A stretch of DNA of 64,000 bases from positions 248,001-312,000 of the forward strand of contig JAJCXM010000022.1 in assembly GCA_029263455.1 (NCBI GenBank). Direction: 5' to 3'. Of this stretch, positions 1 through 64,000 are shown in pieces (positions within the stretch are counted from its first letter, which is position 1; every line of letters begins with the position of its first letter). This stretch comes from Holophagae bacterium. GTDB taxonomy: Bacteria > Acidobacteriota > Holophagae > Acanthopleuribacterales > Acanthopleuribacteraceae. Both the position numbers and the translations under genes were made by a program. Under the pieces are notes generated by a model. The model made no database searches. It was given only the letters and a program-made list of their open reading frames with translations, and was not told the origin of the DNA.

Positions 1-1
1 G

Positions 2-3000
2 CACAAAGTGCTGTTGGGTCGTGTTTACCCCGAACTCAATCCTATCCGCAAAAGCCTGCAAGAATGGTGTGGTACCCGTCACCCGAGCTTGCCAACGCTG
101 CTGCGATTCGAACAAGTCGATAGCGGACTTTTAGCTCTATTTAGACATCCCGGTGAAGCCAAGAGTCTGCGTGACTGGGATTCAAAAGCGCTCACGGCAG
201 ATCAACTTAGCCTTATCGCATGGCGCTGGTTTTGGGCACTTGCATACATTCGAGAGCAAAAATTTTCGCTACCTCAGACTGATCTTTCCAATTGCATTTG
301 GTGCCCAGACACCGGATTTGGATTTTTGGGCTACGAATTGGCTCGGCGCGACGATCGCCATGTGGCAACGCCGCTTGATGTCAGATACACGCCACCGGAA
401 TGGCGAGCAAGCCAGGCTCCCACGGAACCGAGTTGGATTTACATTGCCGCGTCTCTGTTGACCCACTTTCTGACGGGTCAAGTCGCTCGTGCCGGTCAAT
501 CGGTTGATGCGACCCAACGCATTCGCCGCTTGAAACGTGGCTGGGATAGTCTGCTCGGGAGCATGCTTGATTCCGACCCTCAACAGCGGCCCAGTTTTGG
601 GGAGGCCCTATCAACCGTCATGGCATTGGGTTCCAGTGCGGCAAAACAGCGCATGCAAAGCGAATGTTTGGCATTGAATCCGTACGTTTGTCATGACAGC
701 AACGAGTACATCAATAATCTATTGCAACCAGGGACCATTCGATCGCACACGGCCTTTGTCGAAACCGCTGCTGGGGTTGAGGTCATCAAACGGCTAGCGC
801 CTTTAAGAGACAAGGCCTATTCGGAGGACTATCTCATCCTTCAAACGTGGGCACCCAAAGAACGAGGCGTGCCCTATCAAGTCGCAAACGAACTAATTGC
901 TCAGCTAGATCTGATCTTGCGTGAACTTGGTGAGGACGAATTGGCCTCCCATTTATCTGCCCTTAGTGAATGGCAAGATGTTGAACAGATTTATGAAAAA
1001 TGGCATCCTCTTTCGGAGCGCCTTATAAAGGTTATGTTGTCCAAAGCCTACCGTGGTGTTTTGCTCATCATTGAAGATGTTCATCACTTGGATTTGTTGG
1101 CTGTTGAAGCACTCGTCTCCCTTGCTCATTGGGTGAAGAGAGATCCGGTAGCTTTTGTCTTCACTAGCGACCATTTACTTTCAAAACAAATGCGTACCTT
1201 GCTGTCGCAATGGCCCTATTCGCCCATGCGAATCCTTAGCTCAACTCAAATTGATTATGCGAAGTTGACATCACTTGCCCCGGTTGATGCACTGAATCTG
1301 TTACCCACATTTTCGGGCGAGAACGAAGTAAGCTTTTTGTATCGCCACTATGAACACTATTTTGGGCGTGGCTCTTACGACGAATTTGTTCAACGAATAT
1401 GGTCGTCACTTGAGGCTCGCGAACAATTGGTACTGAAGGTACTTAATTGTAGTTTCAGGCCATTGCTCGAAACTGAAATTGGCGAGGCGATGGCGCTTCG
1501 CGAGCTCCACATTGCTGTGGAATCCTTGATTTCTGCGGGCATCGTAGATGCCGATGAGGATGAGCGCCTGACGATAAGGAATATATCGGTGTCGAGCATT
1601 CTTGAAAATACCCTCAGCGTGGAAGAAAGGCGTTTTATTTGGCAGCAGCTTCTTGATTACGAGCAAAAGAAGCCAGATCCAGATGAACTTTTCCTCATCG
1701 ATTTGCATTTGTGCCTTAACTTGGAATTGGAAAAGAAGCACGCATTAGTGAATTCAGTTATCGAACGCATTCTCAACAAATTTGACTTGAAGTCTCTGTA
1801 TCAACTTCAGTCTGTGGCCGATCGCCATCCCGAGGCATTGCCTCAGGTTACCGAACTGTTAGGTGCCTTCACAGCGCGAGTCGATTGGATTAGACAAAAG
1901 CCAGCCTGGCCGTGGCTGAATGACGTCCGTTTAGCCTGGCGTTCAACAGCTAAGAGCGATGACCGTGCGGCCGTTAATTATTGGCGCAAAGTGACGCATT
2001 CAAAAACGGCCCCTAACTCTGTCAAATCTTGGGCGCTTGCTCAGATGAGTCTTTGTGCGACGGATTTTGATGATAGTTTGCGCGTTTCAACTGCTTGGCG
2101 TGAGTACTGCGACATCGATAGAAGTGGTGTGCAGGCAAATTCACAGGAGATTTGGCGGGCCCAGTTTTCCGAATCTTTTATTAGGTTAGGGGAGGGACAG
2201 CACGAGGTCGTCGAGTCGATGTTGAGTCAAGCTAGCCAAGTATCGATGTGGGTCCGTGCCATTCATGATCGCGTTGGACAACGCAATATTGAATGTGTAG
2301 CTCGTTATCCATACCTCGGTCAGTTCATTAGCCAATTGCCTGATTTGCGACTCAAAGCCAGAACCTATCACTTGTTTGGCAATGCTTTCTATCGTGCCAA
2401 TATGCCAGTGGAAGCCGTGTCTGCGTATGGCTTGGCCACTGAATGCTACGCTCAGATGGGTCACCAAGCTGGCGTCGAAAGCCTGCGCTTCAATCTTGCC
2501 ACCACTCTGAAACTAGCTGGCGAATTTCCCCGTGCAAAAGCTGAAATGATGCTTCTCTTGCGCGATCACAACCTGTCCGGAGATAAAGAAACATGCTGTG
2601 AATGTCTATATAACCTCTCAGTAATCGCTCTTTTGTCTTACGACACGAAGAATTACTTGGAGTTGTCAGCTCGCCATTCACAATTGGCCAGGCAACTAAA
2701 GAATACCGATGAAAGGGTACGTTTTCTGGCTTTGCGCCTTCACGCAGCCCGATTAATAGGCGAAAACGAGACCATCGCCGCTATCTCCGAGCTCAATGTG
2801 CTGCTTAAGAAACACGAATCATTCAAACTGTTGAGAGAAGAGTCTACGTTTGCACTTAGATATGCAGGCGCAGTAGTGGATCAATTAGCGGGAACGGGCG
2901 AGCCGGGCCGTTTTACGAGATGGCGGCACGAGCTCTTGGATACCATCGCCGGACTAACCGATGCCCGTTGGCCAAAAAGTTATGTCGATATGGGTGATGG

Positions 3001-4603
3001 CCTTTATCGCGCTTACAACCTTTTTATCTTGCGTGAGTCGATAGAGTTGGGCTGGGTGGATTCAGCGGAACTTGAGGAGAATTACTCTGTCGCCTTTCGA
3101 GCATACGCAAATAGAAACGGCGTTGACCTTGGGGCGTTCATTCGAAAGGCGTTTGCCCATCATGGCGTGTTTGGTGATGTGCCCACGCCTGAATGGGAAC
3201 GTATTATCCAGAAACTTGAGCAAATAGTTTGGTGGCAACTTGAACCTTGGCAGACCTTCTTGTGGTTGTTGGATGAAATTAGAGTGGTTTGGCCGTTTGA
3301 AGGGTGGGGATTGTCCGTTCGCGATGCTGTTGAATGGCGAAGTTTACCGTCGGTTGATGAGCCCGACGAAGGCGCGCTGGTAAGAAAAACGCTCAAAACT
3401 TATGAAGGTCGGTTACAAGACGGCTTTTTTGCGTCATCTCTATACATTCCTGGTAAGGACGCAGTATCGCAATTGTTTGTAATGCCCTTTGCTATGCGTA
3501 GTAATCGCAAGGGAGTTTTATGGCTGACGGGGTCTGCACAGGTTGTGCCTGTAGACAGGTATCGCCCCTTGATTCGTTTCATCGTCAAGTTTGTCGAGTG
3601 GGTCATAGACCAATGGAATGAACAACACAATATTAATTTGGTCGCTGACGACAAATCGGATGTTCCGGACTGCGGTATGGTTGGGGCAAGTGGCGGAATT
3701 CATGCCGTAAGAGCTAAGATTCAGGTTTTTGCGCCAACAGATTTACATATCCATGTAAATGGCGAATCCGGTACCGGCAAAGAGTTGGTGGCCAGGGCAA
3801 TACACGCATTGTCTCAGAGACAAACAAACCCAATACGGACGGTAAATTGTTCGCAAATTCCCGACACCTTAATCGAGTCTCATTTGTTTGGCCACGTCAG
3901 AGGGGCGTTTACGGGCGCTGTGACCGACAAAGCCGGAGTCTTGGAGATGGTGGATGGAGGATCCTTATTCATTGACGAGGTCGGTGATATTGAGCCACGC
4001 GTGCAATCGTTGCTTTTGCGCGTCATTCAGCAAGGCGAATTTTCGCGAGTCGGTGAGATGAAAATGCGTCATGCAAATATCCGATTTGTGACCGCCACCA
4101 ATAAGGATTTGCGCCGCATGATTCAAAAAGGGCAATTTCGAGAAGATCTTTTTTATCGAATTGCCGAGGAAACGCTGACTTTACCGCCGCTACGACAGCG
4201 ATTTGACGACCTGCCATTGCTTGCCCGTCATTTCGCCAAGAAACATCAGCCTCAACGAAGTGTGCAATTTAGGAAGCCGTTTTATGCTGCCTTACGTGAT
4301 TACCACTGGCCCGGCAATGTGCGCGAATTTGAAAGTTATATACGCAGGGTGCTTTTCACGTACAGCGATGCACCAGAAATCAACGTGGAACATGTGGTTG
4401 AATTCCTTATGGCAGAAACGAACCCAAAATCTTCCTCCCATCAATTGCAGCCGTTGGCGGCAATAGAGCGAGAAAACCGACGACGTGTCATCCAGGAACG
4501 CCTCAGGCATTTTGGTGGTAATCGCTCAGAAACGGCCCGAAGCTTAGGGTTGTCACGCCAACGGTTGAGTACGCTTGTGACTGAATTTGAGCTGCAGGAC
4601 TAG
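2..4603 (+). CDS. Giant sigma-54-dependent regulator: kinase-like, STAND-like, TPR-like, GAF-like, AAA+ and Fis-type HTH (5' partial)
   Basis: The reading frame is open to the left edge, so the true start lies outside the window; the GTG at 8 is only the first possible start here. Over 1,530 residues are visible (numbered from that GTG). Residues 1-210 resemble a degenerate Ser/Thr kinase C-lobe, truncated at the front. Residues about 240-560 look like a STAND/AAA_16 ATPase with a Walker-B-like segment LLIIEDVHHLD near 350 but no recognisable Walker A. A helical TPR-like region follows to about 1060, then a GAF-like stretch to about 1220. The C-terminal AAA+ domain is canonical: GESGTGKE near 1252, GAFTGA near 1299 and a Fis-like helix-turn-helix at 1505-1527. 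It should activate sigma-54 promoters in response to a cytoplasmic signal; the signal is unknown. Confidence 0.85.
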   Translation, partial: HKVLLGRVYPELNPIRKSLQEWCGTRHPSLPTLLRFEQVDSGLLALFRHPGEAKSLRDWDSKALTADQLSLIAWRWFWALAYIREQKFSLPQTDLSNCIWCPDTGFGFLGYELARRDDRHVATPLDVRYTPPEWRASQAPTEPSWIYIAASLLTHFLTGQVARAGQSVDATQRIRRLKRGWDSLLGSMLDSDPQQRPSFGEALSTVMALGSSAAKQRMQSECLALNPYVCHDSNEYINNLLQPGTIRSHTAFVETAAGVEVIKRLAPLRDKAYSEDYLILQTWAPKERGVPYQVANELIAQLDLILRELGEDELASHLSALSEWQDVEQIYEKWHPLSERLIKVMLSKAYRGVLLIIEDVHHLDLLAVEALVSLAHWVKRDPVAFVFTSDHLLSKQMRTLLSQWPYSPMRILSSTQIDYAKLTSLAPVDALNLLPTFSGENEVSFLYRHYEHYFGRGSYDEFVQRIWSSLEAREQLVLKVLNCSFRPLLETEIGEAMALRELHIAVESLISAGIVDADEDERLTIRNISVSSILENTLSVEERRFIWQQLLDYEQKKPDPDELFLIDLHLCLNLELEKKHALVNSVIERILNKFDLKSLYQLQSVADRHPEALPQVTELLGAFTARVDWIRQKPAWPWLNDVRLAWRSTAKSDDRAAVNYWRKVTHSKTAPNSVKSWALAQMSLCATDFDDSLRVSTAWREYCDIDRSGVQANSQEIWRAQFSESFIRLGEGQHEVVESMLSQASQVSMWVRAIHDRVGQRNIECVARYPYLGQFISQLPDLRLKARTYHLFGNAFYRANMPVEAVSAYGLATECYAQMGHQAGVESLRFNLATTLKLAGEFPRAKAEMMLLLRDHNLSGDKETCCECLYNLSVIALLSYDTKNYLELSARHSQLARQLKNTDERVRFLALRLHAARLIGENETIAAISELNVLLKKHESFKLLREESTFALRYAGAVVDQLAGTGEPGRFTRWRHELLDTIAGLTDARWPKSYVDMGDGLYRAYNLFILRESIELGWVDSAELEENYSVAFRAYANRNGVDLGAFIRKAFAHHGVFGDVPTPEWERIIQKLEQIVWWQLEPWQTFLWLLDEIRVVWPFEGWGLSVRDAVEWRSLPSVDEPDEGALVRKTLKTYEGRLQDGFFASSLYIPGKDAVSQLFVMPFAMRSNRKGVLWLTGSAQVVPVDRYRPLIRFIVKFVEWVIDQWNEQHNINLVADDKSDVPDCGMVGASGGIHAVRAKIQVFAPTDLHIHVNGESGTGKELVARAIHALSQRQTNPIRTVNCSQIPDTLIESHLFGHVRGAFTGAVTDKAGVLEMVDGGSLFIDEVGDIEPRVQSLLLRVIQQGEFSRVGEMKMRHANIRFVTATNKDLRRMIQKGQFREDLFYRIAEETLTLPPLRQRFDDLPLLARHFAKKHQPQRSVQFRKPFYAALRDYHWPGNVREFESYIRRVLFTYSDAPEINVEHVVEFLMAETNPKSSSHQLQPLAAIERENRRRVIQERLRHFGGNRSETARSLGLSRQRLSTLVTEFELQD

Positions 4604-4713
4604 TTATGTCGCTAGTTTTGTCAGCTGCCGCTTATAGCTGTCTGCCTCTTAATTGAGCAAGCCTAATTTCATCTAAGTATCAGCTTAACCGCCAATTGCT
4701 TAAAAAAGGACGA

Positions 4714-5226
4714 TTACAGTCGGCTCTTAAGTTCTATAAGGTCTTTGACAAGACCAATATAGGCCATGTCGACAGGTGAAAATGTTCGTGCAGTATTTGT
4801 TTGGTCAAAAACGAATAGCCATTTCGAATCGTCAGCAAGCACCATCGAAAAAGCCAGGTCAGTGCCAACACCGTCAACGGGAGACTGAACCAGACCATCG
4901 GACTCTAGGGCGGTTTGCAATGTTTTGTCGTCTTCTAAAGGCACGTAGCTCGAGTCCCAATCCTGCATGCGAACAATGTTTTTGCCCGTGTTCCAGCCTG
5001 AGACGATGTCTCCAGTGCGCATATCACATACGAAAATACGATCAACGCCTAACCATTTTTGCCAATATGCGATGGCAGAGCCAACAAAATCGAGCAGCGT
5101 CGCATGGGGTGAAGCGACCAACCTGACCAGCTCTCCGCGGACGGCTTCTATTTCAAGAGCCATCATTTCATGAAGGGCTTGGTCTACACGCTGCATATAG
5201 GGTTTGCGATGTTGAGAGGGAAACAT
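4714..5226 (-). CDS. GAF-like domain protein, function unknown
   Basis: This 170-residue soluble protein has an N-terminal helical segment and then an alpha/beta pattern typical of GAF sensory folds: a conserved-looking core (VDRIFVCDMRTGDIVSGWNTG), a hydrophobic strand (SMVLADDSKWLFVFDQ) and a terminal helix. No output domain is attached. It lies 43 bases downstream of the exchanger gene in the same direction and converges on the sigma-54 regulator, so it may be co-transcribed with the exchanger. I see no strong ribosome binding site at the ATG; a second ATG ten codons in is possible. GAF assignment is by pattern only. Confidence 0.55.
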   Translation of the reverse strand: MFPSQHRKPYMQRVDQALHEMMALEIEAVRGELVRLVASPHATLLDFVGSAIAYWQKWLGVDRIFVCDMRTGDIVSGWNTGKNIVRMQDWDSSYVPLEDDKTLQTALESDGLVQSPVDGVGTDLAFSMVLADDSKWLFVFDQTNTARTFSPVDMAYIGLVKDLIELKSRL

Positions 5227-5269
5227 GAATATAGATTAACAGACGGCCGAGTAACTGGGAATGGCGAAG

Positions 5270-6262
5270 TTAAGGACTTAAGTTAGTCCACCAGATGCAA
5301 GCGTAAACCAAAATGAAAAAGAGACCTGTCGATCGCGCTACCGGTTTCTTTTTCATGGCAAGTGTTGTGAAAAATATCATTGTCGCGAACAACGAATAAA
5401 AAGGTATCAACGCTGAGCTTGACCATGATTGAAATGCGGCGGTCGATATGGGCGTCAGAAGGGACGACAAGCCAATCACAAGTGGGATGCTTACTAGGCA
5501 ATCACCTACGAGACCGGAAATCCCCAGATTCCCCTTGCGCAGCGCTAAGCGTAACATCAGGAAGCTTTCTGGGAATACAGTCAAGAGCCCCATTAACAAA
5601 CCTAGCTGTTGCATATTGATGGATTCGCCAAACGTTTGTAAACCTTGAGAGACCAAAGCCACGCTTTGTTGGATCATGATTGCGGCTATTGCTAAACCTA
5701 AAAAGATGAGGCTTAAATCTCTAAAACTTAGCTTCTGCTTTTTTGACACCTTGCCTCGCTCCCGCAAAGAAAACAATTGGGAAACCGCGTAAAGGCCAAC
5801 TAACCCCAACCCGTCGAGCCTCGTTATCTGACCGTCACGACACATCCACAAAAGCAAGATGGCGCCGATCCATAGAAAAAACAGGGTGGAGGCAAAAGCG
5901 CGATTCTCTCGTTTTGCCTTCTTACTGCGCCCTTTACTGGGGCGAATGAGCAGGGGCCCGGCGACAAGTAAAAGTAGGCCTGTTACCAGTGACGTATTAG
6001 CGATGTTATTACCTATATTCAATTGAATAATGAGGTCGCCTTGCAGGCGGGTCTGGCCAAAAAGTCCAATCATGAGATTGGGAAAGCCGGTACAAAGTGG
6101 TGTGATTAGGACGCCCAATTGAACGGAGCCAAATTTGTGTTTTTCTAGCTTCGAAAGGACCCAAATAACGACTTGCGTGGCGAAAAGCAGTCCCAAACAC
6201 CCTAAGCTCAAAGCAGAAAGAGGACTTAACGCCGCTAGCCAGGTTTCAAGAATTTGTAACAT
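5270..6262 (-). CDS. CaCA-superfamily cation exchanger (sodium/calcium exchanger-like membrane protein)
   Basis: The protein is about 330 residues with ten or so hydrophobic segments and the two inverted alpha repeats of the Ca2+:cation antiporter superfamily. Repeat 1 contains GVLITPLCTGFPNLMIGL followed by GNNIAN; repeat 2 contains LTVFPESFLMLRLAL followed by a GD...SIPLVIGL segment. Family members use a glutamate in each repeat to bind the cation; here repeat 2 keeps it (FPES) whereas repeat 1 has asparagine (FPNL). I start at the ATG at 6262 rather than the upstream in-frame TTG at 6283. The gene diverges from the E1 dehydrogenase gene. Transported ion is not predictable from sequence alone. 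Confidence 0.75.
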   Translation of the reverse strand: MLQILETWLAALSPLSALSLGCLGLLFATQVVIWVLSKLEKHKFGSVQLGVLITPLCTGFPNLMIGLFGQTRLQGDLIIQLNIGNNIANTSLVTGLLLLVAGPLLIRPSKGRSKKAKRENRAFASTLFFLWIGAILLLWMCRDGQITRLDGLGLVGLYAVSQLFSLRERGKVSKKQKLSFRDLSLIFLGLAIAAIMIQQSVALVSQGLQTFGESINMQQLGLLMGLLTVFPESFLMLRLALRKGNLGISGLVGDCLVSIPLVIGLSSLLTPISTAAFQSWSSSALIPFYSLFATMIFFTTLAMKKKPVARSTGLFFILVYACIWWTNLSP

Positions 6263-6357
6263 CCCCGCATCCAAGCAAGTCAAAGGCGGGATTGCAAGTA
6301 GGAATAAGCACCTGCACCAACATGCTTTGTCTGCAAGGTGAAGATCGTGCCGGGCTG

Positions 6358-6366
6358 TGCTAGAAT
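6358..6366 (+). promoter_or_regulatory. Extended -10 promoter for the E1 / acyltransferase operon
   Basis: TGC followed by TAGAAT (6361-6366) forms an extended -10 element. The hexamer 17 bases upstream (GTGAAG) is a poor -35, as expected for an extended -10 promoter. Predicted transcription start is near 6373, about 40 bases before the ATG at 6414. Confidence 0.5.
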
Positions 6367-6413
6367 ACGCGGCCGTTTATGTCTTCAAGAGTCGTGATGA
6401 GGAGGAGTCAGCG

Positions 6414-8636
6414 ATGGCAGTGAATCGCGCACAAACTGTGGATGAACGGTTTCGAGTTGAGCTGGCATCGTGGCAGAGCCGCTACCGGCCTGTTGATCGA
6501 AGTCCAAATGATTGCCTCTTTCAGGATCAATCACTCACGCAAGCTGAATTAGTCGAACTTTTTGATTGTCAGGCCACTTCTAGGTGGATTGACTATGTGG
6601 CTCGCGAGCTAAAAACCGAAGGTAAATCGTTTTACACGATTGGGTCAGCTGGCCATGAAGGTAACGCCATGGTTGCGATGGCTACGCGACCGACCGACAT
6701 GGCTTTTTTACATTACCGCAGTGGCGGATTCTATTTTGCCCGGGCACGCCAGTTACCTGGTGAGACACCTGTGTTTGATACCTGCTTGTCTCTTACCGCC
6801 TCCAGCGAGGATCCCATATCCGGTGGCAGACACAAGGTATGGGGAAGTGTGCGGATGAATATTCCACCACAGACAAGTACCATTGCCTCCCACCTGCCAA
6901 AAGCAATGGGTGCAGCTCTTTTCTTGGATCGTCGTGCCAAGATCGGAGCCGGCAATGACCTACCCAAAGATAGCATCGTGGTGTGTTCGTTTGGCGATGC
7001 TTCTGTCAATCATTCCACGGCGGTTGGTGCGCTCAATGCGGCCTCGTGGTGTGCATTCCAGAATTTGCCGATGCCGGTTCTGTTTGTGTGTGAAGACAAC
7101 GGTATTGGCATATCGGTGCACACGCCAAAGGAATGGATTGAGTCTAATTTTAAACAACGAGCAGGGCTCAAATATTTTTACGCCAATGGGTTGGATGTTG
7201 CTGAAGGATGGTCTGTAGTTCACGAGGCAGTGGACTATTGTCGTCGCCGACGCCGACCGACCTTTCTGCACTTACGCACAGTCCGTATGCTGGGGCACGC
7301 AGGATCCGATGTGGAAACAGTCTACCGAGCGGTTCATGATATTGAAGCAACGGAACGTCTAGATCCGCTGCTTCGCACGGCTGAGCATCTAGTTAGCACT
7401 GGCGTTTTGTCGCCAGACGACTTGCTTTCACGATATGAAGCAATCGCCGAGCAAGTTCGCCAAGCTGGAAACGAAGCTGCCGGCCACGCAAAACACACGA
7501 CGGCAGCAACGGTCATGGTTCCTTTGGAGCCGGATTACAATGATCTAGGCGAGAGCGAGCCCGTTGATGATGCCCGTCGTCGTGATTATTGGGGCGCGCG
7601 CCTGCCTGAGAAACAAGCTGCTAGACATATGGCTATGTTAATCAATTGGGGACTTCAGGATCTAATGCTCGAACACCAAGACATAGTGGTTTTTGGAGAG
7701 GACGTCGCTAAGAAAGGCGGCGTGTATAACGTCACTAATCAACTTTATGAACGCTTTGGTGTCGGTCGCGTCTTCAATACTTTGCTCGACGAACAGACCG
7801 TGCTCGGGTTGGCAATCGGTGCCGGACACGTAGGTTTGACGCCTATTCCAGAAATCCAATATCTAGCTTATCTACACAACGCGATTGATCAGTTGCGTGG
7901 CGAAGCATGCTCTTTGCAATATTTTTCAGAGGGCAAATTCAGTAATCCCATGGTCGTGCGTATTGCAGGGTTTGGATACCAAAAAGGATTCGGGGGACAT
8001 TTCCACAATGACAACGCCATTGCAGCGTTGAGAGAAATTCCTGGCCTCATCCTGGTTACGGCCTCAAACGGGACTGATGCTGTTCGACTCATGCGCTCGT
8101 CGGTTCAGCTTGCAAAACGACATGGTGCTGTGGTCGCTTTTATTGAACCAATCGCTCTGTATATGGCAAAAGAGCTAATCGACGAAAAGCCATGGACATC
8201 TACCTACCCAGATCCTGGTGAAATGATGCCCTTTGGGGAATTGGGGTTGCATGGCGGCGGTGACGCCGAAACCTTGATTATTTCCTACGCCAATGGAACC
8301 TACCTAAGCTTGCAGGCAGCCCATGATCTTTCGCAGCAGGGGCTTCAAGTTGATGTGATTGATATTCGCTTTCTAAAACCATTAAATATTGAGGACTTGA
8401 TGCAACATGTAAGGACGCGTAAACGAGTCCTGGTTGTAGATGAATGTCGTGAAACAGGATCGTTGTCGGAAGAATTGATAAGTAAGCTCTGCCTGGGTCT
8501 TGGGCAAGATTGTCCGGCGGTGGCCCGACTCTGCGGTCATGATACCTATATCCCACTTGGTTTTGCCTGGGAGTATGTTCTGCCGTCGAGGATAGCCATT
8601 GTTGCGAAGATCAAGGAGATGCTCAGCCATGTCTAG
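6414..8636 (+). CDS. Fused 2-oxoacid dehydrogenase E1 alpha-beta (branched-chain type)
   Basis: This 740-residue protein joins the alpha and beta subunits of a thiamine-diphosphate 2-oxoacid dehydrogenase E1 in one chain. The alpha half has the TPP-binding signature GDASVNHS near residue 194 and CEDNGIGIS after it. The beta half begins near residue 400 with VVFGEDVAKKGGVYNVT and contains the transketolase-like pyrimidine domain and C-terminal domain. It resembles 2-oxoisovalerate dehydrogenase, which decarboxylates branched-chain 2-oxo acids and passes the acyl group to lipoyl-E2. No E2 or E3 gene is in the window. The start is the ATG six bases after AGGAGGAG (6400-6407); an upstream in-frame start lacks a binding site. 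It overlaps the acyltransferase gene by 8 bases. Confidence 0.88.
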   Translation: MAVNRAQTVDERFRVELASWQSRYRPVDRSPNDCLFQDQSLTQAELVELFDCQATSRWIDYVARELKTEGKSFYTIGSAGHEGNAMVAMATRPTDMAFLHYRSGGFYFARARQLPGETPVFDTCLSLTASSEDPISGGRHKVWGSVRMNIPPQTSTIASHLPKAMGAALFLDRRAKIGAGNDLPKDSIVVCSFGDASVNHSTAVGALNAASWCAFQNLPMPVLFVCEDNGIGISVHTPKEWIESNFKQRAGLKYFYANGLDVAEGWSVVHEAVDYCRRRRRPTFLHLRTVRMLGHAGSDVETVYRAVHDIEATERLDPLLRTAEHLVSTGVLSPDDLLSRYEAIAEQVRQAGNEAAGHAKHTTAATVMVPLEPDYNDLGESEPVDDARRRDYWGARLPEKQAARHMAMLINWGLQDLMLEHQDIVVFGEDVAKKGGVYNVTNQLYERFGVGRVFNTLLDEQTVLGLAIGAGHVGLTPIPEIQYLAYLHNAIDQLRGEACSLQYFSEGKFSNPMVVRIAGFGYQKGFGGHFHNDNAIAALREIPGLILVTASNGTDAVRLMRSSVQLAKRHGAVVAFIEPIALYMAKELIDEKPWTSTYPDPGEMMPFGELGLHGGGDAETLIISYANGTYLSLQAAHDLSQQGLQVDVIDIRFLKPLNIEDLMQHVRTRKRVLVVDECRETGSLSEELISKLCLGLGQDCPAVARLCGHDTYIPLGFAWEYVLPSRIAIVAKIKEMLSHV

Positions 8637-9690
8637 AGTCGTTGTGGTGGCCCCCGGAAGAGGCACGTATAACCGTTCAGAGCTGGGTTACTTGGGTCGT
8701 TTTAGTGACGCAGCGGGTTTTTCTAATCGAGCCAAAATATCGCAGATCGCTGACCGATATCGAAAAGCAAAGCAGCGGGTTGTGGTCAGTGAATTGGATG
8801 AAGCCGAGCATTTTCAGAGCCAACTGCACTTGCCAGGAGAGAATGCCTCCGGACTCATATTTACCTGCAGTGCGGCTGACTATTCTTTGTTCTCGTCTAG
8901 ACATGAAGTGGTTGCTGCTTTAGGCAATTCCATGGGCTGGTACTCGACGCTCTACACGGCAGGATGTTTGAGTTTTGAAGATGCCTTTCACGTGGTTGAG
9001 ACGATGGGTAATTTTCAGAAGACAAACAGCGTTGGTGGGCAGCTCATCTATCCGGTTATCAACGAACGTTGGCAAATCGAACCTAAGCGCGTCGATGATG
9101 CCTTCGCATGTATCGATAAGGTTTGCTCCCTGGGTGACGATCATTGGGTCGGTCTCTCCATTCGTCTGGGCGGGTTTTTGGTTCTAGCTGGAACGGATCT
9201 AGGTATTCGTCAATTGTTAAAAATCTTGCCGGCACAAAAAGTGGGTACCAATGAATACCCATTTCAGCTGAACAAGCATGCTGCATTTCATACACATCTG
9301 ATGACTGACGCATCAAGACACGGCCTAACGTCGCTAAACGGATTGGTGTTTAAGCAGCCAAAAATCCCCATGATCGATGGTCGAGGCGCAATTTGGCGGC
9401 CTTTGCAGGCTGACCCAGAGTCACTACGAACTTACACATTCGCATCCCAGGTGCGCGAGCCGTATGATTTCTCTGCTGCGGTTCGGGTTGCACTGCGTGA
9501 GTACAATCCTGATCATCTTGTCCTGTTAGGACCTGGCGAGACATTAGGCGGCGCTATCGCGCATGTAATGATCGCAGAAAAGTGGCGTGGGATATCCTCA
9601 AAAGAGGACTTCATTGCCGCTCAAAAGCAGAAGATGCGACCATTAATCACGATGAATCGCGCTGACCAGGCTTCCTCGATTTGGATCTAG
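8629..9690 (+). CDS. FabD-like acyltransferase lacking the malonyl-binding arginine
   Basis: The 353-residue protein aligns with acyl-carrier-protein S-malonyltransferases. The nucleophile elbow is GNSMG (usual GHSLG), followed by the typical WYSTLYTAGCLSFEDA stretch. The catalytic histidine is kept in AFHTHLM, matching PSHxxLM of FabD. In E. coli FabD, Arg117 in the MRGKF motif holds the malonyl carboxylate; the matching position here is methionine (ETMGNFQK). This argues for a monocarboxylic acyl substrate rather than malonyl. The gene starts inside the end of the E1 gene (ATGTCTAG overlap), behind AAGGAG, so the two are translationally coupled and the E1-derived branched acyl group is a plausible substrate. 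That link is inference. Confidence 0.72.
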   Translation: MSRVVVVAPGRGTYNRSELGYLGRFSDAAGFSNRAKISQIADRYRKAKQRVVVSELDEAEHFQSQLHLPGENASGLIFTCSAADYSLFSSRHEVVAALGNSMGWYSTLYTAGCLSFEDAFHVVETMGNFQKTNSVGGQLIYPVINERWQIEPKRVDDAFACIDKVCSLGDDHWVGLSIRLGGFLVLAGTDLGIRQLLKILPAQKVGTNEYPFQLNKHAAFHTHLMTDASRHGLTSLNGLVFKQPKIPMIDGRGAIWRPLQADPESLRTYTFASQVREPYDFSAAVRVALREYNPDHLVLLGPGETLGGAIAHVMIAEKWRGISSKEDFIAAQKQKMRPLITMNRADQASSIWI

Positions 9691-9797
9691 GTCTCATCAC
9701 GACGACTCAAATTCCTGAAAGCGCTGAAAAGTTGCGATATTCGCGAAAATAACTTATTTTTTGTGTGCGAATGTCCCCTGTTTAACCCGTCTTGATA

Positions 9798-9813
9798 TTG
9801 GCATTAGATTTGC
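9798..9813 (+). promoter_or_regulatory. Candidate sigma-54 (-24/-12) promoter upstream of DUF4126 gene
   Basis: The sequence TTGGCATTAGATTTGC has the invariant GG and GC dinucleotides separated by exactly ten bases and matches TGGCA-N5-TTGC well. The predicted start near 9825 leaves a very short leader containing the GGGAGGG ribosome binding site (9827-9833) of the gene at 9838. A single short match can occur by chance. Confidence 0.4.
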
Positions 9814-9837
9814 CTCCATGGAAAGTGGGAGGGACTA

Positions 9838-10410
9838 ATGGAGATTTTGTTGAGCATATGCCTAGGCACTGGGCTTGCGGCTGCATGCGGGTTTAGGGTG
9901 TTTGTGCCGTTATTGATGATGGGCATGGCTAGTTATACGGGACATATTCAACTTTCGGAGTCGTTTGTTTGGATGGGCAGCGTTCCTGCGTTAATTGTGT
10001 TTAGTGTGGCAACAGTCGTAGAGATCGCGGCCTATTACATCCCTTGGTTGGACAATTTAATGGACACCTTGGCGACACCGGCAGCCGTGATAGCTGGCAT
10101 TATTGTTACTGCCTCTTGTGTAACGGATGTGTCGCCGCTTTTGAAATGGACATTGGCCGTCGTTGCTGGAGGCGGCTCTGCAGGAGTGGTTCAGGTAGGC
10201 AGTAGTTTATTGAGGGCTGCATCCACCGCGACCACCGCAGGCGTGGCCAATCCTTTGGTTTCAACAGCCGAGGCAGGAGGAGCGATTAGTCTTTCGTTGA
10301 TTAGTGTCGCCGTGCCTTTTGTAGCCGCAGCCGCTGTTATTTTGGGCATTGCCTTTGTGGGGCTAATGTGGCGCAAAAGGCGCCTCAAGAAGCGCCAATT
10401 TGCCACCTAA
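9838..10410 (+). CDS. DUF4126 integral membrane protein
   Basis: The 190-residue protein has five or so hydrophobic segments rich in Gly, Ala and Val, with the N-terminal GLAAACGFRVFVPLLMMGMAS pattern typical of DUF4126 proteins and the central LDNLMDTLATPAAVIAGI segment. The C-terminus is a basic cytoplasmic tail (RKRRLKKRQ). Function of the family is unknown. It has a good Shine-Dalgarno (GGGAGGG, 5 bases before ATG) and converges on glyA with one base between the genes. Its last codons also encode a hairpin that looks like the terminator of the opposing glyA operon. Confidence 0.75.
   Translation: MEILLSICLGTGLAAACGFRVFVPLLMMGMASYTGHIQLSESFVWMGSVPALIVFSVATVVEIAAYYIPWLDNLMDTLATPAAVIAGIIVTASCVTDVSPLLKWTLAVVAGGGSAGVVQVGSSLLRAASTATTAGVANPLVSTAEAGGAISLSLISVAVPFVAAAAVILGIAFVGLMWRKRRLKKRQFAT
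10375..10396 (-). terminator. Rho-independent terminator of the traB-rpiB-glyA operon, inside the DUF4126 coding end
   Basis: Read on the minus strand, GGCGC, an 8-base loop and GCGCC are followed at once by TTTT. It lies 16 bases beyond the glyA stop and within the last codons of the convergent gene. The stem is only 5 G/C pairs and the T run is short. Confidence 0.45.
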
Positions 10411-10411
10411 C

Positions 10412-11650
10412 CTAACCGTAGATAGGAAATTTCGCGGTTAATTGTTCAACTTGAGTAAGGATGTTCTGCAATTCGGGGTCGTCTTTTTCAACCGAAATTG
10501 CTTGATCAATCCACTCGGTGATTTGGTCCATTTCGCTGAGACCCATGCCACGTGTGGTGACGGCAGGCGTGCCGACCCTAATTCCCGATGCAACCATGGG
10601 CTTATTCTGATCAAACGGAATGGTGTTCTTATTAACGGTGATGCCGACTTTGTCCAACCGTTTCTCAACCGTGCGGCCGGTTTTGCCTTTGACAAAAGTG
10701 TCCACCAGCATGAGGTGATTATCGGTCCCACCGGAGATAATGCGGAAGCCTCGTTTTTCAAATGAGGCAGCCAAGTATTTGGCGTTTTCGATTACTTTTA
10801 GTTGATAGGCCTTGAATTCAGGTTTCAAAGCTAGTCCAAATGCAATGGCTTTGGCTGCAATGATGTGCATCAAGGGTCCGCCTTGAACGCCAGGAAACAA
10901 GGCCCGGTCGATTGCGGCCGCGTATTGTTCTTTACAAAGGATGAAACCGCCCCTGGGTCCTCGCAAGGTCTTATGGGTCGTGCTTGTCACAACATCGGCA
11001 TGTGGGACAGGGCTTGGGTGCAGGCCAGCGGCCACCAACCCTGCGATGTGCGCCATATCGACCATCAACAAAGCACCTACCTCTTTGGCTATTGCGGCAA
11101 ATCTTTCAAAATCAATTGTTCGTGAGTATGCTGAGGCGCCAGCTATGATCATTTTAGGTCGATGCTTGCGCGCCTTTTCAGCCAAGGCATCGTAATTGAT
11201 AATCTCGCTGTCGCGTTCAACTTCGTAGGTGATGACATCAAAGGAAAGGCCAGAAAAATTGAGTGGGTGGCCGTGGGTGAGATGTCCACCGTGTGAAAGG
11301 TCCATGCCCATGATTTTGTCGCCATGATTCAGCAGCGCCAAATAAACGGCCATATTGGCCTGAGACCCGGAGTGGGCTTGTACGTTCGCGTGTTCGGCGC
11401 CATAGATCTGTTTGATGCGATCACGCGCCAATTCTTCGGCAACGTCGACAAATTGGCAACCGCCATAGTATCGTCGACCGGGATAGCCCTCAGCATATTT
11501 ATTAGTTAAAACGGAGCCGGCCGCATCCAGAACCTCGGCAGCTACAAAGTTTTCGGACGCAATGAGTTCGATATGCGATTCCTGACGCTTCAGTTCAAGA
11601 TTTAACGCATCACCTACTTCTGGGTCGATGGCTGAAATTCGTTCGTACAC
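10412..11650 (-). CDS. glyA: Serine hydroxymethyltransferase
   Basis: The 412-residue pyridoxal-phosphate enzyme interconverts serine and glycine with tetrahydrofolate and supplies one-carbon units. It begins with the family-typical sequence [27 protein letters not shown], and carries the [10 protein letters not shown] cofactor region and the lysine motif [15 protein letters not shown] that forms the Schiff base. Length is normal for bacteria. The start is GTG, preceded by AAGGAG six bases upstream inside the end of rpiB, one base after the rpiB stop. This rpiB-glyA order is common in bacteria. It is the last gene of the traB-rpiB-glyA operon. Confidence 0.97.
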
Positions 11651-11651
11651 G

Positions 11652-12095
11652 TTAAGCTCCTTGTTCTAATGCATGAATTTTTTCGACTCGACGCCCGTGT
11701 CGACCGCCTTCAAAAGGTGTTTGAAGAAATCGTTTGGTAATGGCGAGTGCAATGTCCCGCCCAATCACTCTGGCGCCGATGCAAAGCACATTGGCATCGT
11801 TATGGGCGCGCGCCATCTGGGCCGTAAATTCATTATGGCAAAGAGCGGCTCGAACGCCCGCGACTTTATTGGCGGCAATCGACATGCCGATTCCTGTCCC
11901 ACAGATGAGAATACCCAGATCGGCTGATCCGTCGTGTACCCGTTGTGCCACCTTCTTGGCAAAGTCGGGGTAGTCAACCGAGTTCGCGTTGTCTGTTCCA
12001 CAGTCGTCTACTTGGTTTCCTCCTGCGATCAAGATTTCCTTAATCATATCTTTTAATTCGAATGCGGCGTGATCGCATGCTAATGCGAGTTTCAT
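11652..12095 (-). CDS. rpiB: Ribose-5-phosphate isomerase B
   Basis: This 147-residue protein is a full-length RpiB/LacAB-family isomerase of the non-oxidative pentose phosphate pathway. It shows [10 protein letters not shown] at the N-terminus, [10 protein letters not shown], the [17 protein letters not shown] phosphate-binding loop with the catalytic cysteine, and [16 protein letters not shown] strong ribosome binding site (GAGGAGG) precedes the ATG. It starts 10 bases after the TraB-family gene and is followed after one base by glyA, so the three are one operon. Confidence 0.96.
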
Positions 12096-12105
12096 AGAGA
12101 CCTCC

Positions 12106-13317
12106 TCATGAACCTTGAGCCCAAATATTCATAACCCAAGATAACCCGACAATGGCACCTAAAGCCGAACCAAGAGTCGAAAAGAGTGTAACAAGTAGGA
12201 CTCGGGTGAACGGATTACGATAAAAACCCTTAATCGTGCGAATGTCGTCATGCAGATTTTCCAGATCCTCAACCGTAGGCTTTCTCAGCCAGGCCTCAAC
12301 GAGACCCACTACCATTCCGGCACCCAATGTTGGATTGAGCGAGGTGATAGGAGAAGCGACAAAGGCGGTCACCACGGACAAGAATCGTCCTCCAGCAACA
12401 ATCGTTAATAAGCCGGCCATAATTGAATTCGGCAGTACCCAAGCGGTTAACATGTTCGAAAATGATTCGCCTTGGTGATCACGCCATCCAAAATAGAATG
12501 CCGAAAAGATAAGCGCGGGAATGATCCACTTTAGTAAGCCCACCCATTTCTTTTTTGGAGGTATTTGTTCAATTAAAGAACGATCAACAGGCGTTCCAAA
12601 GTGAGAAAGCATGCCTTGTACATGGCCAGCACCCACGATGGCGACGACGACGTTGCCCTCGGCTTCTTGGATATTCGACATCAAATATTGATCGCGCTCA
12701 TCAATCAAAGGACCTTTGATTTCAGGTAATTTCTCCGCGAATTCTGTCATCATGGCGGATAACTGGTCTTTATCTTTGAGACTTTCCAAATCCTCTTCAC
12801 TCAACTCGGTATCCGACCACACGGAGTCAATAAGACCCGACATGACCACGATCCTCTTCCACCAAGGCACATTTGCCCACGAACGTTTAAGTGTTATCTG
12901 AACATCTCGATCGGCGAGGACCAGTTTCGCGCCTGTCTCGGTGGCGGCCTCAACAGCGGCCTTCAGTTCAGCGCCAGGTTTTATGCCGAATTGGTCGCCG
13001 AGTTTACGCTGAAATGAAGCCAAAGCGAGATTCGCCATCAGCAGAAGGGTTTTGCCTTGCTTAATGACGTCAAAAATATTGAGTTTCTTCCAGCGCGTGT
13101 CGTCAACCATGGATTGGTATCGTGTTTCGCACAACTCGACACAGACCGTGTCTGGCTTCAATGAGTGAATGAGTTGTTCAACTTCTTCAACACTGCGTTT
13201 AGAAACGTGAGCCGTCCCTAAGATGTAAATCTTCTTTGCGCCTTGTTCTAATATTTCAAGTACTTTATAGGCACTTCGATCGAAGTTGTCTGTAACAGTC
13301 TGAGGTGTGTTATTCAT
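12106..13317 (-). CDS. TraB/PrgY-family membrane protein
   Basis: The 403-residue protein has a soluble N-terminal TraB domain with the conserved ILGTAHVSKRSVEEVE motif, the glutamate-rich VCVELCETRY segment and VVAIVGAGHVQGM, followed by about four C-terminal membrane segments including SLNPTLGAGMVVGLVEAWLRKP. In Enterococcus, PrgY/TraB limits pheromone activity, probably as a peptidase of the same fold as Tiki and EreA; the role in other bacteria is unknown. It heads the operon with rpiB and glyA. A -10-like hexamer sits only 9 bases upstream of its ATG, so its transcript may be almost leaderless. Confidence 0.85.
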   Translation of the reverse strand: MNNTPQTVTDNFDRSAYKVLEILEQGAKKIYILGTAHVSKRSVEEVEQLIHSLKPDTVCVELCETRYQSMVDDTRWKKLNIFDVIKQGKTLLLMANLALASFQRKLGDQFGIKPGAELKAAVEAATETGAKLVLADRDVQITLKRSWANVPWWKRIVVMSGLIDSVWSDTELSEEDLESLKDKDQLSAMMTEFAEKLPEIKGPLIDERDQYLMSNIQEAEGNVVVAIVGAGHVQGMLSHFGTPVDRSLIEQIPPKKKWVGLLKWIIPALIFSAFYFGWRDHQGESFSNMLTAWVLPNSIMAGLLTIVAGGRFLSVVTAFVASPITSLNPTLGAGMVVGLVEAWLRKPTVEDLENLHDDIRTIKGFYRNPFTRVLLVTLFSTLGSALGAIVGLSWVMNIWAQGS

Positions 13318-13326
13318 GAACCCGCT

Positions 13327-13355
13327 ATTCTAGCGATCGTTACCGAGCATGGCTA
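13327..13355 (-). promoter_or_regulatory. Promoter of the traB-rpiB-glyA operon, possibly leaderless
   Basis: On the minus strand TAGCCA (13355-13350), a 17-base spacer and TAGAAT (13332-13327) match sigma-70 elements at 4/6 and 5/6 positions. The -10 ends 9 bases before the ATG at 13317, placing the transcription start about 3 bases before the codon. Confidence 0.5.
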
Positions 13356-13360
13356 GTTGC

Positions 13361-14206
13361 TTATTGAGATGAGGGGAGCTTTCCGTACCAAACTTGCGTG
13401 ACCTCACTATCGACAATACGGAAACTGGTTGGGTAGCGATGAGCGTAATAATTGATTAAGCTCGCTTTGGCTGGGATACAGGGATATCCAGCAATTTCGC
13501 CTTGTATGGCGCCTCGTGCATCTAGAAGAATGATTTCCGATGTAGGTAGCGCGATCTGGATACGCTGCAGTTCTTGCTGGCCTGGAGGTGATTCCATAAT
13601 GACGACTAACAAGTCCCGGTCGGCCGTATTTGATTGCTCAGTCAGCGCGGGTAGCGATGTCATTTTGAAACCAGGCTTCAGTCGAAGAATAAGTGGATCA
13701 AAGAGTGTCGTTTTTGCGCCGACGAGGGTTACCGACAACAGCAAGACAAATGTGAATATGAACGCGCGTTTGAGCGAATGAGTCATGGCTGGGACCGGCC
13801 ATTTCTCTACCCAAGCCAAGGCCAAAAACATCAAAGCGTCGAAAGCAGCATTGACCGTTGGACTGATGGTTATCAGTGGACCAAAACAGCCGCACGGTTT
13901 GCCGTAACCATAGAGGCCTAAGAAGCCCAAATAACCAATGAATATGACCAAGAGAATTTGGCTCATGTGCCGTGCTATCTTCAAATTGAAGCCCGAAACC
14001 AACATGGACCCAAGCAACAATTCCAGCCAAAACAATAAGGCAGCCAGCGGCGCTGCATAGTCGCCCAACGGCAAGCCGAGGGTTTCAAGGTGGCCGGAGA
14101 AGCCCTTTAAATGCCAGCCCTTAATCAATCCAGAAATCACAAAAACGATGCCGACAGATCCGTGCACAATACGACTAATTAATCGCTTCTGTTGATAGGG
14201 CGTCAT
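13361..14206 (-). CDS. MauE/DoxX-like membrane protein
   Basis: The N-terminal half has four membrane segments and matches the MauE/DoxX group: a GIVFVISGLIKGWHLKGF start and the characteristic cysteine motif KPCGCFG near residue 108. MauE is needed for maturation of methylamine dehydrogenase, and relatives are thought to pass electrons to periplasmic disulfide partners. The C-terminal 110 residues follow another membrane helix and look extracytoplasmic, without a thioredoxin CXXC. I take the ATG at 14206, which overlaps the upstream stop as ATGA; an ATG three codons earlier is equally in frame. It is the third gene of a wecA-like / ATL / MauE-like unit. Confidence 0.7.
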   Translation of the reverse strand: MTPYQQKRLISRIVHGSVGIVFVISGLIKGWHLKGFSGHLETLGLPLGDYAAPLAALLFWLELLLGSMLVSGFNLKIARHMSQILLVIFIGYLGFLGLYGYGKPCGCFGPLITISPTVNAAFDALMFLALAWVEKWPVPAMTHSLKRAFIFTFVLLLSVTLVGAKTTLFDPLILRLKPGFKMTSLPALTEQSNTADRDLLVVIMESPPGQQELQRIQIALPTSEIILLDARGAIQGEIAGYPCIPAKASLINYYAHRYPTSFRIVDSEVTQVWYGKLPSSQ

Positions 14207-14544
14207 GGTTGCCATCTAAAAATTTTCAAGTTAATACGGTCCCGATCATTAAAAATAACACCTTCCGACTCTAGTCTCGCGCGTTGAATCATGGCTTGCT
14301 CCGTGCCCGCATCAAAGACGCTACGCCCTTGTGATCCAACAACGCGGTGCCAAGGGACATCAACGTCCTTGGGCGTGAGCCGAAGAGCGCGCCCGACATG
14401 GCGTGCATGTCGGGGATGGCCAAGCAATGCTGCGATTTGGCCGTAGGTCGCTACTTTACCTTGAGGTATCAGTTTCACCAACAGCCAAACTGATTGCAAC
14501 CAATCGTCTGCTGGGTGTGAGGTGGATGAGCCGGAGGAAACCAC
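14203..14544 (-). CDS. Alkyltransferase-like (ATL) DNA-binding protein
   Basis: This 113-residue protein is the C-terminal DNA-binding fold of O6-alkylguanine-DNA methyltransferases: IPQGKVATYGQIAALLG, the arginine-finger region HARHVGRALR, then PWHRVVGSQG. In active methyltransferases the motif is PCHRV, with cysteine accepting the alkyl group. Here tryptophan replaces that cysteine, as in ATL proteins, which bind O6-alkylguanine and hand the lesion to nucleotide excision repair without catalysis. The start is a GTG four bases after the wecA-like stop. The protein is likely co-transcribed with its envelope-related neighbours by chance of packing rather than by function. Confidence 0.88.
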   Translation of the reverse strand: MVSSGSSTSHPADDWLQSVWLLVKLIPQGKVATYGQIAALLGHPRHARHVGRALRLTPKDVDVPWHRVVGSQGRSVFDAGTEQAMIQRARLESEGVIFNDRDRINLKIFRWQP

Positions 14545-14548
14545 GTGT

Positions 14549-16189
14549 CTATATGATAATCCCGAAAAATACGAATAAAATGCCCGTCGTGATCACGGCA
14601 ATGGCTGGACGTCTCCCTCGTACCCTGGCTAACAAAATGATCTTGAAGGCTAAGAACAAAAATAATGAACGCAAAATGACGCGTACTAACCCGAACTCGG
14701 CCTGGATCTCTTTGGGTACGAAAGCCATGGAAACCAACATTAAGAAGATGAAGAATTCCAACGGGGTCGTTAGGACTAGTTCCTTGCTTTTCCTGAAAAT
14801 CACCTTGCCGAATACGCCGAGTACCAATGTCCAGAAAACGAGGGTCTCTATTTGTTGGAACGGCAATCCAAAAAAGACATGCTGGTTGCGCAACAAATGT
14901 TCGGTCACAACAACGACCATGGTTGCTAGGAAGAAGAGTGTGAAAATAAGAAAACTTTCACCGTTTTCACCACGCGTGATCAACAGATAAAGAACGAGCA
15001 GAATGGTAAATGAAGAGATCAAGAGCAAGTTGGCGGGGACCCAAGGCAATCCCAACGAAAATGCCAAGACATAAATCAAGGCGCCAAGCTGAATAAGACG
15101 TAAGGCTACATTGGCGAGAAAGTTTTGAAACTTGAATGGAAACAAGTGATCCATAACGTCCGAAAGTTTGCGGGTCCATTTGCTCAAATCGATCAAACCC
15201 GTAATCTGACTTAACATCAAAACAATGGTCAAAACAAGGATGGGCACCAGAAAAAACTTGAGTCTACTTGAGTTGGCCAATGCGACCGTACATAGACTCA
15301 AGACGGCGGAAATGAAATAGATGGCAGATACGGTTTCAGCGTGATTCATGCCGTAATTCAACAGTCGATGGTGAAAATGCATTTTGTCGGCGCTGAACGG
15401 GCTTCTGCCCTCCTTAAGGCGACGGATAATGGCCCACAGCGTATCTGTAATGGGCACGAGCAATACGAGAACGGGCGTGATCAGAGTCATGGCGGTCAAT
15501 GATTTGAAATTCCCTGCAAGTGAAAGCGTGCCTAAGCTGAAGCCCAGGAATAGGGAACCGGTGTCGCCCATGAAAATCTCGGCCGGGTGGGTGTTGTATT
15601 TTAAGAACCCAAGGACACTTCCAATCAAGGCCAAACAAACGGCAAAAAGAGCCATGTCATTGCGTTGATAGGCGAGAAATCCGAAGCTGGCAAACGCGAT
15701 AAGTGAAATACCGCTTGCGAGGCCATCCAATCCGTCACTTAGGTTGATGGCATTGGTGATGCCGACGATCCATACTAGGGTCAAGGGAACGGACAACATG
15801 CCTAAATCAAATTGCGAACCTAACACGCCGCCCAAGAAATCGATATTGATGTCACTGATCATGATGGCTGAAAGCGCTGCTACCGCTTGACCCAATAGTT
15901 TCAAACGCGGTTGTAATCCCATGGTGTCATCAATGAGGCCGACCACTACAATGATGACCATGCCGACGAAAATACCCTTGAATTTCGAGAATTCGGAAAA
16001 ATAGATCGCAAAGGTAACTAGTACCCCAAAGAATATGGCCAGACCGCCCATGCGCGGGACAACTTCAGTGTGGACCTTGCGCTCATTAGGTTCGTCAAGC
16101 ACGCCCGTTACTTGGGCAAGCTGTTTGACGGGTGGCACCAGTAATAGCGTGGTGACAAGTGCGGTTGTGAAAATCAGGAAATAATCCAC
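14549..16189 (-). CDS. WecA/TagO-type polyprenyl-phosphate glycosyl-1-phosphate transferase with C-terminal membrane extension
   Basis: The first 330 residues carry all hallmarks of the MraY/WecA family: RKVHTEVVPRMGG, the aspartate pair LIDDTMGL, NAINLSDGLDGLASG, FMGDTGSLFLG and the histidine motif HFHHRLL. Such enzymes move a sugar-1-phosphate onto undecaprenyl phosphate to start O-antigen, teichoic acid or exopolysaccharide synthesis. About 200 further residues add some seven hydrophobic segments not present in WecA (about 350 residues). I place the start at GTG 16189, directly after GGAGGAG, because the 15 residues from an ATG at 16234 look unlike a membrane N-terminus. It lies next to the glycosyltransferase cluster. 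Confidence 0.88.
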   Translation of the reverse strand: MDYFLIFTTALVTTLLLVPPVKQLAQVTGVLDEPNERKVHTEVVPRMGGLAIFFGVLVTFAIYFSEFSKFKGIFVGMVIIVVVGLIDDTMGLQPRLKLLGQAVAALSAIMISDINIDFLGGVLGSQFDLGMLSVPLTLVWIVGITNAINLSDGLDGLASGISLIAFASFGFLAYQRNDMALFAVCLALIGSVLGFLKYNTHPAEIFMGDTGSLFLGFSLGTLSLAGNFKSLTAMTLITPVLVLLVPITDTLWAIIRRLKEGRSPFSADKMHFHHRLLNYGMNHAETVSAIYFISAVLSLCTVALANSSRLKFFLVPILVLTIVLMLSQITGLIDLSKWTRKLSDVMDHLFPFKFQNFLANVALRLIQLGALIYVLAFSLGLPWVPANLLLISSFTILLVLYLLITRGENGESFLIFTLFFLATMVVVVTEHLLRNQHVFFGLPFQQIETLVFWTLVLGVFGKVIFRKSKELVLTTPLEFFIFLMLVSMAFVPKEIQAEFGLVRVILRSLFLFLAFKIILLARVRGRRPAIAVITTGILFVFFGIII

Positions 16190-16284
16190 AACTCCTCCAG
16201 GGTTGCCAAGGCCACCGCGTTCGAGCCTGTCCATAAATCAGGTCCAAAACTATCAGTGTCTAATGTGAAATAGACCGGTGCCGT

Positions 16285-16290
16285 ATTATA
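16285..16290 (-). promoter_or_regulatory. -10 element (TATAAT) upstream of the wecA-like gene
   Basis: A perfect TATAAT on the minus strand lies in the 157-base gap between the GT4 gene and the wecA-like gene, about 100 bases before the chosen start. No convincing -35 is present at 16-18 bases. It suggests the wecA-like gene has its own promoter apart from the upstream glycosyltransferase genes. Confidence 0.4.
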
Positions 16291-16391
16291 CAGAAAATTC
16301 GGAAAAATTGGGGATTGATAAGGCATCTAGGGCCATCCAGCGCAAACGATTAATAACTTAATAGCCTGGGACGAAGCAATATCGAAGCCAA

Positions 16392-17423
16392 CTAGTCATT
16401 ATTGAGGTCGAGCGCTGCCATGAGCTTTGAAGTCTGGCTTGAGATGGTTGCGTTTGCTTCTACCCAAGTTCGGGCGCGTTTTCCCATCTCAATACGCAGC
16501 TCTGGATTGCTCAACAATTCAAAGAGCTGTTCAACCCAATCATCATGAGTCGAAGCCAGACGACCGCCCTCTGATAATCGAACGTACGGTACATTGACGC
16601 CAACAGGGCTTGCGACTGCTGGAATGCCACAGGCGAAATACTGGATCAGCTTCAGGCCACACTTCCCACGAGACCATGGATCGTCGCGCAAGGGCATTAT
16701 GCCAATGCCAAACTGGCTTAGTTCGTCGATTTCCCCGGCCAGCGACCAGGGCCTACTTGACACATTGAGGCCTTCGTATTGCCACTGGGCTCCGACAATT
16801 CGCAACTCAAAGTCAATTCGTTTACGCAATATGAGCAACGCTGGCGCCAGTTCTTGCAAGTAGAAGAGTGTATTGGGTGTTCCGATCCAACCAATGATTT
16901 GGCGGTCACCAGAAACGTGCACTTCTCGGTACCTATCCCAATCTATGGTGGTAGGAATGATGGAAACACGAGGGTTGAATGCTTCGACAAATTGAGCCAA
17001 ATATTGGTTCCCGACAACGATAGCGGATGCATCTTTAAGTGTAATTTCAAACTTAATTTGTCGTTCTGTTGGGTAGCGGTGCCAAATTGCATCATCAAAA
17101 TCATAGAAGCGTTTCTTGGGAAGAAAGCGAATGAGCAAGCGCTCAAACCAGGGTGGGCTGTAAGGAATGAGTTCGCCCTCGATCCAGACCATCTCAAATT
17201 TGGAAGCGACCAGACAAGTCCATATTCGCCGACATGTTCTCAAGAATAGGTAAAAGTGGCCCGTGCGTTTGCCCGCAAATAATTGGGCTACGTATTGGTT
17301 AGTAAAAAGGGGAGCGACTTCGACTTGGTGTCCGCCTCGTTGAAATTCAGGCAGATACTGGAGGAACCGATAACGGGAACTTGGGCCTTTATGCCCGTAT
17401 TTGGTCAACCATAAGATTCTCAT
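16392..17423 (-). CDS. Glycosyltransferase, GT4-like (GT-B fold)
   Basis: The 343-residue protein begins MRILWLTKYGHKGPSSRYR and ends with a GT-B C-terminal half: IIGWIGTPNTLFYLQEL, then LSQFGIGIMPLRDDPWSRGKCGLKLIQYFACGIPAVASPVG, which contains the nucleotide-sugar binding segment in which a glutamate-like position is replaced by KCGLK. It should add a sugar to a lipid-linked saccharide at the cytoplasmic membrane face. It overlaps the upstream GT2 gene by ATGA and is the last gene of the GT39-flippase-GT2-GT4 run. Donor and acceptor cannot be predicted. Confidence 0.85.
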   Translation of the reverse strand: MRILWLTKYGHKGPSSRYRFLQYLPEFQRGGHQVEVAPLFTNQYVAQLFAGKRTGHFYLFLRTCRRIWTCLVASKFEMVWIEGELIPYSPPWFERLLIRFLPKKRFYDFDDAIWHRYPTERQIKFEITLKDASAIVVGNQYLAQFVEAFNPRVSIIPTTIDWDRYREVHVSGDRQIIGWIGTPNTLFYLQELAPALLILRKRIDFELRIVGAQWQYEGLNVSSRPWSLAGEIDELSQFGIGIMPLRDDPWSRGKCGLKLIQYFACGIPAVASPVGVNVPYVRLSEGGRLASTHDDWVEQLFELLSNPELRIEMGKRARTWVEANATISSQTSKLMAALDLNND

Positions 17424-18346
17424 GAGTCAGCTCGCCTGAATGTCAATAAGTCCCATGAAGCGAGCAGGTATGCTTTCAGAACAGCCAGCGGTTTTCGATT
17501 TGTGAATAGGGCATGAATGGCGTGTGTCACCGTATCAAGAGACACAATCAGCAAGAGGGGTAACCACGTCCAGCTACCGACATTTTTGCGGAAATAGTGA
17601 CGCATGGATCGCACCGTGCGGCGGATTGTAAGTGTCTTAACCTGATTTGATGATCCGCCCCCTTCGTGCCAAATGGACGCCTGTGCCTCAAAGAAGACCC
17701 GCCAGCCAGCCTTTTTGCAGCGCCAACAGAAATCGACTTCCTCGTAATACATAAAAAAATCTGTATCAAGGAAACCAACTTCCTCGCAGGCCTCGCGTCG
17801 TATGACAAATAATGAACCCATAACCTGGTCCACATCTCTTGAGCTTTTGTGGTCGAAGTCACCCATCAGGTAAGCGTTCCAGAAACGGCTCCTGGGAAGC
17901 AGTCGATTGATGCCACTGGCTTGAATGAATTGACTGCCTAAGGATGGAAATCGTCGGCAACTCGGCTGCACTGCTCCATCAGGCCCCACGATTTGACAGC
18001 CCAGCACAGCAATGTCGGTTTCGGTGTCCATGCGCTTTTGAATACAGTCGATAGCGCCTTCGTGTAAATGAACATCGCTATTGACGAGAACGTGGTACCG
18101 ACCGCGACTCAGATTTATCAGCTGGGCGTGGGCTTTTGCGAAGCCCAAGTTAATTTGGTTGGCGACCACTTTGATATCGGGAAAACAGCTGGCAAGCATT
18201 TCCTGCGATCCATCTTGGCTAGCGTTATCGGTAACGAAGATTTCATGGGGAACATGGGCGGCATGAACACGAATAGAATTGATGCATGAACGCAAGAGTT
18301 CTCGCGTGTTCCAATTGACTATGGCGAATGTGAAGATGGGTTGCAT
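17420..18346 (-). CDS. Glycosyltransferase family 2, rhamnosyltransferase-like
   Basis: The 309-residue protein starts FTFAIVNWNTRELLRSCINSI, has the VTDNASQDGS nucleotide-binding loop and VNSDVHLHEGAI at the DXD region, then CQIVGPDGAVQPSCRRFPS and YYEEVDFCWRCKKAGW, a pattern typical of WbbL-like rhamnosyltransferases. It ends in a weakly hydrophobic segment that may touch the membrane. I choose the ATG at 18346; a GTG three codons upstream is also in frame. It follows the flippase gene after 33 bases and overlaps the GT4 gene. Together they should build and export a polysaccharide repeat unit. Confidence 0.88.
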   Translation of the reverse strand: MQPIFTFAIVNWNTRELLRSCINSIRVHAAHVPHEIFVTDNASQDGSQEMLASCFPDIKVVANQINLGFAKAHAQLINLSRGRYHVLVNSDVHLHEGAIDCIQKRMDTETDIAVLGCQIVGPDGAVQPSCRRFPSLGSQFIQASGINRLLPRSRFWNAYLMGDFDHKSSRDVDQVMGSLFVIRREACEEVGFLDTDFFMYYEEVDFCWRCKKAGWRVFFEAQASIWHEGGGSSNQVKTLTIRRTVRSMRHYFRKNVGSWTWLPLLLIVSLDTVTHAIHALFTNRKPLAVLKAYLLASWDLLTFRRADS

Positions 18347-18379
18347 GGGTGTCACTCAACAAAATTGGCGTTGACGCCG

Positions 18380-19792
18380 TTAGTCGAACTTTTCCTCCTT
18401 GGCGAATGAACTCAACCAGGATCGATCGACGAGTCTAAAGGCCCAGAGCGCTAGACCATATGTTCCGGCCGCAGCAGGTATGGTGAGAAGCGGAACTGTT
18501 TGATTCGTTAGCAGGCCAACGGGACAGACTAAAGCCGCCAATAAAAATGCAGGCACGACTGCGGGAATCGGGCGAAACGAGGGCGTGTCACGTTTGATGA
18601 CAAAGATCATCGCGAAACATAAAAGTCCTTCTGAAATGACTGTCGCTACGGCGGCACCAATGTGACCCCAATGAGGGATCGAATAAAAGTTCAAGCCAAT
18701 ATTTAGGACCGCTGTAAGGCTAACTAACCACAGAGCCTTATTGGCTTGATAAATACCTAAGAAGAACCTTACCAAGGTGGCGTTCATGAACATAAAAGGT
18801 AGTGACCAAATCAAAATACTCAGCGAATCTGCCGAAGGCTGGAATGCCGGCCACTGTGCCGGGAAAATTAACTTAATGATTTGTTCAGCCACCAGCGGTG
18901 TGCCCCACGCAATCGGAAATGCGGCAACACACAAAATTTTCATACCTTTTTCTAGATGGCGCACTTTTTCTGCCATCGAGAGAGCCTCTTTTGAAAATAG
19001 AGGGAATAATGCGGCCGCAATTCCTGAAGAAACAAATAACAGGGCTTCAACAAGCGTATAAGCCATCTTGTACCAACCTGTCTGCTCGGTGGCCACCATC
19101 TCCGGTAACATCAACATGTCGATGTGAAAGTAAAGTACGATCATGAAATTGAGAATCGCCATCGGTGTCGCTTGTTTTAGAACCCAGGTCATCGAGATAA
19201 CTCGACCAGATTCCTGCATCAATGGCCGTACGATGATTAACGAAAATACAGCTCGAATACAAGATGCCAGTAGTAAGCCTGAGGCCAGAGAAAAGAGCAC
19301 GGGTTTGAACATTAAAAACGCAATGGCGAATAAGGCAAATGAGCCCCAGCGAGTAAGCGAAAGCAAGGCGCAGCTTGATAATTTCTTGCGCCCCTCTAAA
19401 ACGGCATTGGCAGTCATGCTGATGTGGTCAAGAAAAACACTGGCAAGAATAAGCGTGACGCTCCATTTGTGTCCCGCCAATGCATCGCCGACTATTTTGA
19501 AATTGAGCAAAACCACAAAAACGCCGATCGACAAGCTAGAAAGCACCAGGCGCCAGCCAAGAATTCCTGCGAAAGCACGCCACGTTAGCGTTTCATTGGC
19601 CACGTGCCTGGCTAGCCACAAATCGATGCCAAATGTGGATAGGATGCTGATCACCATTAGATACGTCGTTGCATTGGCAAATACACCGAAGGTCGTAGGG
19701 CCAAGCAAATTGCCAGCGATTACCATCACGGCAAATCCCAGCAAGCGACCAACAAGCATGGCTAATGAATATTGAACAGACTGCTTGAACAC
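18380..19792 (-). CDS. Polysaccharide flippase (Wzx/MurJ-like, MOP superfamily)
   Basis: The 470-residue membrane protein has about 14 hydrophobic segments. The first, YSLAMLVGRLLGFAVMVIAGNLLGPTTFGVFA split over two helices, is typical of Wzx flippases of the multidrug/oligosaccharidyl-lipid/polysaccharide superfamily. It would move undecaprenyl-linked repeat units across the inner membrane. The start is a GTG six bases after the GT39 stop with only a weak ribosome binding site, suggesting translational coupling. It belongs to a four-gene run of glycan genes. Confidence 0.88.
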   Translation of the reverse strand: MFKQSVQYSLAMLVGRLLGFAVMVIAGNLLGPTTFGVFANATTYLMVISILSTFGIDLWLARHVANETLTWRAFAGILGWRLVLSSLSIGVFVVLLNFKIVGDALAGHKWSVTLILASVFLDHISMTANAVLEGRKKLSSCALLSLTRWGSFALFAIAFLMFKPVLFSLASGLLLASCIRAVFSLIIVRPLMQESGRVISMTWVLKQATPMAILNFMIVLYFHIDMLMLPEMVATEQTGWYKMAYTLVEALLFVSSGIAAALFPLFSKEALSMAEKVRHLEKGMKILCVAAFPIAWGTPLVAEQIIKLIFPAQWPAFQPSADSLSILIWSLPFMFMNATLVRFFLGIYQANKALWLVSLTAVLNIGLNFYSIPHWGHIGAAVATVISEGLLCFAMIFVIKRDTPSFRPIPAVVPAFLLAALVCPVGLLTNQTVPLLTIPAAAGTYGLALWAFRLVDRSWLSSFAKEEKFD

Positions 19793-19798
19793 TTGCAG

Positions 19799-21922
19799 CT
19801 AGTCTTTCATCGGCGTATCAAAAGGGGTAAGCACAAGGTCAGCCCAGCCTGCCGTGTCATAACGATAGTCGCCCGCAGATCCTGGCCCTACTTCAAACCA
19901 AATGGCATCGGACGACGAAGGCACGACGACGTTAAAGGCCACACCTTTTCGGTCCTGTAGCTTTGATTTACCGTTTATCTCCGCCTGCCATAAATCGACA
20001 TATTCACCTTGGGTGCGATAGCCCAGTTTAAATAGAACGCCATCTCCTTCTCGATTCCAGGAGCCCGGATCGGTCAAAGCTCTTCCTTCAAGACGGAATT
20101 GTTCCGACGGGGCGATGGGAAATGCGACCTTAGCATCTGGATGCATATACATAACACTACGTGATGTCCCATCTGGAAACTGAAAGGTGTTTTGTGCAAA
20201 GTAGTTGGGGTTCGGTAAATGAACGAGTTCAGCCTGGCTCAGGTTCTTGAGGAAATAGTTGACTTGGTATAAAGCGGCTCGACGCACAAAAGTCGCGGGC
20301 GCTACTGGTAATAAGCCGTCTAAGCTCCGGTAAAAGCCTGCTTTGCAGCTCGTTTCAAATAACGTTAGTCCAGCGTAAGGGGGATATTCCCAGCGCTCCA
20401 CTAAACTTAACGAATCACGAAGATCTGGGTGAATTAGCCCGCGAGTAATCAGTACGTAGTCACCGACGTCTAGACTTTGTTGCTGCCTGGGTAAATAGTG
20501 TGCGCCACTCTTATTCAGATAGCGATTTAGGCCAGCGTCGTCAGAAAACCACAGTTTCGACATATCGCTTACGTTTGTTTTTAGGTGCTGGGCCAACTGG
20601 TAGTCCGCTCGAGCCTGCTGGAAATCGATACGGGCTAAGAAGATAGAAAACGCAAAGCCTAGCGCGATGAAACAGGCTTCACGCCATCGGGAAAGCCTGT
20701 ATAACTGATGTCCAAAAACAAGCATTAAGGCGGGCGGAAGTGCTGGCAAAACGTAGCGCGCTGTTGAATAAGGCATAAACAAAATGTTGTAGAGCAATAC
20801 ACCTAGAAACCAGAATGTGGGTAATAACATTCGACTAGCGCGACGCCGATCTCGGACCAGTAATCTAAACCCGTCGACCGATTTTGCCACTACCTGAAAA
20901 CACCAAATCAAGCCAATAAACATGAGCACTCGTAGTATTAATGTCTGTGGCGCTGTGTAGGCATCAAAAATGGCGCTTTTGTCGCCTAGATGAAAGATAG
21001 TGAAAGTAATAACGGAAGCAAAAACAACGTGTTCAATGAGCCGCCGTTGATTGACACTCAATAATAGAATCGGCGTTGGGATTGCTAGCCCGAGACCTAA
21101 ATTTATGAGGGTTGCGGTGGTTTTATGTAAATAGTGTTTTACGCCCATCCCGCTCTGCACTTCAGACGCGATGTTGTAGTCGATGGTGCTAGACACGAAG
21201 GGAAAAAAGTCAGTCAACATGAAAACCGTTAATAAGTAGGCTGTGAATAGCAAAACGGGCACCAAGATGACAATGACGAAGCCCCGGAGTTGCGTTCCCT
21301 GAATGAGAAAATAGACCCCAATAAGTGGAATGAGTGCCACCGACTGGTAGCTGACAAGCAATGCAAGCAACATGAGCAAAGCGGACAAGAACGCATTTCG
21401 TTGATGGCCAAGTTCCGCAAAACGAGACGCGAAGACAACCGTTCCAATCCATAGCGATGTCATCGCCACGTCAGTCATTAGGTTGGTTGCATTGACAAAG
21501 AACAAGGGCGAACTGGTCAAGAACAGAGCCCACTGAGGTCCAATTCGTTTAGCTCGAAGGTAACGGCGTGCGAAAAACAGTGTGAGAGCGGGAAATAAGA
21601 GGAAGCCGATGTGATAGGTGAGGAAAGGGTATGTCTCGAATTGGGGCAGATGACTTAGTATTTTCAGGTAGAACGGGATAAGTGGTGGGTGGGTGCTTTC
21701 ATACGGGCTCAGTTGTTCGTATACCTGACCTAAGAATTCGACACGACCTTCAGCTTGGCCGATAAAACTGAAGGGTAGAATGTCGCCCATGCGTAAAAAG
21801 AGCGCGTCATCAATATGAAGAGGCTTGTTGAAAAAAAGAACAAGCATCACCATTGGGACCCCATAAAAGAGCCATGGTGAGATGCGCCATATGCGTTCGG
21901 TTCGTCGTCTGGTATCGCTCAT
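19799..21922 (-). CDS. GT39-like membrane glycosyltransferase (ArnT/PMT-type)
   Basis: The 707-residue protein has an acidic pair HIDDALF in its first periplasmic loop, ESTHPPLIPFYLKIL after it and about 11-12 membrane segments, as in ArnT and protein O-mannosyltransferases that use polyprenyl-phosphate sugars. Unlike ArnT it carries a long soluble C-terminal region (about residues 445-707) that is probably extracytoplasmic, including a beta-rich domain in the last 150 residues. It is first in the GT39-flippase-GT2-GT4 unit and diverges from the VWA gene. The acceptor may be a protein, lipid or the nascent glycan. Confidence 0.82.
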   Translation of the reverse strand: MSDTRRRTERIWRISPWLFYGVPMVMLVLFFNKPLHIDDALFLRMGDILPFSFIGQAEGRVEFLGQVYEQLSPYESTHPPLIPFYLKILSHLPQFETYPFLTYHIGFLLFPALTLFFARRYLRAKRIGPQWALFLTSSPLFFVNATNLMTDVAMTSLWIGTVVFASRFAELGHQRNAFLSALLMLLALLVSYQSVALIPLIGVYFLIQGTQLRGFVIVILVPVLLFTAYLLTVFMLTDFFPFVSSTIDYNIASEVQSGMGVKHYLHKTTATLINLGLGLAIPTPILLLSVNQRRLIEHVVFASVITFTIFHLGDKSAIFDAYTAPQTLILRVLMFIGLIWCFQVVAKSVDGFRLLVRDRRRASRMLLPTFWFLGVLLYNILFMPYSTARYVLPALPPALMLVFGHQLYRLSRWREACFIALGFAFSIFLARIDFQQARADYQLAQHLKTNVSDMSKLWFSDDAGLNRYLNKSGAHYLPRQQQSLDVGDYVLITRGLIHPDLRDSLSLVERWEYPPYAGLTLFETSCKAGFYRSLDGLLPVAPATFVRRAALYQVNYFLKNLSQAELVHLPNPNYFAQNTFQFPDGTSRSVMYMHPDAKVAFPIAPSEQFRLEGRALTDPGSWNREGDGVLFKLGYRTQGEYVDLWQAEINGKSKLQDRKGVAFNVVVPSSSDAIWFEVGPGSAGDYRYDTAGWADLVLTPFDTPMKD

Positions 21923-21976
21923 GCTGGTTCAAACCAAGCCATCACCATAGCATGGGCGATCATGCCTGACCATGCT

Positions 21977-22004
21977 TTGGCAAACACAGTGACATTGCTA
22001 TACT
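21977..22004 (+). promoter_or_regulatory. Sigma-70-type promoter for the VWA protein gene
   Basis: TTGGCA (21977-21982), a 16-base spacer and TATACT (21999-22004) match 4/6 and 5/6 consensus positions. The predicted start near 22011 is just ahead of the GTG start codon at 22020. Confidence 0.5.
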
Positions 22005-22019
22005 CTCATCGCTGATGGT

Positions 22020-22919
22020 GTGGGACGTGGGGACGTGACATTTAGCCTTTTGTTCGTAATATTTGGTGCCATACAAGACGACTCATTTCGTGTTGATTAT
22101 GTTGAAACCGTAACCGTGATGCGGATTCCGGTACTGATTCAACGCGACCGTCGCTTGGTTAAAGGCGTCCAGCCGCAAGATGTCTTGCTTCGTGAAAACG
22201 GAGTGAGTCTTGACGTTGTAGATGTCACCGAAATTGAGCTCCCGTGCACGGTACATTTGCTTTTTGACTTGAGCTTTAGCCAGTCGGAACATATTCGGCG
22301 TGCCAGGCGAATTGGCTCGGATCTATTTCGCCATCTTAGGAAAGGTGATCGCGTCAAGATTGCCACGTTTTCGGGTCGTTATTATGGCTTGACGACATAC
22401 ACAGACGACCTGGATAGTCTGCGCCCCGTTCTTGACCAATTAAAACCTCGGGGTACGACTGCCTTGTACGATGGCGTGTACTTGGCGCTGCAAGAATTGG
22501 CCGCTGAATCAGGTCCGCGGTTGCTGGTTGTGTTGAGTGACGGGGTCGACATGACCAGTCGTCGCAGAGAAGACGAACTCCGGACCATGGTTAAGAGCCA
22601 TGGCATCCCGATTGTCCTCGTCCGATTCTCAAAAACTGAATTAAAGGGAACTCAATTGATTGCGCAGGCTGAATCATTCCGCTCCATCGTTAAGGAGAGT
22701 GGCGGTACTAGCTATTTTGCTGATTTTTCGGTGTCTCGTAGTCTCAACCGAGAAATCCGAGAATTCAGTACGCGCGTACAAGTTTCCTATTTGCCACCTA
22801 ACCCCGAAGATGTGGGTCAGTGGCGGCATATTCAAATCAATATCGCAGATTGTGATCAATGCGAGATTGAATACAGGCGCGCCTACCAGCTGAACAAGCT
22901 AACCGACTCACGCAACTGA
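22020..22919 (+). CDS. Secreted VWA-domain protein, acidobacterial VWFA-related type
   Basis: The 299-residue protein has a short hydrophobic leader (TFSLLFVIFGAIQ) and then a domain order seen in the acidobacterial VWFA-related family: a beta-rich region with VETVTVMRIPVLIQRDRRLVKGVQPQDVLLRENG split over strands, followed by a von Willebrand A domain. The metal-ion site is intact: DLSFS as DxSxS, a threonine in RGTTALYDGV and the aspartate in LSDGVD. Such proteins are probably exported and bind ligands; their role is unknown. The start is GTG 22020 or GTG 22035; neither has a strong binding site. A clear hairpin follows the stop. Confidence 0.8.
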   Translation: MGRGDVTFSLLFVIFGAIQDDSFRVDYVETVTVMRIPVLIQRDRRLVKGVQPQDVLLRENGVSLDVVDVTEIELPCTVHLLFDLSFSQSEHIRRARRIGSDLFRHLRKGDRVKIATFSGRYYGLTTYTDDLDSLRPVLDQLKPRGTTALYDGVYLALQELAAESGPRLLVVLSDGVDMTSRRREDELRTMVKSHGIPIVLVRFSKTELKGTQLIAQAESFRSIVKESGGTSYFADFSVSRSLNREIREFSTRVQVSYLPPNPEDVGQWRHIQINIADCDQCEIEYRRAYQLNKLTDSRN

Positions 22920-22960
22920 TCCAATTACTGCATGAACGATTCGTCCCGAGTCATTTGATT

Positions 22961-22985
22961 AAGGGGCTCCAAAACGGAGCCCCTT
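22961..22985. terminator. Bidirectional hairpin terminator between VWA and IPTL protein genes
   Basis: A perfect 10-base-pair stem (AAGGGGCTCC / GGAGCCCCTT) with a 5-base loop lies between the convergent stops at 22919 and 22996. On the plus strand the stem ends in TTT. It can stop transcription from both sides. Confidence 0.75.
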
Positions 22986-22995
22986 TCAAAAGGAG

Positions 22996-23925
22996 TTAGG
23001 ATACTTGTCGTCTTCGACGAATGCTGAAAATGACAGCGATGGAAAGTAATAGGGTGATGAAGGCAATCAGGCCCCATTGTGACAAGGTTGGGATCTGAAC
23101 AGGCATAGACTGCAAACCGATGGAAGCCATCTGCAGTAAACCAGTAGGTGAGACGGAACCAAGGGTGCCTACAAACGTTGAATTACCTGTGCCAAGATCA
23201 ACAGTGCGTAATTCAGCGGCGAAGCTTCCGCCGTTAAACGCCGCCATGTACATGACATTATTAATCGCATCATACGTTAGGCCTTGGCCAAAATTGGCGT
23301 CGAAACCAATTGGTCCAATCAAGGATGCGGCACCGGTACCACTATTAACGGCATAAAAATTGTCATCGCAAATGTCGTACGTGTATAGTTGGCCATTGTT
23401 GTCACATGCCAATGCGATCGCACAAGGTGAACCAGTAATCGGACCAATTAAGGTGGCTGCGCCTGTATTTAAGTCAAGGGTGTAAAGAGAAGATGCGGTG
23501 ATGTTGGTTGAAGAGGCATACATCGTGTTGCTCGCTCTACACCATGCAAAACCAGAATAGGTTTCTCCGCCGTTGAGTGTGGCGGTTCCAATTAAGTTGG
23601 TTGCGCAGGTATCTAAGGCAATCGAATACAAAGCACCTGTATTATTACCAATATAATAAATGTTGGGGTCATTTGCGAAGTCACCAGCGCCTGGAAAGTT
23701 GGCAATGTCAGGGACAGCGCAAAGACTGCTGAGAGTGCCGGGCGCCGACGATGTGAAGCCGTAATTGAACCCAGTTTGCGTTTCAGCACCGACGATATCG
23801 ACATCCATCAGCCCACCACGCGGTGTTTCTACACTTGGTGTTGACACGCCAGCAGGAGCACGTCCTGCGCTATGTTGGGCGAATGTCAAGCCACTAATCA
23901 ATAAAAGACCAAAAACTATTCTCAT
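22996..23925 (-). CDS. Secreted beta-propeller-like protein with IPTL-CTERM sorting tail
   Basis: The 309-residue protein begins with a signal peptide (MRIVFGLLLISGLTFAQ). The body has repeats of the form YxxDxxTGAATLIGPI, for example SLYTLDLNTGAATLIGPI, NFYAVNSGTGAASLIGPI and ELRTVDLGTGNSTFVGTL, suggesting a beta-propeller. It ends with IPTLSQWGLIAF, a transmembrane helix and RRRR, the tripartite IPTL-CTERM signal processed by exosortase H-type enzymes. No exosortase gene is in the window. A GGAGG site precedes the ATG. The position beside a polysaccharide locus fits the usual link between exosortase systems and exopolysaccharide. Confidence 0.88.
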   Translation of the reverse strand: MRIVFGLLLISGLTFAQHSAGRAPAGVSTPSVETPRGGLMDVDIVGAETQTGFNYGFTSSAPGTLSSLCAVPDIANFPGAGDFANDPNIYYIGNNTGALYSIALDTCATNLIGTATLNGGETYSGFAWCRASNTMYASSTNITASSLYTLDLNTGAATLIGPITGSPCAIALACDNNGQLYTYDICDDNFYAVNSGTGAASLIGPIGFDANFGQGLTYDAINNVMYMAAFNGGSFAAELRTVDLGTGNSTFVGTLGSVSPTGLLQMASIGLQSMPVQIPTLSQWGLIAFITLLLSIAVIFSIRRRRQVS

Positions 23926-23965
23926 CTCATCCTCCAGTTAAAAACAGACCAATAATTGTGAACTA

Positions 23966-23994
23966 TAAATACCTTATTATTATGTAATTGTAAA
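23966..23994 (-). promoter_or_regulatory. AT-rich candidate promoter of the IPTL protein gene
   Basis: On the minus strand TTTACA (23994-23989), a 17-base spacer and TATTTA (23971-23966) lie in a very AT-rich gap between adk and this gene. The -35 is 5/6 and the -10 weak. The gap suggests expression separate from ugd-adk. Confidence 0.35.
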
Positions 23995-24015
23995 ATTGTC
24001 ATGAGTGGATCTACA

Positions 24016-24702
24016 TTAAGGGCGTATGAATTGACTAATTTCAGCGCTGACTTCACCAATACTCTGCGAGCCGTCTATTTCGATGAAACGTGTCTCAGGG
24101 TGGGTTGAGACCCAATCTTCAATCGCGTTGATTGCGGCCACGGTACCATTTTCATTGTCAAAATAGATGTTAAGTCGCACATTGATGGCGTGCTCATCGA
24201 TGTCGTCCTTGCGGATAGTGACTTTCTCCCCGCATTGCGCGCAGTAATTGACACCCTCACGAATGACGGGCGCGATGGCGGCAATGGCAGAATTATTGGG
24301 GTGTCCATTAGGACAAGATGCTCTGCCAAGCAGGCGTGATTTGGCGAGTTCCCGTTGCATTTTGATGACGATAACCGCGTCTAACGGCTTGCGTGATTCG
24401 ACCAATGCCTTTAGTAACGCTTTTGCTTGACTGGGGTTACGTGGAAATCCGTCCAAAATCCAACCTTCCTGACAATCATCGCGTTGAAGTCGTTCGGTGA
24501 TCATGGGAATGGTGATTGAGTCAGGTACAAGCTTGCCCTGTTCCGTGTACTGTTTGGCTTGTTTACCTAGATCTGTGCCGTTCTTCGCATTCTCACGAAA
24601 AATGCCTCCAGACTCTATGTGGGTGAGTCTAGTTCTTTTCGTCAAGATTGCTGATTGCGTGCCTTTACCGCTGCCGTTGGGTCCAAAAATGAGAATTCTC
24701 AT
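24016..24702 (-). CDS. adk: Adenylate kinase
   Basis: The 228-residue enzyme interconverts ATP and AMP with ADP. It has the P-loop GPNGSGKGTQ, the AMP-binding HIESGGIFRENAKN and the GWILDGFPRNPSQA segment. The LID carries CPNGH and CAQCG pairs, the zinc-ribbon-like arrangement seen in many non-enteric adenylate kinases, although the spacing between the pairs is long. It lies 11 bases after ugd, with AAGGA before the ATG, so the two are probably one transcript. Placement with UDP-sugar genes rather than ribosomal protein genes is unusual; this may be a second, divergent adenylate kinase copy. Confidence 0.88.
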   Translation of the reverse strand: MRILIFGPNGSGKGTQSAILTKRTRLTHIESGGIFRENAKNGTDLGKQAKQYTEQGKLVPDSITIPMITERLQRDDCQEGWILDGFPRNPSQAKALLKALVESRKPLDAVIVIKMQRELAKSRLLGRASCPNGHPNNSAIAAIAPVIREGVNYCAQCGEKVTIRKDDIDEHAINVRLNIYFDNENGTVAAINAIEDWVSTHPETRFIEIDGSQSIGEVSAEISQFIRP

Positions 24703-24713
24703 AAACGATTCCT

Positions 24714-26075
24714 TTAAAAATGAGTAAGACCAGGTTTGCCAATGGGAAAAACATTGAAACCCAGATTGAATAGTTCGCGGTGATTCAAGATATTACGTCC
24801 GTCAAAGATAAACGCGGGTTTTTCCATCGAATCATAAATGCGCTGATAGTCCAATGTCCGATAAGTCTGCCATTCGGTCATGACCGCGATTGCGTGCGAC
24901 CCTGTAGCGGCTACGTAGGGATCACTCTCTAGATGGACGGCTAGGTCACGCAGATCTTGTTTTGCGTTGTTCAGTGCTTTTGGATCGCTCACCCAAACGC
25001 AGGCCTGCTCGGTCAATAGATTCTTGGCAACCTTAATTGCAGGTGATTCTCGGGTGTCTCCTGTGTTTGCCTTAAAGGCGAATCCAAATAGCGTGATCTT
25101 TTTTCCGGCAACCGTGTTGAACATCTGTTTGAGAATATTGTCTACAAAGCGGTCGGTTTGAAAATCATTCATGGCCACCACTTGATGCCAGTAGTCGGCG
25201 ACCTCTTTGAGGCCGTAGTGACCGCACAAATAGACAAGATTAAGGATATCCTTCTTAAAACAACTACCGCCAAAGCCGACGGACGCCTTCAAGAATTTTG
25301 GCCCGATGCGCGAATCCAGCCCAATGGCGCGTGAGACTTCATCCACGTCCGCTTCGGTAGCCTCGCATAGAGCTGAGATTGCGTTTATGGATGAGATCCG
25401 CTGGGCTAAGAAGGCGTTAGCGGCCAGCTTCGAGAGCTCAGCGCTCCAAACATTTGTGCGCAATATTTTTTCGTCAGCGACCCAGTTGGCGTAAATATCT
25501 ACTAGCGCTTGTACCGCGTTCCGCCCTTGTTCCGTCTCTTGACCTCCGATCAGTACCCGGTCCGGGTTGATGAGATCCTGGATCGCAGTGCCCTCGGCCA
25601 AAAATTCCGGATTCGACAAGACCTGAAACTGGATGCCATTTTCGCCAGAGTTGAGGATCCGTTCCATGGCAGCCGCCGTTCGCACCGGTAGGGTCGATTT
25701 CTCCACAATGATCTTAGATCGGTCGGAGTTAGCAAGGATCTGTCGCGCGGTTTTCTCCCAATACTGAAGGTCTGAGGCCATACCAGCGCCGTGCCCGAAC
25801 GTTTTGGTGGGTGTGTTAACCGAAACAAAAATGATATCGGCCTTGCGGATTTCGCCATCAATATCCGTTGAGAAAAAAAGGTTTCTGCCCCTGGTTCGTT
25901 TGACGACCTCATCTAACTCAGGTTCGTAAATAGGTAAGCTATCTGAATTCCAGGCAGAAATCCGGTCGGCATTAATATCGACAACGCAGACACGGAGATG
26001 AGGACACTGGTCGGCAATGACCGCCATCGTTGGTCCACCCACATAACCTGCCCCAATGCATAAAATCGAATTCAC
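24714..26075 (-). CDS. ugd: UDP-glucose 6-dehydrogenase
   Basis: The 453-residue enzyme oxidises UDP-glucose to UDP-glucuronate using NAD. It shows the dinucleotide-binding [38 protein letters not shown], the catalytic cysteine in FGGSCFKKD near residue 270 and the [19 protein letters not shown]-terminal signature. The sequence and length are closer to the animal-type enzyme than to short enteric Ugd. The start is GTG 26075, eight bases after GGAGG; an upstream in-frame GTG overlaps that site. It is divergent from a UDP-glucuronate 4-epimerase gene, the next step of the same pathway. Confidence 0.95.
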
Positions 26076-26105
26076 TGCGTAAACCTCCACAAGCTTGCGC
26101 GGCCT

Positions 26106-26134
26106 ATTCTAGCGATGCCTTGTCGTCCTGTCCA
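26106..26134 (-). promoter_or_regulatory. Sigma-70 promoter of ugd-adk
   Basis: On the minus strand TGGACA (26134-26129), a 17-base spacer and TAGAAT (26111-26106) each match consensus at 5/6 positions. The leader of about 24 bases contains the GGAGG site of ugd. This is the best-looking promoter in the window. Confidence 0.7.
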
Positions 26135-26197
26135 CGCGTGGCTGGTCAGGCGGCTTGCTTTTCGCTATGCTTGGCGGCTACGGCGGGAGGCTTCCGA

Positions 26198-27169
26198 ATG
26201 AAGGTACTAGTTACAGGCGCTGCTGGCTTTATTGGTTACCATTGCAGTCTAGAGTTGATGAAACAGGGTCATGAAGTGTGTGGTTACGATAACTGCAATG
26301 ACTATTATCTGACGGCTCTCAAAGAGGCGCGTCTTGCGCGTTTACAAGAGGCAGGACTGAATCGATTCGAACGGGCTGACCTGGAAGATCAAACACGCAT
26401 GATGAATGTGTTTGAGCAATTCCGGCCAGATGTGGTTGTACACCTTGCGGCGCAAGCCGGAGTCAGATATTCGTTATCGCATCCGCATGCTTATGCTCAA
26501 GCCAATTTAATCGGTACGCTCAACATTTTAGAGGCGTGCCGCCACAACGGTAATCCTCGTTTAGTTTATGCCTCGTCGAGCAGTGTCTACGGTGGCAACA
26601 CCAAGTTACCTTTTGCGGTTGAGGATTCAGTGGACCATCCGATCTCCCTTTATGCCGCTACCAAGAAGGCGAATGAATTGATGGCGCATACCTACACTCA
26701 TCTCTACGGGCAACAAACAATCGGGTTGAGGTTTTTTACTGTCTATGGCCCGTGGGGTAGACCGGACATGGCGTTATGGCTGTTTACCGATGCCATTGTG
26801 CAAGGACGACCCATCCGCGTTTTCAACCAGGGAAACATGTCGCGGGACTTTACTTACATCGACGACATCGTTGCTGGGGTCATTGCCTGCATAGAGAATG
26901 AGAATTTGGAGCCCTATGAGATTTTCAACTTAGGAAACCACCAGAGCGAAGCTTTGATGGACATGATTGGGCTTATCGAGCAGACATTAGGTAAAACCGC
27001 TGAAAAGATTATGATGCCCATGCAGGATGGTGATGTAGCTGACACCTATGCAGATATAACCTTGGCGCAATCTAAACTTGGATTCAGGCCGCTGACGCGA
27101 ATTTCAACGGGTATCCCGCGTTTCATTGATTGGTTCATGCGTCACCCTGAATTTCACAGCCAAACTTAA
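26198..27169 (+). CDS. NAD-dependent epimerase, UDP-glucuronate 4-epimerase-like
   Basis: The 323-residue short-chain dehydrogenase/reductase has the Rossmann motif VTGAAGFIGYH, the YDNCNDYY loop, VVHLAAQAGVRYS and the catalytic tyrosine-lysine pair in SLYAATKKANELMAH. These features, especially QAGVRYS and TYxHLYG, match UDP-glucuronate 4-epimerases that make UDP-galacturonate. The ATG at 26198 follows GGGAGG by 7 bases; the frame extends further upstream without support. It diverges from ugd, whose product would be its substrate. Its stop shares the bases TTAA with the convergent mfd stop. Confidence 0.9.
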   Translation: MKVLVTGAAGFIGYHCSLELMKQGHEVCGYDNCNDYYLTALKEARLARLQEAGLNRFERADLEDQTRMMNVFEQFRPDVVVHLAAQAGVRYSLSHPHAYAQANLIGTLNILEACRHNGNPRLVYASSSSVYGGNTKLPFAVEDSVDHPISLYAATKKANELMAHTYTHLYGQQTIGLRFFTVYGPWGRPDMALWLFTDAIVQGRPIRVFNQGNMSRDFTYIDDIVAGVIACIENENLEPYEIFNLGNHQSEALMDMIGLIEQTLGKTAEKIMMPMQDGDVADTYADITLAQSKLGFRPLTRISTGIPRFIDWFMRHPEFHSQT

Positions 27170-30100
27170 ACAAGCTGTTCCTTGACCTGAGTTTCAAAGT
27201 CAGCTCCCAACAGAGTAGTCATCTTTTGTGCGATCTCTTCAATGAGAAACTGTCCTTGCAAGTGCGGTGAGACGGGAAAGCTCAATTGGCCATCTGGCGT
27301 GAGTTGAACTTGGTTGTCAGTCTTCATCCAATCTAAGACAACTGCCGTCTCCACCAGCGCATCCTGATGAAACTTCATCTTTATTCGTTGGCCTTCTCGG
27401 TCGACGCTTAACACTTTATGATGACCCAGCTGTAGTTTCAGTAGGGACTCGCCAAAACAAAGATTGACCTCGTCAGGGATCTCACCGTAACAATCTTCAA
27501 GTTCTCCATGGATATCAGCCAGTCTGTCAAGGTCGCTAGCGCCATAAATCAGTTTGTAATAATGCAGGCGTTGGTTGGTATTCTCAATGAAGCTTCTCGG
27601 GATAGCAGCTCCTATCTTTAAATTGAGCAGGCATTCCACGTCGTCTTCGATTTGCTCGCCCTTGAGTTCGGCTACGGTGGATTCCAGCAGCTTGACAAAC
27701 ATTTCATAACCGATGGCTTGGATATGACCAGCTTGATTGGCGCCAAGCAAATCACCAGCTCCGCGTAGTTCCATATCCATGGCAGCAATACGAAATCCAG
27801 ACCCAAGGTCAGAGAACTCCTCGAGCGCGGAAAGCCTTCGTCGCGCCTCGACGGTCATTTGTGCTTTTGGTGGCACCATCAGGTAGGCGAATGAAGAGCG
27901 ATCGGATCGGCCAATGCGCCCCCTCAATTGATAAAGTTGGCTGAGCCCAAAATGGTCAGCGCGATTGATAATCATCGTATTTGCATTAGGTATATCGACA
28001 CCATTTTCGATAATCGTAGAACATACCAATACATCGATTTCGTGGTTCATAAATGAGATCATGACTTTCTCGAGCTGGTGACTCTCCATTTGTCCATGGG
28101 CCATGCCTACTCTAGCTTCGGGCACTAAATCGGCTATTGTTTTGGCGATTTCTTGCATGTTCTGCACGCGGTTATGGATGAAATAGCTCTGACCTGACCG
28201 ATCAAGTTCAAACCGTATCGCATTTTGAACAACGCCGTCGCGGTAACCCATGACAGACGTGCAGATGGCTAGCCTGTTCCGGGGTGGCGTCTCGATAACC
28301 GATATGTCACGAATCCCGGTTAATGCCATGTTTAGGGTCCGCGGAATGGGCGTTGCAGACATTGACAACACATGGGCCCGCTTGCGTAGCTGTTTTAGTT
28401 TCTCCTTGTGACCCACGCCAAATCGTTGTTCTTCATCGATGACAATGCCGCCAAGATTCTTGAATTGCACGTCCTTCGACAAAATTCGATGTGTGCCAAT
28501 CAGGATATCTATGGCACCACTCGTGATCTCTTGCATTATGGGTTTAAGCTCACTACTGGGTGTGAATCGGCTCAACCACGCGATTTTGACAGGAAAGGCA
28601 GCAAATCGTGCTTTGAATGTCATGAAGTGTTGAAAGGCGAGTACTGTCGTCGGGCACAAGATGGCCACTTGATAGCCATCCATCGCCAGTTTGAAGGCCA
28701 TTCTCATGGCAACTTCAGTTTTCCCGAATCCTACGTCGCCTACTAATAAGCGGTCCATGGGCTTCTCGCCGCTGGTGAGATCCGATTTTATGTCTTGCGT
28801 CGCCTGCAGTTGATCCTGGGTAGCTTCGAACTCAAAACTGTCCTCGAATTCGGTTTGCCAAGTGGTATCGGATCCGCAGCGGATGCCGCGCACGACGACT
28901 CGTTGTGCGTAGAGCTTGACGAGATCGACGGCCAACTTGCGAACGGCCTTTTTTGCGCGCGTTTTGGTTTGCGCCCAGCCTGTACCGCCTAACTTGTCTA
29001 AACTAGAACCGCTCTGTGAATTGCCATGCCGTTGAATTTTGTGAAGCTGACTTAAGGCCACATACAAACGATCCTGGCCACGATACTCTAAGGCCATCAT
29101 CTCGGTTTTTAGACCGCCTACTTCGACCTCGACTAGTCCTCGGAATTGGCCAACACCGTGATCGGCGTGAACCACAAAATCATCTGACTTTAGGTCGCGG
29201 AGATCGGTGACGAATGCTTTTTTCCCTGCCTTTAGAGGTCTTGCTCGGCGGCGTTGTGGAGGAAAGATATCGTGATCGCTAAGAACCGCAAGCTTACGGT
29301 CCGGCCATTCGAAGCCTTTATCCAAGTTGCCTCTTGCCAGATAGAGTCCGGCACCAAGACCTGCCAGCGAAGTTGGGAAATCGAGCTGGCGCGCCGTGAG
29401 TTCCCGATCATGGATCATTTCGCTTAAGCGGTCATAGGCACCTTTTGAGGAACAGACCAAAATCACAGCATAACGTTGGGCTCTTTGTATCCATTCTTCG
29501 AACCCCCGAATAGGGTCTGCCTCGTAGCGCACAATGGGCCGGGTTCCCAATTCAATTTCGTGCCTACCCATCGCTAAATGATGGCTCATGACAACGTCAA
29601 TCGGTTCAGGTACCTCGAGGTGGAATCTATGACCAAGCGCCCAAAGATCCAAGGGCTCGGCATATATTTGTTTGCTGTTCTTGGCGTGTTCTGCTTGCAA
29701 GACACGGTCGCGTATCAAATCGTTTAGTTCTTCATAGATCGAGTCGGGATCGTCCAGAAAAAGACAGCTCTTTAAGGGCATCAAATCCAGTAAATGAACC
29801 GTTTCTTTAAAAAAGAAAGCTGTCCAGTGTTCATAGCCCACAAACGAGCCGTAGTTCTGGAGTTGGGACACGATTTCCAAAAGATGATTACGGGACGAGG
29901 TTCGGTTCCATGCTTGGCCACCTCTGTGCGAGAAGTGAACACGGTCGTCTTCGGTGGGAATCCATTCACTTAGAGGAGGGATATCGATTTGCTGATGATT
30001 TTCTAGGCTTCGTTGGCTTAGCAGATCAAAGGTTCGTATTTCTTCGAGTTCGTCGTCAAAAAACTCCAGTCGGTAAGGGTACTCAGCCGTCAATGGAAAG

Positions 30101-30588
30101 ACGTCAACAATACCGCCCCTGCGTGCATACTCGCCGACTTGGGTGATCAAGTCGACACGCTTGTAACCCATAAGCTCGAAGTCAGTGCAGAGCCGCGCCG
30201 GGTCAATCGTTTCACCTGCCTGACAATTTACGCAAGGCTCGGCCAATCGGCTAAATGGAGGTAGCGCTTCGATTAATGCTTTGGGTTGAGTTATGACAAC
30301 ATCCCATGTCTGTGCTTTCAGCGCGCCTAAGAATGCAAGACGATCACGTTTTGCAGCTTCGTGGATTGGCGCATGCAAAGAGGGACTTCCGGGCCGGGGC
30401 GGGTAAACAAATACGCGAAGACTAGGATCAAAGGTTCTAATATTGTCTGCGGTAGCTTCTAGGTCGCTAGATCTTGTCGTCACATATACCGTAGGCTGCG
30501 ATCGCTCTACGACATACAAAACCGAAGCATTACTGCGTAATCCATGCAAGTCTATTTGCCGTTGCGATTTGAGTTTAAATTCACTCAT
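27166..30588 (-). CDS. mfd: Transcription-repair coupling factor
   Basis: The 1,140-residue protein has the standard Mfd architecture: an N-terminal UvrB-like region, an RNA-polymerase interaction domain (LKSDDFVVHADHGVGQFRGL), the SF2 translocase with Walker A GDVGFGKTEVAMR, DEEQ box VIDEEQRFGVGHKEK and SATPIPRTLNMAL, the TRG region and a C-terminal domain. It removes stalled RNA polymerase from damaged DNA and recruits UvrA. The ATG overlaps the end of the Nudix-NadD gene by 8 bases, so it is translationally coupled and last in the long minus-strand gene run. Confidence 0.97.
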   Translation of the reverse strand: MSEFKLKSQRQIDLHGLRSNASVLYVVERSQPTVYVTTRSSDLEATADNIRTFDPSLRVFVYPPRPGSPSLHAPIHEAAKRDRLAFLGALKAQTWDVVITQPKALIEALPPFSRLAEPCVNCQAGETIDPARLCTDFELMGYKRVDLITQVGEYARRGGIVDVFPLTAEYPYRLEFFDDELEEIRTFDLLSQRSLENHQQIDIPPLSEWIPTEDDRVHFSHRGGQAWNRTSSRNHLLEIVSQLQNYGSFVGYEHWTAFFFKETVHLLDLMPLKSCLFLDDPDSIYEELNDLIRDRVLQAEHAKNSKQIYAEPLDLWALGHRFHLEVPEPIDVVMSHHLAMGRHEIELGTRPIVRYEADPIRGFEEWIQRAQRYAVILVCSSKGAYDRLSEMIHDRELTARQLDFPTSLAGLGAGLYLARGNLDKGFEWPDRKLAVLSDHDIFPPQRRRARPLKAGKKAFVTDLRDLKSDDFVVHADHGVGQFRGLVEVEVGGLKTEMMALEYRGQDRLYVALSQLHKIQRHGNSQSGSSLDKLGGTGWAQTKTRAKKAVRKLAVDLVKLYAQRVVVRGIRCGSDTTWQTEFEDSFEFEATQDQLQATQDIKSDLTSGEKPMDRLLVGDVGFGKTEVAMRMAFKLAMDGYQVAILCPTTVLAFQHFMTFKARFAAFPVKIAWLSRFTPSSELKPIMQEITSGAIDILIGTHRILSKDVQFKNLGGIVIDEEQRFGVGHKEKLKQLRKRAHVLSMSATPIPRTLNMALTGIRDISVIETPPRNRLAICTSVMGYRDGVVQNAIRFELDRSGQSYFIHNRVQNMQEIAKTIADLVPEARVGMAHGQMESHQLEKVMISFMNHEIDVLVCSTIIENGVDIPNANTMIINRADHFGLSQLYQLRGRIGRSDRSSFAYLMVPPKAQMTVEARRRLSALEEFSDLGSGFRIAAMDMELRGAGDLLGANQAGHIQAIGYEMFVKLLESTVAELKGEQIEDDVECLLNLKIGAAIPRSFIENTNQRLHYYKLIYGASDLDRLADIHGELEDCYGEIPDEVNLCFGESLLKLQLGHHKVLSVDREGQRIKMKFHQDALVETAVVLDWMKTDNQVQLTPDGQLSFPVSPHLQGQFLIEEIAQKMTTLLGADFETQVKEQLV

Positions 30589-31570
30589 GATGTTGCTTAG
30601 AGCGTATGGCGGTCGAAGAAATCGATTCGTAAGAGTGATGGGGTAACTCGATAATGCGACAGGATGAATTTGCTTTCACCCAATCTTTTGCCTGTTCCAG
30701 CTGATAAGCGTTTTCTTGACGTGGAACGACATAGATAGCCGTCATTGAGCCAATGAGTCCCAATGCGTTTGTCCATTGTCGCAAATTGATGAAGCTATCT
30801 GCACCCATCAGGAATTGACGATTTCGAGATGCCATTTTTGGCAGCCACCCATAGGTCGGGTTGCCTAGTTCTGAAGCTAAAAAGCCAGGAAACACATGTA
30901 TCTTACGGCTGTGTGTTTGTTTATTTATGTGACGAAAATGCGCCCAATCGCATCCTCGTTCTTGATCGGGTTTGAAGGGGCTGCGATCTGGTACCACGAC
31001 CAATTCGCGGTCGGTTGCGTCACTGGCTAGCTGTAAGCAGGCGTCGTGTCCTTCGTGCCATGGATTAAAGCTGCCACCAAAGAAGAGAGGGTTCTCGACG
31101 GCCGGCGGCACGGACCACAGGCGCTTAGACTCACCAGCACCGTGAAAGAGTGGCCAGTGACGAGAAAGCGCATCGCATAGGATTGCCCCATGATCAAAGG
31201 CCAGGTCATCAAGCTCATTGAGCAAAACCCATTCTGCTTGATGAGCATCATCACCAGCTTTTACGTCGGGCGCATTTGCAAGGTAAACCGAGTATGGCTG
31301 CGTAACCGTCCAACCACGAGGATCACGGCCCTTCTTGGCGCGTAGTGTTAAGGGGGTTAGGTCCCAATGATCGAGTTTAAGGTTTGTTTCTTCTAGACAT
31401 TCACGCAACGCAGCTTGGACGGGGATTTCGTAAGGATCTACGAAACCGCCCGGCAAAGCGTAGGCGCCAATATAGGGCTCATTGGCGCGTTTGATAAGTA
31501 AAACCCTGGTGTCGGCATCGCTTCCGGTGAATACGACCACATCGACGGTCAAAGCAGGGCGTTCGTACAT
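30581..31570 (-). CDS. nadD: Bifunctional Nudix hydrolase - nicotinate-nucleotide adenylyltransferase fusion
   Basis: Residues 1-140 form a Nudix domain: ALPGGFVDPYE at 38-48 leads into RECLEET, a good match to the GX5EX7REUXEEXGU box with asparagine for the last glycine. KGRDPRGWTVTQPY resembles the ADP-ribose pyrophosphatase/NrtR group. Residues 160-329 are a nucleotidyltransferase with GGSFNPWHEGH at 165-175 (usual GGTFDPxHxGH) and ISSTAIR near the end, as in NadD. The two activities would make nicotinate adenine dinucleotide and clear ADP-ribose or related compounds. Known NadM-Nudix proteins have the reverse domain order. The gene lies one base after the M20 gene. Confidence 0.88.
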   Translation of the reverse strand: MYERPALTVDVVVFTGSDADTRVLLIKRANEPYIGAYALPGGFVDPYEIPVQAALRECLEETNLKLDHWDLTPLTLRAKKGRDPRGWTVTQPYSVYLANAPDVKAGDDAHQAEWVLLNELDDLAFDHGAILCDALSRHWPLFHGAGESKRLWSVPPAVENPLFFGGSFNPWHEGHDACLQLASDATDRELVVVPDRSPFKPDQERGCDWAHFRHINKQTHSRKIHVFPGFLASELGNPTYGWLPKMASRNRQFLMGADSFINLRQWTNALGLIGSMTAIYVVPRQENAYQLEQAKDWVKANSSCRIIELPHHSYESISSTAIRSKQHHE

Positions 31571-31571
31571 C

Positions 31572-32981
31572 TTAGGTTTGCGCGTGATCCTCTAAGATTT
31601 TGACGACTGAGGCCGTTAGTTTCTTTGCATAAGCGATATGTAGAAATTCGTTGGGGCCATGAGCATTGCTGTTTGGACCTAACACGCCGGTGATGACAAA
31701 TTGGGCATCTGGGAACTTTTCGCCCAACATACCCATGAACGGGATGGTACCGCCCTCGCCCATATGTATGGCCGGTTTGTCATAAAACATAGTCGAAGCA
31801 TCGTTTAAAGATCGATCCAGCCAAGGTGCAAGTGCGGGCGCGTTCCAACCTGTTGCCGACTCTTCGAACTCCAAGGTTACTTTGGCTCCGTAGGGCGTAT
31901 CACTGGCCAAAAGACGTTCAACCTCGGTTTGGGCGACATGACTATTTAGGGTAGGTGGTAGGCGTAATGACAAGTTAAGTGTCGTATAAGGTCGCAAAAC
32001 GTTGCCTGCGTTCTCGAGACTAGGCATACCCTCCTGGCCGGTTGTTGAAAGCGCTGCGCGCCAGGTGCGGTTAAGTACGAGTTGAACGGGGTCTTGGTGC
32101 ATCGTTGTCATACCAGCAACGAAAGGGAACTTTGCAAAGACATCATTTCCTAGCGCATCGGCGGCTAGCTGAGCCTGTTGTACACGTTGCGCAGGAATTT
32201 CGACACGGAGCTTAGACGGGAAAACCTCGCCCGTTTCAGGATCTTCTAACCGACTCATTAGTTGCCGTAGGATCCTAAAAGACGAAGCGACGATGCCACT
32301 GGCATCGCCCGAATGCACGCCCTCGTTTAAGACATCAACGCGAAGCGTTGCGCCAACAAGTCCACGCAGCGAGGTTGTGCTCCAAAGTTGGTCGTAGTTG
32401 CCGGCTCCTGAATCCAAACAGACTACCAGGTCTACTTGACCAATTTGTTGGGCATGTCGCTCGACATAAAACGGCAGATCAGGCGATCCACTTTCTTCGG
32501 AAAATTCAATCATGATCACAGAACGGGCGTGCGGTATACCTTGTTCATGCATGGCTTGCAGGGCGCAGACGGAAGCGAACAACGCATAACCGTCATCTGC
32601 ACCGCCGCGACCGTAAAGTTTGTCGCCTTCGCGAACAGGTATCCAGGGTCCCAAACCTTCACGCCACCCTGTCATCTCAGGTTGCTTGTCGAGGTGACCG
32701 TATAAGAGAACGGTTTTGTCGATATCTCCGGGCACATCAATCAGGATGAGTGGTGTTCGGCCCGGTACTTTGTCAATTTTGACGGTTGCTCCCTTGAGAG
32801 GGTGAGCTTCAATCCATTCCCGTGCAAGGTTCAGAGCCTTGTCCATGTGGCCAGCCGTTTCCCAATTTGTATCAAACGCAGGTGATTTGTTGGGAATGCG
32901 GATGTAGTCGATGATGGGAGGCACAATATGCTTTTCCCAAAACTCATCAACAAATAATTGGGTCTTTTGGCGATCGACCAT
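31572..32981 (-). CDS. M20-family metallopeptidase (dipeptidase)
   Basis: The 469-residue protein has the M20 zinc motifs: LLYGHLDKQP with the first histidine and aspartate, GRGGADDGYAL with the bridging aspartate, FSEESGSPDL with the glutamates and VCLDSGAGNYD. GVHSGDASGIV and a histidine near the C-terminus (NAHGPNEFLH) complete the site. The size and the TGWREGLGPW segment resemble cytosolic dipeptidases of the CNDP type. The ATG follows GGAGGTGA. It stands 63 bases downstream of the rfbD-like gene and one base before the Nudix-NadD gene. Confidence 0.92.
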   Translation of the reverse strand: MVDRQKTQLFVDEFWEKHIVPPIIDYIRIPNKSPAFDTNWETAGHMDKALNLAREWIEAHPLKGATVKIDKVPGRTPLILIDVPGDIDKTVLLYGHLDKQPEMTGWREGLGPWIPVREGDKLYGRGGADDGYALFASVCALQAMHEQGIPHARSVIMIEFSEESGSPDLPFYVERHAQQIGQVDLVVCLDSGAGNYDQLWSTTSLRGLVGATLRVDVLNEGVHSGDASGIVASSFRILRQLMSRLEDPETGEVFPSKLRVEIPAQRVQQAQLAADALGNDVFAKFPFVAGMTTMHQDPVQLVLNRTWRAALSTTGQEGMPSLENAGNVLRPYTTLNLSLRLPPTLNSHVAQTEVERLLASDTPYGAKVTLEFEESATGWNAPALAPWLDRSLNDASTMFYDKPAIHMGEGGTIPFMGMLGEKFPDAQFVITGVLGPNSNAHGPNEFLHIAYAKKLTASVVKILEDHAQT

Positions 32982-33044
32982 GACCTCACCTCCAAAGAAT
33001 ATTCCGGCTAATCCTATCAGAAGCGAGGGACGCTGGGGAGCCGA

Positions 33045-33911
33045 CTAAAAAATCGATTGCGCTTTCATATCACGTAAATGATCTCGTAGGGCGGTTTCCC
33101 AGTGGCGCATGGGATGCCCCGTCAATTGATTGAAACGGCGATTATCTAAGATGGAATATGCCGGTCTGTGCACTTTCGATTGAAATTCCGATGCTTTGAT
33201 AGGTACAAGTTCGGCCGGTAGTTTAAGCACATCAAAAATCACTTTTGCGAAACCGAACCAGGATGTATGTCCTGATTGTGTCATATGAAAAATACCGCGT
33301 CCTTTTGATTCCAAGAGTAGCAGGATGGCGCCAGCCAAATCTAAGGTGTAGGTGGGCGCCACAATTTCATCATTGACAACGGTCACCCTGTCTCGTGTTC
33401 GGCCTAGATGAACCATGTTAGTTATGAAGTTACCGCCCTTGGCTCGGGTAGGTATGGCGCCATAGAGTCCGCAACTGCGGACAATGCTCACATCGACACT
33501 GCCATACGCGGTGACCATGTGCTCGCCGGCCAATTTACTGACCGCATAAGTATTCATCGGACAGGGCAGATCCTGTTCGTTGTATGGTGCGTTTTTGCGA
33601 CCGTCAAAAACGTAATCAGTACTTATGTGACAAAGATGGATTCTCTCTTCTCGGCAAACAACAGCCAGGTTTCGAGCTCCGATTGCGTTGACCTCAAATG
33701 CCCGATGATAATTTTCTTCGCAGGCTGGGACTTGATGGAAAGCCGCTGTGTTGACAACGGCCTTTGGCTTGGCTTTTTTAATGAACGTCCGAACATGATC
33801 AATCACCGTGATGTCGAAATCCGCGTGCACAGCAGGAATAGCTTGATCCATAATGCCCATCAAGTCGGTCCCAAGCGCTCCATTAGCGCCGATTACAAGG
33901 GTGCGTTTCAT
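33045..33911 (-). CDS. rfbD: dTDP-4-dehydrorhamnose reductase-like protein
   Basis: The 288-residue short-chain reductase has the Rossmann start TLVIGANGALGTDLMG, VVNTAAFHQVPACEE, the HISTDYVFDG segment and the catalytic pair in NTYAVSKLAGEHMV, all characteristic of RmlD/RfbD, which performs the last step of dTDP-rhamnose synthesis. No rmlA, rmlB or rmlC gene is in the window, so an RmlD-like role on another sugar nucleotide is possible. A rhamnosyltransferase-like GT2 is encoded 15 kb away. The start overlaps the cmk stop by ATGA. Confidence 0.85.
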   Translation of the reverse strand: MKRTLVIGANGALGTDLMGIMDQAIPAVHADFDITVIDHVRTFIKKAKPKAVVNTAAFHQVPACEENYHRAFEVNAIGARNLAVVCREERIHLCHISTDYVFDGRKNAPYNEQDLPCPMNTYAVSKLAGEHMVTAYGSVDVSIVRSCGLYGAIPTRAKGGNFITNMVHLGRTRDRVTVVNDEIVAPTYTLDLAGAILLLLESKGRGIFHMTQSGHTSWFGFAKVIFDVLKLPAELVPIKASEFQSKVHRPAYSILDNRRFNQLTGHPMRHWETALRDHLRDMKAQSIF

Positions 33912-34591
33912 GTCAGGGCCTCCAACGAATCTAGTGATTTCAGCCGTTTATTTGCTTCATTTAAAGCGATTTCAAGGACTTGTTCAATACTGAGATCGTC
34001 CGTCGCAATTTCCAATGCATCATCTGCCTTGCGCAACGGAGCGATGGCTCGTGACATGTCTTTTTGATCGCGTTCTATTTGATCTTCAAGTATAGAACTG
34101 AGACTGGAGTTCGGGTCCGTTTTGACCTGCTCAAGCCAGCGTCGACGAGCACGGGTTTGGGGCGATGCCGTAACATAGATTTTCAGAAAGGCGTTCGGGA
34201 AAACGATGGTCCCAATATCGCGCCCATCCAAAACACAAGCTTGCGTAGTCGCGAACGCACGTTGCTGTTCCGTCAAATGATTTCTTACTTCAGCAACGGC
34301 AGAGATGAGGCTTGTGTGCCTAGTTACGTCTGGACGGCGTATGGCATCGGTAACGTCAATCTGATTGAGTAAAAAACGATCTCCATCAAGTGTAATGTCC
34401 TGACTGGCAAGCCAGGTCTGATCTTTAAGCAGTTCAGGGTCTGAACCCTGATTGAGCCAGGCCAGAGCAATGCATCGATACATGCCGCCAGTGTCGAGGT
34501 ATTGCCAGTTCAATCGCTGGGCTAATTTATGTGCCAGCGTTGACTTTCCGACGCCGCTCGGGCCGTCGATGGCGATAACTCGAGCCTTCAT
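33908..34591 (-). CDS. cmk: Cytidylate kinase
   Basis: The 227-residue kinase phosphorylates CMP and dCMP. It has the P-loop IDGPSGVGKSTLA, LDTGGMYRCIALA, the CMP-specific VLDGRDIGTIVFP motif, the LID RARRRWLEQ and a DQIERDQKDMSRAIAPL segment. Length is standard. Its ATG overlaps the stop of the pseudouridine synthase gene by 4 bases and its stop overlaps the rfbD-like start in the same way. Confidence 0.96.
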   Translation of the reverse strand: MKARVIAIDGPSGVGKSTLAHKLAQRLNWQYLDTGGMYRCIALAWLNQGSDPELLKDQTWLASQDITLDGDRFLLNQIDVTDAIRRPDVTRHTSLISAVAEVRNHLTEQQRAFATTQACVLDGRDIGTIVFPNAFLKIYVTASPQTRARRRWLEQVKTDPNSSLSSILEDQIERDQKDMSRAIAPLRKADDALEIATDDLSIEQVLEIALNEANKRLKSLDSLEALT

Positions 34592-36075
34592 TTTTTACCC
34601 CGTCCCCCCCGGGAAGACCCTTTTTTGAGGCTGGGCCGCCGATCCGTGGTGAACTTGCGCTCATCCGATTTTGGCCTCTCATGTTTCGGGCGTTCAGATT
34701 GAGTACGAGAGCTTGCTGGGCGTCGATCTGACGAACCGCTACGCTTGCTTGCAGCTGGGCCTTCGCCAGTTCTTGGCTTACGCTCAGGCCGTGTTGCACG
34801 ATCGGAATTGCTAGAAGAGCGGGAATCGGAGCGTCCTGTGGAGCGTGAATCGGAGGTGCCAGAACGGCTACTCCGACTGTCGGCACCTACATCGCGGCCC
34901 GTTCTTGGTCTGGGCCTAGCCGGTCGGTCCCCTTCAGGTTTATACGAACTAGATCGTTCTGTACCGCGACTGGGTCGACGGTCAGAGGTGTTCCGTTGGT
35001 CAGATTCAGACTCGTCCTGACGTGTCCTTGGCCGAGACGCTGTCTTCGAATAGGGCCGGCTCGATGACGGTGGGCTGCGTTTATCGCCTCGGCTGGGATG
35101 TTCCGATCTGTTACGGCTTTGGCGTGGATCTCTTTCAGAATCAGAACGGGGATCAGGCCGTGGTCGGCGTTCAGGTCTATCTTTTTCGTCGGGACGCCTG
35201 GTTCGGCTTTCTTGCCTTGGATCGCGACTCGTCGTCCTTGATTGACTACTTGAACGCAGTCCGGATCTTTGTGATCCAGGTGTAAATGTGCGCTCTGGGC
35301 GTGGTGTCTTGATGGGTACGCCAGCTTTTCTTAGTTCAGCGAGTCCATCGGGCGAGCGTCCGTATTCACCCTTTTGCAGCGCTTCGACTTCAGCCTCAGT
35401 TAGAGTTCTGAATTCGCCCGGTTCGAGTTCACCTAACTCAATGCCTGCAAAGGCGATTCGCTTAAGTTTTGATACCGGGTGTCCAACGTGTTCGAATATT
35501 TTGCGTAAATGGTGTTTTTTGCCTTCGTACAGAACAACACGTAGCCAAGCGTTCTTTGGGGTATCGAATAGGCTTATTTCGCAACCTGCATAGCGCAATC
35601 CTTCGATGGTTACACCACGTTCAAGACGTGCCAAAGATTTAGCGTCTGGGATACCGGAAACTTTTACAAGGTAGGTCTTATGGCATTTAGAACGAGGCGA
35701 CAGGAGTTTATGCATGAGGTCGCCGTCATTGGTAAGTAGTAGGGCGCCTTCCGATTGAAAATCCAGTCGACCGATTGGGTAGAATCGACCCTTTACACCG
35801 CGAATTAGGTCGGTGACCACGGGGCGGCCCTCTGGGTCGGAAACGGTGGAGACCACGCCCTTGGGTTTGTAAAGCAGGACGTAAATAAGACTGTCGGGAA
35901 GCGTGATTCGTTTTCCGTCAACTTTAATATGGTCGTTCATGGGGTCCGCTTTGCTACCTAATTCATCGACAACGGTTCCATTGACGGTGACTCGGCCTTG
36001 TTCGATAAGTTCCTCTGCAGCACGTCGCGATGCGACACCTGCTCGGGCGAGTATTTTTTGGATGCGTTCCTGCAC
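34588..36075 (-). CDS. rluB: RsuA/RluB-family pseudouridine synthase with long charged low-complexity C-terminus
   Basis: Residues 1-250 are a normal large-subunit-type RluB: an N-terminal S4 RNA-binding domain (RIQKILARAGVASRRAAEELI) and a catalytic core with GRLDFQSEGALLLTNDGDL, where the aspartate is the nucleophile, plus GKKHHLRKIFEHVGHPV. From about residue 255 to 495 the sequence is almost only Arg, Ser, Asp, Pro, Glu, Lys and Thr and is surely disordered. Enteric RluB has a shorter tail of similar type. The GTG start shares a base with the upstream TAG stop (TAGTG), indicating coupled translation with the LOG-RNase III gene. Confidence 0.9.
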   Translation of the reverse strand: MQERIQKILARAGVASRRAAEELIEQGRVTVNGTVVDELGSKADPMNDHIKVDGKRITLPDSLIYVLLYKPKGVVSTVSDPEGRPVVTDLIRGVKGRFYPIGRLDFQSEGALLLTNDGDLMHKLLSPRSKCHKTYLVKVSGIPDAKSLARLERGVTIEGLRYAGCEISLFDTPKNAWLRVVLYEGKKHHLRKIFEHVGHPVSKLKRIAFAGIELGELEPGEFRTLTEAEVEALQKGEYGRSPDGLAELRKAGVPIKTPRPERTFTPGSQRSGLRSSSQSRTTSRDPRQESRTRRPDEKDRPERRPRPDPRSDSERDPRQSRNRSEHPSRGDKRSPPSSSRPYSKTASRPRTRQDESESDQRNTSDRRPSRGTERSSSYKPEGDRPARPRPRTGRDVGADSRSSRSGTSDSRSTGRSDSRSSSNSDRATRPERKPRTGEGPAASKRSGSSDRRPASSRTQSERPKHERPKSDERKFTTDRRPSLKKGSSRGGRGKK

Positions 36076-37373
36076 TATTTCTTCTCCGACGTTAGGGTGT
36101 TTTGTACTTTATTGATCTGTTGCCAAGCATCGCTGTCTTCAAGTACTTGTTTGGCGGCGGCTTGTTGTGCATTCTTTTTTGAACTGCCCCAGGCTTGCCC
36201 GTAGTGTGTGTCCACAATCTGAACCGACATGAGGTAACGACGATTGTGAGCGGGCCCTGATTCTTCCATTAGAACATAATCGGGTAGGCCCATGCCCATG
36301 CCTTGTACCCGTTCTTGGAGTTCTGTTTTAAAGTCTTGTTGTTCTTTCAGATTTAATTCTGTTGCGTTTATTTCCTCTTCAAATAGCCTATCAATGAATG
36401 TAGAAGCGGCTTCAATTCCTCCGTCCATGGCAACCGCAGCGATGATGCCTTCCATCGCGTCGGCAAGGATGGAATCTTTCTTGGCACCGCGCGACCGGCG
36501 TTCTCCGGTCCCTAACCGCAGATGTCTACCTAAGTTAAGTTCTTGAGCTTTTTGCGCTAACATCTGCGCGGAAACGATTGCGGACTTCTGTTTGGAGAGA
36601 TCTCCTTCGCGAGTGTTTGGGTGAGCGTCAAAAAGTTTCTGAGCCACTAAATAGCCCAGAATAGAGTCGCCTAAAAACTCCAAGCGTTCATTGTGTCGAA
36701 CGTTTTTCTCAAATCCAAACGACGAGTGCGTGAGTGCTTGTTGTATCAGGGTTGGGTTTTTGAATTGATAACCGAGTTTCGATTCGAGGCTCGTCATCGT
36801 GGCCTCCACAAAAGGGACATATTCTACGCTGTTGAGATGGCATTCGTCTATGCTCATTAGCGAACCAATAGCAGAAACACACTCTGCAACCGTATTTACA
36901 TGTTGCCATTGTAGATGTTCGTAGGGAATGATTCCTAACTTTTGGCTGCGTTCTATCCAATTTGACAGTGGTCTCATTTGGGCGCCTAGTATCAAGATCG
37001 GTCTAGAAAGCCGAGCATCTTTGCGAGCGCTGGCAAGCAAATCAAATATTTCGAAGGCGGTTCCGACGCCGCCAGAAAAGGCGATAAACAGATCACCTCG
37101 TGACATAAGGACCTGTTGCCTTTGATGCAGATCATCAAATCGTGACGTCTTTTGAGCGTATGGACTCTGTGTCCGATTGGGCACAACCAACTGGACGGCC
37201 TCCGTTTCGCCACCCGCATCACGTGCGCCCTTGAGGACCGCGTCCATCAAGCCCGGACCGCCGCCGGTGATGACTAGGTGCCCCATTTGAGCTAACGAAT
37301 GACCAAGCTGGTGGGCAACCTGTAAGTCTTTTTTTCGGTGTTCAAAACTGCCACAAAAGACGACGATATTCAT
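36075..37373 (-). CDS. rnc: Fusion of a LOG-family nucleotide hydrolase domain with ribonuclease III
   Basis: Residues 1-185 form a LOG/TIGR00730-type Rossmann domain: VITGGGPGLMDAV at 35-46, the arginine in HQRQQVLM and SGGVGTAFE at 100-108 (usual PGGxGTxxE). Such proteins cleave cytokinin or purine nucleoside monophosphates to base and ribose phosphate. Residues 193-432 are a complete RNase III: NERLEFLGDS at 228-237 and DAMEGIIA with the catalytic acidic residues E232, D236, D305 and E308, then a double-stranded RNA binding domain at 344-414. An in-frame ATG at residue 193 has its own GGAGG five bases upstream, so a free RNase III may also be made. Confidence 0.92.
   Translation of the reverse strand: MNIVVFCGSFEHRKKDLQVAHQLGHSLAQMGHLVITGGGPGLMDAVLKGARDAGGETEAVQLVVPNRTQSPYAQKTSRFDDLHQRQQVLMSRGDLFIAFSGGVGTAFEIFDLLASARKDARLSRPILILGAQMRPLSNWIERSQKLGIIPYEHLQWQHVNTVAECVSAIGSLMSIDECHLNSVEYVPFVEATMTSLESKLGYQFKNPTLIQQALTHSSFGFEKNVRHNERLEFLGDSILGYLVAQKLFDAHPNTREGDLSKQKSAIVSAQMLAQKAQELNLGRHLRLGTGERRSRGAKKDSILADAMEGIIAAVAMDGGIEAASTFIDRLFEEEINATELNLKEQQDFKTELQERVQGMGMGLPDYVLMEESGPAHNRRYLMSVQIVDTHYGQAWGSSKKNAQQAAAKQVLEDSDAWQQINKVQNTLTSEKK
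36795..36807 (-). promoter_or_regulatory. Internal ribosome binding site and start codon for a standalone RNase III
   Basis: Inside the fusion gene, GGAGG (36807-36803, minus strand) is followed after five bases by an in-frame ATG (36797-36795). Translation from here gives MTSLESKLGYQFKNPTL, exactly where ordinary RNase III proteins begin. Confidence 0.6.
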
Positions 37374-37376
37374 GAT

Positions 37377-38729
37377 TTAGAATCTAAATGTGAGCTGACC
37401 GCGATGGTGGAGTTCCAGCTGGTTTGGAAGGCCGATTTCTTTCTCAATGAGCTGGGCAGCTCGAACTGTTTTGTCTTCGTAACGACGATCTAAAAATAGA
37501 TAAAAGTGCCACAGTGCGCGATGTCCGTCGCGTAGTGCGTCTAATTCGGGGTGATGGACATCTGACAAACGAATCATGGGTCCCGAATCTACCCGCACCT
37601 GCACGTTGGCTTCTTTTAGGCGCATTTCTGATTCGGGTGCGTACAAAATAAGGGCGCTTACGGGGATACCAAGCGAGCGCGCCAGTTTTCGTTCTAACTT
37701 GCCGCGCGCACCGCGTTGATTCAGGTGGAAGTCATTTTGAATGCGTTGCATGACCGTATCAGGAGTAGAATCACCCGTTAATGGGTCGCGACTCACCATG
37801 TATACCCGCTTGTAGAGACGACGTGAGCTGTAGGCGTGCCATAAGGGTTCGAATTCATGGACCTGATCGATGCGCTGACCAAGTAGGTAAGTAAAGCTGT
37901 CGTCCCTTAGTCCGTACAATTCTTCAATGCGGAATACGTCTTGTTCGAGCATGGCTTCTAAGAGACGAGACAACATGGCTCCGGCGACCACTTTCGCATG
38001 ATGGTAATAGACACGTTCTGTTAAATGAAAACGCATGCGTAATAAGTTGATCAGTTCCGTCCATGCGTCCTGTCTGAAACCGCGTTCACTATGCAAACTA
38101 AAACACAAATGTCCGGCTTCAAGGGTTAGGTACTTGAAGATTCGAAAATCATAATCCAATTTGAGTCCACAGTAGTAAGCGTCCCGTTTTAGGTAGTCCA
38201 GCAGGTCCGCGCATATGGGACCCGCCACAAGGTCGTATGCATAGGACGGGAGTTGGCTTTTCCCTGCAGTGAAGAATTCGAGCAATTGATCTTGGATGCC
38301 CAAGTCCCGTAGAACTTGCCCCAAACCTAGCGAGTCCAAGAAATGGTGAAGACGTGCTTGGCTCTTGTCATGAGCAGGAATAATGCGCCTTTCATCTTCG
38401 AATGTGTGGCCGAAAGGAATATGTGTGATGTCGTGCAAGAGCGCGGCAATGGCCAAAAAGTCAGTTTCTTCACGGCTGATGGGCGACGCTAGTCCATTGT
38501 TAGCCGCTCTCGTGTTGATCTCACCGATGAGTTGCTTGAGGATCCAGCATGTACCAATCGAATGTTCAAATCGTGTGTGCTGTGCACCTGGAAACACTAA
38601 ATAGGATGTCCCCAGTTGTCTGATGCCCCTCAGGCGCTGAAATTCGGGCGTGTCTGTGATTCGCAACTCTTGCTGGGTGAGTTGGATATCACCATGGACG
38701 GGATCACGAAGTGTTTTGGATTTCATCAT
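37377..38729 (-). CDS. HD-domain phosphohydrolase (dNTPase/YdhJ-like)
   Basis: The roughly 450-residue protein has the HD superfamily metal site in the order used by dNTP triphosphohydrolases and SAMHD1-like proteins: KTLRDPVHGDI at the N-terminus, FEHSIGTCW with the first histidine, AALLHDITHIPFGHTFEDE with the HD pair and a distal aspartate in ADLLDYLKRDAYYCG. The substrate is unknown; relatives hydrolyse dNTPs or (p)ppGpp-like nucleotides. I start at the ATG-ATG pair near 38729; a GTG seven codons earlier is possible. It is followed after 3 bases by the LOG-RNase III gene. Confidence 0.85.
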   Translation of the reverse strand: MMKSKTLRDPVHGDIQLTQQELRITDTPEFQRLRGIRQLGTSYLVFPGAQHTRFEHSIGTCWILKQLIGEINTRAANNGLASPISREETDFLAIAALLHDITHIPFGHTFEDERRIIPAHDKSQARLHHFLDSLGLGQVLRDLGIQDQLLEFFTAGKSQLPSYAYDLVAGPICADLLDYLKRDAYYCGLKLDYDFRIFKYLTLEAGHLCFSLHSERGFRQDAWTELINLLRMRFHLTERVYYHHAKVVAGAMLSRLLEAMLEQDVFRIEELYGLRDDSFTYLLGQRIDQVHEFEPLWHAYSSRRLYKRVYMVSRDPLTGDSTPDTVMQRIQNDFHLNQRGARGKLERKLARSLGIPVSALILYAPESEMRLKEANVQVRVDSGPMIRLSDVHHPELDALRDGHRALWHFYLFLDRRYEDKTVRAAQLIEKEIGLPNQLELHHRGQLTFRF

Positions 38730-38767
38730 GTTAGGGGCCACGTATGTCACTTAAATAATGGGACATT

Positions 38768-39163
38768 TTAGATTCTCACGGTTGAAAGCTGGAACCTCAT
38801 AGTTCCTTGCAACTTGACAAGCACAAGGTGAAACTCCCATGTGATCTGTAAATCAGAATACTGCGCAATATATCCTTTAGCGAGGTGGACTAGCCGTCTC
38901 TCCTGGGCACTCTTCAGGACGCTGGCAAGAGTTTCGTCACGATCGGACCGTGCTTTCACTTCAACGAATAGTAACTGTTTGTGATGGGCCATGATGAGGT
39001 CGAGCTCGCCGTGACCCATGCGAACATTCTTTGCGACCAAATGATACCCTCGCCGATGGTAGTAACGACGCGCTATGTACTCCCCTTTTTTACCCACATT
39101 GCGAATCCAAAACGGGTAGGGCATCAACCATCCGTGGCAGCACTCAATCAAGCGATAAATCAT
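38768..39163 (-). CDS. YraN/UPF0102-family endonuclease-like protein
   Basis: The 131-residue protein carries the family signature of a restriction-endonuclease-like fold: GKKGEYIARRYYHRRGYHLVAKNVR, then MGHGELDLIMAHHKQLLFVEVKAR, with the acidic and lysine residues of a PD-(D/E)XK site. YraN proteins are widespread and of uncertain function, probably acting on DNA. The start is taken at the ATG overlapping the upstream TGA (ATGA), which makes it coupled to the histidine-kinase-like gene; a longer frame continues upstream inside that gene. Confidence 0.85.
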   Translation of the reverse strand: MIYRLIECCHGWLMPYPFWIRNVGKKGEYIARRYYHRRGYHLVAKNVRMGHGELDLIMAHHKQLLFVEVKARSDRDETLASVLKSAQERRLVHLAKGYIAQYSDLQITWEFHLVLVKLQGTMRFQLSTVRI

Positions 39164-40191
39164 CCGGCAGATGAATCGGTAATTCCAGTCGGGTTGAACT
39201 CCAAGCGCATTAGAGCTCCGTGGCCAGGGGCCTCGCAAAAAATAAGGAAACTACCGCGCATTTCTTGAATGGCATTGGCGCAGTAGTAGAGCGAAAAATG
39301 TCGTCTTGTAAGCGTGGTGCTGTCGGATGGCGATGCAAGTGGGTCTACGACCTCAGCGGATTGTAAGGCTCTGGCATCTCCGATCTGCACCGACACGCGA
39401 CCTGATTCCATTTGTTGAACGGTAGCAATCATGCGCCAAGGACCGGCAGGGTTGTGCATGACCATGGTTTCACAGCCGTTTCGGAGGAGCGTGACAATGA
39501 CTTGCAACAGTTTTATCTTCGGCGCTTCCACTTTTGGAACGGACTGCAGGTCCTGTTCAACCTCAATGCGGTGCTCGTCTAGTAGACGTGACTCCATCGC
39601 AATCGCGTCCCGTATTAAATGGCTCAAGTCGACTTGATCGACGCGGCTCTCTACGTTGGCATAGGCTTGTTGCGCTTTGACGATCTGATTCAGCTTCTGC
39701 ACCATATTCGAGAGTTCGGTTATCTCGTTTACGAGTGAATCATAGGCGTTGCTAAAGTATTCGGAAAACTGGAGCAGTGCATGAGGGACCTTTTTGCCGC
39801 GCTCGTCTTTCTCAAGAAAGTTTGCCAGATCATTTTCATTGTCTTTAAGTAAAGTCACTAACTTGGTGAGAGACTTGGTTTCCAGTTTCTCTACTTTCTC
39901 GGTCACGACGCTGGTGGAAACATTTATCGTGTTTAAGACATGATAAATATTCTTGAGAATACCTTCGTTCAGTTCTGCGATGCCCGCCTGGTGTGCCACA
40001 TTGACCATTTGAGAGTCTGTAAAGGTGCTTTCGTCTTTGCGTATCTTTTGCGCGAGCTTTATTTCTTTAATCGTCGCGTGTAAACGCAAGCAATAAAGGA
40101 TGAGACCCAAACAAAAGGCAGCTAAGACAATGACAGCAGCGATCATGGCATGTTTTTTCGTTTCAAAGACTAGAATGGTTGCGTGTCTCAT
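39160..40191 (-). CDS. Membrane-anchored histidine-kinase-like protein without the phospho-acceptor histidine
   Basis: The 343-residue protein has one N-terminal transmembrane helix (about residues 16-36), a coiled segment and a kinase-like region. The stretch GIAELNEGILKNIYHVLNT aligns with the GMAEVATGVLHNVGNVLNS type of dimerisation domain, but the histidine is replaced by lysine (K80). The ATPase part keeps an N-box-like LLQVIVTLLRNGCETM and GHGALMRLEF but the G1 region is poor. It is likely a pseudokinase or scaffold. It is the first gene of the long minus-strand run and diverges from the Ser/Thr kinase gene, 169 bases away. Confidence 0.65.
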   Translation of the reverse strand: MRHATILVFETKKHAMIAAVIVLAAFCLGLILYCLRLHATIKEIKLAQKIRKDESTFTDSQMVNVAHQAGIAELNEGILKNIYHVLNTINVSTSVVTEKVEKLETKSLTKLVTLLKDNENDLANFLEKDERGKKVPHALLQFSEYFSNAYDSLVNEITELSNMVQKLNQIVKAQQAYANVESRVDQVDLSHLIRDAIAMESRLLDEHRIEVEQDLQSVPKVEAPKIKLLQVIVTLLRNGCETMVMHNPAGPWRMIATVQQMESGRVSVQIGDARALQSAEVVDPLASPSDSTTLTRRHFSLYYCANAIQEMRGSFLIFCEAPGHGALMRLEFNPTGITDSSAG

Positions 40192-40360
40192 TGTAGCTTA
40201 GAACAGGTCTAGAGAACAGACATCAGCCTGACAACGATGCGCGATTGTCAAAACTCTCAAGCAGTTGGCCACCTAAGTATGATTTAATGTGTCATGGAGT
40301 CGTCTGTCGCGAGCTTCCAAAATACATAAACTCATACCGACAAAAGCCATTAGTTTATTT

Positions 40361-42340
40361 ATGACGCAAGATTCAAAAACCACAAAAACCATCGGGCGCT
40401 ATGTCGTTCAGAGTCTTCTGGGCGAAGGTGCTATGGGGTCGGTGTATAAAGCTTTAGACCCCGTTATTAAACGCGTCGTGGCCATCAAGACGATTAAGCT
40501 TGATCAGAGTCGTAATGAAGTTGATCAAAAAGAATTCGTACAGCGATTTTTTCAAGAAGCCCAAATAAGCGGCATCCTGAATCACCCCAACATCGTAAGT
40601 ATTTACGATATCGGCGAACAAGATGGCATGCCCTACATCGCCATGGAGTATATCGAAGGTCGCAACCTTAATCAGGTGATCAACGACCAAGAAGATCGAC
40701 CCGATGTTGTTAACCTAGCGCAGATCATCTTGCAGGTGGCAAACGCGCTGGAGTTTGCTCATGGCAAGGGTGTCGTTCATCGTGACTTGAAACCTGGCAA
40801 CATCATGGTGATGCCCAATGGGGTCGCAAAGATCATGGATTTTGGCATCGCCAAAATGAGCGGGTCCCATTTGACTCAGACCGGAGTGTTCCTGGGTACG
40901 CCAAGTTTTGCGAGTCCTGAACAGATTAAGGAAGGCCAAGTAGATCACCGTTCGGATATCTTCTCTTTAGGTATTTTGGCCCATGAAACCATCACGGGCT
41001 ATACACCCTTCCCGGGCCAAAGCATTTCTGCGATTTTGTACAAAATCGCCAACGAGCCGCCGACTCCGGCACCTAATCTCAAAGATCTCCCGCTTCAAAT
41101 ACCCCAATGGCGCGCTGTTTTTGAACGCGTTTTCCAGAAGGAACCGGGTCAACGATATCAGCATGCTGGTGAATTTGGGCAAGACCTCTTAACCAGTCTA
41201 GCCTTCACTTCCCAGCAAGAAGACGCGCTTGGCACCTTTGTCGGTCAAGTTAATGCCTCCGTTAGGGACGCGTTCGGCATTCAAAAGGACATTCAACGAT
41301 CCGATTTTGAAAAATCTCAGGCTCCCAAACCGGTCATCGCTCGCATCCAAAAGAAATCGTCGCCCTTGAAGTGGGCAGCGGTCCTGGTTTTATTGAGTGT
41401 AGCGGCTGTGTTTGGTCTATTTAAGGCCGGCGTGATTGGGGATGGAGAGCATCTGGCATCGATCATACCGGCAGACATCGCCAAGGAAATATTACCTGCG
41501 CGTACTTTGGAAAAAACGGTCATGATCCATTCCCAGCCTGAAGGGGCTCAAGTCTACATAGACGACCAATTGAGTGAATTCAAGACGCCCCATGCATTCT
41601 TGTTGAGCGGAGATGAAGATCAGGTTTTTTCGGTTCGATTGGAAATTGATCAACACGAACCCAATACGCGCACAATTAGCCTGAAGCCTGATATGGCGAC
41701 AGAGCTGACGATTGAACTAAAGGTGTTACCTTTTGAACGCGTCATTAAAACAAGCCCAAGCGGCGCTGTGGTTAAAGTAGACGGGAAAGCGATTGGCCCA
41801 AGCCCTTTAGAGTTCTCGTTTGCTCCAGAGCAAAGCTATCAAATTGAAGTTAGCCTTGAAGGCTATGATCGTAATGAGACCACCTACATAGAAGGCCAAT
41901 CGGCTGTCTCATCGTTAGAGATGAAACTAGTCAAGGTGCTACCACCTGGAAAAATAGCCGCCAACTCAGCGATTTCGGATCTTAAATTGACGGTCAATGG
42001 CAAGACTTACAACAACTCTGTCAGCCTGCCCCGCGGCACGTATGAGGTGAGACTGGTATCGCGAAAATACTTTTTTGATCAACGCCAACGAGTCACCGTC
42101 AGAGCCGGTGAAACAAGCACGCTCTCGGTGCCTCCTGTGGTGACCATCAAGCGCATCAATATCTTGCGTGGATACGCAAATGTGAAGATTGATGGTCGGA
42201 CGGTCGATATCACGCCCATCCGAAACTTAGAGTTGGTTGCTGGCAAGCACGCTTTTGAATTTGTGGATGACGATGGTAATATGATCAGCCAATTCGAGCG
42301 TGACATTGTGGGTGGTGAAGACATTGTTGTGGATCATTAG
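40361..42340 (+). CDS. Transmembrane Ser/Thr protein kinase with extracytoplasmic PEGA repeats
   Basis: The 660-residue protein has a complete Hanks-type kinase domain: GEGAMGSVYKA at about 21, VAIKTIK, HRDLKPGNIMV near 139, DFGIAK near 160 and GTPSFASPEQI. One transmembrane helix lies near 336-356. Outside are at least two PEGA domains (SQPEGAQVYIDD near 390 and SPSGAVVKVDGKAIGPSP near 463) and a third related repeat near the end. It should sense the envelope and phosphorylate cytoplasmic targets. The ATG at 40361 is chosen because kinase homology begins right after it. It overlaps the next gene by 26 bases. Confidence 0.93.
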   Translation: MTQDSKTTKTIGRYVVQSLLGEGAMGSVYKALDPVIKRVVAIKTIKLDQSRNEVDQKEFVQRFFQEAQISGILNHPNIVSIYDIGEQDGMPYIAMEYIEGRNLNQVINDQEDRPDVVNLAQIILQVANALEFAHGKGVVHRDLKPGNIMVMPNGVAKIMDFGIAKMSGSHLTQTGVFLGTPSFASPEQIKEGQVDHRSDIFSLGILAHETITGYTPFPGQSISAILYKIANEPPTPAPNLKDLPLQIPQWRAVFERVFQKEPGQRYQHAGEFGQDLLTSLAFTSQQEDALGTFVGQVNASVRDAFGIQKDIQRSDFEKSQAPKPVIARIQKKSSPLKWAAVLVLLSVAAVFGLFKAGVIGDGEHLASIIPADIAKEILPARTLEKTVMIHSQPEGAQVYIDDQLSEFKTPHAFLLSGDEDQVFSVRLEIDQHEPNTRTISLKPDMATELTIELKVLPFERVIKTSPSGAVVKVDGKAIGPSPLEFSFAPEQSYQIEVSLEGYDRNETTYIEGQSAVSSLEMKLVKVLPPGKIAANSAISDLKLTVNGKTYNNSVSLPRGTYEVRLVSRKYFFDQRQRVTVRAGETSTLSVPPVVTIKRINILRGYANVKIDGRTVDITPIRNLELVAGKHAFEFVDDDGNMISQFERDIVGGEDIVVDH

Positions 42341-43754
42341 TTTTGCGTTTGGATTAGCCTTTCCTCAAGATCTTGACGATCAAGCAGAGCGTCTTTTTAC
42401 TAATGCCAGTACCTTTATGGCAGCGGGTAAATATAATGAAGCTTTAGCCGATCTTCAGAAGATCGTTGATTCCTATCCCAAAAGCCCTTGGGCAGATAAG
42501 GCGTTGCTCGATATTGGCGGCTATTATCTACAAGTCAAGAACGACGCCGTCACTGCACTACTCTACTTCACGCGTATCCAAGACCAGTACGCTACCAGTG
42601 AATCTGCCCCGGCAGCCTATTACTGGAAATCGTACATACTCGAGAAAACAGCGCCAAATCGTCAAGGCCTAGAATCAGCCGTTGCTGACCTGATGCGGAT
42701 GTTGAATCTTTATCGTGACCATGACTGGGAAGACGGGGCCCTTTATCTTTTGAGTCGACTTGGCATGCGACTGCGTGATTATGGTCAGAGTCTAAACCAC
42801 GCTCAGAGGCTCGAATTCAGTTACCCCAATTCAAGATTTGCCCCGGCTGCATTGCTTCAAAGTGGGTTAGTTGCTTATTTAACTGGACGCAGCGAGGAAG
42901 CAGAGGTCACATTAGGACGTCTACAAACCCGCTACCCAGAGAGTCGTGAGTCTCAGGTTGCAGAAGGCTACCTGAAGGTATTAGACCGCTTTTCTGGACA
43001 TGAGTTGGTATATCAATTAGATCGCAACTTCCCAGGTGCCGTGCCAAAAAAATACAAGAACCCTAACGCCGTAGGTGTTGCCATTGATGGATTGGTTGGT
43101 GTATTGGATGCCAATGGTGTGCATTTCGCTTCAACCGGGACACCGCCAATCGTTCGTGTTAACGATGTGCGGGAGTTAAAAGGGTTTAGTGTTCATCCAG
43201 ATGGTGAATTGTTGTTTGTTGCTGAGAACCGGGTGACGTTTTTGGATGGGCGACCTGCGTTCTCTGGGTTAATGGTTAATGGCGAATTGATAGATCGCAT
43301 CGTGCGTGCGGATGTCGATCACTATATGCGCTTGTATGTATTGGATGATGATCTACGCGATGTAGCGGTTTTTGATCGAACTGGGAATTTCAAGAAGACA
43401 CTTCAAGTCCCTAAGGCGCTGACCTTAAAGTGCTTTTACGACAGTGTGTGGGTTGTTCCACAAGATGGAAACTCGATTATTGAGTTTGGACCCAATTTAG
43501 AGCGCGTAGGTTCTCTGTCGTCAGGTCTAGTTAACATCGAAGATTTTGCTTTCGATCCATTTGGTAACCTCTATGTTCTGTATGACAAGGGTTATCGGGT
43601 GGGTATTTTTGATCAGCAACGTAATGTACGCGCACAACTTAATATTAAGAACGGTGGTTACCCGCTAAAACAGGCTGAAGCCATTGCGGTCGATCAAACT
43701 GGCGCTATCTATTTGGTTGATCGGCGTGGTGGATCCGTGTTCCGCTTCCAGTGA
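42315..43754 (+). CDS. Secreted TPR (BamD/YbgF-like) protein with beta-propeller C-terminus
   Basis: From the GTG at 42315 the product starts with a clean signal peptide (MKTLLWIISFAFGLAFPQD). Residues about 20-230 are TPR repeats of the outer-membrane lipoprotein/YbgF kind (AGKYNEALADLQKIVDSYPKSP, RFAPAALLQSGLVAYLTGRSEEA). Residues about 235-480 are NHL/propeller-like strands (FDPFGNLYVLYDKGYRVGIFD, AVDQTGAIYLVDRRGGSVFRF). It probably sits in the periplasm or outer membrane. It overlaps the kinase gene, so it is a partner candidate of the kinase's outer domain. Confidence 0.78.
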   Translation: MKTLLWIISFAFGLAFPQDLDDQAERLFTNASTFMAAGKYNEALADLQKIVDSYPKSPWADKALLDIGGYYLQVKNDAVTALLYFTRIQDQYATSESAPAAYYWKSYILEKTAPNRQGLESAVADLMRMLNLYRDHDWEDGALYLLSRLGMRLRDYGQSLNHAQRLEFSYPNSRFAPAALLQSGLVAYLTGRSEEAEVTLGRLQTRYPESRESQVAEGYLKVLDRFSGHELVYQLDRNFPGAVPKKYKNPNAVGVAIDGLVGVLDANGVHFASTGTPPIVRVNDVRELKGFSVHPDGELLFVAENRVTFLDGRPAFSGLMVNGELIDRIVRADVDHYMRLYVLDDDLRDVAVFDRTGNFKKTLQVPKALTLKCFYDSVWVVPQDGNSIIEFGPNLERVGSLSSGLVNIEDFAFDPFGNLYVLYDKGYRVGIFDQQRNVRAQLNIKNGGYPLKQAEAIAVDQTGAIYLVDRRGGSVFRFQ

Positions 43755-43778
43755 TAGGCTGGCTCAGGAGAGATTGAT

Positions 43779-45869
43779 ATGATCTGGCTCTTTTTTTTCA
43801 TCCTCGCCCAGCAGGACGAAATTGTATCTGAGAATTTAGACACGGTTTCCGTCTCGATGGATTTTGAACGCTCTGTTTCCAAATATAACTCGATCGACAG
43901 AGACGACTCGCGGCCGATGTTCGAAGACATCGTGGCCACTTTGGAAGCCAAGCCAGCATTGGGCGATGAAGATCAGTTTATCCTACGCGAAAGCCTGAAA
44001 TTTCTTGGTGTCATCACTTATCCGGCTGAGACACGTAGATACTTTGAAAAATTGGTTAGAGTGGACCCGGGCTACAATATGGGAGCACAAAAACTATCAC
44101 CCAAGATCGTTAAGATTTTCGATGATCTCAAGCTCGAGATGGTTGGTCAATTAAGGGTCGGTATTTCTGATGCCACAGAAAAATCCGGATTATTGTTGAC
44201 CGATGCCACATTAAAAATTGACGGCAAATTTATCGGACTATTACAGGGCGACACGACCTTCGAAGTTTTGGCCGGTGCGCACAAATTGGAGATCACCAAA
44301 CCTAACTTTGATCCTTATGTTAAGGACATCGTGGTGCAAGCAAACAAGACGACAACCATCAATGGTGTTGTCTATAGGAACTCTTCCGAACTGGTGTTCA
44401 TGACGGTCCCAACCGGAGTGAAGATATTTTTTGATGGTGTGGGCCAAGGGACGACTCAAGGCTCTGCGCCCATCACTTACTCGGACAGCCTCATGCGCTC
44501 GGGCATTACGCCTTCTCAAGCTTCAGATCTCTTTGCAGTAAACGGTGTCGCACCCGGGAAATACCAATTACGTTTTGAGAAGCCGTGTTTTAAAACCAAG
44601 TTAATAGAAGTTGAAGTGACGCAAAATGAACGACGTACCTATCAACCTGTAACCATGGAACCCGTTTATAGCTTTATTGATGTTGCAACGGCCGCCGGCG
44701 ATGCAGCCGGGATCGTTTATTTGAACGACGAGAGAATCGGTTCACTTCCCATTAAGGCCTTTCAGACGTGTCCTGGCGAGTTCACGTTGAAAGTGCAATT
44801 CACCGATGGCCAGTTTATTAAGCATGTTGTTTTGGAAGAAGGTCAAACAACGCGTGTTTCGGCAGAGCCGCTGCCTTCAATAGTTTGGTTTGGTGTCAAA
44901 GAAGAAGGTGTTCAGGCCCCAGACGAAAACATTGACCGTTGGCTTAAAGATCTAAAATCCTGGAATGTCTCGTTGGTTGACCCCAACAATACCCGACTCG
45001 TGCAACACGATCCCTTTGACTTACTCTTCAACGAATCAAGGACGGCAAGTGATTCAGCTCTGTCGCTAGATCGCTCGCTTAATGCCGATTTATATGTAGC
45101 GGCCCGTGTGGTTCGCAGAAATGTGGTGATTCGTTATCTTGAAGTAGCTTTCTGGACCCCTTTAAGCAAGAAGATTCGCGTCTATTCAATCGACTTTCGA
45201 GAAATCGAAAAATTCAAAGAGCTCATGAATTCCATAGATGGTCCCCTGCCTCTTACTCATTCCTGGATCGGCGCACGTACGGCTAAGGTCTTGGCCGTAA
45301 ACGGTGTGAAGGTGTTGGAAGTAAGCCCCTCTGGACCGCTAGCTGGATTGGCCGTCAATGGCGACTTAATCACTTCGATTGACGGTAAGCTCATCAATCA
45401 TCCGGCACAACTCATGTCATTAGTGGCTGGTAAAGCTACTAATGTGGAAATAAACGGGACGAGTGTGTCTGTCGTTCCGCTAGAAACGATAGCTGAGTTG
45501 CCCTACGACCCAGCATCTTTATGTCCGCAGGCGGTCGTGGCGCGATTAGAGAAACTGGGTAAATATGCGTCCAGCCCCTTGATCAAACAGAGCGCCACCT
45601 TCAACCGTGCCCGCTACCAATTCTTCTTGGGCGACTTTAAACAGGCTTTTGATACCTTTTCAGATGCAAAATTCAGGTTGGATTACGACTATGGCATCAA
45701 CCAAGGCTCTCTTTACTTCTATCAGGGGCTTTGTTTCCGAAGATTGGACTTGAATGCGGAAGCGCGCAATGCGTTTGGCGAAGCTAGTAAATATCCAGAA
45801 GGTACATTGTTTGACGCATATGGACCCAAGGTGGCTTTTTGGGCTGAAGCCCAAATACAACAGCTCTAA
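43779..45869 (+). CDS. Secreted PEGA / PDZ-like / TPR protein
   Basis: The 696-residue protein begins with a short hydrophobic leader (MIWLFFFILAQQ). An N-terminal helical region is followed by three PEGA-like units (about residues 145-375), with segments such as LKIDGKFIGLLQGDTTFEVLAG and VPTGVKIFFDGVGQG. A PDZ-like unit lies near 505-560 (VLEVSPSGPLAGLAVNGDLITSIDG) and TPR-like helices finish the chain. AGGAGAG stands 7 bases before the ATG. It follows the TPR/propeller gene after 24 bases and directly abuts the next gene. No catalytic motif is seen; it is probably a periplasmic scaffold. Confidence 0.7.
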   Translation: MIWLFFFILAQQDEIVSENLDTVSVSMDFERSVSKYNSIDRDDSRPMFEDIVATLEAKPALGDEDQFILRESLKFLGVITYPAETRRYFEKLVRVDPGYNMGAQKLSPKIVKIFDDLKLEMVGQLRVGISDATEKSGLLLTDATLKIDGKFIGLLQGDTTFEVLAGAHKLEITKPNFDPYVKDIVVQANKTTTINGVVYRNSSELVFMTVPTGVKIFFDGVGQGTTQGSAPITYSDSLMRSGITPSQASDLFAVNGVAPGKYQLRFEKPCFKTKLIEVEVTQNERRTYQPVTMEPVYSFIDVATAAGDAAGIVYLNDERIGSLPIKAFQTCPGEFTLKVQFTDGQFIKHVVLEEGQTTRVSAEPLPSIVWFGVKEEGVQAPDENIDRWLKDLKSWNVSLVDPNNTRLVQHDPFDLLFNESRTASDSALSLDRSLNADLYVAARVVRRNVVIRYLEVAFWTPLSKKIRVYSIDFREIEKFKELMNSIDGPLPLTHSWIGARTAKVLAVNGVKVLEVSPSGPLAGLAVNGDLITSIDGKLINHPAQLMSLVAGKATNVEINGTSVSVVPLETIAELPYDPASLCPQAVVARLEKLGKYASSPLIKQSATFNRARYQFFLGDFKQAFDTFSDAKFRLDYDYGINQGSLYFYQGLCFRRLDLNAEARNAFGEASKYPEGTLFDAYGPKVAFWAEAQIQQL

Positions 45870-46604
45870 ATGCGACTTTTCTTCTGCTGCTCTGTCTTGG
45901 CCTTGTTGTTGGCCAGCCTGCCAGTTTGGGCTAACTACACCATCATCACGCAGAACGGGCAAGTCATGGCCGCTCAGCAGAAATATGTCATCGACCAAAA
46001 TGGGATGGTCTCATTTAGGCTGGTCTCAGGTCCCCAGATCTCATTGTCAAAAGAGACCATCGATTGGCATGAAACAGCTCGCGTCAACAAAGAAGAAGTC
46101 CCGCCGTGGGCGACGCCAAAGAAAAGGACGCCAAACCGCGTTGACGTGGGCAAATCACTTGATCTCAATTTCGATTCGGTCATGGATGAGTTGACCATGT
46201 TGCGCGAGCAAGGGCTGCGTTGGGATACCTTGGGCAGCGTCCGTGTCGGAGGTTGGATCGCTCTGGGCGTGTTGTTTGTCATTTTGTACGTTTTGTTTTC
46301 GGTGGTGCTCCATGTGTCGCTTAATATCGCGGGCGAACCGAACCCCTTTTTGAGGGTGTTTCGCTGGAATGCGGGCTTAATCTTTGCCTCCATTCTTGTC
46401 CAAGTGGTCTTTAATTTTTTGCCCGTCTCTTTTTGGTATGTGATGATCTTGGCGCTCGTGTCCAATTACTTTGTCTTGTGTGTTTTGGTGATACAAATTT
46501 TTGAGGCAGATATCCCAAGTGCCATGATGGGCGCCTTTATCTATTATGCCTTTAGCGTCTTCTGTTTGTTTGGGCTTTGGAAAGCTACCATAATTCTTGC
46601 CTAA
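45870..46604 (+). CDS. Membrane protein of the kinase-PEGA operon, function unknown
   Basis: The 244-residue protein has a signal peptide or anchor (MRLFFCCSVLALLLASLPVWA), an extracytoplasmic region of about 100 residues and four C-terminal membrane segments (for example GGWIALGVLFVILYVLFSVVL and FWYVMILALVSNYFVLCVLVI). I recognise no family. Its ATG begins at the base after the stop of the PEGA/PDZ gene, so the two are tightly coupled. It ends one base before the convergent cmoB stop. Confidence 0.7.
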   Translation: MRLFFCCSVLALLLASLPVWANYTIITQNGQVMAAQQKYVIDQNGMVSFRLVSGPQISLSKETIDWHETARVNKEEVPPWATPKKRTPNRVDVGKSLDLNFDSVMDELTMLREQGLRWDTLGSVRVGGWIALGVLFVILYVLFSVVLHVSLNIAGEPNPFLRVFRWNAGLIFASILVQVVFNFLPVSFWYVMILALVSNYFVLCVLVIQIFEADIPSAMMGAFIYYAFSVFCLFGLWKATIILA

Positions 46605-47543
46605 CTAAGGTTGAGCAAAGATGATGGCACGCCAAGGTGCAGGGTGCGATTCGACAGTAAGTTGGTTATTCTCGGGATTAAGTTTTTCTTGAAAACTTGG
46701 TTGTGGATGCCATTCTGTCGACCGCTGCTCTTCGGCGAGGTGACGTGCGTTAGAAATCACCTCCAGGCTCTTGAATTTAGCCTTTTTTAGTAAGTTGATG
46801 AGGGCTGCCAGAGTGGGCAAGAACCAAATATTCTTCATACCTGCATAGCGATCTTCAGGCAGTAAACACATGGAACCATCGCCAGGAATGACAATTGTTT
46901 CGAGCACGAGTAAGCCTCCCGGTTTGATGCACTTTTTTATCGCTCTTAATAGGTCGATTGGACTGTGATGGTGATAGAGGATGCCCATACACAAGACCGT
47001 ATCAAAACAAGCCGGCAGAGCGGCCGTCTCTTGCCAACCCCAGGGTCGAAAACCAATGCTTTGTACTTGGGCGCGCGATTGTATCAATTCAAATTGCATT
47101 TGAAACTTTGGGATGGGGTCAATACCTAAGACGGTTTCCGCACCCTGGTCGTGGAGGCGAAACAAGGTGTAGCCATTATTGCAACCAATGTCCAAAACAT
47201 CTTGACCTTGAAGGGAGGGCAAATGCTGAGCAAATCGGTTCCACTTCCAATCCGAACGCCATTCGGCGTCTATCTCTACCCCATTCAAGCGAAAAGGTCC
47301 CTTTTTCCACGAACCTAATCCTTGAGCAGCTAATCTTATCTCTTTTTGAGCCGCGTCACAGAGTGTGTTGCCAACGGCGATGACACCATTATCGATGTGA
47401 AAGGAGGGGTTTTGACAAGGAGGTAGTGCGGCCAAGACTTGTCTTTGTGCTTGCCACCTCTGATCGTTGAGATGCCTTAGACCACGGCGATTGGCTTCAA
47501 TTAATACGTCAACGCGATCCTCTCTTAAGAATGAAAATGTCAT
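46605..47543 (-). CDS. cmoB: tRNA U34 carboxymethyltransferase
   Basis: The 312-residue protein matches CmoB in length and order: an N-terminal helical region with WKKGPFRLNGVEIDAEWRSDWKWNR, the SAM motif VLDIGCNNGYTLFRL, FRPWGWQETAAL and FDTVLCMGILYHHHSPIDLL. CmoB uses carboxy-S-adenosylmethionine from CmoA to convert 5-hydroxyuridine at tRNA position 34 into 5-carboxymethoxyuridine. Its ATG overlaps the cmoA stop by 4 bases. The pair is best known from Gammaproteobacteria and some other Proteobacteria. Confidence 0.93.
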   Translation of the reverse strand: MTFSFLREDRVDVLIEANRRGLRHLNDQRWQAQRQVLAALPPCQNPSFHIDNGVIAVGNTLCDAAQKEIRLAAQGLGSWKKGPFRLNGVEIDAEWRSDWKWNRFAQHLPSLQGQDVLDIGCNNGYTLFRLHDQGAETVLGIDPIPKFQMQFELIQSRAQVQSIGFRPWGWQETAALPACFDTVLCMGILYHHHSPIDLLRAIKKCIKPGGLLVLETIVIPGDGSMCLLPEDRYAGMKNIWFLPTLAALINLLKKAKFKSLEVISNARHLAEEQRSTEWHPQPSFQEKLNPENNQLTVESHPAPWRAIIFAQP

Positions 47544-48274
47544 GCGGTGTAGTCTTTAATAGCAATGAATGAAGCAAAGTTGTGCCACTTAAAGAAGATT
47601 TCTGCTTCGCCAAATCCTGCCTGGGCTAGTAATTCGAGTTGTTCATCGACTTTGTAGGGCACAAGCACATTTTCGAGCTGTTCCCGTTTACGACTGATTT
47701 CGAGATCTGAATAACCTTGGCGCCTCTTAAAGGTCCAATACATTTCGATAAAGAGCCTGCTTATGGCGGTGCTTTGCTCTAATACTTTCTCAGAAACAAT
47801 CAAAATGCCACCGGGCCTAAGTGATTGGTAGATCCGATTGACGACAGATTGTCGGTACATGGGACGGACAAACTGTAACGTGTAATTCATGATGACGACG
47901 GACGGATCTTCCAGTTCAACCTGACGCAGGTCCGTGTTTTGCCAAACTATTCGACTTGCCAGGGGGTGATCCGAAAACCGCTGCCGCGCTCGATCTAACA
48001 TGGGTTCAGAGTCGTCGACCCCGACAAATCGATGTATGTCAACTTGGCTGTCGTCAGCGATCTTGGCGAGCGTTGCGCCCGTCGAGCAGCCCAGGTCAAT
48101 CAGCGCTGATTGGGGTTGGTAGAAGGCCTCAACAAAATCGACGATCATACGATGAACTTCGTCGTAGAACGGGATCGATCTTGACAGCATATCGTCGAAT
48201 ACAGCTGCCACGTCTTCGTTAAACTCGAAGTCAGTTAAAGCCCGTACCGGTTTTCGAAATAATTCGTCGCGCAT
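47540..48274 (-). CDS. cmoA: Carboxy-S-adenosyl-L-methionine synthase
   Basis: The 244-residue methyltransferase-fold protein makes carboxy-SAM from SAM and prephenate. It shows FEFNEDVAAVFDDMLSRSIPFYDEVH at the N-terminus, the motif LIDLGCSTGATLAKI, VVIMNYTLQFV and SLRPGGILIVSEKV, all standard for CmoA. It precedes cmoB with a 4-base overlap and follows the TSUP permease gene after 3 bases, so all three share a transcript. Confidence 0.94.
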   Translation of the reverse strand: MRDELFRKPVRALTDFEFNEDVAAVFDDMLSRSIPFYDEVHRMIVDFVEAFYQPQSALIDLGCSTGATLAKIADDSQVDIHRFVGVDDSEPMLDRARQRFSDHPLASRIVWQNTDLRQVELEDPSVVIMNYTLQFVRPMYRQSVVNRIYQSLRPGGILIVSEKVLEQSTAISRLFIEMYWTFKRRQGYSDLEISRKREQLENVLVPYKVDEQLELLAQAGFGEAEIFFKWHNFASFIAIKDYTA

Positions 48275-48277
48275 GAT

Positions 48278-49057
48278 TTACCTTTCCTTATTGTGCGTTG
48301 CAAACAAAGCCTTTTTCAAGATGCGGTATACCGAAAGCAGCAAGAAACCGCAAAAAATCCACTCCAGTACGCGCATGGGAATGATATGCGAGATATAGGC
48401 CCCAAAGAATGCAAATAGGACTGCCGGGATGGCCAATGGCAAAACCGCATGCCATTCAACGAGCTTAGCTCTCGCATGAGCTATCAAGCCCGATAAAGTC
48501 GTGGGCACCATGGCGGTCAAACTTATGGTTACGGCAAGGATCATGGGCATATCTAATAAACCCACCATGAGGCCCACCATCACAACGCCACCGCCAATGC
48601 CGAACAAGCTTGATGCGAATCCTGAAGCCAAACCGATTGACGCAAAAGACAGCAATCCAGGAGATTGCTGCCCCTCAACCCAATGCCATCCAATCAAAAT
48701 ACGCATGGCAGTGACTAACAGTAATATGGCAAACATGAGTGCTATTTGCTTAGTTGGAAGACGTCTAAGCGCCAGCGCACCAAGCTGTGCCGTCGCAATG
48801 GCTGTCGTCGCCAGTGCTGCGGACTCTAGCCATGGGAATTCCGCCTGGTTAAGAATACCGTGACTCAGGGCACCTACCGCGGCAATCGGGGCAATACAGG
48901 CGATAGACGTGGCAATTGCTTTCTTGAGCGGGAACCCGCTCCACACATGAAGAAGTGGTACGAAAATTATGCCACCGCCGATGCCAATCATGCTGCTCGT
49001 TAAGCCTGCTAATGCGCCAGCGATAAGCCATAAAGGCAATGGTTTTTGATGTGTCAT
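48278..49057 (-). CDS. TSUP-family permease (TauE/SafE)
   Basis: The 259-residue protein has about eight membrane segments in two related halves, each with the family motif: GLTSSMIGIGGGIIFVPLL in the first half and GFASSLFGIGGGVVMVGLM in the second. TSUP proteins move sulfite, sulfoacetate or other small organic anions across the inner membrane; the substrate here is unknown. It is the first gene of the TSUP-cmoA-cmoB unit. A TATAGT hexamer 8 bases before the ATG suggests an almost leaderless transcript. Confidence 0.9.
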   Translation of the reverse strand: MTHQKPLPLWLIAGALAGLTSSMIGIGGGIIFVPLLHVWSGFPLKKAIATSIACIAPIAAVGALSHGILNQAEFPWLESAALATTAIATAQLGALALRRLPTKQIALMFAILLLVTAMRILIGWHWVEGQQSPGLLSFASIGLASGFASSLFGIGGGVVMVGLMVGLLDMPMILAVTISLTAMVPTTLSGLIAHARAKLVEWHAVLPLAIPAVLFAFFGAYISHIIPMRVLEWIFCGFLLLSVYRILKKALFATHNKER

Positions 49058-49065
49058 ACGCGAGC

Positions 49066-49095
49066 ACTATATCGCCTGTGTAAGTGGCGCTGCAA
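49066..49095 (-). promoter_or_regulatory. Candidate promoter of the TSUP-cmoA-cmoB operon
   Basis: On the minus strand TTGCAG (49095-49090), an 18-base spacer and TATAGT (49071-49066) precede the ATG at 49057 by 8 bases. The -10 is 5/6; the -35 is weak. The predicted start is within about 2 bases of the codon. Confidence 0.4.
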
Positions 49096-49135
49096 GACAG
49101 CTTTCGTTATACTGAACCGCGCGTGGGAGGCTAGC

Positions 49136-50194
49136 ATGCGATCGAGCATTGAAAATAAAGTTAACAATGGAATGCGATTAAATGGCGACGATGCTCGATT
49201 TCTGTACGAAGATGCGAGTCTAGAAGATCTATCACGATGGGCGACGCAGGCCCGAGCCCGTTTTCATGACCCCAAGACGGCGAGCTACTTAGTCATGCGC
49301 ATCATCAATTACACCAACGTGTGTGTTGCGCTTTGCGATTACTGCGCGTTTTATCGATTACCGAAGTCACCTGAAGGGTATGTGCTTTCGTTCGAGTCGA
49401 TGTGCGAAAAAATCGACGAATTATTGGAGCTTGGCGGCGACCTAGTTGGCTTCAATGGGGGCTTTAACCCCAAGCTCAATATCGACTGGTATGTGGATCT
49501 CTATGGGCGAATTCGCCGTAAATACGGAGACCGCATCGAGTTTTACGCGTTAACCATCGCTGAACTTATGTATATCGCCAAGATAAGTCGCATCAGTTGC
49601 GAGGAAGCCAGTTCACGTTTGAAAGCTGCAGGCGTGCGCTGGATAACGGGAGGTGGTTCAGAGATTCTGACCAACGGGTTTCGAGAACGCCATTCACCTA
49701 TCAAAGGTACTGCGGACGCATACATTGACGCACAAAGAGCCGTGATCCGGAGCGGGTTAAACACCACTGCGACCATGGTCATTGGATTCGACGAATCGAT
49801 CGATGAACGCGTCGAACACCTACAGCGTGTGCGCGATTTGCAGGATGAAACGAACGGCATCTTTAGTTTATTGAGTTGGACATACAAACCTGAAAACACG
49901 GAATTAGGCGGCGTGGAACTGAATCACGTGGATTATTGGCGTCACTTGGCTTGTGCCCGCCTCTTTTTGGATAACATCAAGCACATTCGAACCTCCGTAT
50001 TAACACAGAATGAGCATGCATTACGAGGTCTGCATTTTGGAGCAAACGATTTTGATGTGCCCTTGGAGGACGAGGTCACACAAATGGCAGGCGCTACCAT
50101 TAACCCCAACATAGACGCTGTTCTTGATGCATGTCGTGCTGAAGGTTTTGCGCCCCAATATCGGCAATTTGCGCAGCCCGCGTTGGACATTTAA
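49136..50194 (+). CDS. mqnC: Cyclic dehypoxanthinyl futalosine synthase (radical SAM)
   Basis: The 352-residue radical SAM enzyme cyclises dehypoxanthine futalosine in the futalosine route to menaquinone. The cluster cysteines form CX3CX2C (C63, C67, C70; CVALCDYC), followed by FYRLPKSPEGYVLS and LVGFNGGFNPKLNIDWY, ITGGGSEILTNGFRERHSP and ATINPNIDAV, all matching MqnC rather than MqnE. The ATG follows GGGAGG by 5 bases; the frame extends upstream over the promoter region of the divergent permease. A second radical SAM gene starts one base after its stop. Other mqn genes are not in the window. Confidence 0.92.
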   Translation: MRSSIENKVNNGMRLNGDDARFLYEDASLEDLSRWATQARARFHDPKTASYLVMRIINYTNVCVALCDYCAFYRLPKSPEGYVLSFESMCEKIDELLELGGDLVGFNGGFNPKLNIDWYVDLYGRIRRKYGDRIEFYALTIAELMYIAKISRISCEEASSRLKAAGVRWITGGGSEILTNGFRERHSPIKGTADAYIDAQRAVIRSGLNTTATMVIGFDESIDERVEHLQRVRDLQDETNGIFSLLSWTYKPENTELGGVELNHVDYWRHLACARLFLDNIKHIRTSVLTQNEHALRGLHFGANDFDVPLEDEVTQMAGATINPNIDAVLDACRAEGFAPQYRQFAQPALDI

Positions 50195-50195
50195 G

Positions 50196-51488
50196 ATGAC
50201 TTTTGCGTCTTTACAACACCACGTCGAAGACTTTATGCAGATCCCGCCCGAGGCGGTCATCAAGCAGGACATTTTACGCTGCGGGCTACGCTTCTCCGAA
50301 GCGGCAATGACCATCGCCGCAGGGTACAAACCCAAAGACTACTTTATTTTTTCGTTTGACCTTATTGAGATTAAAGATATGCAGCAACGTGAGCATTTAA
50401 GGGTTCCGGAAGAGATCTGCATTTCTGACGGGCCATTTGAGCTGGCGAATACCATTATTTCCGTGCGCATCAATCCAGATTCGCCTTACGTTGTTGATGT
50501 TATCGAGGGTCGAATCACATTGCACTGTGACGGTAATTGGGTTGGAGATGTGACTTACCATCCCATCCCCTCGTTCTATCATGAACCGCTTTCGTCCGGG
50601 AAAGCTATGGGCGAAGTAGCGCCCGTTTTGGAATGGGGTTACCTGATCTATCTAACGGTCTACCGTATGTGCCAATACTTCAACAAAGAAGAACAATGTC
50701 AGTTCTGCGATATCAATCGAAACTTCATTCAACAGCGAAAGGCTGGAAAGCCATATACGGGTATTAAGACCGTCCCGGAGATTATTGAAGCGCTGGCCCA
50801 CATCGACAGAATGGATCAACGGGCACAAGCCTATACATTAACCGGCGGCTCAATCATTACAGACCTGCAAGGCGTAGACGAAGTCGACTTTTATGTGCAG
50901 TTCATCGAGGCGATTGAAGAGAGGTTCCCGCGACGTTGGATCAGCAAAGCGGTTGTGCAGGCCTTTGAACCCAAAGATTGCCAGCGTCTTAAGGATGCCG
51001 GTCTGCAAATCTACCATCCAAATTACGAGGTTTGGGGAGAAAAGCTCTTTAATGCTATTTGTCCCGGAAAAGCCCGTGTGATTGGTTTCGAGACTTGGAT
51101 AAATCGAGTGGCCGAGTCAGCTTCTGTTTTTGGGGCCAGCCACGTAATCCCAAACTTTGTCGGCGGCGTTGAGCTCAATTCTGTTTGCGGATACAAGGAT
51201 GTAGACCAGGCCGTTGCGCATACAACTGAGGGCCTCGATTGGTTCATGTCGAAAGGGATCATGCCTCGATTCACTACGTGGTGCCCCGAACCGCTGGCAG
51301 CCTTAGGCCATCAAGCCGCGCCTCCTTTGGCCTATTTCTGCAAGTTATTGATAGCTTGGAGAGAGCGTTTCTTACATTATGGGCTCAAAACACCGCCGGG
51401 CTACGGCGCTCCTGGCGTCGGAAATGCCGTATTTTCGGTTAGTGCTTTTATGGATGTTTTGCCAGCATTATCAATGACGGAGTCGTGA
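50196..51488 (+). CDS. Radical SAM protein with CX8CX2C cluster motif, coupled to mqnC
   Basis: The 430-residue protein has a distinct N-terminal region of about 150 residues, then a radical SAM-like barrel. The presumed cluster cysteines are C159, C168 and C171, spaced CX8CX2C instead of the usual CX3CX2C. A TLTGGSII stretch after it resembles the SAM-contacting GGE motif. Later conserved-looking segments include VIGFETWINRVAESASVFGASHVIPNFVGGVE and MPRFTTWCPEP. It starts one base after the mqnC stop and its own stop overlaps the next ATG (TGATG). I do not recognise the exact family; a role near menaquinone synthesis is inference from position. Confidence 0.8.
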   Translation: MTFASLQHHVEDFMQIPPEAVIKQDILRCGLRFSEAAMTIAAGYKPKDYFIFSFDLIEIKDMQQREHLRVPEEICISDGPFELANTIISVRINPDSPYVVDVIEGRITLHCDGNWVGDVTYHPIPSFYHEPLSSGKAMGEVAPVLEWGYLIYLTVYRMCQYFNKEEQCQFCDINRNFIQQRKAGKPYTGIKTVPEIIEALAHIDRMDQRAQAYTLTGGSIITDLQGVDEVDFYVQFIEAIEERFPRRWISKAVVQAFEPKDCQRLKDAGLQIYHPNYEVWGEKLFNAICPGKARVIGFETWINRVAESASVFGASHVIPNFVGGVELNSVCGYKDVDQAVAHTTEGLDWFMSKGIMPRFTTWCPEPLAALGHQAAPPLAYFCKLLIAWRERFLHYGLKTPPGYGAPGVGNAVFSVSAFMDVLPALSMTES

Positions 51489-52873
51489 TGTTTAGCCTTG
51501 TCTTTTGTTTGATGTGTGCGACACCTGGGCTAGCACCTAAGACTTGCTTAGCTGTTTGGACGCCCAGAAATGAGTCCCATTTGGTGATGGCGTCGGCTAA
51601 AGGTATTTATGGGGTTCGCTGGTGGGCTGAAGCGAATGGCGAGTTGTTGGTGTTGGCGGATTGCGAGGCGCTCAATGGTCTTGGTCAGTTGGGTTTTTTA
51701 CATCCCATCGATTTAGAACCTCGCTTGGATCGGCTTTATGTTGTGTCGAATGATCTTAACGATGTTACAGGCTCATATCTGGTGTTGATGAAGGGTGCCA
51801 GAAGTTCTGTTGTTTACTCGGAACAGCCAGTGGCTACGAAACACCCTGACAGTCACGGGTTGCTGGCGAATGTGGTGGATAACGTTGTTTTGGAAAAGGC
51901 CCCATTACCACCATTCCCGCTGACGCATTGTTCCGGTATCCAGGCGCTTGTCGATCAAATTGATGGGCCAAGATGGTTCAATGATGTTCAATCCTTGGCG
52001 TCCTTTAATCGCCATACTCTTCAGAGCGGAAATATTGCGGCTCGCGACTGGCTAGTCACGCAATTTCAGGCAATTGGTGGTTTGACGGTTACAACGGAAG
52101 CGTTTGTTGTTAGCGGCACAACCACTTACAACGTTATTGCTCAACTGGACGGGACTACCTCGCCGGATGATTGGTATATTGTGGGCGCTCACTACGACTC
52201 AACCTCTGAAAATACACCTGCTTCCGCGCCGGGAGCTGAAGATAACGGAAGTGGGACGGCGGCTCTTTTAGAACTTGCCCGCTTGCTTACGACCACGACA
52301 CCAGAGTCGACGATTTTCTTTATCGCCTATTCTGGAGAAGAGCAAGGGTTGCATGGAAGTACAGCTCATGCTTCTGGCCTGGTGTCGTCAGGTAATGACA
52401 GCAAGGTAAAGGTCGCCCTGATCATGGACATGATTGGCTATTCGAGTGATGCTGACTTGGATTGTCTTTTAGAAACGAATGCCAGTAACCAGTTCATCAT
52501 TGATGACCTGAGTGCCGCTGCGGCTAGTTATACTTCACTGAGGATCGTCACGACCTTGTTCCCTTTTGGATCCGACCATGTCCCTTACCTTAACCGCAAT
52601 ATGCCCGCTTTGTTGACCATCGAAAACGATTGGGATGAATATCCCGACTACCATCGGACCACCGATTTGCCGGCCAACATAAATTTGAATATGGGTCGCG
52701 AAGTGATTCGCATGAACGCGGCTGCCCTCATCGAATGGACAAGTGCTGCTACCTGCGTCGATGTTCAGGAGTTGCTTTCATTGTGGCATAGCCCCATATC
52801 GGCACCTACAGATACCAATGGCAACGGCATAGTGGATGTGGTGGATCTTTTACAACATGGAATTGCCAACTGA
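51488..52873 (+). CDS. Secreted M28-family aminopeptidase with dockerin-like C-terminus
   Basis: The 461-residue protein starts with a signal peptide (MFSLVFCLMCATPGLA), a propeptide-like region and then an M28 zinc peptidase. All ligands are visible: GAHYDS near 234, EDNGSGTAAL near 250, SGEEQGLHG near 283 with the catalytic glutamate, MDMIGY near 313 and DYHRTTD near 388. The last 35 residues contain DTNGNGIVDVVDLL, a calcium-loop pattern like a dockerin half or EF-hand. The ATG overlaps the stop of the radical SAM gene, yet the function looks unrelated. Confidence 0.9.
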   Translation: MFSLVFCLMCATPGLAPKTCLAVWTPRNESHLVMASAKGIYGVRWWAEANGELLVLADCEALNGLGQLGFLHPIDLEPRLDRLYVVSNDLNDVTGSYLVLMKGARSSVVYSEQPVATKHPDSHGLLANVVDNVVLEKAPLPPFPLTHCSGIQALVDQIDGPRWFNDVQSLASFNRHTLQSGNIAARDWLVTQFQAIGGLTVTTEAFVVSGTTTYNVIAQLDGTTSPDDWYIVGAHYDSTSENTPASAPGAEDNGSGTAALLELARLLTTTTPESTIFFIAYSGEEQGLHGSTAHASGLVSSGNDSKVKVALIMDMIGYSSDADLDCLLETNASNQFIIDDLSAAAASYTSLRIVTTLFPFGSDHVPYLNRNMPALLTIENDWDEYPDYHRTTDLPANINLNMGREVIRMNAAALIEWTSAATCVDVQELLSLWHSPISAPTDTNGNGIVDVVDLLQHGIAN

Positions 52874-52937
52874 TCACAAGATGCTAGACTCTGTTTTTTA
52901 ACGAATGAATGAGGCGAATTGAGCCGGGGAGTGGGTT

Positions 52938-54890
52938 TTGGAGAAGCGCGGATTACCTCCAAGTGCGTATGGCACAAAAGAAGGCGAAGAATACGTTCCG
53001 TATACGCATGGGCAGACGCTCACTGAATTCACGTTCAAGTCTGTGATTACGGGTATTGCTCTCGGCATCGTATTTGGGGCCGCAAACACCTACTTGGGAC
53101 TCAAGGCCGGGTTAACGATTAGCACTTCAATACCGGTAGCCGTTCTGACGGTTGTTGTGTTTAGAGCCCTTGCAGGCGTCGGCGTGAAACATACGATCCT
53201 GGAAGCAAACATGTCGCAAACCATTGGTTCTGCGAGCTCGTCAGTGGCTTCGGGTGTTATCTTCACCATCCCTGCGTTGTTTCTTTGGGGCTTAAAGCCC
53301 GAGCTAGGACGTTTAACCCTGTTGGCCATGTGTGGTGGTTTGGTGGGCGTGCTGTGCATGATCCCATTGCGTCGATTCTTAATTAAGAAAGAGCACGGCA
53401 CGCTTATTTATCCCGAGGGTATGGCCTGCGCCGAAGTCCTTGTCGCCTCAGAGGGCGGTGGAAAACAAGCCGCTAATGTTTTTTATGGACTGGGTATTGG
53501 CGCACTTTTCAAGTGGGTGACAGCTGGTTTGAAGTTAATAGGTGAGACTTTTTCTTTGAAATTGCCTGCCAAGGCTGTTTTGGAAGTTTCGGTTTCTCCA
53601 GCACTCATGGGCGTTGGCTATATTCTTGGCATGCGTGTCGCCACCGTGATGGTTGCCGGTGCCGCGCTCTCATCCTTTGTTCTGATTCCTTTAATCGCGT
53701 GGTGGGGACAAGATCTAACCGCGCCTTTCTATCCAGAAACAGATCAGCTTATTCGCGATATGGCGGCGAAGGATATTTGGAATCGATACATTCGTTACAT
53801 CGGTGCTGGGGCCGTGGCTACGGGCGGCTTTATTACCCTCTTCAAATCTATTCCCACCATGTTGGAATCGTTTAAAGTCGGCATCGACCAATTAGTTAAC
53901 AGCTCCAGCCGTTCCTCCGACAAACGAACCGACACCGATCTATCGATAAAAATAGTGATCGGCTTTGTGGTAGCTATCCTGTTGGTACTAACCTTTGTGC
54001 CCGGGATCCTCGGTTATATCGATTCGATTTGGGTTCGCGGGTTAGCCGCCATTCTGATTGGCGTTTTTGCCTTTTTCTTTGTGACCGTTTCGGCTCGTAT
54101 TGTGGGCTTAGTGGGTGTGACTTCCAACCCTACATCAGGCATGACCATTGCCACTTTGCTGGGAACGAGTCTTATTTTTTACATGTTCGGTTGGACAGAT
54201 CTGATGGGTAAAGCCACCGCTTTGATGGTGGGAACGGTTGTTTGTATTGCCGCTTCCATTGCTGGTGATACATCGCAGGATCTAAAAACGGGTTTTGTGC
54301 TTGGTGCAACCCCTCGTTTGCAGCAGATCGGTGAATTGGCTGGAGTCATTACCTGTTCCGCCTTTGTTTGCTTGACTTTGATTTGGCTGGACGAAAGCCA
54401 TACTTTAGGTTCGGACGAGTTGCCAGCACCTCAAGGCGTGTTGATGAACCTGGTTATCAGTGGCGTGTTAGACCAGAATTTACCTTGGACGCTGATCTTG
54501 ATTGGCGTTGGGATAGGGCTGGTAGCTGCTGCATTCCGAATTCCGGTTTTGGCCTTTGCTGTGGGCGTTTATCTGCCCTTAAAGACGATGGCGGCTGTCT
54601 TCTTAGGTGGACTGTTGCGCTATTTGATCACGCGAAAAGTACCGGAAGAAACGTCCGAGAATCGACGCGAAAAGGGAATTCTATTTGGTTCAGGCCTGGT
54701 AGGCGGAGAAGGCCTTATGGGCGTGTTTTTTGCCGGCTGGGTAATTTTCGTGAACAAGGGCAACAAAATTACTGGCTTGGGCATTAATTGGGAACCCGTG
54801 ATGGCAGCTATCGGGTCGCTACTGGGCATCGCCGCAATTTTAGGCCTGATCGTATGGTCATCGCGTCACGGTGAAAAACGAACTGAATGA
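52938..54890 (+). CDS. OPT-family oligopeptide transporter
   Basis: The 650-residue membrane protein has about 15 hydrophobic segments and the bacterial OPT/YSL signature: [30 protein letters not shown] over the first helices, the [16 protein letters not shown] stretch and a conserved [11 protein letters not shown] loop. Such proteins import peptides or metal chelates with protons. The only suitable start is TTG at 52938, six bases after GGGGAG. It follows the M28 peptidase gene after 64 bases, which fits uptake of peptides released outside the cell. Confidence 0.92.
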
Positions 54891-55104
54891 TAGATCACCC
54901 TAAACGAACAGCAATAGCCGACAACGCGGCAATGACAAGCTTGGTGAACAAGCTCTCGTAGATACCTTATGCTTTGAGTTAAAGTAAGGGGAGCGCGCAG
55001 TGGGCACAATCGGCGTCTACGAATAATAGACCGAACGGACCGTGAAGGCGTGTGGCTCTTTTGCAGGTCTTCGCAATCGGCACAAAACATATTGGGGAAA
55101 AATA

Positions 55105-57342
55105 GTGGAACCGCAAGTAAATTTGGAGCTGGCCCTGGATCACGGGCTCAGCGAAGATGAGTATCAGCGAGCATGTGACATTCTTGGGAGAACGCCAAGC
55201 TACACAGAACTAGGAATATTCTCCGCAATGTGGTCGGAGCATTGTTCCTACAAATCGTCTAAGTTCTATTTGCGTAGACTGCCTACCAGCGGAGAGCAGG
55301 TATTGATCGGGCCGGGCGAAAACGCTGGGGCCGTTCATATTGACGATGAATTGGCCGTTATCTTTAAGATGGAGAGTCATAACCATCCGTCTTTCATTGA
55401 ACCCTATCAAGGCGCTGCCACAGGCGTAGGAGGCATTTTACGGGATGTATTCACCATGGGTGCTCGGCCAATTGCCAACCTAAACGCATTGCGTTTTGGA
55501 CGCGCAGACACGGCCCACATGAAATACCTCATTAAACGCGTCACCCAAGGTATTGGCGACTACGGTAATTGCATGGGTGTGCCTACCGTTGGGGGCGAAG
55601 TCTTTTTCGACGAAGCTTTTCAAGGCAATATCTTAGTGAATGCTATGACGGTAGGCATTGCGAAAAAGGATCAGATCTTCCTGGGACAAGCATCCGGCCC
55701 GGGCAATGCCGTCATGTACGTTGGTTCCAAGACAGGTAGAGATGGGATTCACGGCGCGACAATGGCATCGGAGGAATTCAGCGAAGGCAGTGAAGAGAAA
55801 AGGCCAACTGTTCAAGTCGGTGACCCGTTCACCGAGAAACTGTTGTTGGAAGCACTCATGGAATTATTCCCTACGGGCAAAATAATTGGCATTCAAGATA
55901 TGGGTGCAGCCGGTCTGACTTCCTCGTCGTTTGAAATGGCTGGTCGAGCTGGCTCTGGATTAGAACTGGACTTGAGCAAGGTCCCAATCCGTGAAGAAAA
56001 TATGTCAGCCTACGAAATCATGCTGAGTGAAAGCCAGGAACGGATGTTGCTCGTTTGTTTGCCGGCTGATGTGGGTGACATTAAGCATATATTTGAGAAA
56101 TGGGACCTTGAAGCGGAAGTAATTGGCACCGTTACCGATGACGGTCATATACGCATCAAATCACCAACGGGAGAATGGGTTGCTGACATGCCAGCCGCAC
56201 CATTGGCAGACGAAGCGCCCGTATACCAGCGGCCAGCCCGAGAACCTAAGTCCTTCAAAGAGAGTCAGGCCTTTGACTTAAGCCCATTTGACGAAATTGA
56301 AGTGGGATTGTGTGAAGATCGACTAAACAACTTGTTATCGAGTCCGAATATCGCCAGCAAAGAGTGGTTTTACCGTCAATACGACCATTCGGTCCGCACC
56401 AATACGGTCATGGGGCCTGGCGGCGAGGCAGCGCTGATCAGAATCAAAGGTACCGAAAAAGCGATCGCGATTACGACGGATTGTAATCCGAGATTGGTGT
56501 ATTTGGACCCTTATCAAGGGGGCGCCATGGCCGTGGCTGAAGCGGCACGCAACATTTCCTGCACGGGCGCTTTGCCACTGGCTATCACAGATTGTCTTAA
56601 CTTTGGCAGTCCAGAGAATCCAGAAGTCATGTGGCAATTCAGTGAAGCCATTCGCGGGATGGGCGACGCTTGTGTCGCTTTGAATACACCAGTCGTTTCG
56701 GGCAATGTGTCCTTTTACAATGAAACCAATGGCAAAGCTGTATTACCGACTCCCGCTGTTGGCATGGTTGGCCTTTTGGAGAATAGATCCGTGCACGCTA
56801 CCAACACGTTTGCGGCAAGTGATTTGTCCGTCTATCTGCTGGGGTCGACGCAGACTAGTCTTGCGGGTAGTGAATACCTGCAACAATTTCATGGACATCA
56901 AAGAGGGAAATTGGCGGCTATTGACCTTGAACTCGAGAAACGTCTGCAAGCTGTCTTAAGGCAAGCGATCGGTTCTGGTGTGATTGTTCATGCGCGGGAC
57001 TGCTCCGAGGGAGGTCTGGCCGTGACCTTATCTGAAATGTGTTTTGGACCAAAATTGATTGGTGCTCGTTTGACATTGGACAAGGATGATGTGCTTGTCA
57101 AAGCACTTTTTGGGGAGGGCCCCTCCAGGGTCGTCATCGCCGTTCGCTTGGACGATGAATCGGCTCTGCAGCAATTGGCAGCCCAAAACGATCTTCCGTG
57201 CATGCGCCTGGGTGAAACTGGCGGAGACAGATTACAGATTCACCATGGTGGCCAATTACATGGTGGCCAATTGGCTATCGACTCTGCCGCTCACGAACTA
57301 GCTGAATATTGGCGCGGTTCCTTACCGAAAATCTTGGATTAG
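55105..57342 (+). CDS. purL: Phosphoribosylformylglycinamidine synthase, subunit PurL (small form)
   Basis: The 745-residue protein is the small PurL type that works with separate PurS and PurQ. It has [64 protein letters not shown] and [14 protein letters not shown], covering both ATP-binding halves. It catalyses the fourth step of purine synthesis. The GTG at 55105 is chosen because homology ([23 protein letters not shown]) follows closely and GGGGA precedes it; the frame extends 21 codons upstream. Near the C-terminus a 15-base tandem repeat duplicates HGGQL. purF follows after 9 bases. Confidence 0.96.
57244..57273 (+). repeat. 15-base in-frame tandem duplication in purL
   Basis: Two adjacent copies of CATGGTGGCCAATTA/G differ at one base and encode HGGQL twice in the C-terminal part of PurL. 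The exact in-frame unit suggests a recent slippage duplication. Confidence 0.8.
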
Positions 57343-57351
57343 AGGTGCTTT

Positions 57352-58710
57352 GTGTGTGGGATCTTTGGAATAAAACCTTACGCTGAGGCGGCGAACCTGG
57401 CCTATTTGGGTCTATATGCCTTGCAACATCGTGGTCAGGAGAGTGCAGGCATAGCCAGTCTCAGTGGAGAACGCATCTCGGTTTACCGGCGTATGGGATT
57501 AGTCGCGGATGTGTTTCAAGAAGAGACATTGCGTAACCTTGAAGGTTCGGCCGCCATAGGCCACGTGCGCTATTCGACCTCCGGCGATAGTCAGCTCGAA
57601 AATGCGCAACCGATACTCATAACCTGCCACCACGGACAGGTGTCTTTGGCCCACAATGGTAACTTAGTAAATGCTCAAAAGATTAGAGCTCAACTTGAGT
57701 CGACAGGCTCGATTTTTAACTCCAGTAGCGACAGCGAGGTCATCTTACATCTCATCGCTCGCAGCCAGAAAGAGAAGATTGAAGAGGCCATTGTTGAGGC
57801 GCTAAGTCAGGTAGAAGGCGCGTTTTCATGCGTATTCTTGACGAAGAAAAAAATGATCGCCGTACGTGACCCTCATGGCTTCAGGCCTTTACTCCTCGGG
57901 CAGTTAGGCGAATCCAAGTTATTTGCCTCAGAGTCATGTGCATTTGATCTGATTGATGCACAAATGGTTCGTGAACTAGATCCTGGTGAGATGGTAGTGG
58001 TCAATAACCTAGGCGTGACACGGTCGTCAAAGCCTTTTGAGGCCAAGCCGACTCGGCATTGCATTTTTGAGCATATCTATTTCGCGCGCCCTGATGGCAT
58101 GATGTTTAATGAGTCGACTCATGAGTACCGGCAAAGGTTAGGTGAGAAACTAGCTAAGGAATCACACATCGAAGCCGACTTAGTGGTTCCGGTTCCGGAC
58201 TCTGGTGTTTGTGCAGCTTTGGGTTATTCCCAAGCTTCGAAAATACCCTTTGCTTTTGCGCTTATTAGAAACCATTACGTTGGTCGAACATTCATTGAAC
58301 CCAAGCAATCTATTCGACACTTTGGTGTCAAGATCAAACTCAACCCGGTAAAACGACTAATAGAGGGAAAGCGTGTCATCTTAATTGATGATTCCTTGGT
58401 TCGCGGGACAACGTCACGAAAGATTGTGAAAATGATGCGCACAGCAGGGGCTGACGAAGTCCATTTACGCATCAGTGCGCCACCCACTAAGTATCCGTGT
58501 TATTACGGAATCGACACGCCAAACCGTAGCGAACTAATTGCTTCTTCTCATTCAGTGGAGGAAATCCGCAAATACATCGAAGCGGATTCGTTGGCGTACA
58601 TATCCATGGACGGCATGATGGATTGTTTGGCGGCCTCCAACAAGGAGGATTACTGCCATGCCTGTTTCAGTGGCGACTATGCGGTTCCCTTCCCGAGTTT
58701 GTCCGTCTAA
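57352..58710 (+). CDS. purF: Amidophosphoribosyltransferase
   Basis: The 452-residue enzyme starts purine synthesis from PRPP and glutamine. The GTG-initiated protein begins MCGIFGI, giving the N-terminal nucleophile cysteine directly after Met removal with no propeptide. The glutaminase part shows ALQHRGQESAGIAS and IGHVRYSTSGDS; the transferase part has VILIDDSLVRGTTSRKIV, the PRPP loop, near residue 341. C-terminal cysteines in CHACFSGDY resemble the Fe-S ligands of Bacillus-type PurF. It lies between purL and the Nif3-like gene, sharing TAATG with the latter. Confidence 0.97.
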   Translation: MCGIFGIKPYAEAANLAYLGLYALQHRGQESAGIASLSGERISVYRRMGLVADVFQEETLRNLEGSAAIGHVRYSTSGDSQLENAQPILITCHHGQVSLAHNGNLVNAQKIRAQLESTGSIFNSSSDSEVILHLIARSQKEKIEEAIVEALSQVEGAFSCVFLTKKKMIAVRDPHGFRPLLLGQLGESKLFASESCAFDLIDAQMVRELDPGEMVVVNNLGVTRSSKPFEAKPTRHCIFEHIYFARPDGMMFNESTHEYRQRLGEKLAKESHIEADLVVPVPDSGVCAALGYSQASKIPFAFALIRNHYVGRTFIEPKQSIRHFGVKIKLNPVKRLIEGKRVILIDDSLVRGTTSRKIVKMMRTAGADEVHLRISAPPTKYPCYYGIDTPNRSELIASSHSVEEIRKYIEADSLAYISMDGMMDCLAASNKEDYCHACFSGDYAVPFPSLSV

Positions 58711-59474
58711 TGGTTGAGCTTGGTCGACTAGTTGCCCATCTAAACGACTTCTTGCTCGTTAAGATCTTTGAAGAGTCCGCTATCAATGGGCTTCAGATTT
58801 CGGGAAAGAAGCAGGTGCAACGGGTCGCGTTTGCCGTGGACGGCGTTTATGAGACCTTCAAATTGGCGCGTCAACAAGGCGCCGATTTGATGATTGTCCA
58901 TCACGGCCTTTATTGGGGGTTTCAATGGGCCTTGCGTGGACCTGATTATCAGCGTGTGAAATTGTTAATGGATTCTGAAATAGCGCTTTATGCCGCTCAC
59001 TTACCATTGGACGCGCATCGTCAGGTGGGTCACGCTGCCAACCTGCTTTTGCGTGTTGGTGCTGATCCAAGTTCGTTGCTTCCATTCGGGTCGTACCGCG
59101 GTCAAACGATTGGATTTAGCGCCGTTCGGCCTCAATTAAAGAGAACTGAAATGGATGGGTTGCTTGAGTCGGTGCTTGGCGGTCCCGTTCAGACGCTGCC
59201 GTTTGGCCCGAATAAGGTTAGCCGCATTGCGTGTGTTACGGGTCAGGGTGCCGATTTTGGTCTGTTGAGAGAAGCCAAGAACAGCCAGATTCATTACTAC
59301 ATATCGGGTGAAGCTAATCATCCTGTTTATCATTTTGCCAAGGAACATAAGTTAAATATTGCCTTGGGAGGTCACTACCGAACGGAGGTTTTTGGATTAC
59401 ATGCCTTGTCAAACTACCTCACTGAAACATTTGCTTTAGATTGTTTTTTTATCGACGTGCCCACGGGAATGTGA
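58710..59474 (+). CDS. Nif3-like dinuclear metal protein (DUF34)
   Basis: The 254-residue protein has the Nif3 metal ligands: LMIVHHGLYWGF, YAAHLPLDAH and near the C-terminus GEANHPVYHFAKEHKLNIALGGHYRTE. These match the dinuclear-metal site of the YbgI/Nif3 family, sometimes named GTP cyclohydrolase 1 type 2; the in vivo role is unsettled. The ATG overlaps the purF stop (TAATG), so it is coupled to purine genes; an apparent longer frame inside purF is not needed. Confidence 0.92.
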   Translation: MVELGRLVAHLNDFLLVKIFEESAINGLQISGKKQVQRVAFAVDGVYETFKLARQQGADLMIVHHGLYWGFQWALRGPDYQRVKLLMDSEIALYAAHLPLDAHRQVGHAANLLLRVGADPSSLLPFGSYRGQTIGFSAVRPQLKRTEMDGLLESVLGGPVQTLPFGPNKVSRIACVTGQGADFGLLREAKNSQIHYYISGEANHPVYHFAKEHKLNIALGGHYRTEVFGLHALSNYLTETFALDCFFIDVPTGM

Positions 59475-59527
59475 GTTTTTCACCAGGAAAATCAGTAGAA
59501 TGAGATCAACGAGCAAGGAGGCACCCG

Positions 59528-59737
59528 ATGGAACGTCAAATTGAACTCGAGGAAAAGTTATACGGTCAACTGGCTGCGCGGGCGGCGAAACGGGGAATTT
59601 CAACTTCCGACTATGTTCATCGAGCGCTAAATTGGTACCTACGCCAAATTAAGAAGACGGAAGAAGGCATGAACACAGGCGTGCAATCTATGAAAATCAT
59701 GGCGCAGGATGACGTCGATCGCGTGTTCAAACCTTAG
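59528..59737 (+). CDS. Small ribbon-helix-helix-like protein
   Basis: The 69-residue protein has a beta-strand-like start (ERQIELEEKLYGQLAARAAKRG) and ISTSDYVHRALNWYLRQ, the strand-helix-helix pattern of small RHH DNA-binding proteins such as antitoxins. The last 25 residues are hydrophilic. A strong AAGGAGG stands 6 bases before the ATG, supporting a real gene. No toxin gene is adjacent, so it may be a solitary regulator. Confidence 0.65.
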   Translation: MERQIELEEKLYGQLAARAAKRGISTSDYVHRALNWYLRQIKKTEEGMNTGVQSMKIMAQDDVDRVFKP

Positions 59738-59763
59738 ACCAAGATAAAAAGGATAGAGGTTCG

Positions 59764-60330
59764 TTACAGTCGTTGGCTTTCAGGGCAATGTGGGTACCTC
59801 TTCTTTTCGATGGCGTAATAGGCCTCAAGAAGTTGGTCCTCTAGCCCAATTCTTTTACGCACGTCGGAAACCGTTAGCTCTGTCATGGCTTCAAATTCAA
59901 CCTTGCACAGGGGTTGACAATCGGAAATGAAGCCCAGTTTTACGGCATCTTTAAACACATGTAAGTCTTCATCGCTAAAGCGGTATTCTTTGGGGTACAG
60001 GTATTTGGCGAAAAGGCCATAGAGAACTTCTTCGGTTGTGGAGACGCGATTACTACTACCCATCGTAAATCCAATCACGAATGCTTCGTCTTTAGCCAAA
60101 AGACCACGACCTAGAACAATGTGCAGCAAGTCGTGTGTTTTGAGATCAGTGGCTCCGTGAAATAGGTCGAATCCGGGAAGGTCAAATTTAGGGTTCTCAA
60201 CGAGTTGGATGAGAAAAGGGATGTCCTTCTGCTCTAGACCAATTGCCTTTAGATCTCGGTAAACATCGCCTAACACGGCCGCGCCGCCGTGTAACGGAAA
60301 ATACCAATCCATGAGTCTTGAATCTAACAA
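59764..60330 (-). CDS. Coq4-like protein
   Basis: The 188-residue soluble protein contains HDLLHIVLGRGLLAKDE (H66, D67, H70, E82), which fits the HDxxHx11E metal motif of Coq4, a protein of the ubiquinone biosynthetic complex. The surrounding pattern is mostly helical, as in Coq4, with GDVYRDLKAIGLEQKD before it. The rest is too divergent for a firm call. The organism appears to make menaquinone by the futalosine route, so a quinone role would be unusual. The gene is monocistronic and converges on the RHH-like gene. Confidence 0.55.
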   Translation of the reverse strand: MLDSRLMDWYFPLHGGAAVLGDVYRDLKAIGLEQKDIPFLIQLVENPKFDLPGFDLFHGATDLKTHDLLHIVLGRGLLAKDEAFVIGFTMGSSNRVSTTEEVLYGLFAKYLYPKEYRFSDEDLHVFKDAVKLGFISDCQPLCKVEFEAMTELTVSDVRKRIGLEDQLLEAYYAIEKKRYPHCPESQRL

Positions 60331-60434
60331 TCAAATCACCTCAGACAAGCGGCAATAGTTTGCAGATACGTGCCGAATGCTTATTGATGTGATAGATTTT
60401 CGCACAAATTTTGGGGAGTTAGATAATACGTTGC

Positions 60435-60722
60435 TTGTTTGTTATGTTGATGTTTGCTCAGGTTATTGTGGATAAGACATTTGGTGAAGAAGAAAAAATT
60501 CGTCAACGCGAACGGTGGTTTGATTTGCAACGCGGATTACAAGACATCCCTGCACCCCATCTTATGAGAATGAAGGGTGTAGTTGAGACCAAGGTGGCGA
60601 CCGCAGAGTGGTCGCTTTCTTCTAAAGAGCCGGGATTTCTAACCATGTTTGATGTCGATGTGAATCTGCACATCGACATCAAGGATCTAGTGGTTGGGTT
60701 AGAAGGGAACCTGTGTCTATAG
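60435..60722 (+). CDS. Short hypothetical protein
   Basis: This 95-codon frame begins at TTG (or ATG 60444) and encodes a mildly hydrophobic start (MLMFAQVIV) and then a hydrophilic chain with FDVDVNLHIDIKDLVVGLEG at the end. The nearest Shine-Dalgarno-like GGGGAG is 17 or more bases from any start. No homologue is recognised. It fills the gap before the LytTR regulator, and may be a real small gene or a decayed one. Confidence 0.35.
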   Translation: MFVMLMFAQVIVDKTFGEEEKIRQRERWFDLQRGLQDIPAPHLMRMKGVVETKVATAEWSLSSKEPGFLTMFDVDVNLHIDIKDLVVGLEGNLCL

Positions 60723-60764
60723 GTGATTGTGCTTGGAAAGCGTCCCTGTTCATAGGTCTATGTC

Positions 60765-60770
60765 TATAAT
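60765..60770 (+). promoter_or_regulatory. -10 element (TATAAT) of the LytTR regulator gene
   Basis: A perfect TATAAT lies just before the regulator. With transcription starting near 60777, the GTG at 60771 cannot be the start codon, which supports TTG 60792 or GTG 60801. No good -35 is seen, so activation by a regulator is possible. Confidence 0.45.
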
Positions 60771-60791
60771 GTGAACCTTGGAGATCATATC

Positions 60792-61508
60792 TTGAGCATT
60801 GTGTTGAGAGTATTAATAGCCGACGACGAAGAGCCAGCGCGCGATAGGTTGCGGTCCGTACTTACACGCATGCCAATGGTTGAACTGGTAGCTGAAGCAG
60901 ATGATGGAGACCAAGTTTGTTCGCTCTACTGGAAACACAAACCACAAGTGATGTTACTTGATATACGCATGCCCGGCTTGTCAGGCATAGATTTGGCCGA
61001 GCTAATGGCGAATGAACGCGACCATGTCGGAATCGTTTTTGTTTCGGCTTATGACCAATATGCCGTTGATGCCTTTGAGTTAGATGTCGATGATTATGTG
61101 ACCAAACCGATTCGCCCAAACCGGTTAGAGAAAGCGCTGGCGAAGGTGCGAACGCGCCTGCAGCATAAGTCCTCTGATACCCAGCCCAAACGGTTAGCGA
61201 TGCCATTGAGGGACCGTCTCGAATTTCTTTCGTTTGATGACCTTGTGCATGCGAAATTTGTGCACGGTAACGTGGAAATACACAGCCTGCAGCGCCTCTA
61301 TCATGTGCCTTGGAGTTTGGCTGAGCTGGAACAGCGCTTGTCTGGCTCGTCCCAATTCGTAAAAGTGAGCCGCCAGGCGTTGGTCAATTTGAATCACCTA
61401 GAGTCGTTGGAGAGTCAAGACTCTGGAACAAGTTTGTTGCATATGCGGGGCGGCGCACAAATCGAGGCTTCCCGTTCTGCGACACGATTGATCAAATCCA
61501 AGTATTGA
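60792..61508 (+). CDS. LytTR-family response regulator
   Basis: The protein has a receiver domain at its N-terminus: ADDEEPARDRL with the acidic pair, MLLDIRMPGLSG with the phospho-acceptor aspartate, FVSAYDQYAVDAFE and DDYVTKPI with the conserved lysine. The C-terminal LytTR DNA-binding domain contains HGNVEIHS, WSLAELEQRL and FVKVSRQALVNLNHLESL. I start at TTG 60792, 8 bases after GGAG and downstream of the -10. A histidine kinase partner is not obvious; the truncated membrane protein at 63654 could be part of a LytS-type sensor. Confidence 0.9.
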   Translation: MSIVLRVLIADDEEPARDRLRSVLTRMPMVELVAEADDGDQVCSLYWKHKPQVMLLDIRMPGLSGIDLAELMANERDHVGIVFVSAYDQYAVDAFELDVDDYVTKPIRPNRLEKALAKVRTRLQHKSSDTQPKRLAMPLRDRLEFLSFDDLVHAKFVHGNVEIHSLQRLYHVPWSLAELEQRLSGSSQFVKVSRQALVNLNHLESLESQDSGTSLLHMRGGAQIEASRSATRLIKSKY

Positions 61509-61629
61509 GCCGCCCGCTCAATACGCTATTGGAACCGTTCGCTGTTGATCTGATACCATTCGTCTCGTTCGACCAATATCTATGGTCATTCAACTCGTAT
61601 CCTAATACTGAAAGATAAGGAGGTGTTGA

Positions 61630-62553
61630 ATGACACTTGTAATGTGTTTGATTTTACTTAACGGGCTAGACGAAGCACGAGGATTCATTGAAAACGAACA
61701 AATGGCGAAAGCGATTCCCATTTTGGAACAAGTGCTTGCTGAAGGCGAAGAGCCCGAAGCATTGCGGCTCTTGGTTAAAGCATGCTCGGCTACACGTAAC
61801 TTCGATTTAGGCTTGGCATATTCAGAAGCGGCCTTAAAAGCATACCCTGAGGACAGCAGTCTATGTGTACAAGTTGCTGAACTGTATTTAGCGAAATTCT
61901 CGAAAAACCCCATGGGCTGGATGACCGGTAAAGGTACCTATATTGACTTACTAGAGAAAGCCATCCGCTTGGAGCCGCATCATGTTGATTCCTATCGGAA
62001 TCTGATCGGATTCTATTCAAACGCGCCAAGTATGGTCGGCGGCAGCACCAAAGAGGCATTGGCTTGGTGTGACAAGTTATTTGCTGTCGATGAAGTTTCG
62101 GGTCGTTTGGCTCGGGCAAACGTTTATGTCACCAAGAATGATGAACCTATGTGGCGTGAACAATTTGAACATTTACTGGCACATGAGCCAAACGGCGATG
62201 TCTATTACGGATATGGTATGGCTCTGACTTCAATTGATAAACATGGAGAAGCCATCAAGGTTTTTGACCAAGGTGCACGACTCAATCATGTGCCATCGCT
62301 ATATCAATCTGCGCGATCACGGCTACTCGCTGAGGTGGAATTTGAACAGGCGGTGACTCTTTTTGACCAGTTCCTAAATACCACATCCGCTGGGAACCCA
62401 TACCGTTCGGGCGCCTTCTGGCGAAAAGGACAGGCATTGGCAGCCCTGCAACGATACGAGGAAGCACGCCAGTGTTACCAGGATTCTCTCGCCTTGGATA
62501 ACGATGATCGGGTCAAAAAAGATCTTGATCGCCTACCCTCAGGAGGTAACTGA
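61630..62553 (+). CDS. TPR-repeat protein
   Basis: The 307-residue protein starts with a short hydrophobic leader (MTLVMCLILLNG) and consists of tetratricopeptide-like helices: ENEQMAKAIPILEQVLAEGEEP, YSEAALKAYPEDSSLCVQVAEL, GEAIKVFDQGARLNHVPSLYQ and RYEEARQCYQDSLALDNDDR. It is likely exported or membrane-attached and mediates protein contacts. AAGGAGG precedes the ATG by 6 bases. Its stop overlaps the start of the beta-propeller gene (TGATG). Confidence 0.8.
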   Translation: MTLVMCLILLNGLDEARGFIENEQMAKAIPILEQVLAEGEEPEALRLLVKACSATRNFDLGLAYSEAALKAYPEDSSLCVQVAELYLAKFSKNPMGWMTGKGTYIDLLEKAIRLEPHHVDSYRNLIGFYSNAPSMVGGSTKEALAWCDKLFAVDEVSGRLARANVYVTKNDEPMWREQFEHLLAHEPNGDVYYGYGMALTSIDKHGEAIKVFDQGARLNHVPSLYQSARSRLLAEVEFEQAVTLFDQFLNTTSAGNPYRSGAFWRKGQALAALQRYEEARQCYQDSLALDNDDRVKKDLDRLPSGGN

Positions 62554-63644
62554 TGATCTTCTTATGCCTGTGGTTATTACAGGGCGCATCGTTTCAAATG
62601 GACTGGCAGATTAACGATGAACAAAAAGAGGAATGGGCCATGTTCGGCCCAAACCTCGAGCTGGCTATCTCCCCGAGTAATCAGCTATTCATTTTGGACT
62701 GCCTCAATAAACGTATCGTCGTTCTGGAGTTAGATGGGACTTATGTGCGAGAGTTTGGGCAGCCAGGACAGGGACCAGGTGAGTTTCAGGCGCCGGCAGC
62801 GCTCGCGTTTAACGAAAATGGCCACTTGGTCGTCTTTGATAGCTTGCGTAGATCGGTCAGCGAATTTGATGAAAAAGGCCAATTCCTAGTTGATCAACTC
62901 CTGCCACAGGGTATTGTTTCTGTGTTTCAACCCAGCTTTAGTCAGCAAGGTCTGTTGTTAATGAGTACCGTGCGGCTCAATGCCGAATTCAAACAGTCCT
63001 ACAGCTTGGATATCTACGACAAGTCGCTTGCCATTAAGCAGACCATTTACGAACTGCAGTGTCCAAGTACAGATTGGTCGCGTATGGGTCAACCGGGCTT
63101 TTTTGTGGATTACCTAAAGAGTCAATTCGAATCCGTAAGCGCTGGCGTGCCTGTTGGCTTGGTGTTGGGCTCCTCTTGGTTGGCTATTACTCCGGCAGCC
63201 CAAAAAGGGTTCGTTTTTTCAGGTAATCCTGAGCAGGGCAGGGAACTAAGTTGGCAACATCAACCCGTTCGCTTTGGTGATGACCAGAAGTCACTTCGAT
63301 GTCGTGAATTGGCGCAAAAAATAGCAGCAAATTCGCCTTTTGGTAACCAAGTGACTGAGTCTGTGATCCGCCAGGCTATTGAGCAATCTGAGGTACCTGC
63401 CTTTGTTGTCCCTATTGCAGAACTGTTTCCTGCAGGCGACGGCTTTGGTTTTCTTGTGGTTGAGCAGGACAAAAGCCACCCGTATTCGCTGAGGCTTTTC
63501 GATGCACAAGGCACCGAAATTCAGGGAGGTTCCTATGCCGGACCAACCGAAGCGTTAGTGGCCCAACCGGGACGGTTGTTCGCCGCCGGATTTGACGAGC
63601 AGGATCGAATGTCCATCGTTGGCTATTCCATTCATGACAAGTAG
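62553..63644 (+). CDS. Secreted six-bladed beta-propeller (NHL-like) protein
   Basis: The 363-residue protein has a short leader (MIFLCLWLLQGASF) and then NHL-type strands: LELAISPSNQLFILDCLNKRIVVLELDG, YVREFGQPGQGPGEFQAPAALAF and ENGHLVVFDSLRRSVSEFDEKGQF, a pattern usual in 6-bladed propeller lipoproteins. The rest is more divergent. It is translationally coupled to the TPR gene before it. No enzymatic motif is visible; the function is probably binding in the periplasm or outer membrane. Confidence 0.8.
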   Translation: MIFLCLWLLQGASFQMDWQINDEQKEEWAMFGPNLELAISPSNQLFILDCLNKRIVVLELDGTYVREFGQPGQGPGEFQAPAALAFNENGHLVVFDSLRRSVSEFDEKGQFLVDQLLPQGIVSVFQPSFSQQGLLLMSTVRLNAEFKQSYSLDIYDKSLAIKQTIYELQCPSTDWSRMGQPGFFVDYLKSQFESVSAGVPVGLVLGSSWLAITPAAQKGFVFSGNPEQGRELSWQHQPVRFGDDQKSLRCRELAQKIAANSPFGNQVTESVIRQAIEQSEVPAFVVPIAELFPAGDGFGFLVVEQDKSHPYSLRLFDAQGTEIQGGSYAGPTEALVAQPGRLFAAGFDEQDRMSIVGYSIHDK

Positions 63645-63653
63645 ACTAGGGAC

Positions 63654-64000
63654 ATGAGCTGGCAGCCAATGCGTTTCACTGACTTCTTAAAGTCAAAGGC
63701 TCTGTGGTCGAGTGCACGGCATGCCATGATATGGGGGGTTCTCATCTCCCCTTTTATGGCGTTTTTGCTGAATGGTGGCCTAGAGAATCCGGGCAAAATC
63801 TTTTCGTATTGGGGACGTAATTTTGCGACTGTAATCTGGGCCACACCATTAATAGGACTTGTGTGGGCTAGTAGCCTTAATTTCGCTTCTGCGTTGCTTC
63901 GATATTATTTGATTCCAAGAATACCCCTCGGTTGGGGGCCCCTGAGAGTTGGCCCTTTCTGCACGGTTGTTGGTGCCGCTGTGGGCATTTCGGCCATGTG
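63654..64000 (+). CDS. Multi-pass membrane protein, 3' truncated by window edge
   Basis: From ATG 63654 the frame stays open to the end of the window (115 codons). It encodes membrane segments MIWGVLISPFMAFLLNGG, FATVIWATPLIGLVWASSL and GPFCTVVGAAVGISAM separated by short loops, with a basic cytoplasmic start. This could be the sensor part of a LytS-type histidine kinase, given the LytTR regulator 2 kb upstream, but no kinase motif is within the window. It follows the propeller gene after 9 bases. Confidence 0.6.
   Translation, partial: MSWQPMRFTDFLKSKALWSSARHAMIWGVLISPFMAFLLNGGLENPGKIFSYWGRNFATVIWATPLIGLVWASSLNFASALLRYYLIPRIPLGWGPLRVGPFCTVVGAAVGISAM

Follow-up and report, generated by a model that had tools for sequence, protein, structure and literature searches.

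Within the window, that is, the whole 64,000-nucleotide stretch of Holophagae bacterium DNA analysed here, the minus strand carries a single unbroken ORF of 432 aa (36075-37373), running from an ATG (37373) to a stop (36075), in which a LOG/SLOG domain is joined in frame to a complete ribonuclease III (RNase III). The same fusion, stop-free and 53% identical over 421 residues, is present in the congener HKST-UBA04 (metagenome-assembled genome G001, contig JAGQSC010000027.1). We lean towards reading this locus as a nested two-product gene, by which a conventional RNase III would also be available as a LOG-tagged form with an altered nucleotide pocket. If the fused form is functional, the nucleotide network of LOG/SLOG proteins would be linked directly to a core RNA-processing enzyme, a connection of which we found no description.

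Architecture of the fused frame

The first-pass annotation, made from the sequence of the window, had described one frame holding a LOG domain followed by a complete RNase III with four catalytic acidic residues and a dsRNA-binding domain (dsRBD); ORF scan, Pfam and NCBIfam agree on this architecture, and the two motifs it named, GGGPGLMDA and SGGVGTAFE, were found as written in the LOG domain. The frame matches Lysine_decarbox (PF03641, 3.8e-16) and LDcluster4 (PF18306, 3.6e-13) as well as Ribonucleas_3_3 (2.6e-35) and dsrm (PF00035, 9.8e-16), all above the gathering cut-offs. Its sequence matches in the PDB are LOG phosphoribohydrolases over residues 3-150 and RNase IIIs over residues 194-412. 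In a full-length AlphaFold2 model (mean pLDDT 90) both domains are of high confidence and the linker is disordered at residues 176-188; the low pTM (0.55) indicates no fixed mutual arrangement of the LOG and RNase III domains. The alignment behind this first model mixed full-length and single-domain rows, and the second half of the LOG rows was misplaced in it. The LOG domain was re-modelled alone from a clean alignment (pLDDT 94); its fold is complete and agrees with the full-length model.

The RNase III part looks conventional in its sequence features. It scores 233.1 bits against TIGR02191 (cut-off 166.25; 224.2 bits in the congener), and E232, D236, D305 and E308, which we take to be the RNase III catalytic positions, are present in both species. 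Among 24 relatives, E232, D236 and E308 are found in all 24, and position 305 holds D in 16 of them and N in the other 8. The closest fold is that of E. coli RNase III. The catalytic domain, the dsRBD and the four acidic residues are common to bacterial RNase III (rnc; E. coli 7r97, M. tuberculosis 2a11), from which the window protein differs by the LOG domain and the disordered linker lying in frame before them.

Table 1. Coordinates of the fused gene, its parts, the embedded elements and the adjacent genes in the window.
Feature	Position	Strand	Remarks
cmk, (d)CMP kinase, third gene of the rnc-rluB-cmk run	33908..34591	-	
RluB-like rRNA pseudouridine synthase, directly downstream of the fusion	34588..36075	-	
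Fused frame: LOG/SLOG domain, linker, RNase III and dsRBD, 432 aa	36075..37373	-	
dsRNA-binding domain, residues 349-412	36138..36329	-	PF00035 (dsrm)
RNase III catalytic domain, residues 194-335	36369..36794	-	E232, D236, D305, E308
Internal in-frame ATG (Met193), where solo rnc genes start	36795..36797	-	
Linker, residues 173-192	36798..36857	-	Predicted disorder 176-188; bears the embedded rnc signals
Shine-Dalgarno-like GGAGG, 5 nt before the internal ATG	36803..36807	-	
Promoter-like TAGACG-N18-TAGAAT	36821..36850	-	9/12 consensus matches; consensus match and conservation
LOG-like Rossmann domain, residues 1-172 (end at about 172)	36858..37373	-	R85/E108 kept; Q86, F107, S100 changed
HD-domain gene (HD and HD_assoc_2), directly upstream of the fusion	37377..38750	-	

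Putative signals of rnc embedded in the linker

The simplest reading of the junction is that the LOG frame crosses the promoter and leader of the ancestral rnc, both of them still in use. A mechanical promoter scan found the promoter-like element also at the corresponding position of the congener (L032, 10022-9993). Both hexamers are the same there, the spacer is not, and the second hexamer starts 29 bases before codon 193 in both species. The match to the consensus is modest (9/12), and 0.6-0.9 such matches are expected per 900 bases of shuffled sequence. An element of the form TGGACA-17-TA[GT][AG]AT lies upstream of rnc in four of the five solo rnc orthologues. At the same aligned codon 193 the congener has TTG, with GGAG 8 bases before it. 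The Shine-Dalgarno (SD) sites of the two species are in different codon registers, so that the encoded residues differ and the DNA signal stays. In the solo rnc genes of the family the protein begins at this position too, mostly with a GGAG-type site. Internal combinations of SD and start sites have a frequency of about 0.0008 per codon in these genomes, which amounts to about 1.6% per 20-codon linker per genome.

In addition, the codons of the linker are unusually conserved. Where a residue is the same in the two species, the codon is also identical at 8 of 9 positions in the linker versus 65 of 204 in the rest of the gene (Fisher p 0.0009), the gene-wide value being 34%. Among 3832 nine-residue windows from 13 gene pairs, 14 reach eight identical codons, and five of these 14 are in the linker region. 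Six more are in a kinase gene (40289-42340), in the part that it shares with the start region of the following ORF, suggesting that the codon-conservation measure picks up embedded signals. Against use of the inner start, the mRNA around it is predicted to be less accessible than average (21st and 22nd percentile). Because the promoter, SD site and start appear to be retained and the linker codons are so conserved, separate synthesis is likely, and the cell probably also makes RNase III that lacks the LOG domain. As an observation on the kinase gene itself, codons 652-672 of this Ser/Thr kinase (42242-42304, plus strand) are near-identical in DNA between the two species; the next ORF starts at 42300, and an embedded translation or promoter signal is likely there.

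We propose that, in the ancestor of the genus, a LOG gene of a divergent subclade and an HD-domain gene came to sit just upstream of the single rnc, and that the LOG frame traverses the former promoter and leader of rnc and continues into that gene. Two products would then arise: transcripts entering via the HD gene would be translated into the 432-aa LOG-RNase III, and the inner promoter, together with the ribosome-binding site at codon 193, would supply a separate RNase III of about 240 aa. RNase III would perform its usual processing of double-stranded RNA, and the LOG domain, tethered to it by a flexible linker and having the catalytic pair, the phosphoribose site and a changed base pocket, would most likely bind or cleave a nucleotide other than AMP. 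We infer from the conserved signals and the pocket residues that the inner start is used, that both forms are produced and that the LOG substrate has changed. Whether or not the fused form has a function, the locus offers a clear snapshot of how two genes can fuse while a promoter and a ribosome-binding site between them stay apparently intact; a fusion of this kind would give a nested two-product gene, and the original protein would not be lost. Salmonella SpaO (PMC13059759) likewise has a long product and a C-terminal short product from an internal start; in contrast to SpaO, the inner start in the window, here a predicted one, appears to be an older gene start with its own promoter.

Alternatively, in line with the nucleotide control suggested in the first-pass annotation, all RNase III of the cell could bear the LOG domain, which would sense or cleave a nucleotide and thereby control RNA processing. 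The frame is intact in two well-diverged species, the active-site sets of both parts are kept, and the window genome has no RNase III match besides the fused gene, all of which would suit such an obligate bifunctional protein. RNase III works as a homodimer. LOG does so as well (PMC4979012), and a 2:2 assembly would then be possible. However, the promoter, SD site and start codon are conserved at the old rnc start, the linker is predicted to be disordered with no fixed contact between the domains, and the LOG part changes much faster than RNase III (38% vs 68% identity between the congeners), so we regard the obligate form as rather unlikely. The stop-free linker in both species has, by our estimate, a chance expectation of roughly one in four, and therefore does not decide for or against a role of the fused form.

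An altered pocket in the LOG domain

The LOG domain scores 79.5 bits against TIGR00730 in the window and 84.8 in the congener, and a solo relative reaches 92.6, all below the cut-off of 96.35. Its closest folds are the type-II LOGs CgLOGII (5wq3) and T. thermophilus TT1465 (1wek), with a TM-score of about 0.8 over the domain, and it shares with them the Rossmann fold, the Arg/Glu pair and the motifs GGGPGLM and GGxGTxxE. In contrast to the type-II LOGs, the window LOG has Gln in place of Lys, Phe in place of Asp and Ser in place of the Pro of PGG, besides being fused to RNase III. The GGxGTxxE motif reads SGGVGTAFE in the window and PGGIGTLFE in the congener, canonical LOGs having PGG. The catalytic Arg and Glu (R85 and E108 in the window, corresponding to Arg155 and Glu178 of CgLOGII) are invariant in 81 of 81 aligned LOGs, and the nine columns invariant over 37 LOGs, which include this pair, are all kept in both fused copies. 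Loss of either active site, named in the first-pass annotation as an observation that would refute its reading, was not seen in either copy: Arg85/Glu108 and the four acidic residues of RNase III are intact in both.

The changes concern the adenine site, where the usual Lys is Q86 and the usual Asp/Glu is F107 in the window LOG (Lys156 and Asp177 of CgLOGII). In the clean alignment, all five LOGs of the subclade have RQ and F/Y-E, and the other 32 of 32 have RK and D/E-E. In CgLOGII, Lys156 and Asp177 are among the residues that hold the adenine; replacement of Arg155, Lys156, Thr175 or Glu178 by Ala abolishes AMP hydrolysis, and that of Asp177 almost abolishes it (PMC5379747). Similar mutant results have been reported for CgLOG (PMC4979012). 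A plain AMP phosphoribohydrolase seems unlikely, because both adenine-contacting residues are lost, and an ordinary nucleotide N-glycosidase is doubtful, the Lys and Asp/Glu needed by CgLOGII (PMC5379747) being absent. Since the base pocket is altered and the phosphoribose side of the site is kept, the ligand may be a nucleotide or phosphoribosyl compound with another base, or may be bound without hydrolysis; neither AMP nor a cytokinin nucleotide should be taken for granted as the substrate of this LOG subclade.

In the LOG tree, whose joins are to be taken with care because of long branches, the two fused domains are sisters (support 95/84). Their group also holds two Candidatus Gottesmanbacteria LOGs and, from a different genus of the family, a solo LOG whose gene adjoins groEL; it lies apart from the canonical LOG, which both species also keep. 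The closest relatives of the fused LOG are solo LOGs of Acidobacteria bacterium DOLJORAL78_46_51 (beside groEL) and of two Candidatus Gottesmanbacteria, at 36-42% identity. They are stand-alone proteins of about 180 aa with no RNase III nearby, unlike the fused domains, and they bear the same Lys-to-Gln change and an Asp-to-Tyr change where the fused LOG also has an aromatic residue, so the pocket changes predate the fusion. The subclade with RQ and F/Y (L059-L061, L031:9233-9769) is common to acidobacteria and Candidatus Gottesmanbacteria, a spread that suggests transfer across phyla and another substrate. A Peregrinibacteria LOG (L089) also deviates at both adenine-site positions.

The frame might also be merely shared, with the LOG domain under relaxed constraint and without a role for RNase III. 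Between the window and the congener, identity is 38% for the fused LOG, 68% for RNase III, 58% for the dsRBD, 68% for the HD gene and 54% for the canonical LOG. The two fused LOGs are as distant from each other as are the window LOG and a solo LOG from a different genus (41%), whereas the neighbouring genes and the canonical LOG paralogue are 51-83% identical. This faster change leaves room for relaxed constraint, as do the long branches in the LOG tree and the loss of the PGGxGTxxE proline in the window copy. However, the invariant columns are all kept in both copies, AlphaFold2 gives a confident and complete LOG fold, and neither LOG domain has a stop or frameshift; we hold a mere passenger to be unlikely. 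A nucleotide may nevertheless control RNA processing. One specific form of it, which we consider quite improbable, is a nucleotide-responsive ribonuclease: the reshaped pocket would bind a specific nucleotide, for example a modified one from RNA turnover, and alter the activity or localisation of the tethered RNase III, and the inner start would give unregulated RNase III, so that the cell sets the ratio.

Distribution and gene neighbourhood

Conservation of the fused frame in related genomes, which the first-pass annotation had named as a supporting observation, holds in the one congener and fails outside the genus, both in five other genomes of the family and in the phylum sample. HKST-UBA04 is the single carrier among 61 relatives, and rnc is solo and in front of rluB in all five other family genomes examined. 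Across 396 Acidobacteriota genomes, none of the listed matches other than the window/congener pair covers both domains. No fusion besides that of the congener was found among the best 80 LOG loci (one genome per species), and no match in plasmids and phages covers 80% of the fused query; all these scans favour close relatives, and distant independent LOG-RNase III fusions may exist. On present data the fusion is a single event restricted to one genus (two species), its absence outside the genus indicating a local event. In agreement with the earlier remark that no protein of this type is described, our literature search returned no paper on a LOG-RNase III protein; the architecture tables of the SLOG survey (10.1093/nar/gkv1267) were outside its scope. 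An assembly or annotation artefact joining two genes has a negligible probability: although the window comes from a draft genome and the congener from a metagenome-assembled one, and LOG and rnc are separate genes in the five family genomes, a pattern that the first-pass annotation had named, along with a sequencing error here, as refuting, the same join with an alignable linker and the same gene order is present in an independent assembly of a different species, which argues against both chance and sequencing error.

The gene order HD, fusion, rluB, cmk is identical in the window and the congener. The order rnc-rluB is kept across the family, and the solo rnc of other genera also has rluB(-cmk) as neighbours. 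The stop of the HD gene and the LOG start are 3 bases apart in the window. The HD gene was considered as a native partner of LOG and rejected, because it is family-wide (59-68% identity), adjoins LOG-rnc only in the fusion genus and is placed elsewhere in other genera. A defence system was also rejected: PADLOC gave a marginal PsyrA match (E 0.0004) and, for the HD gene, a distant dGTPase-like match (3e-6), and the genes are surrounded by housekeeping genes.

Several other features of these loci were noted. The RluB-like protein (34588-36075, minus strand) has a low-complexity tail of about 240 aa rich in Arg, Asp and Ser; in the congener the tail consists of RDDRPRS-type repeats, and the length of the gene is very variable in other genera. 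In SKS1.bin59, a canonical LOG and an RNase III gene are no more than 3 kb apart on opposite strands (L137, 2024-2599 minus and 4956-5552 plus), probably by coincidence. A further fusion in the window (30581-31570, minus strand, 329 aa) joins a Nudix domain to a NadD-like nucleotidyltransferase; it is also present in the congener and partly seen in genome G004.

Follow-up and report, generated by a model that had tools for sequence, protein, structure and literature searches.

What reaction is carried out by a radical-SAM enzyme whose gene begins a single base after mqnC, in a genome where mqnE appears to be missing? The question arises in a 64,000-nucleotide stretch of DNA (here called the window) from a member of the Acanthopleuribacteraceae, within the Acidobacteriota. 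In the futalosine pathway to menaquinone (vitamin K2) MqnA converts chorismate to 3-[(1-carboxyvinyl)oxy]benzoate, MqnE adds the 5'-deoxyadenosyl radical of SAM to that product to form aminofutalosine, and MqnD yields 1,4-dihydroxy-6-naphthoate. After the MqnE step the base is taken off by a nucleosidase, either MqnB or MTAN, and MqnC then cyclises (PMC8210684). The parts of the window that bear on the question are these:

49136..50194, + strand: mqnC-like ORF (predicted cyclic dehypoxanthinyl futalosine synthase), divergent, immediately 5' of the radical-SAM gene
50196..51488, + strand: gene for a variant radical-SAM protein (NF045502) of 430 aa, the proposed alternative aminofutalosine synthase in place of MqnE
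50196..50630, + strand: N-terminal alpha/beta region of ~145 residues ahead of the barrel, without a clear match among solved structures
50670..50708, + strand: CX8CX2C cluster loop, with C159 at 50670-50672, C168 at 50697-50699 and C171 at 50706-50708
50841..50852, + strand: TGGS (residues 216-219), where strand 212-217 ends

The mqnC-like ORF stops with a TAA at 50192-50194, and the radical-SAM gene runs from an ATG at 50196, one base on, to a TGA at 51486-51488; the coordinates and the one-base spacing agree with a preliminary description of this DNA. That description also reported a CX8CX2C arrangement of C159, C168 and C171 where CX3CX2C might be expected, and this too was borne out: in an alignment of 56 sequences (the protein and 55 homologues, 51-78% identical to it) none of the three cysteines varies (56/56) and the first gap is exactly eight residues in every case, so that the motif is not a product of chance.

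The protein matches the NCBIfam model NF045502 ('variant_rSAM') at 181.7 bits against a cut-off of 125, over nearly its full length from residue 22, as did all 54 homologues scanned; the family is one without an assigned reaction. A Pfam scan of the 430-residue protein gave no matching model, Radical_SAM included, a PDB sequence search found no relative, a PADLOC run gave no match, and neither TIGR03700 (MqnE) nor TIGR03699 (MqnC) or TIGR03551 (CofH) matched it at E ≤ 1. We place the protein outside the CofH/MqnC/MqnE family, and it may work like MqnE without being a family member. The MSMEG_0568 family (TIGR04043) is a distant relative within the same broad family: the match is weak (40 bits against a cut-off of 303.7), too low for membership, and its plasmid members are 22-25% identical to the window protein. 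A second NF045502 protein is encoded in the host's own genome (L001, 1456-2745; G000:C14:163705-164733); it is 23.6% identical to the window protein, and its first two cysteines lie further apart, in what looks like CX10CX2C.

An AlphaFold2 model built from 54 sequences (mean pLDDT 93.5) takes the form of the radical-SAM partial TIM barrel, with the three cysteines in the cluster loop, the features for which the preliminary description proposed to look. In the model the cysteine loop lies between the first barrel strand (150-156) and the first helix (173-182), which is the site of the [4Fe-4S] cluster in radical-SAM enzymes, and TGGS, with which the second strand closes, corresponds to their SAM-binding position of the 'GGE' type. 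With the cysteine loop and the partial TIM barrel both present in the model, the protein belongs to the radical-SAM superfamily, cluster binding and SAM cleavage being predicted. Foldseek recovered HydE and lipoyl synthase at E 1e-7, and VIA Z scores of 15-17 were obtained to many radical-SAM enzymes. Two MqnE structures (6xig, 6xi9; rmsd 3.7-4.4 over 241-245 aligned residues, about 14% identity structurally) are among the closest solved structures, their VIA Z of 16.9 being shared by lipoyl synthase and HydE. A profile comparison that seemed specific for MqnE (E 7.7e-6) was dropped when the control gave a better value for CofH and about an equal one for canonical MqnC. Since the structural comparison ends in a tie and the profile comparison prefers CofH, neither proves function. 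What the window protein has in common with MqnE is the radical-SAM fold, together with the reaction and pathway position proposed here; it differs from MqnE in its CX8CX2C motif (CX3CX2C in MqnE), in its N-terminal region and in resembling CofH more strongly in the profile comparison. With MqnC and CofH it likewise has a radical-SAM core in common, and MqnC is also its pathway neighbour. The N-terminal region on its own gave nothing convincing among solved structures (best Foldseek E 0.79, best VIA Z 2.3); its description as a novel stretch of 150 residues therefore holds as regards solved structures but not as regards uniqueness, the NF045502 match already starting at residue 22.

Is there a gap in the host's pathway that such an enzyme might fill? 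Searched in full with the MqnC model (E ≤ 0.001), the genome yielded the mqnC-like protein of the window alone, with no second relative of MqnC, MqnE or CofH, in an assembly rated 95% complete; because MqnE, CofH and MqnC cross-match strongly, a search that finds one protein only indicates that the host is without MqnE. Two PF02621 proteins are encoded in this genome: one (G000:C12) groups with MqnD and its gene adjoins mqnB, and the other (G000:C32) is taken as MqnA. The host MqnB scores 152.6 bits on TIGR03664 (cut-off 124.7). Judged by sequence, the pathway is complete as far as 1,4-dihydroxy-6-naphthoate save for one gap, exactly between MqnA and MqnB, its genes mqnA, mqnD and mqnC lying scattered in the genome. 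As the product of MqnE carries the adenosyl group of SAM, any enzyme that takes its place ahead of MqnB can be expected to belong to the radical-SAM enzymes. The mqnC-like protein of the window reaches 322 bits on TIGR03699, under the cut-off of 428, and in our tree sits within the MqnC group on a long branch (1.73 changes per column).

In a sample of 237 Acidobacteriota genomes, each at least 85% complete, the gene occurs in 22 (20 full length at 654-745 bits, and two N-terminal fragments) and is otherwise sharply absent; the match in one further genome (G155), at 127 bits, is no more than a distant paralogue. No carrier (0/22) has a match at the level of MqnE: none of their E values with the MqnE model is better than 1e-107, which is the level of an MqnC or CofH cross-match, where full MqnE matches lie below 1e-115 and reach 527 bits. 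Among the 157 non-carriers with the futalosine pathway (a count that leaves aside 11 genomes of one family, f46, without a PF02621 gene), 152 have a full MqnE, four a partial one and one (G071) neither. The four partial genes came from a re-search; at least two are clearly at contig ends, and the piece in G074 is a weak match of 53 residues. The association of the gene with the lack of MqnE is strong (Fisher p = 2.7e-27, with related genomes counted as independent), and the 11 families with the gene show zero overlap with the more than 40 that have MqnE. G071, rated 100% complete, encodes MqnC and two PF02621 proteins; MqnE and the radical-SAM family are both missing from it, possibly through a third solution to the MqnE step or an assembly gap. 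The 11 genomes of f46 (G130, G147 and others), which have no PF02621 gene, encode a protein that matches the models of both MqnE and MqnC at E ~1e-85 to 1e-98 and is probably CofH.

Across phyla we assembled 50 genomes with close homologues of the protein, drawn from groups that include the Calditrichota, Cloacimonadota, Planctomycetota, Leptospiraceae and other Spirochaetota, Thermoleophilia, Streptomyces and Catenulispora. An MqnC-level match is present in 47 of the 50 and PF02621 in 49, mostly in two copies, and MqnE exceeds its cut-off in five only (three Catenulispora and two Streptomyces), being absent in every non-actinobacterial carrier examined. Second MqnC/E-like proteins of carriers were considered as divergent forms of MqnE and rejected: those put on a maximum-likelihood tree proved to be MqnC or CofH, two that were placed with CofH scoring 462 and 485 bits to that model.

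Streptomyces offers a comparison within one genus, and a complication. Of 393 genomes, 252 (about 64%) have the radical-SAM gene and 380 have MqnE over its cut-off; the gene is found in all 13 of those without MqnE (hypergeometric p = 0.0028), where MqnE scores are at cross-match level only (G049, G328, G330, G355, G368, G385, G416, G442, G462, G546, G570, G571 and G610). One genome without the radical-SAM gene, G286, has an MqnE match at E 2.9e-124 and was counted as MqnE-positive, and in G610 and G442 the absence of MqnE could be due to assembly gaps. Seven of the 13 were put on a tree and fall in about four places, suggesting that MqnE was lost more than once. S. sulphureus is an example of a Streptomyces without MqnE. 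About 239 Streptomyces and three Catenulispora hold both genes, so that the radical-SAM gene is not always a replacement, and the Streptomyces with both are the main point that simple replacement leaves unexplained. Copies of the gene are also borne on Streptomyces plasmids, in neighbourhoods with neither mqn genes nor a clear gene cluster, and a Catenulispora sequence is placed beside Chlorobiota on the radical-SAM tree; plasmid copies and tree positions together indicate horizontal transfer. Redundancy following acquisition is a reasonable, if conjectural, account of the Streptomyces with both genes.

Gene neighbourhoods also bear on the question. In Acanthopleuribacteria (L006-L010, L065) the radical-SAM gene is directly downstream of mqnC, and in Thermoleophilia and other deep Actinobacteria it is directly upstream, with mqnA also close. 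Elsewhere it is found without mqnC: followed by mqnA (L030), adjoining a gene for an MqnB-like nucleosidase (L017, L049), or in the order mqnD, mqnB-like, radical-SAM gene, aroA in a Chlorobiota MAG (L024). Clustering of 83 loci showed no conserved partner save MqnC, and for most of the 80 closest homologues a span of 8 kb contains no mqn gene; dispersal is common among mqn genes themselves. Taken literally, homologues lying mostly away from mqn genes are the outcome that the preliminary description named as refuting its idea, but the genome-wide pattern of presence and absence shows the link, and the distances do not refute it. In several MqnE-positive genomes of the phylum (G103, G081 and G258, for example) mqnE and mqnC are a few kilobases apart, so a radical-SAM gene beside mqnC holds an mqnE-like place. 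The clade of long-branch MqnC proteins, common to Acanthopleuribacteria and Thermoleophilia, is found in the loci examined only beside the radical-SAM gene.

The gene thus occurs with mqnA, mqnC and mqnD, and with mqnB as looked at in the host genome and a few neighbourhoods, where mqnE is missing, the exceptions being actinobacteria with both genes and G071 with neither. Four genomes with the gene (G017, G027, G031, G143) lack an MqnC match, and incomplete assemblies may account for this. On this genome context we propose, with a probability of roughly 0.8, that the protein is a non-orthologous aminofutalosine synthase standing in for MqnE. C159, C168 and C171 would hold the [4Fe-4S] cluster, and SAM would be cleaved to the 5'-deoxyadenosyl radical. 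Addition of this radical to the MqnA product at its enolpyruvyl group, followed by rearrangement and decarboxylation, would give 6-amino-6-deoxyfutalosine. MqnB would then strip the base, the adjacent MqnC cyclise, and MqnD finish 1,4-dihydroxy-6-naphthoate. Substrate, product and chemistry we infer from the same genome pattern and context. A role in the menaquinone pathway, as put forward in the preliminary description, is well supported by the MqnE-loss pattern and the mqn neighbours, but its more specific suggestion of an unassigned step, or of a modification of menaquinone or an intermediate, is probably mistaken, as the pattern points to the MqnE step.

Could the enzyme act elsewhere in the pathway, in a late ring step or in menaquinone tailoring, with MqnE missing on other grounds, for instance because yet another enzyme has gone unseen? 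Its neighbours are mqn genes in general (mqnA, mqnB, mqnC and mqnD), and in many Streptomyces it is found together with MqnE, as such a role would allow. Yet its distribution mirrors the absence of MqnE specifically, MqnC, MqnA/MqnD and (in the host) MqnB being kept, and the gap is one that calls for radical-SAM adenosylation, so that we consider a role elsewhere distinctly unlikely. That the neighbouring MqnC performs both the MqnE and the MqnC reactions, assisted or regulated by the radical-SAM protein, is scarcely credible: it is true that this MqnC is a long-branch protein and the sole relative in its genome, but other MqnE-less carriers have an ordinary MqnC over the cut-off (for example 493.9 bits in G022 and 491.3 in G021), encoded away from the radical-SAM gene.

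The features that set the protein apart might instead signal different chemistry. An adenosylated or otherwise modified intermediate of another kind, and hence a new pathway branch (in Streptomyces, a distinct naphthoquinone or specialised pathway running alongside MqnE), would suit the unusual spacing of the cysteines, the N-terminal region, the length of the branch that bears the paired MqnC clade, and the Streptomyces with MqnE or with plasmid copies; a host MqnB over its curated cut-off and the ordinary MqnC of many carriers speak for production of the usual intermediates, and such a branch is very improbable. Also unlikely is a second, independently evolved adenosylation of the MqnA product, in which the CX8CX2C cluster would support a chemistry or intermediate unlike that of MqnE, the long-branch MqnC would be adapted to it, and the gene would serve a separate purpose beside MqnE in Streptomyces.

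Searches of the open-access literature found no description of an alternative to MqnE; subscription papers and preprints were outside this search, and prior publication is possible. The alternatives predicted by Ravcheev and Thiele, 2016 (PMC4746308) concern different steps (mqnZ in place of mqnD), and the proteins traced by Zhi et al., 2014 (PMC3914697) were limited to MqnA, MqnC and MqnD. If the protein does stand in for MqnE, it would supply the missing step of the futalosine pathway in Acanthopleuribacteria and other Acidobacteriota, and in sampled members of the Leptospiraceae, Cloacimonadota, Planctomycetota, Calditrichota and Thermoleophilia, whose genomes have mqnA, mqnC and mqnD and look incomplete because mqnE is absent. 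Annotation or inhibitor work based on MqnE would overlook many organisms, and two unrelated enzymes would be available for comparing the control of radical adenosylation. An uncharacterised radical-SAM family would gain a concrete and directly testable reaction, and, with the gene in so many of the sampled Streptomyces, cultured strains are at hand.

Two further observations concern the surroundings of the gene in the window. On the opposite strand, at 46605-48274, cmoB and cmoA (tRNA U34 carboxymethyl-SAM pathway) lie side by side; they diverge from mqnC, from which a TauE/SafE transporter gene separates them. Downstream, a gene for a secreted-looking M28 peptidase (51485-52873) overlaps the end of the radical-SAM gene, and its product has a C-terminal dockerin-like repeat, DTNGNGIVDVVDLL.
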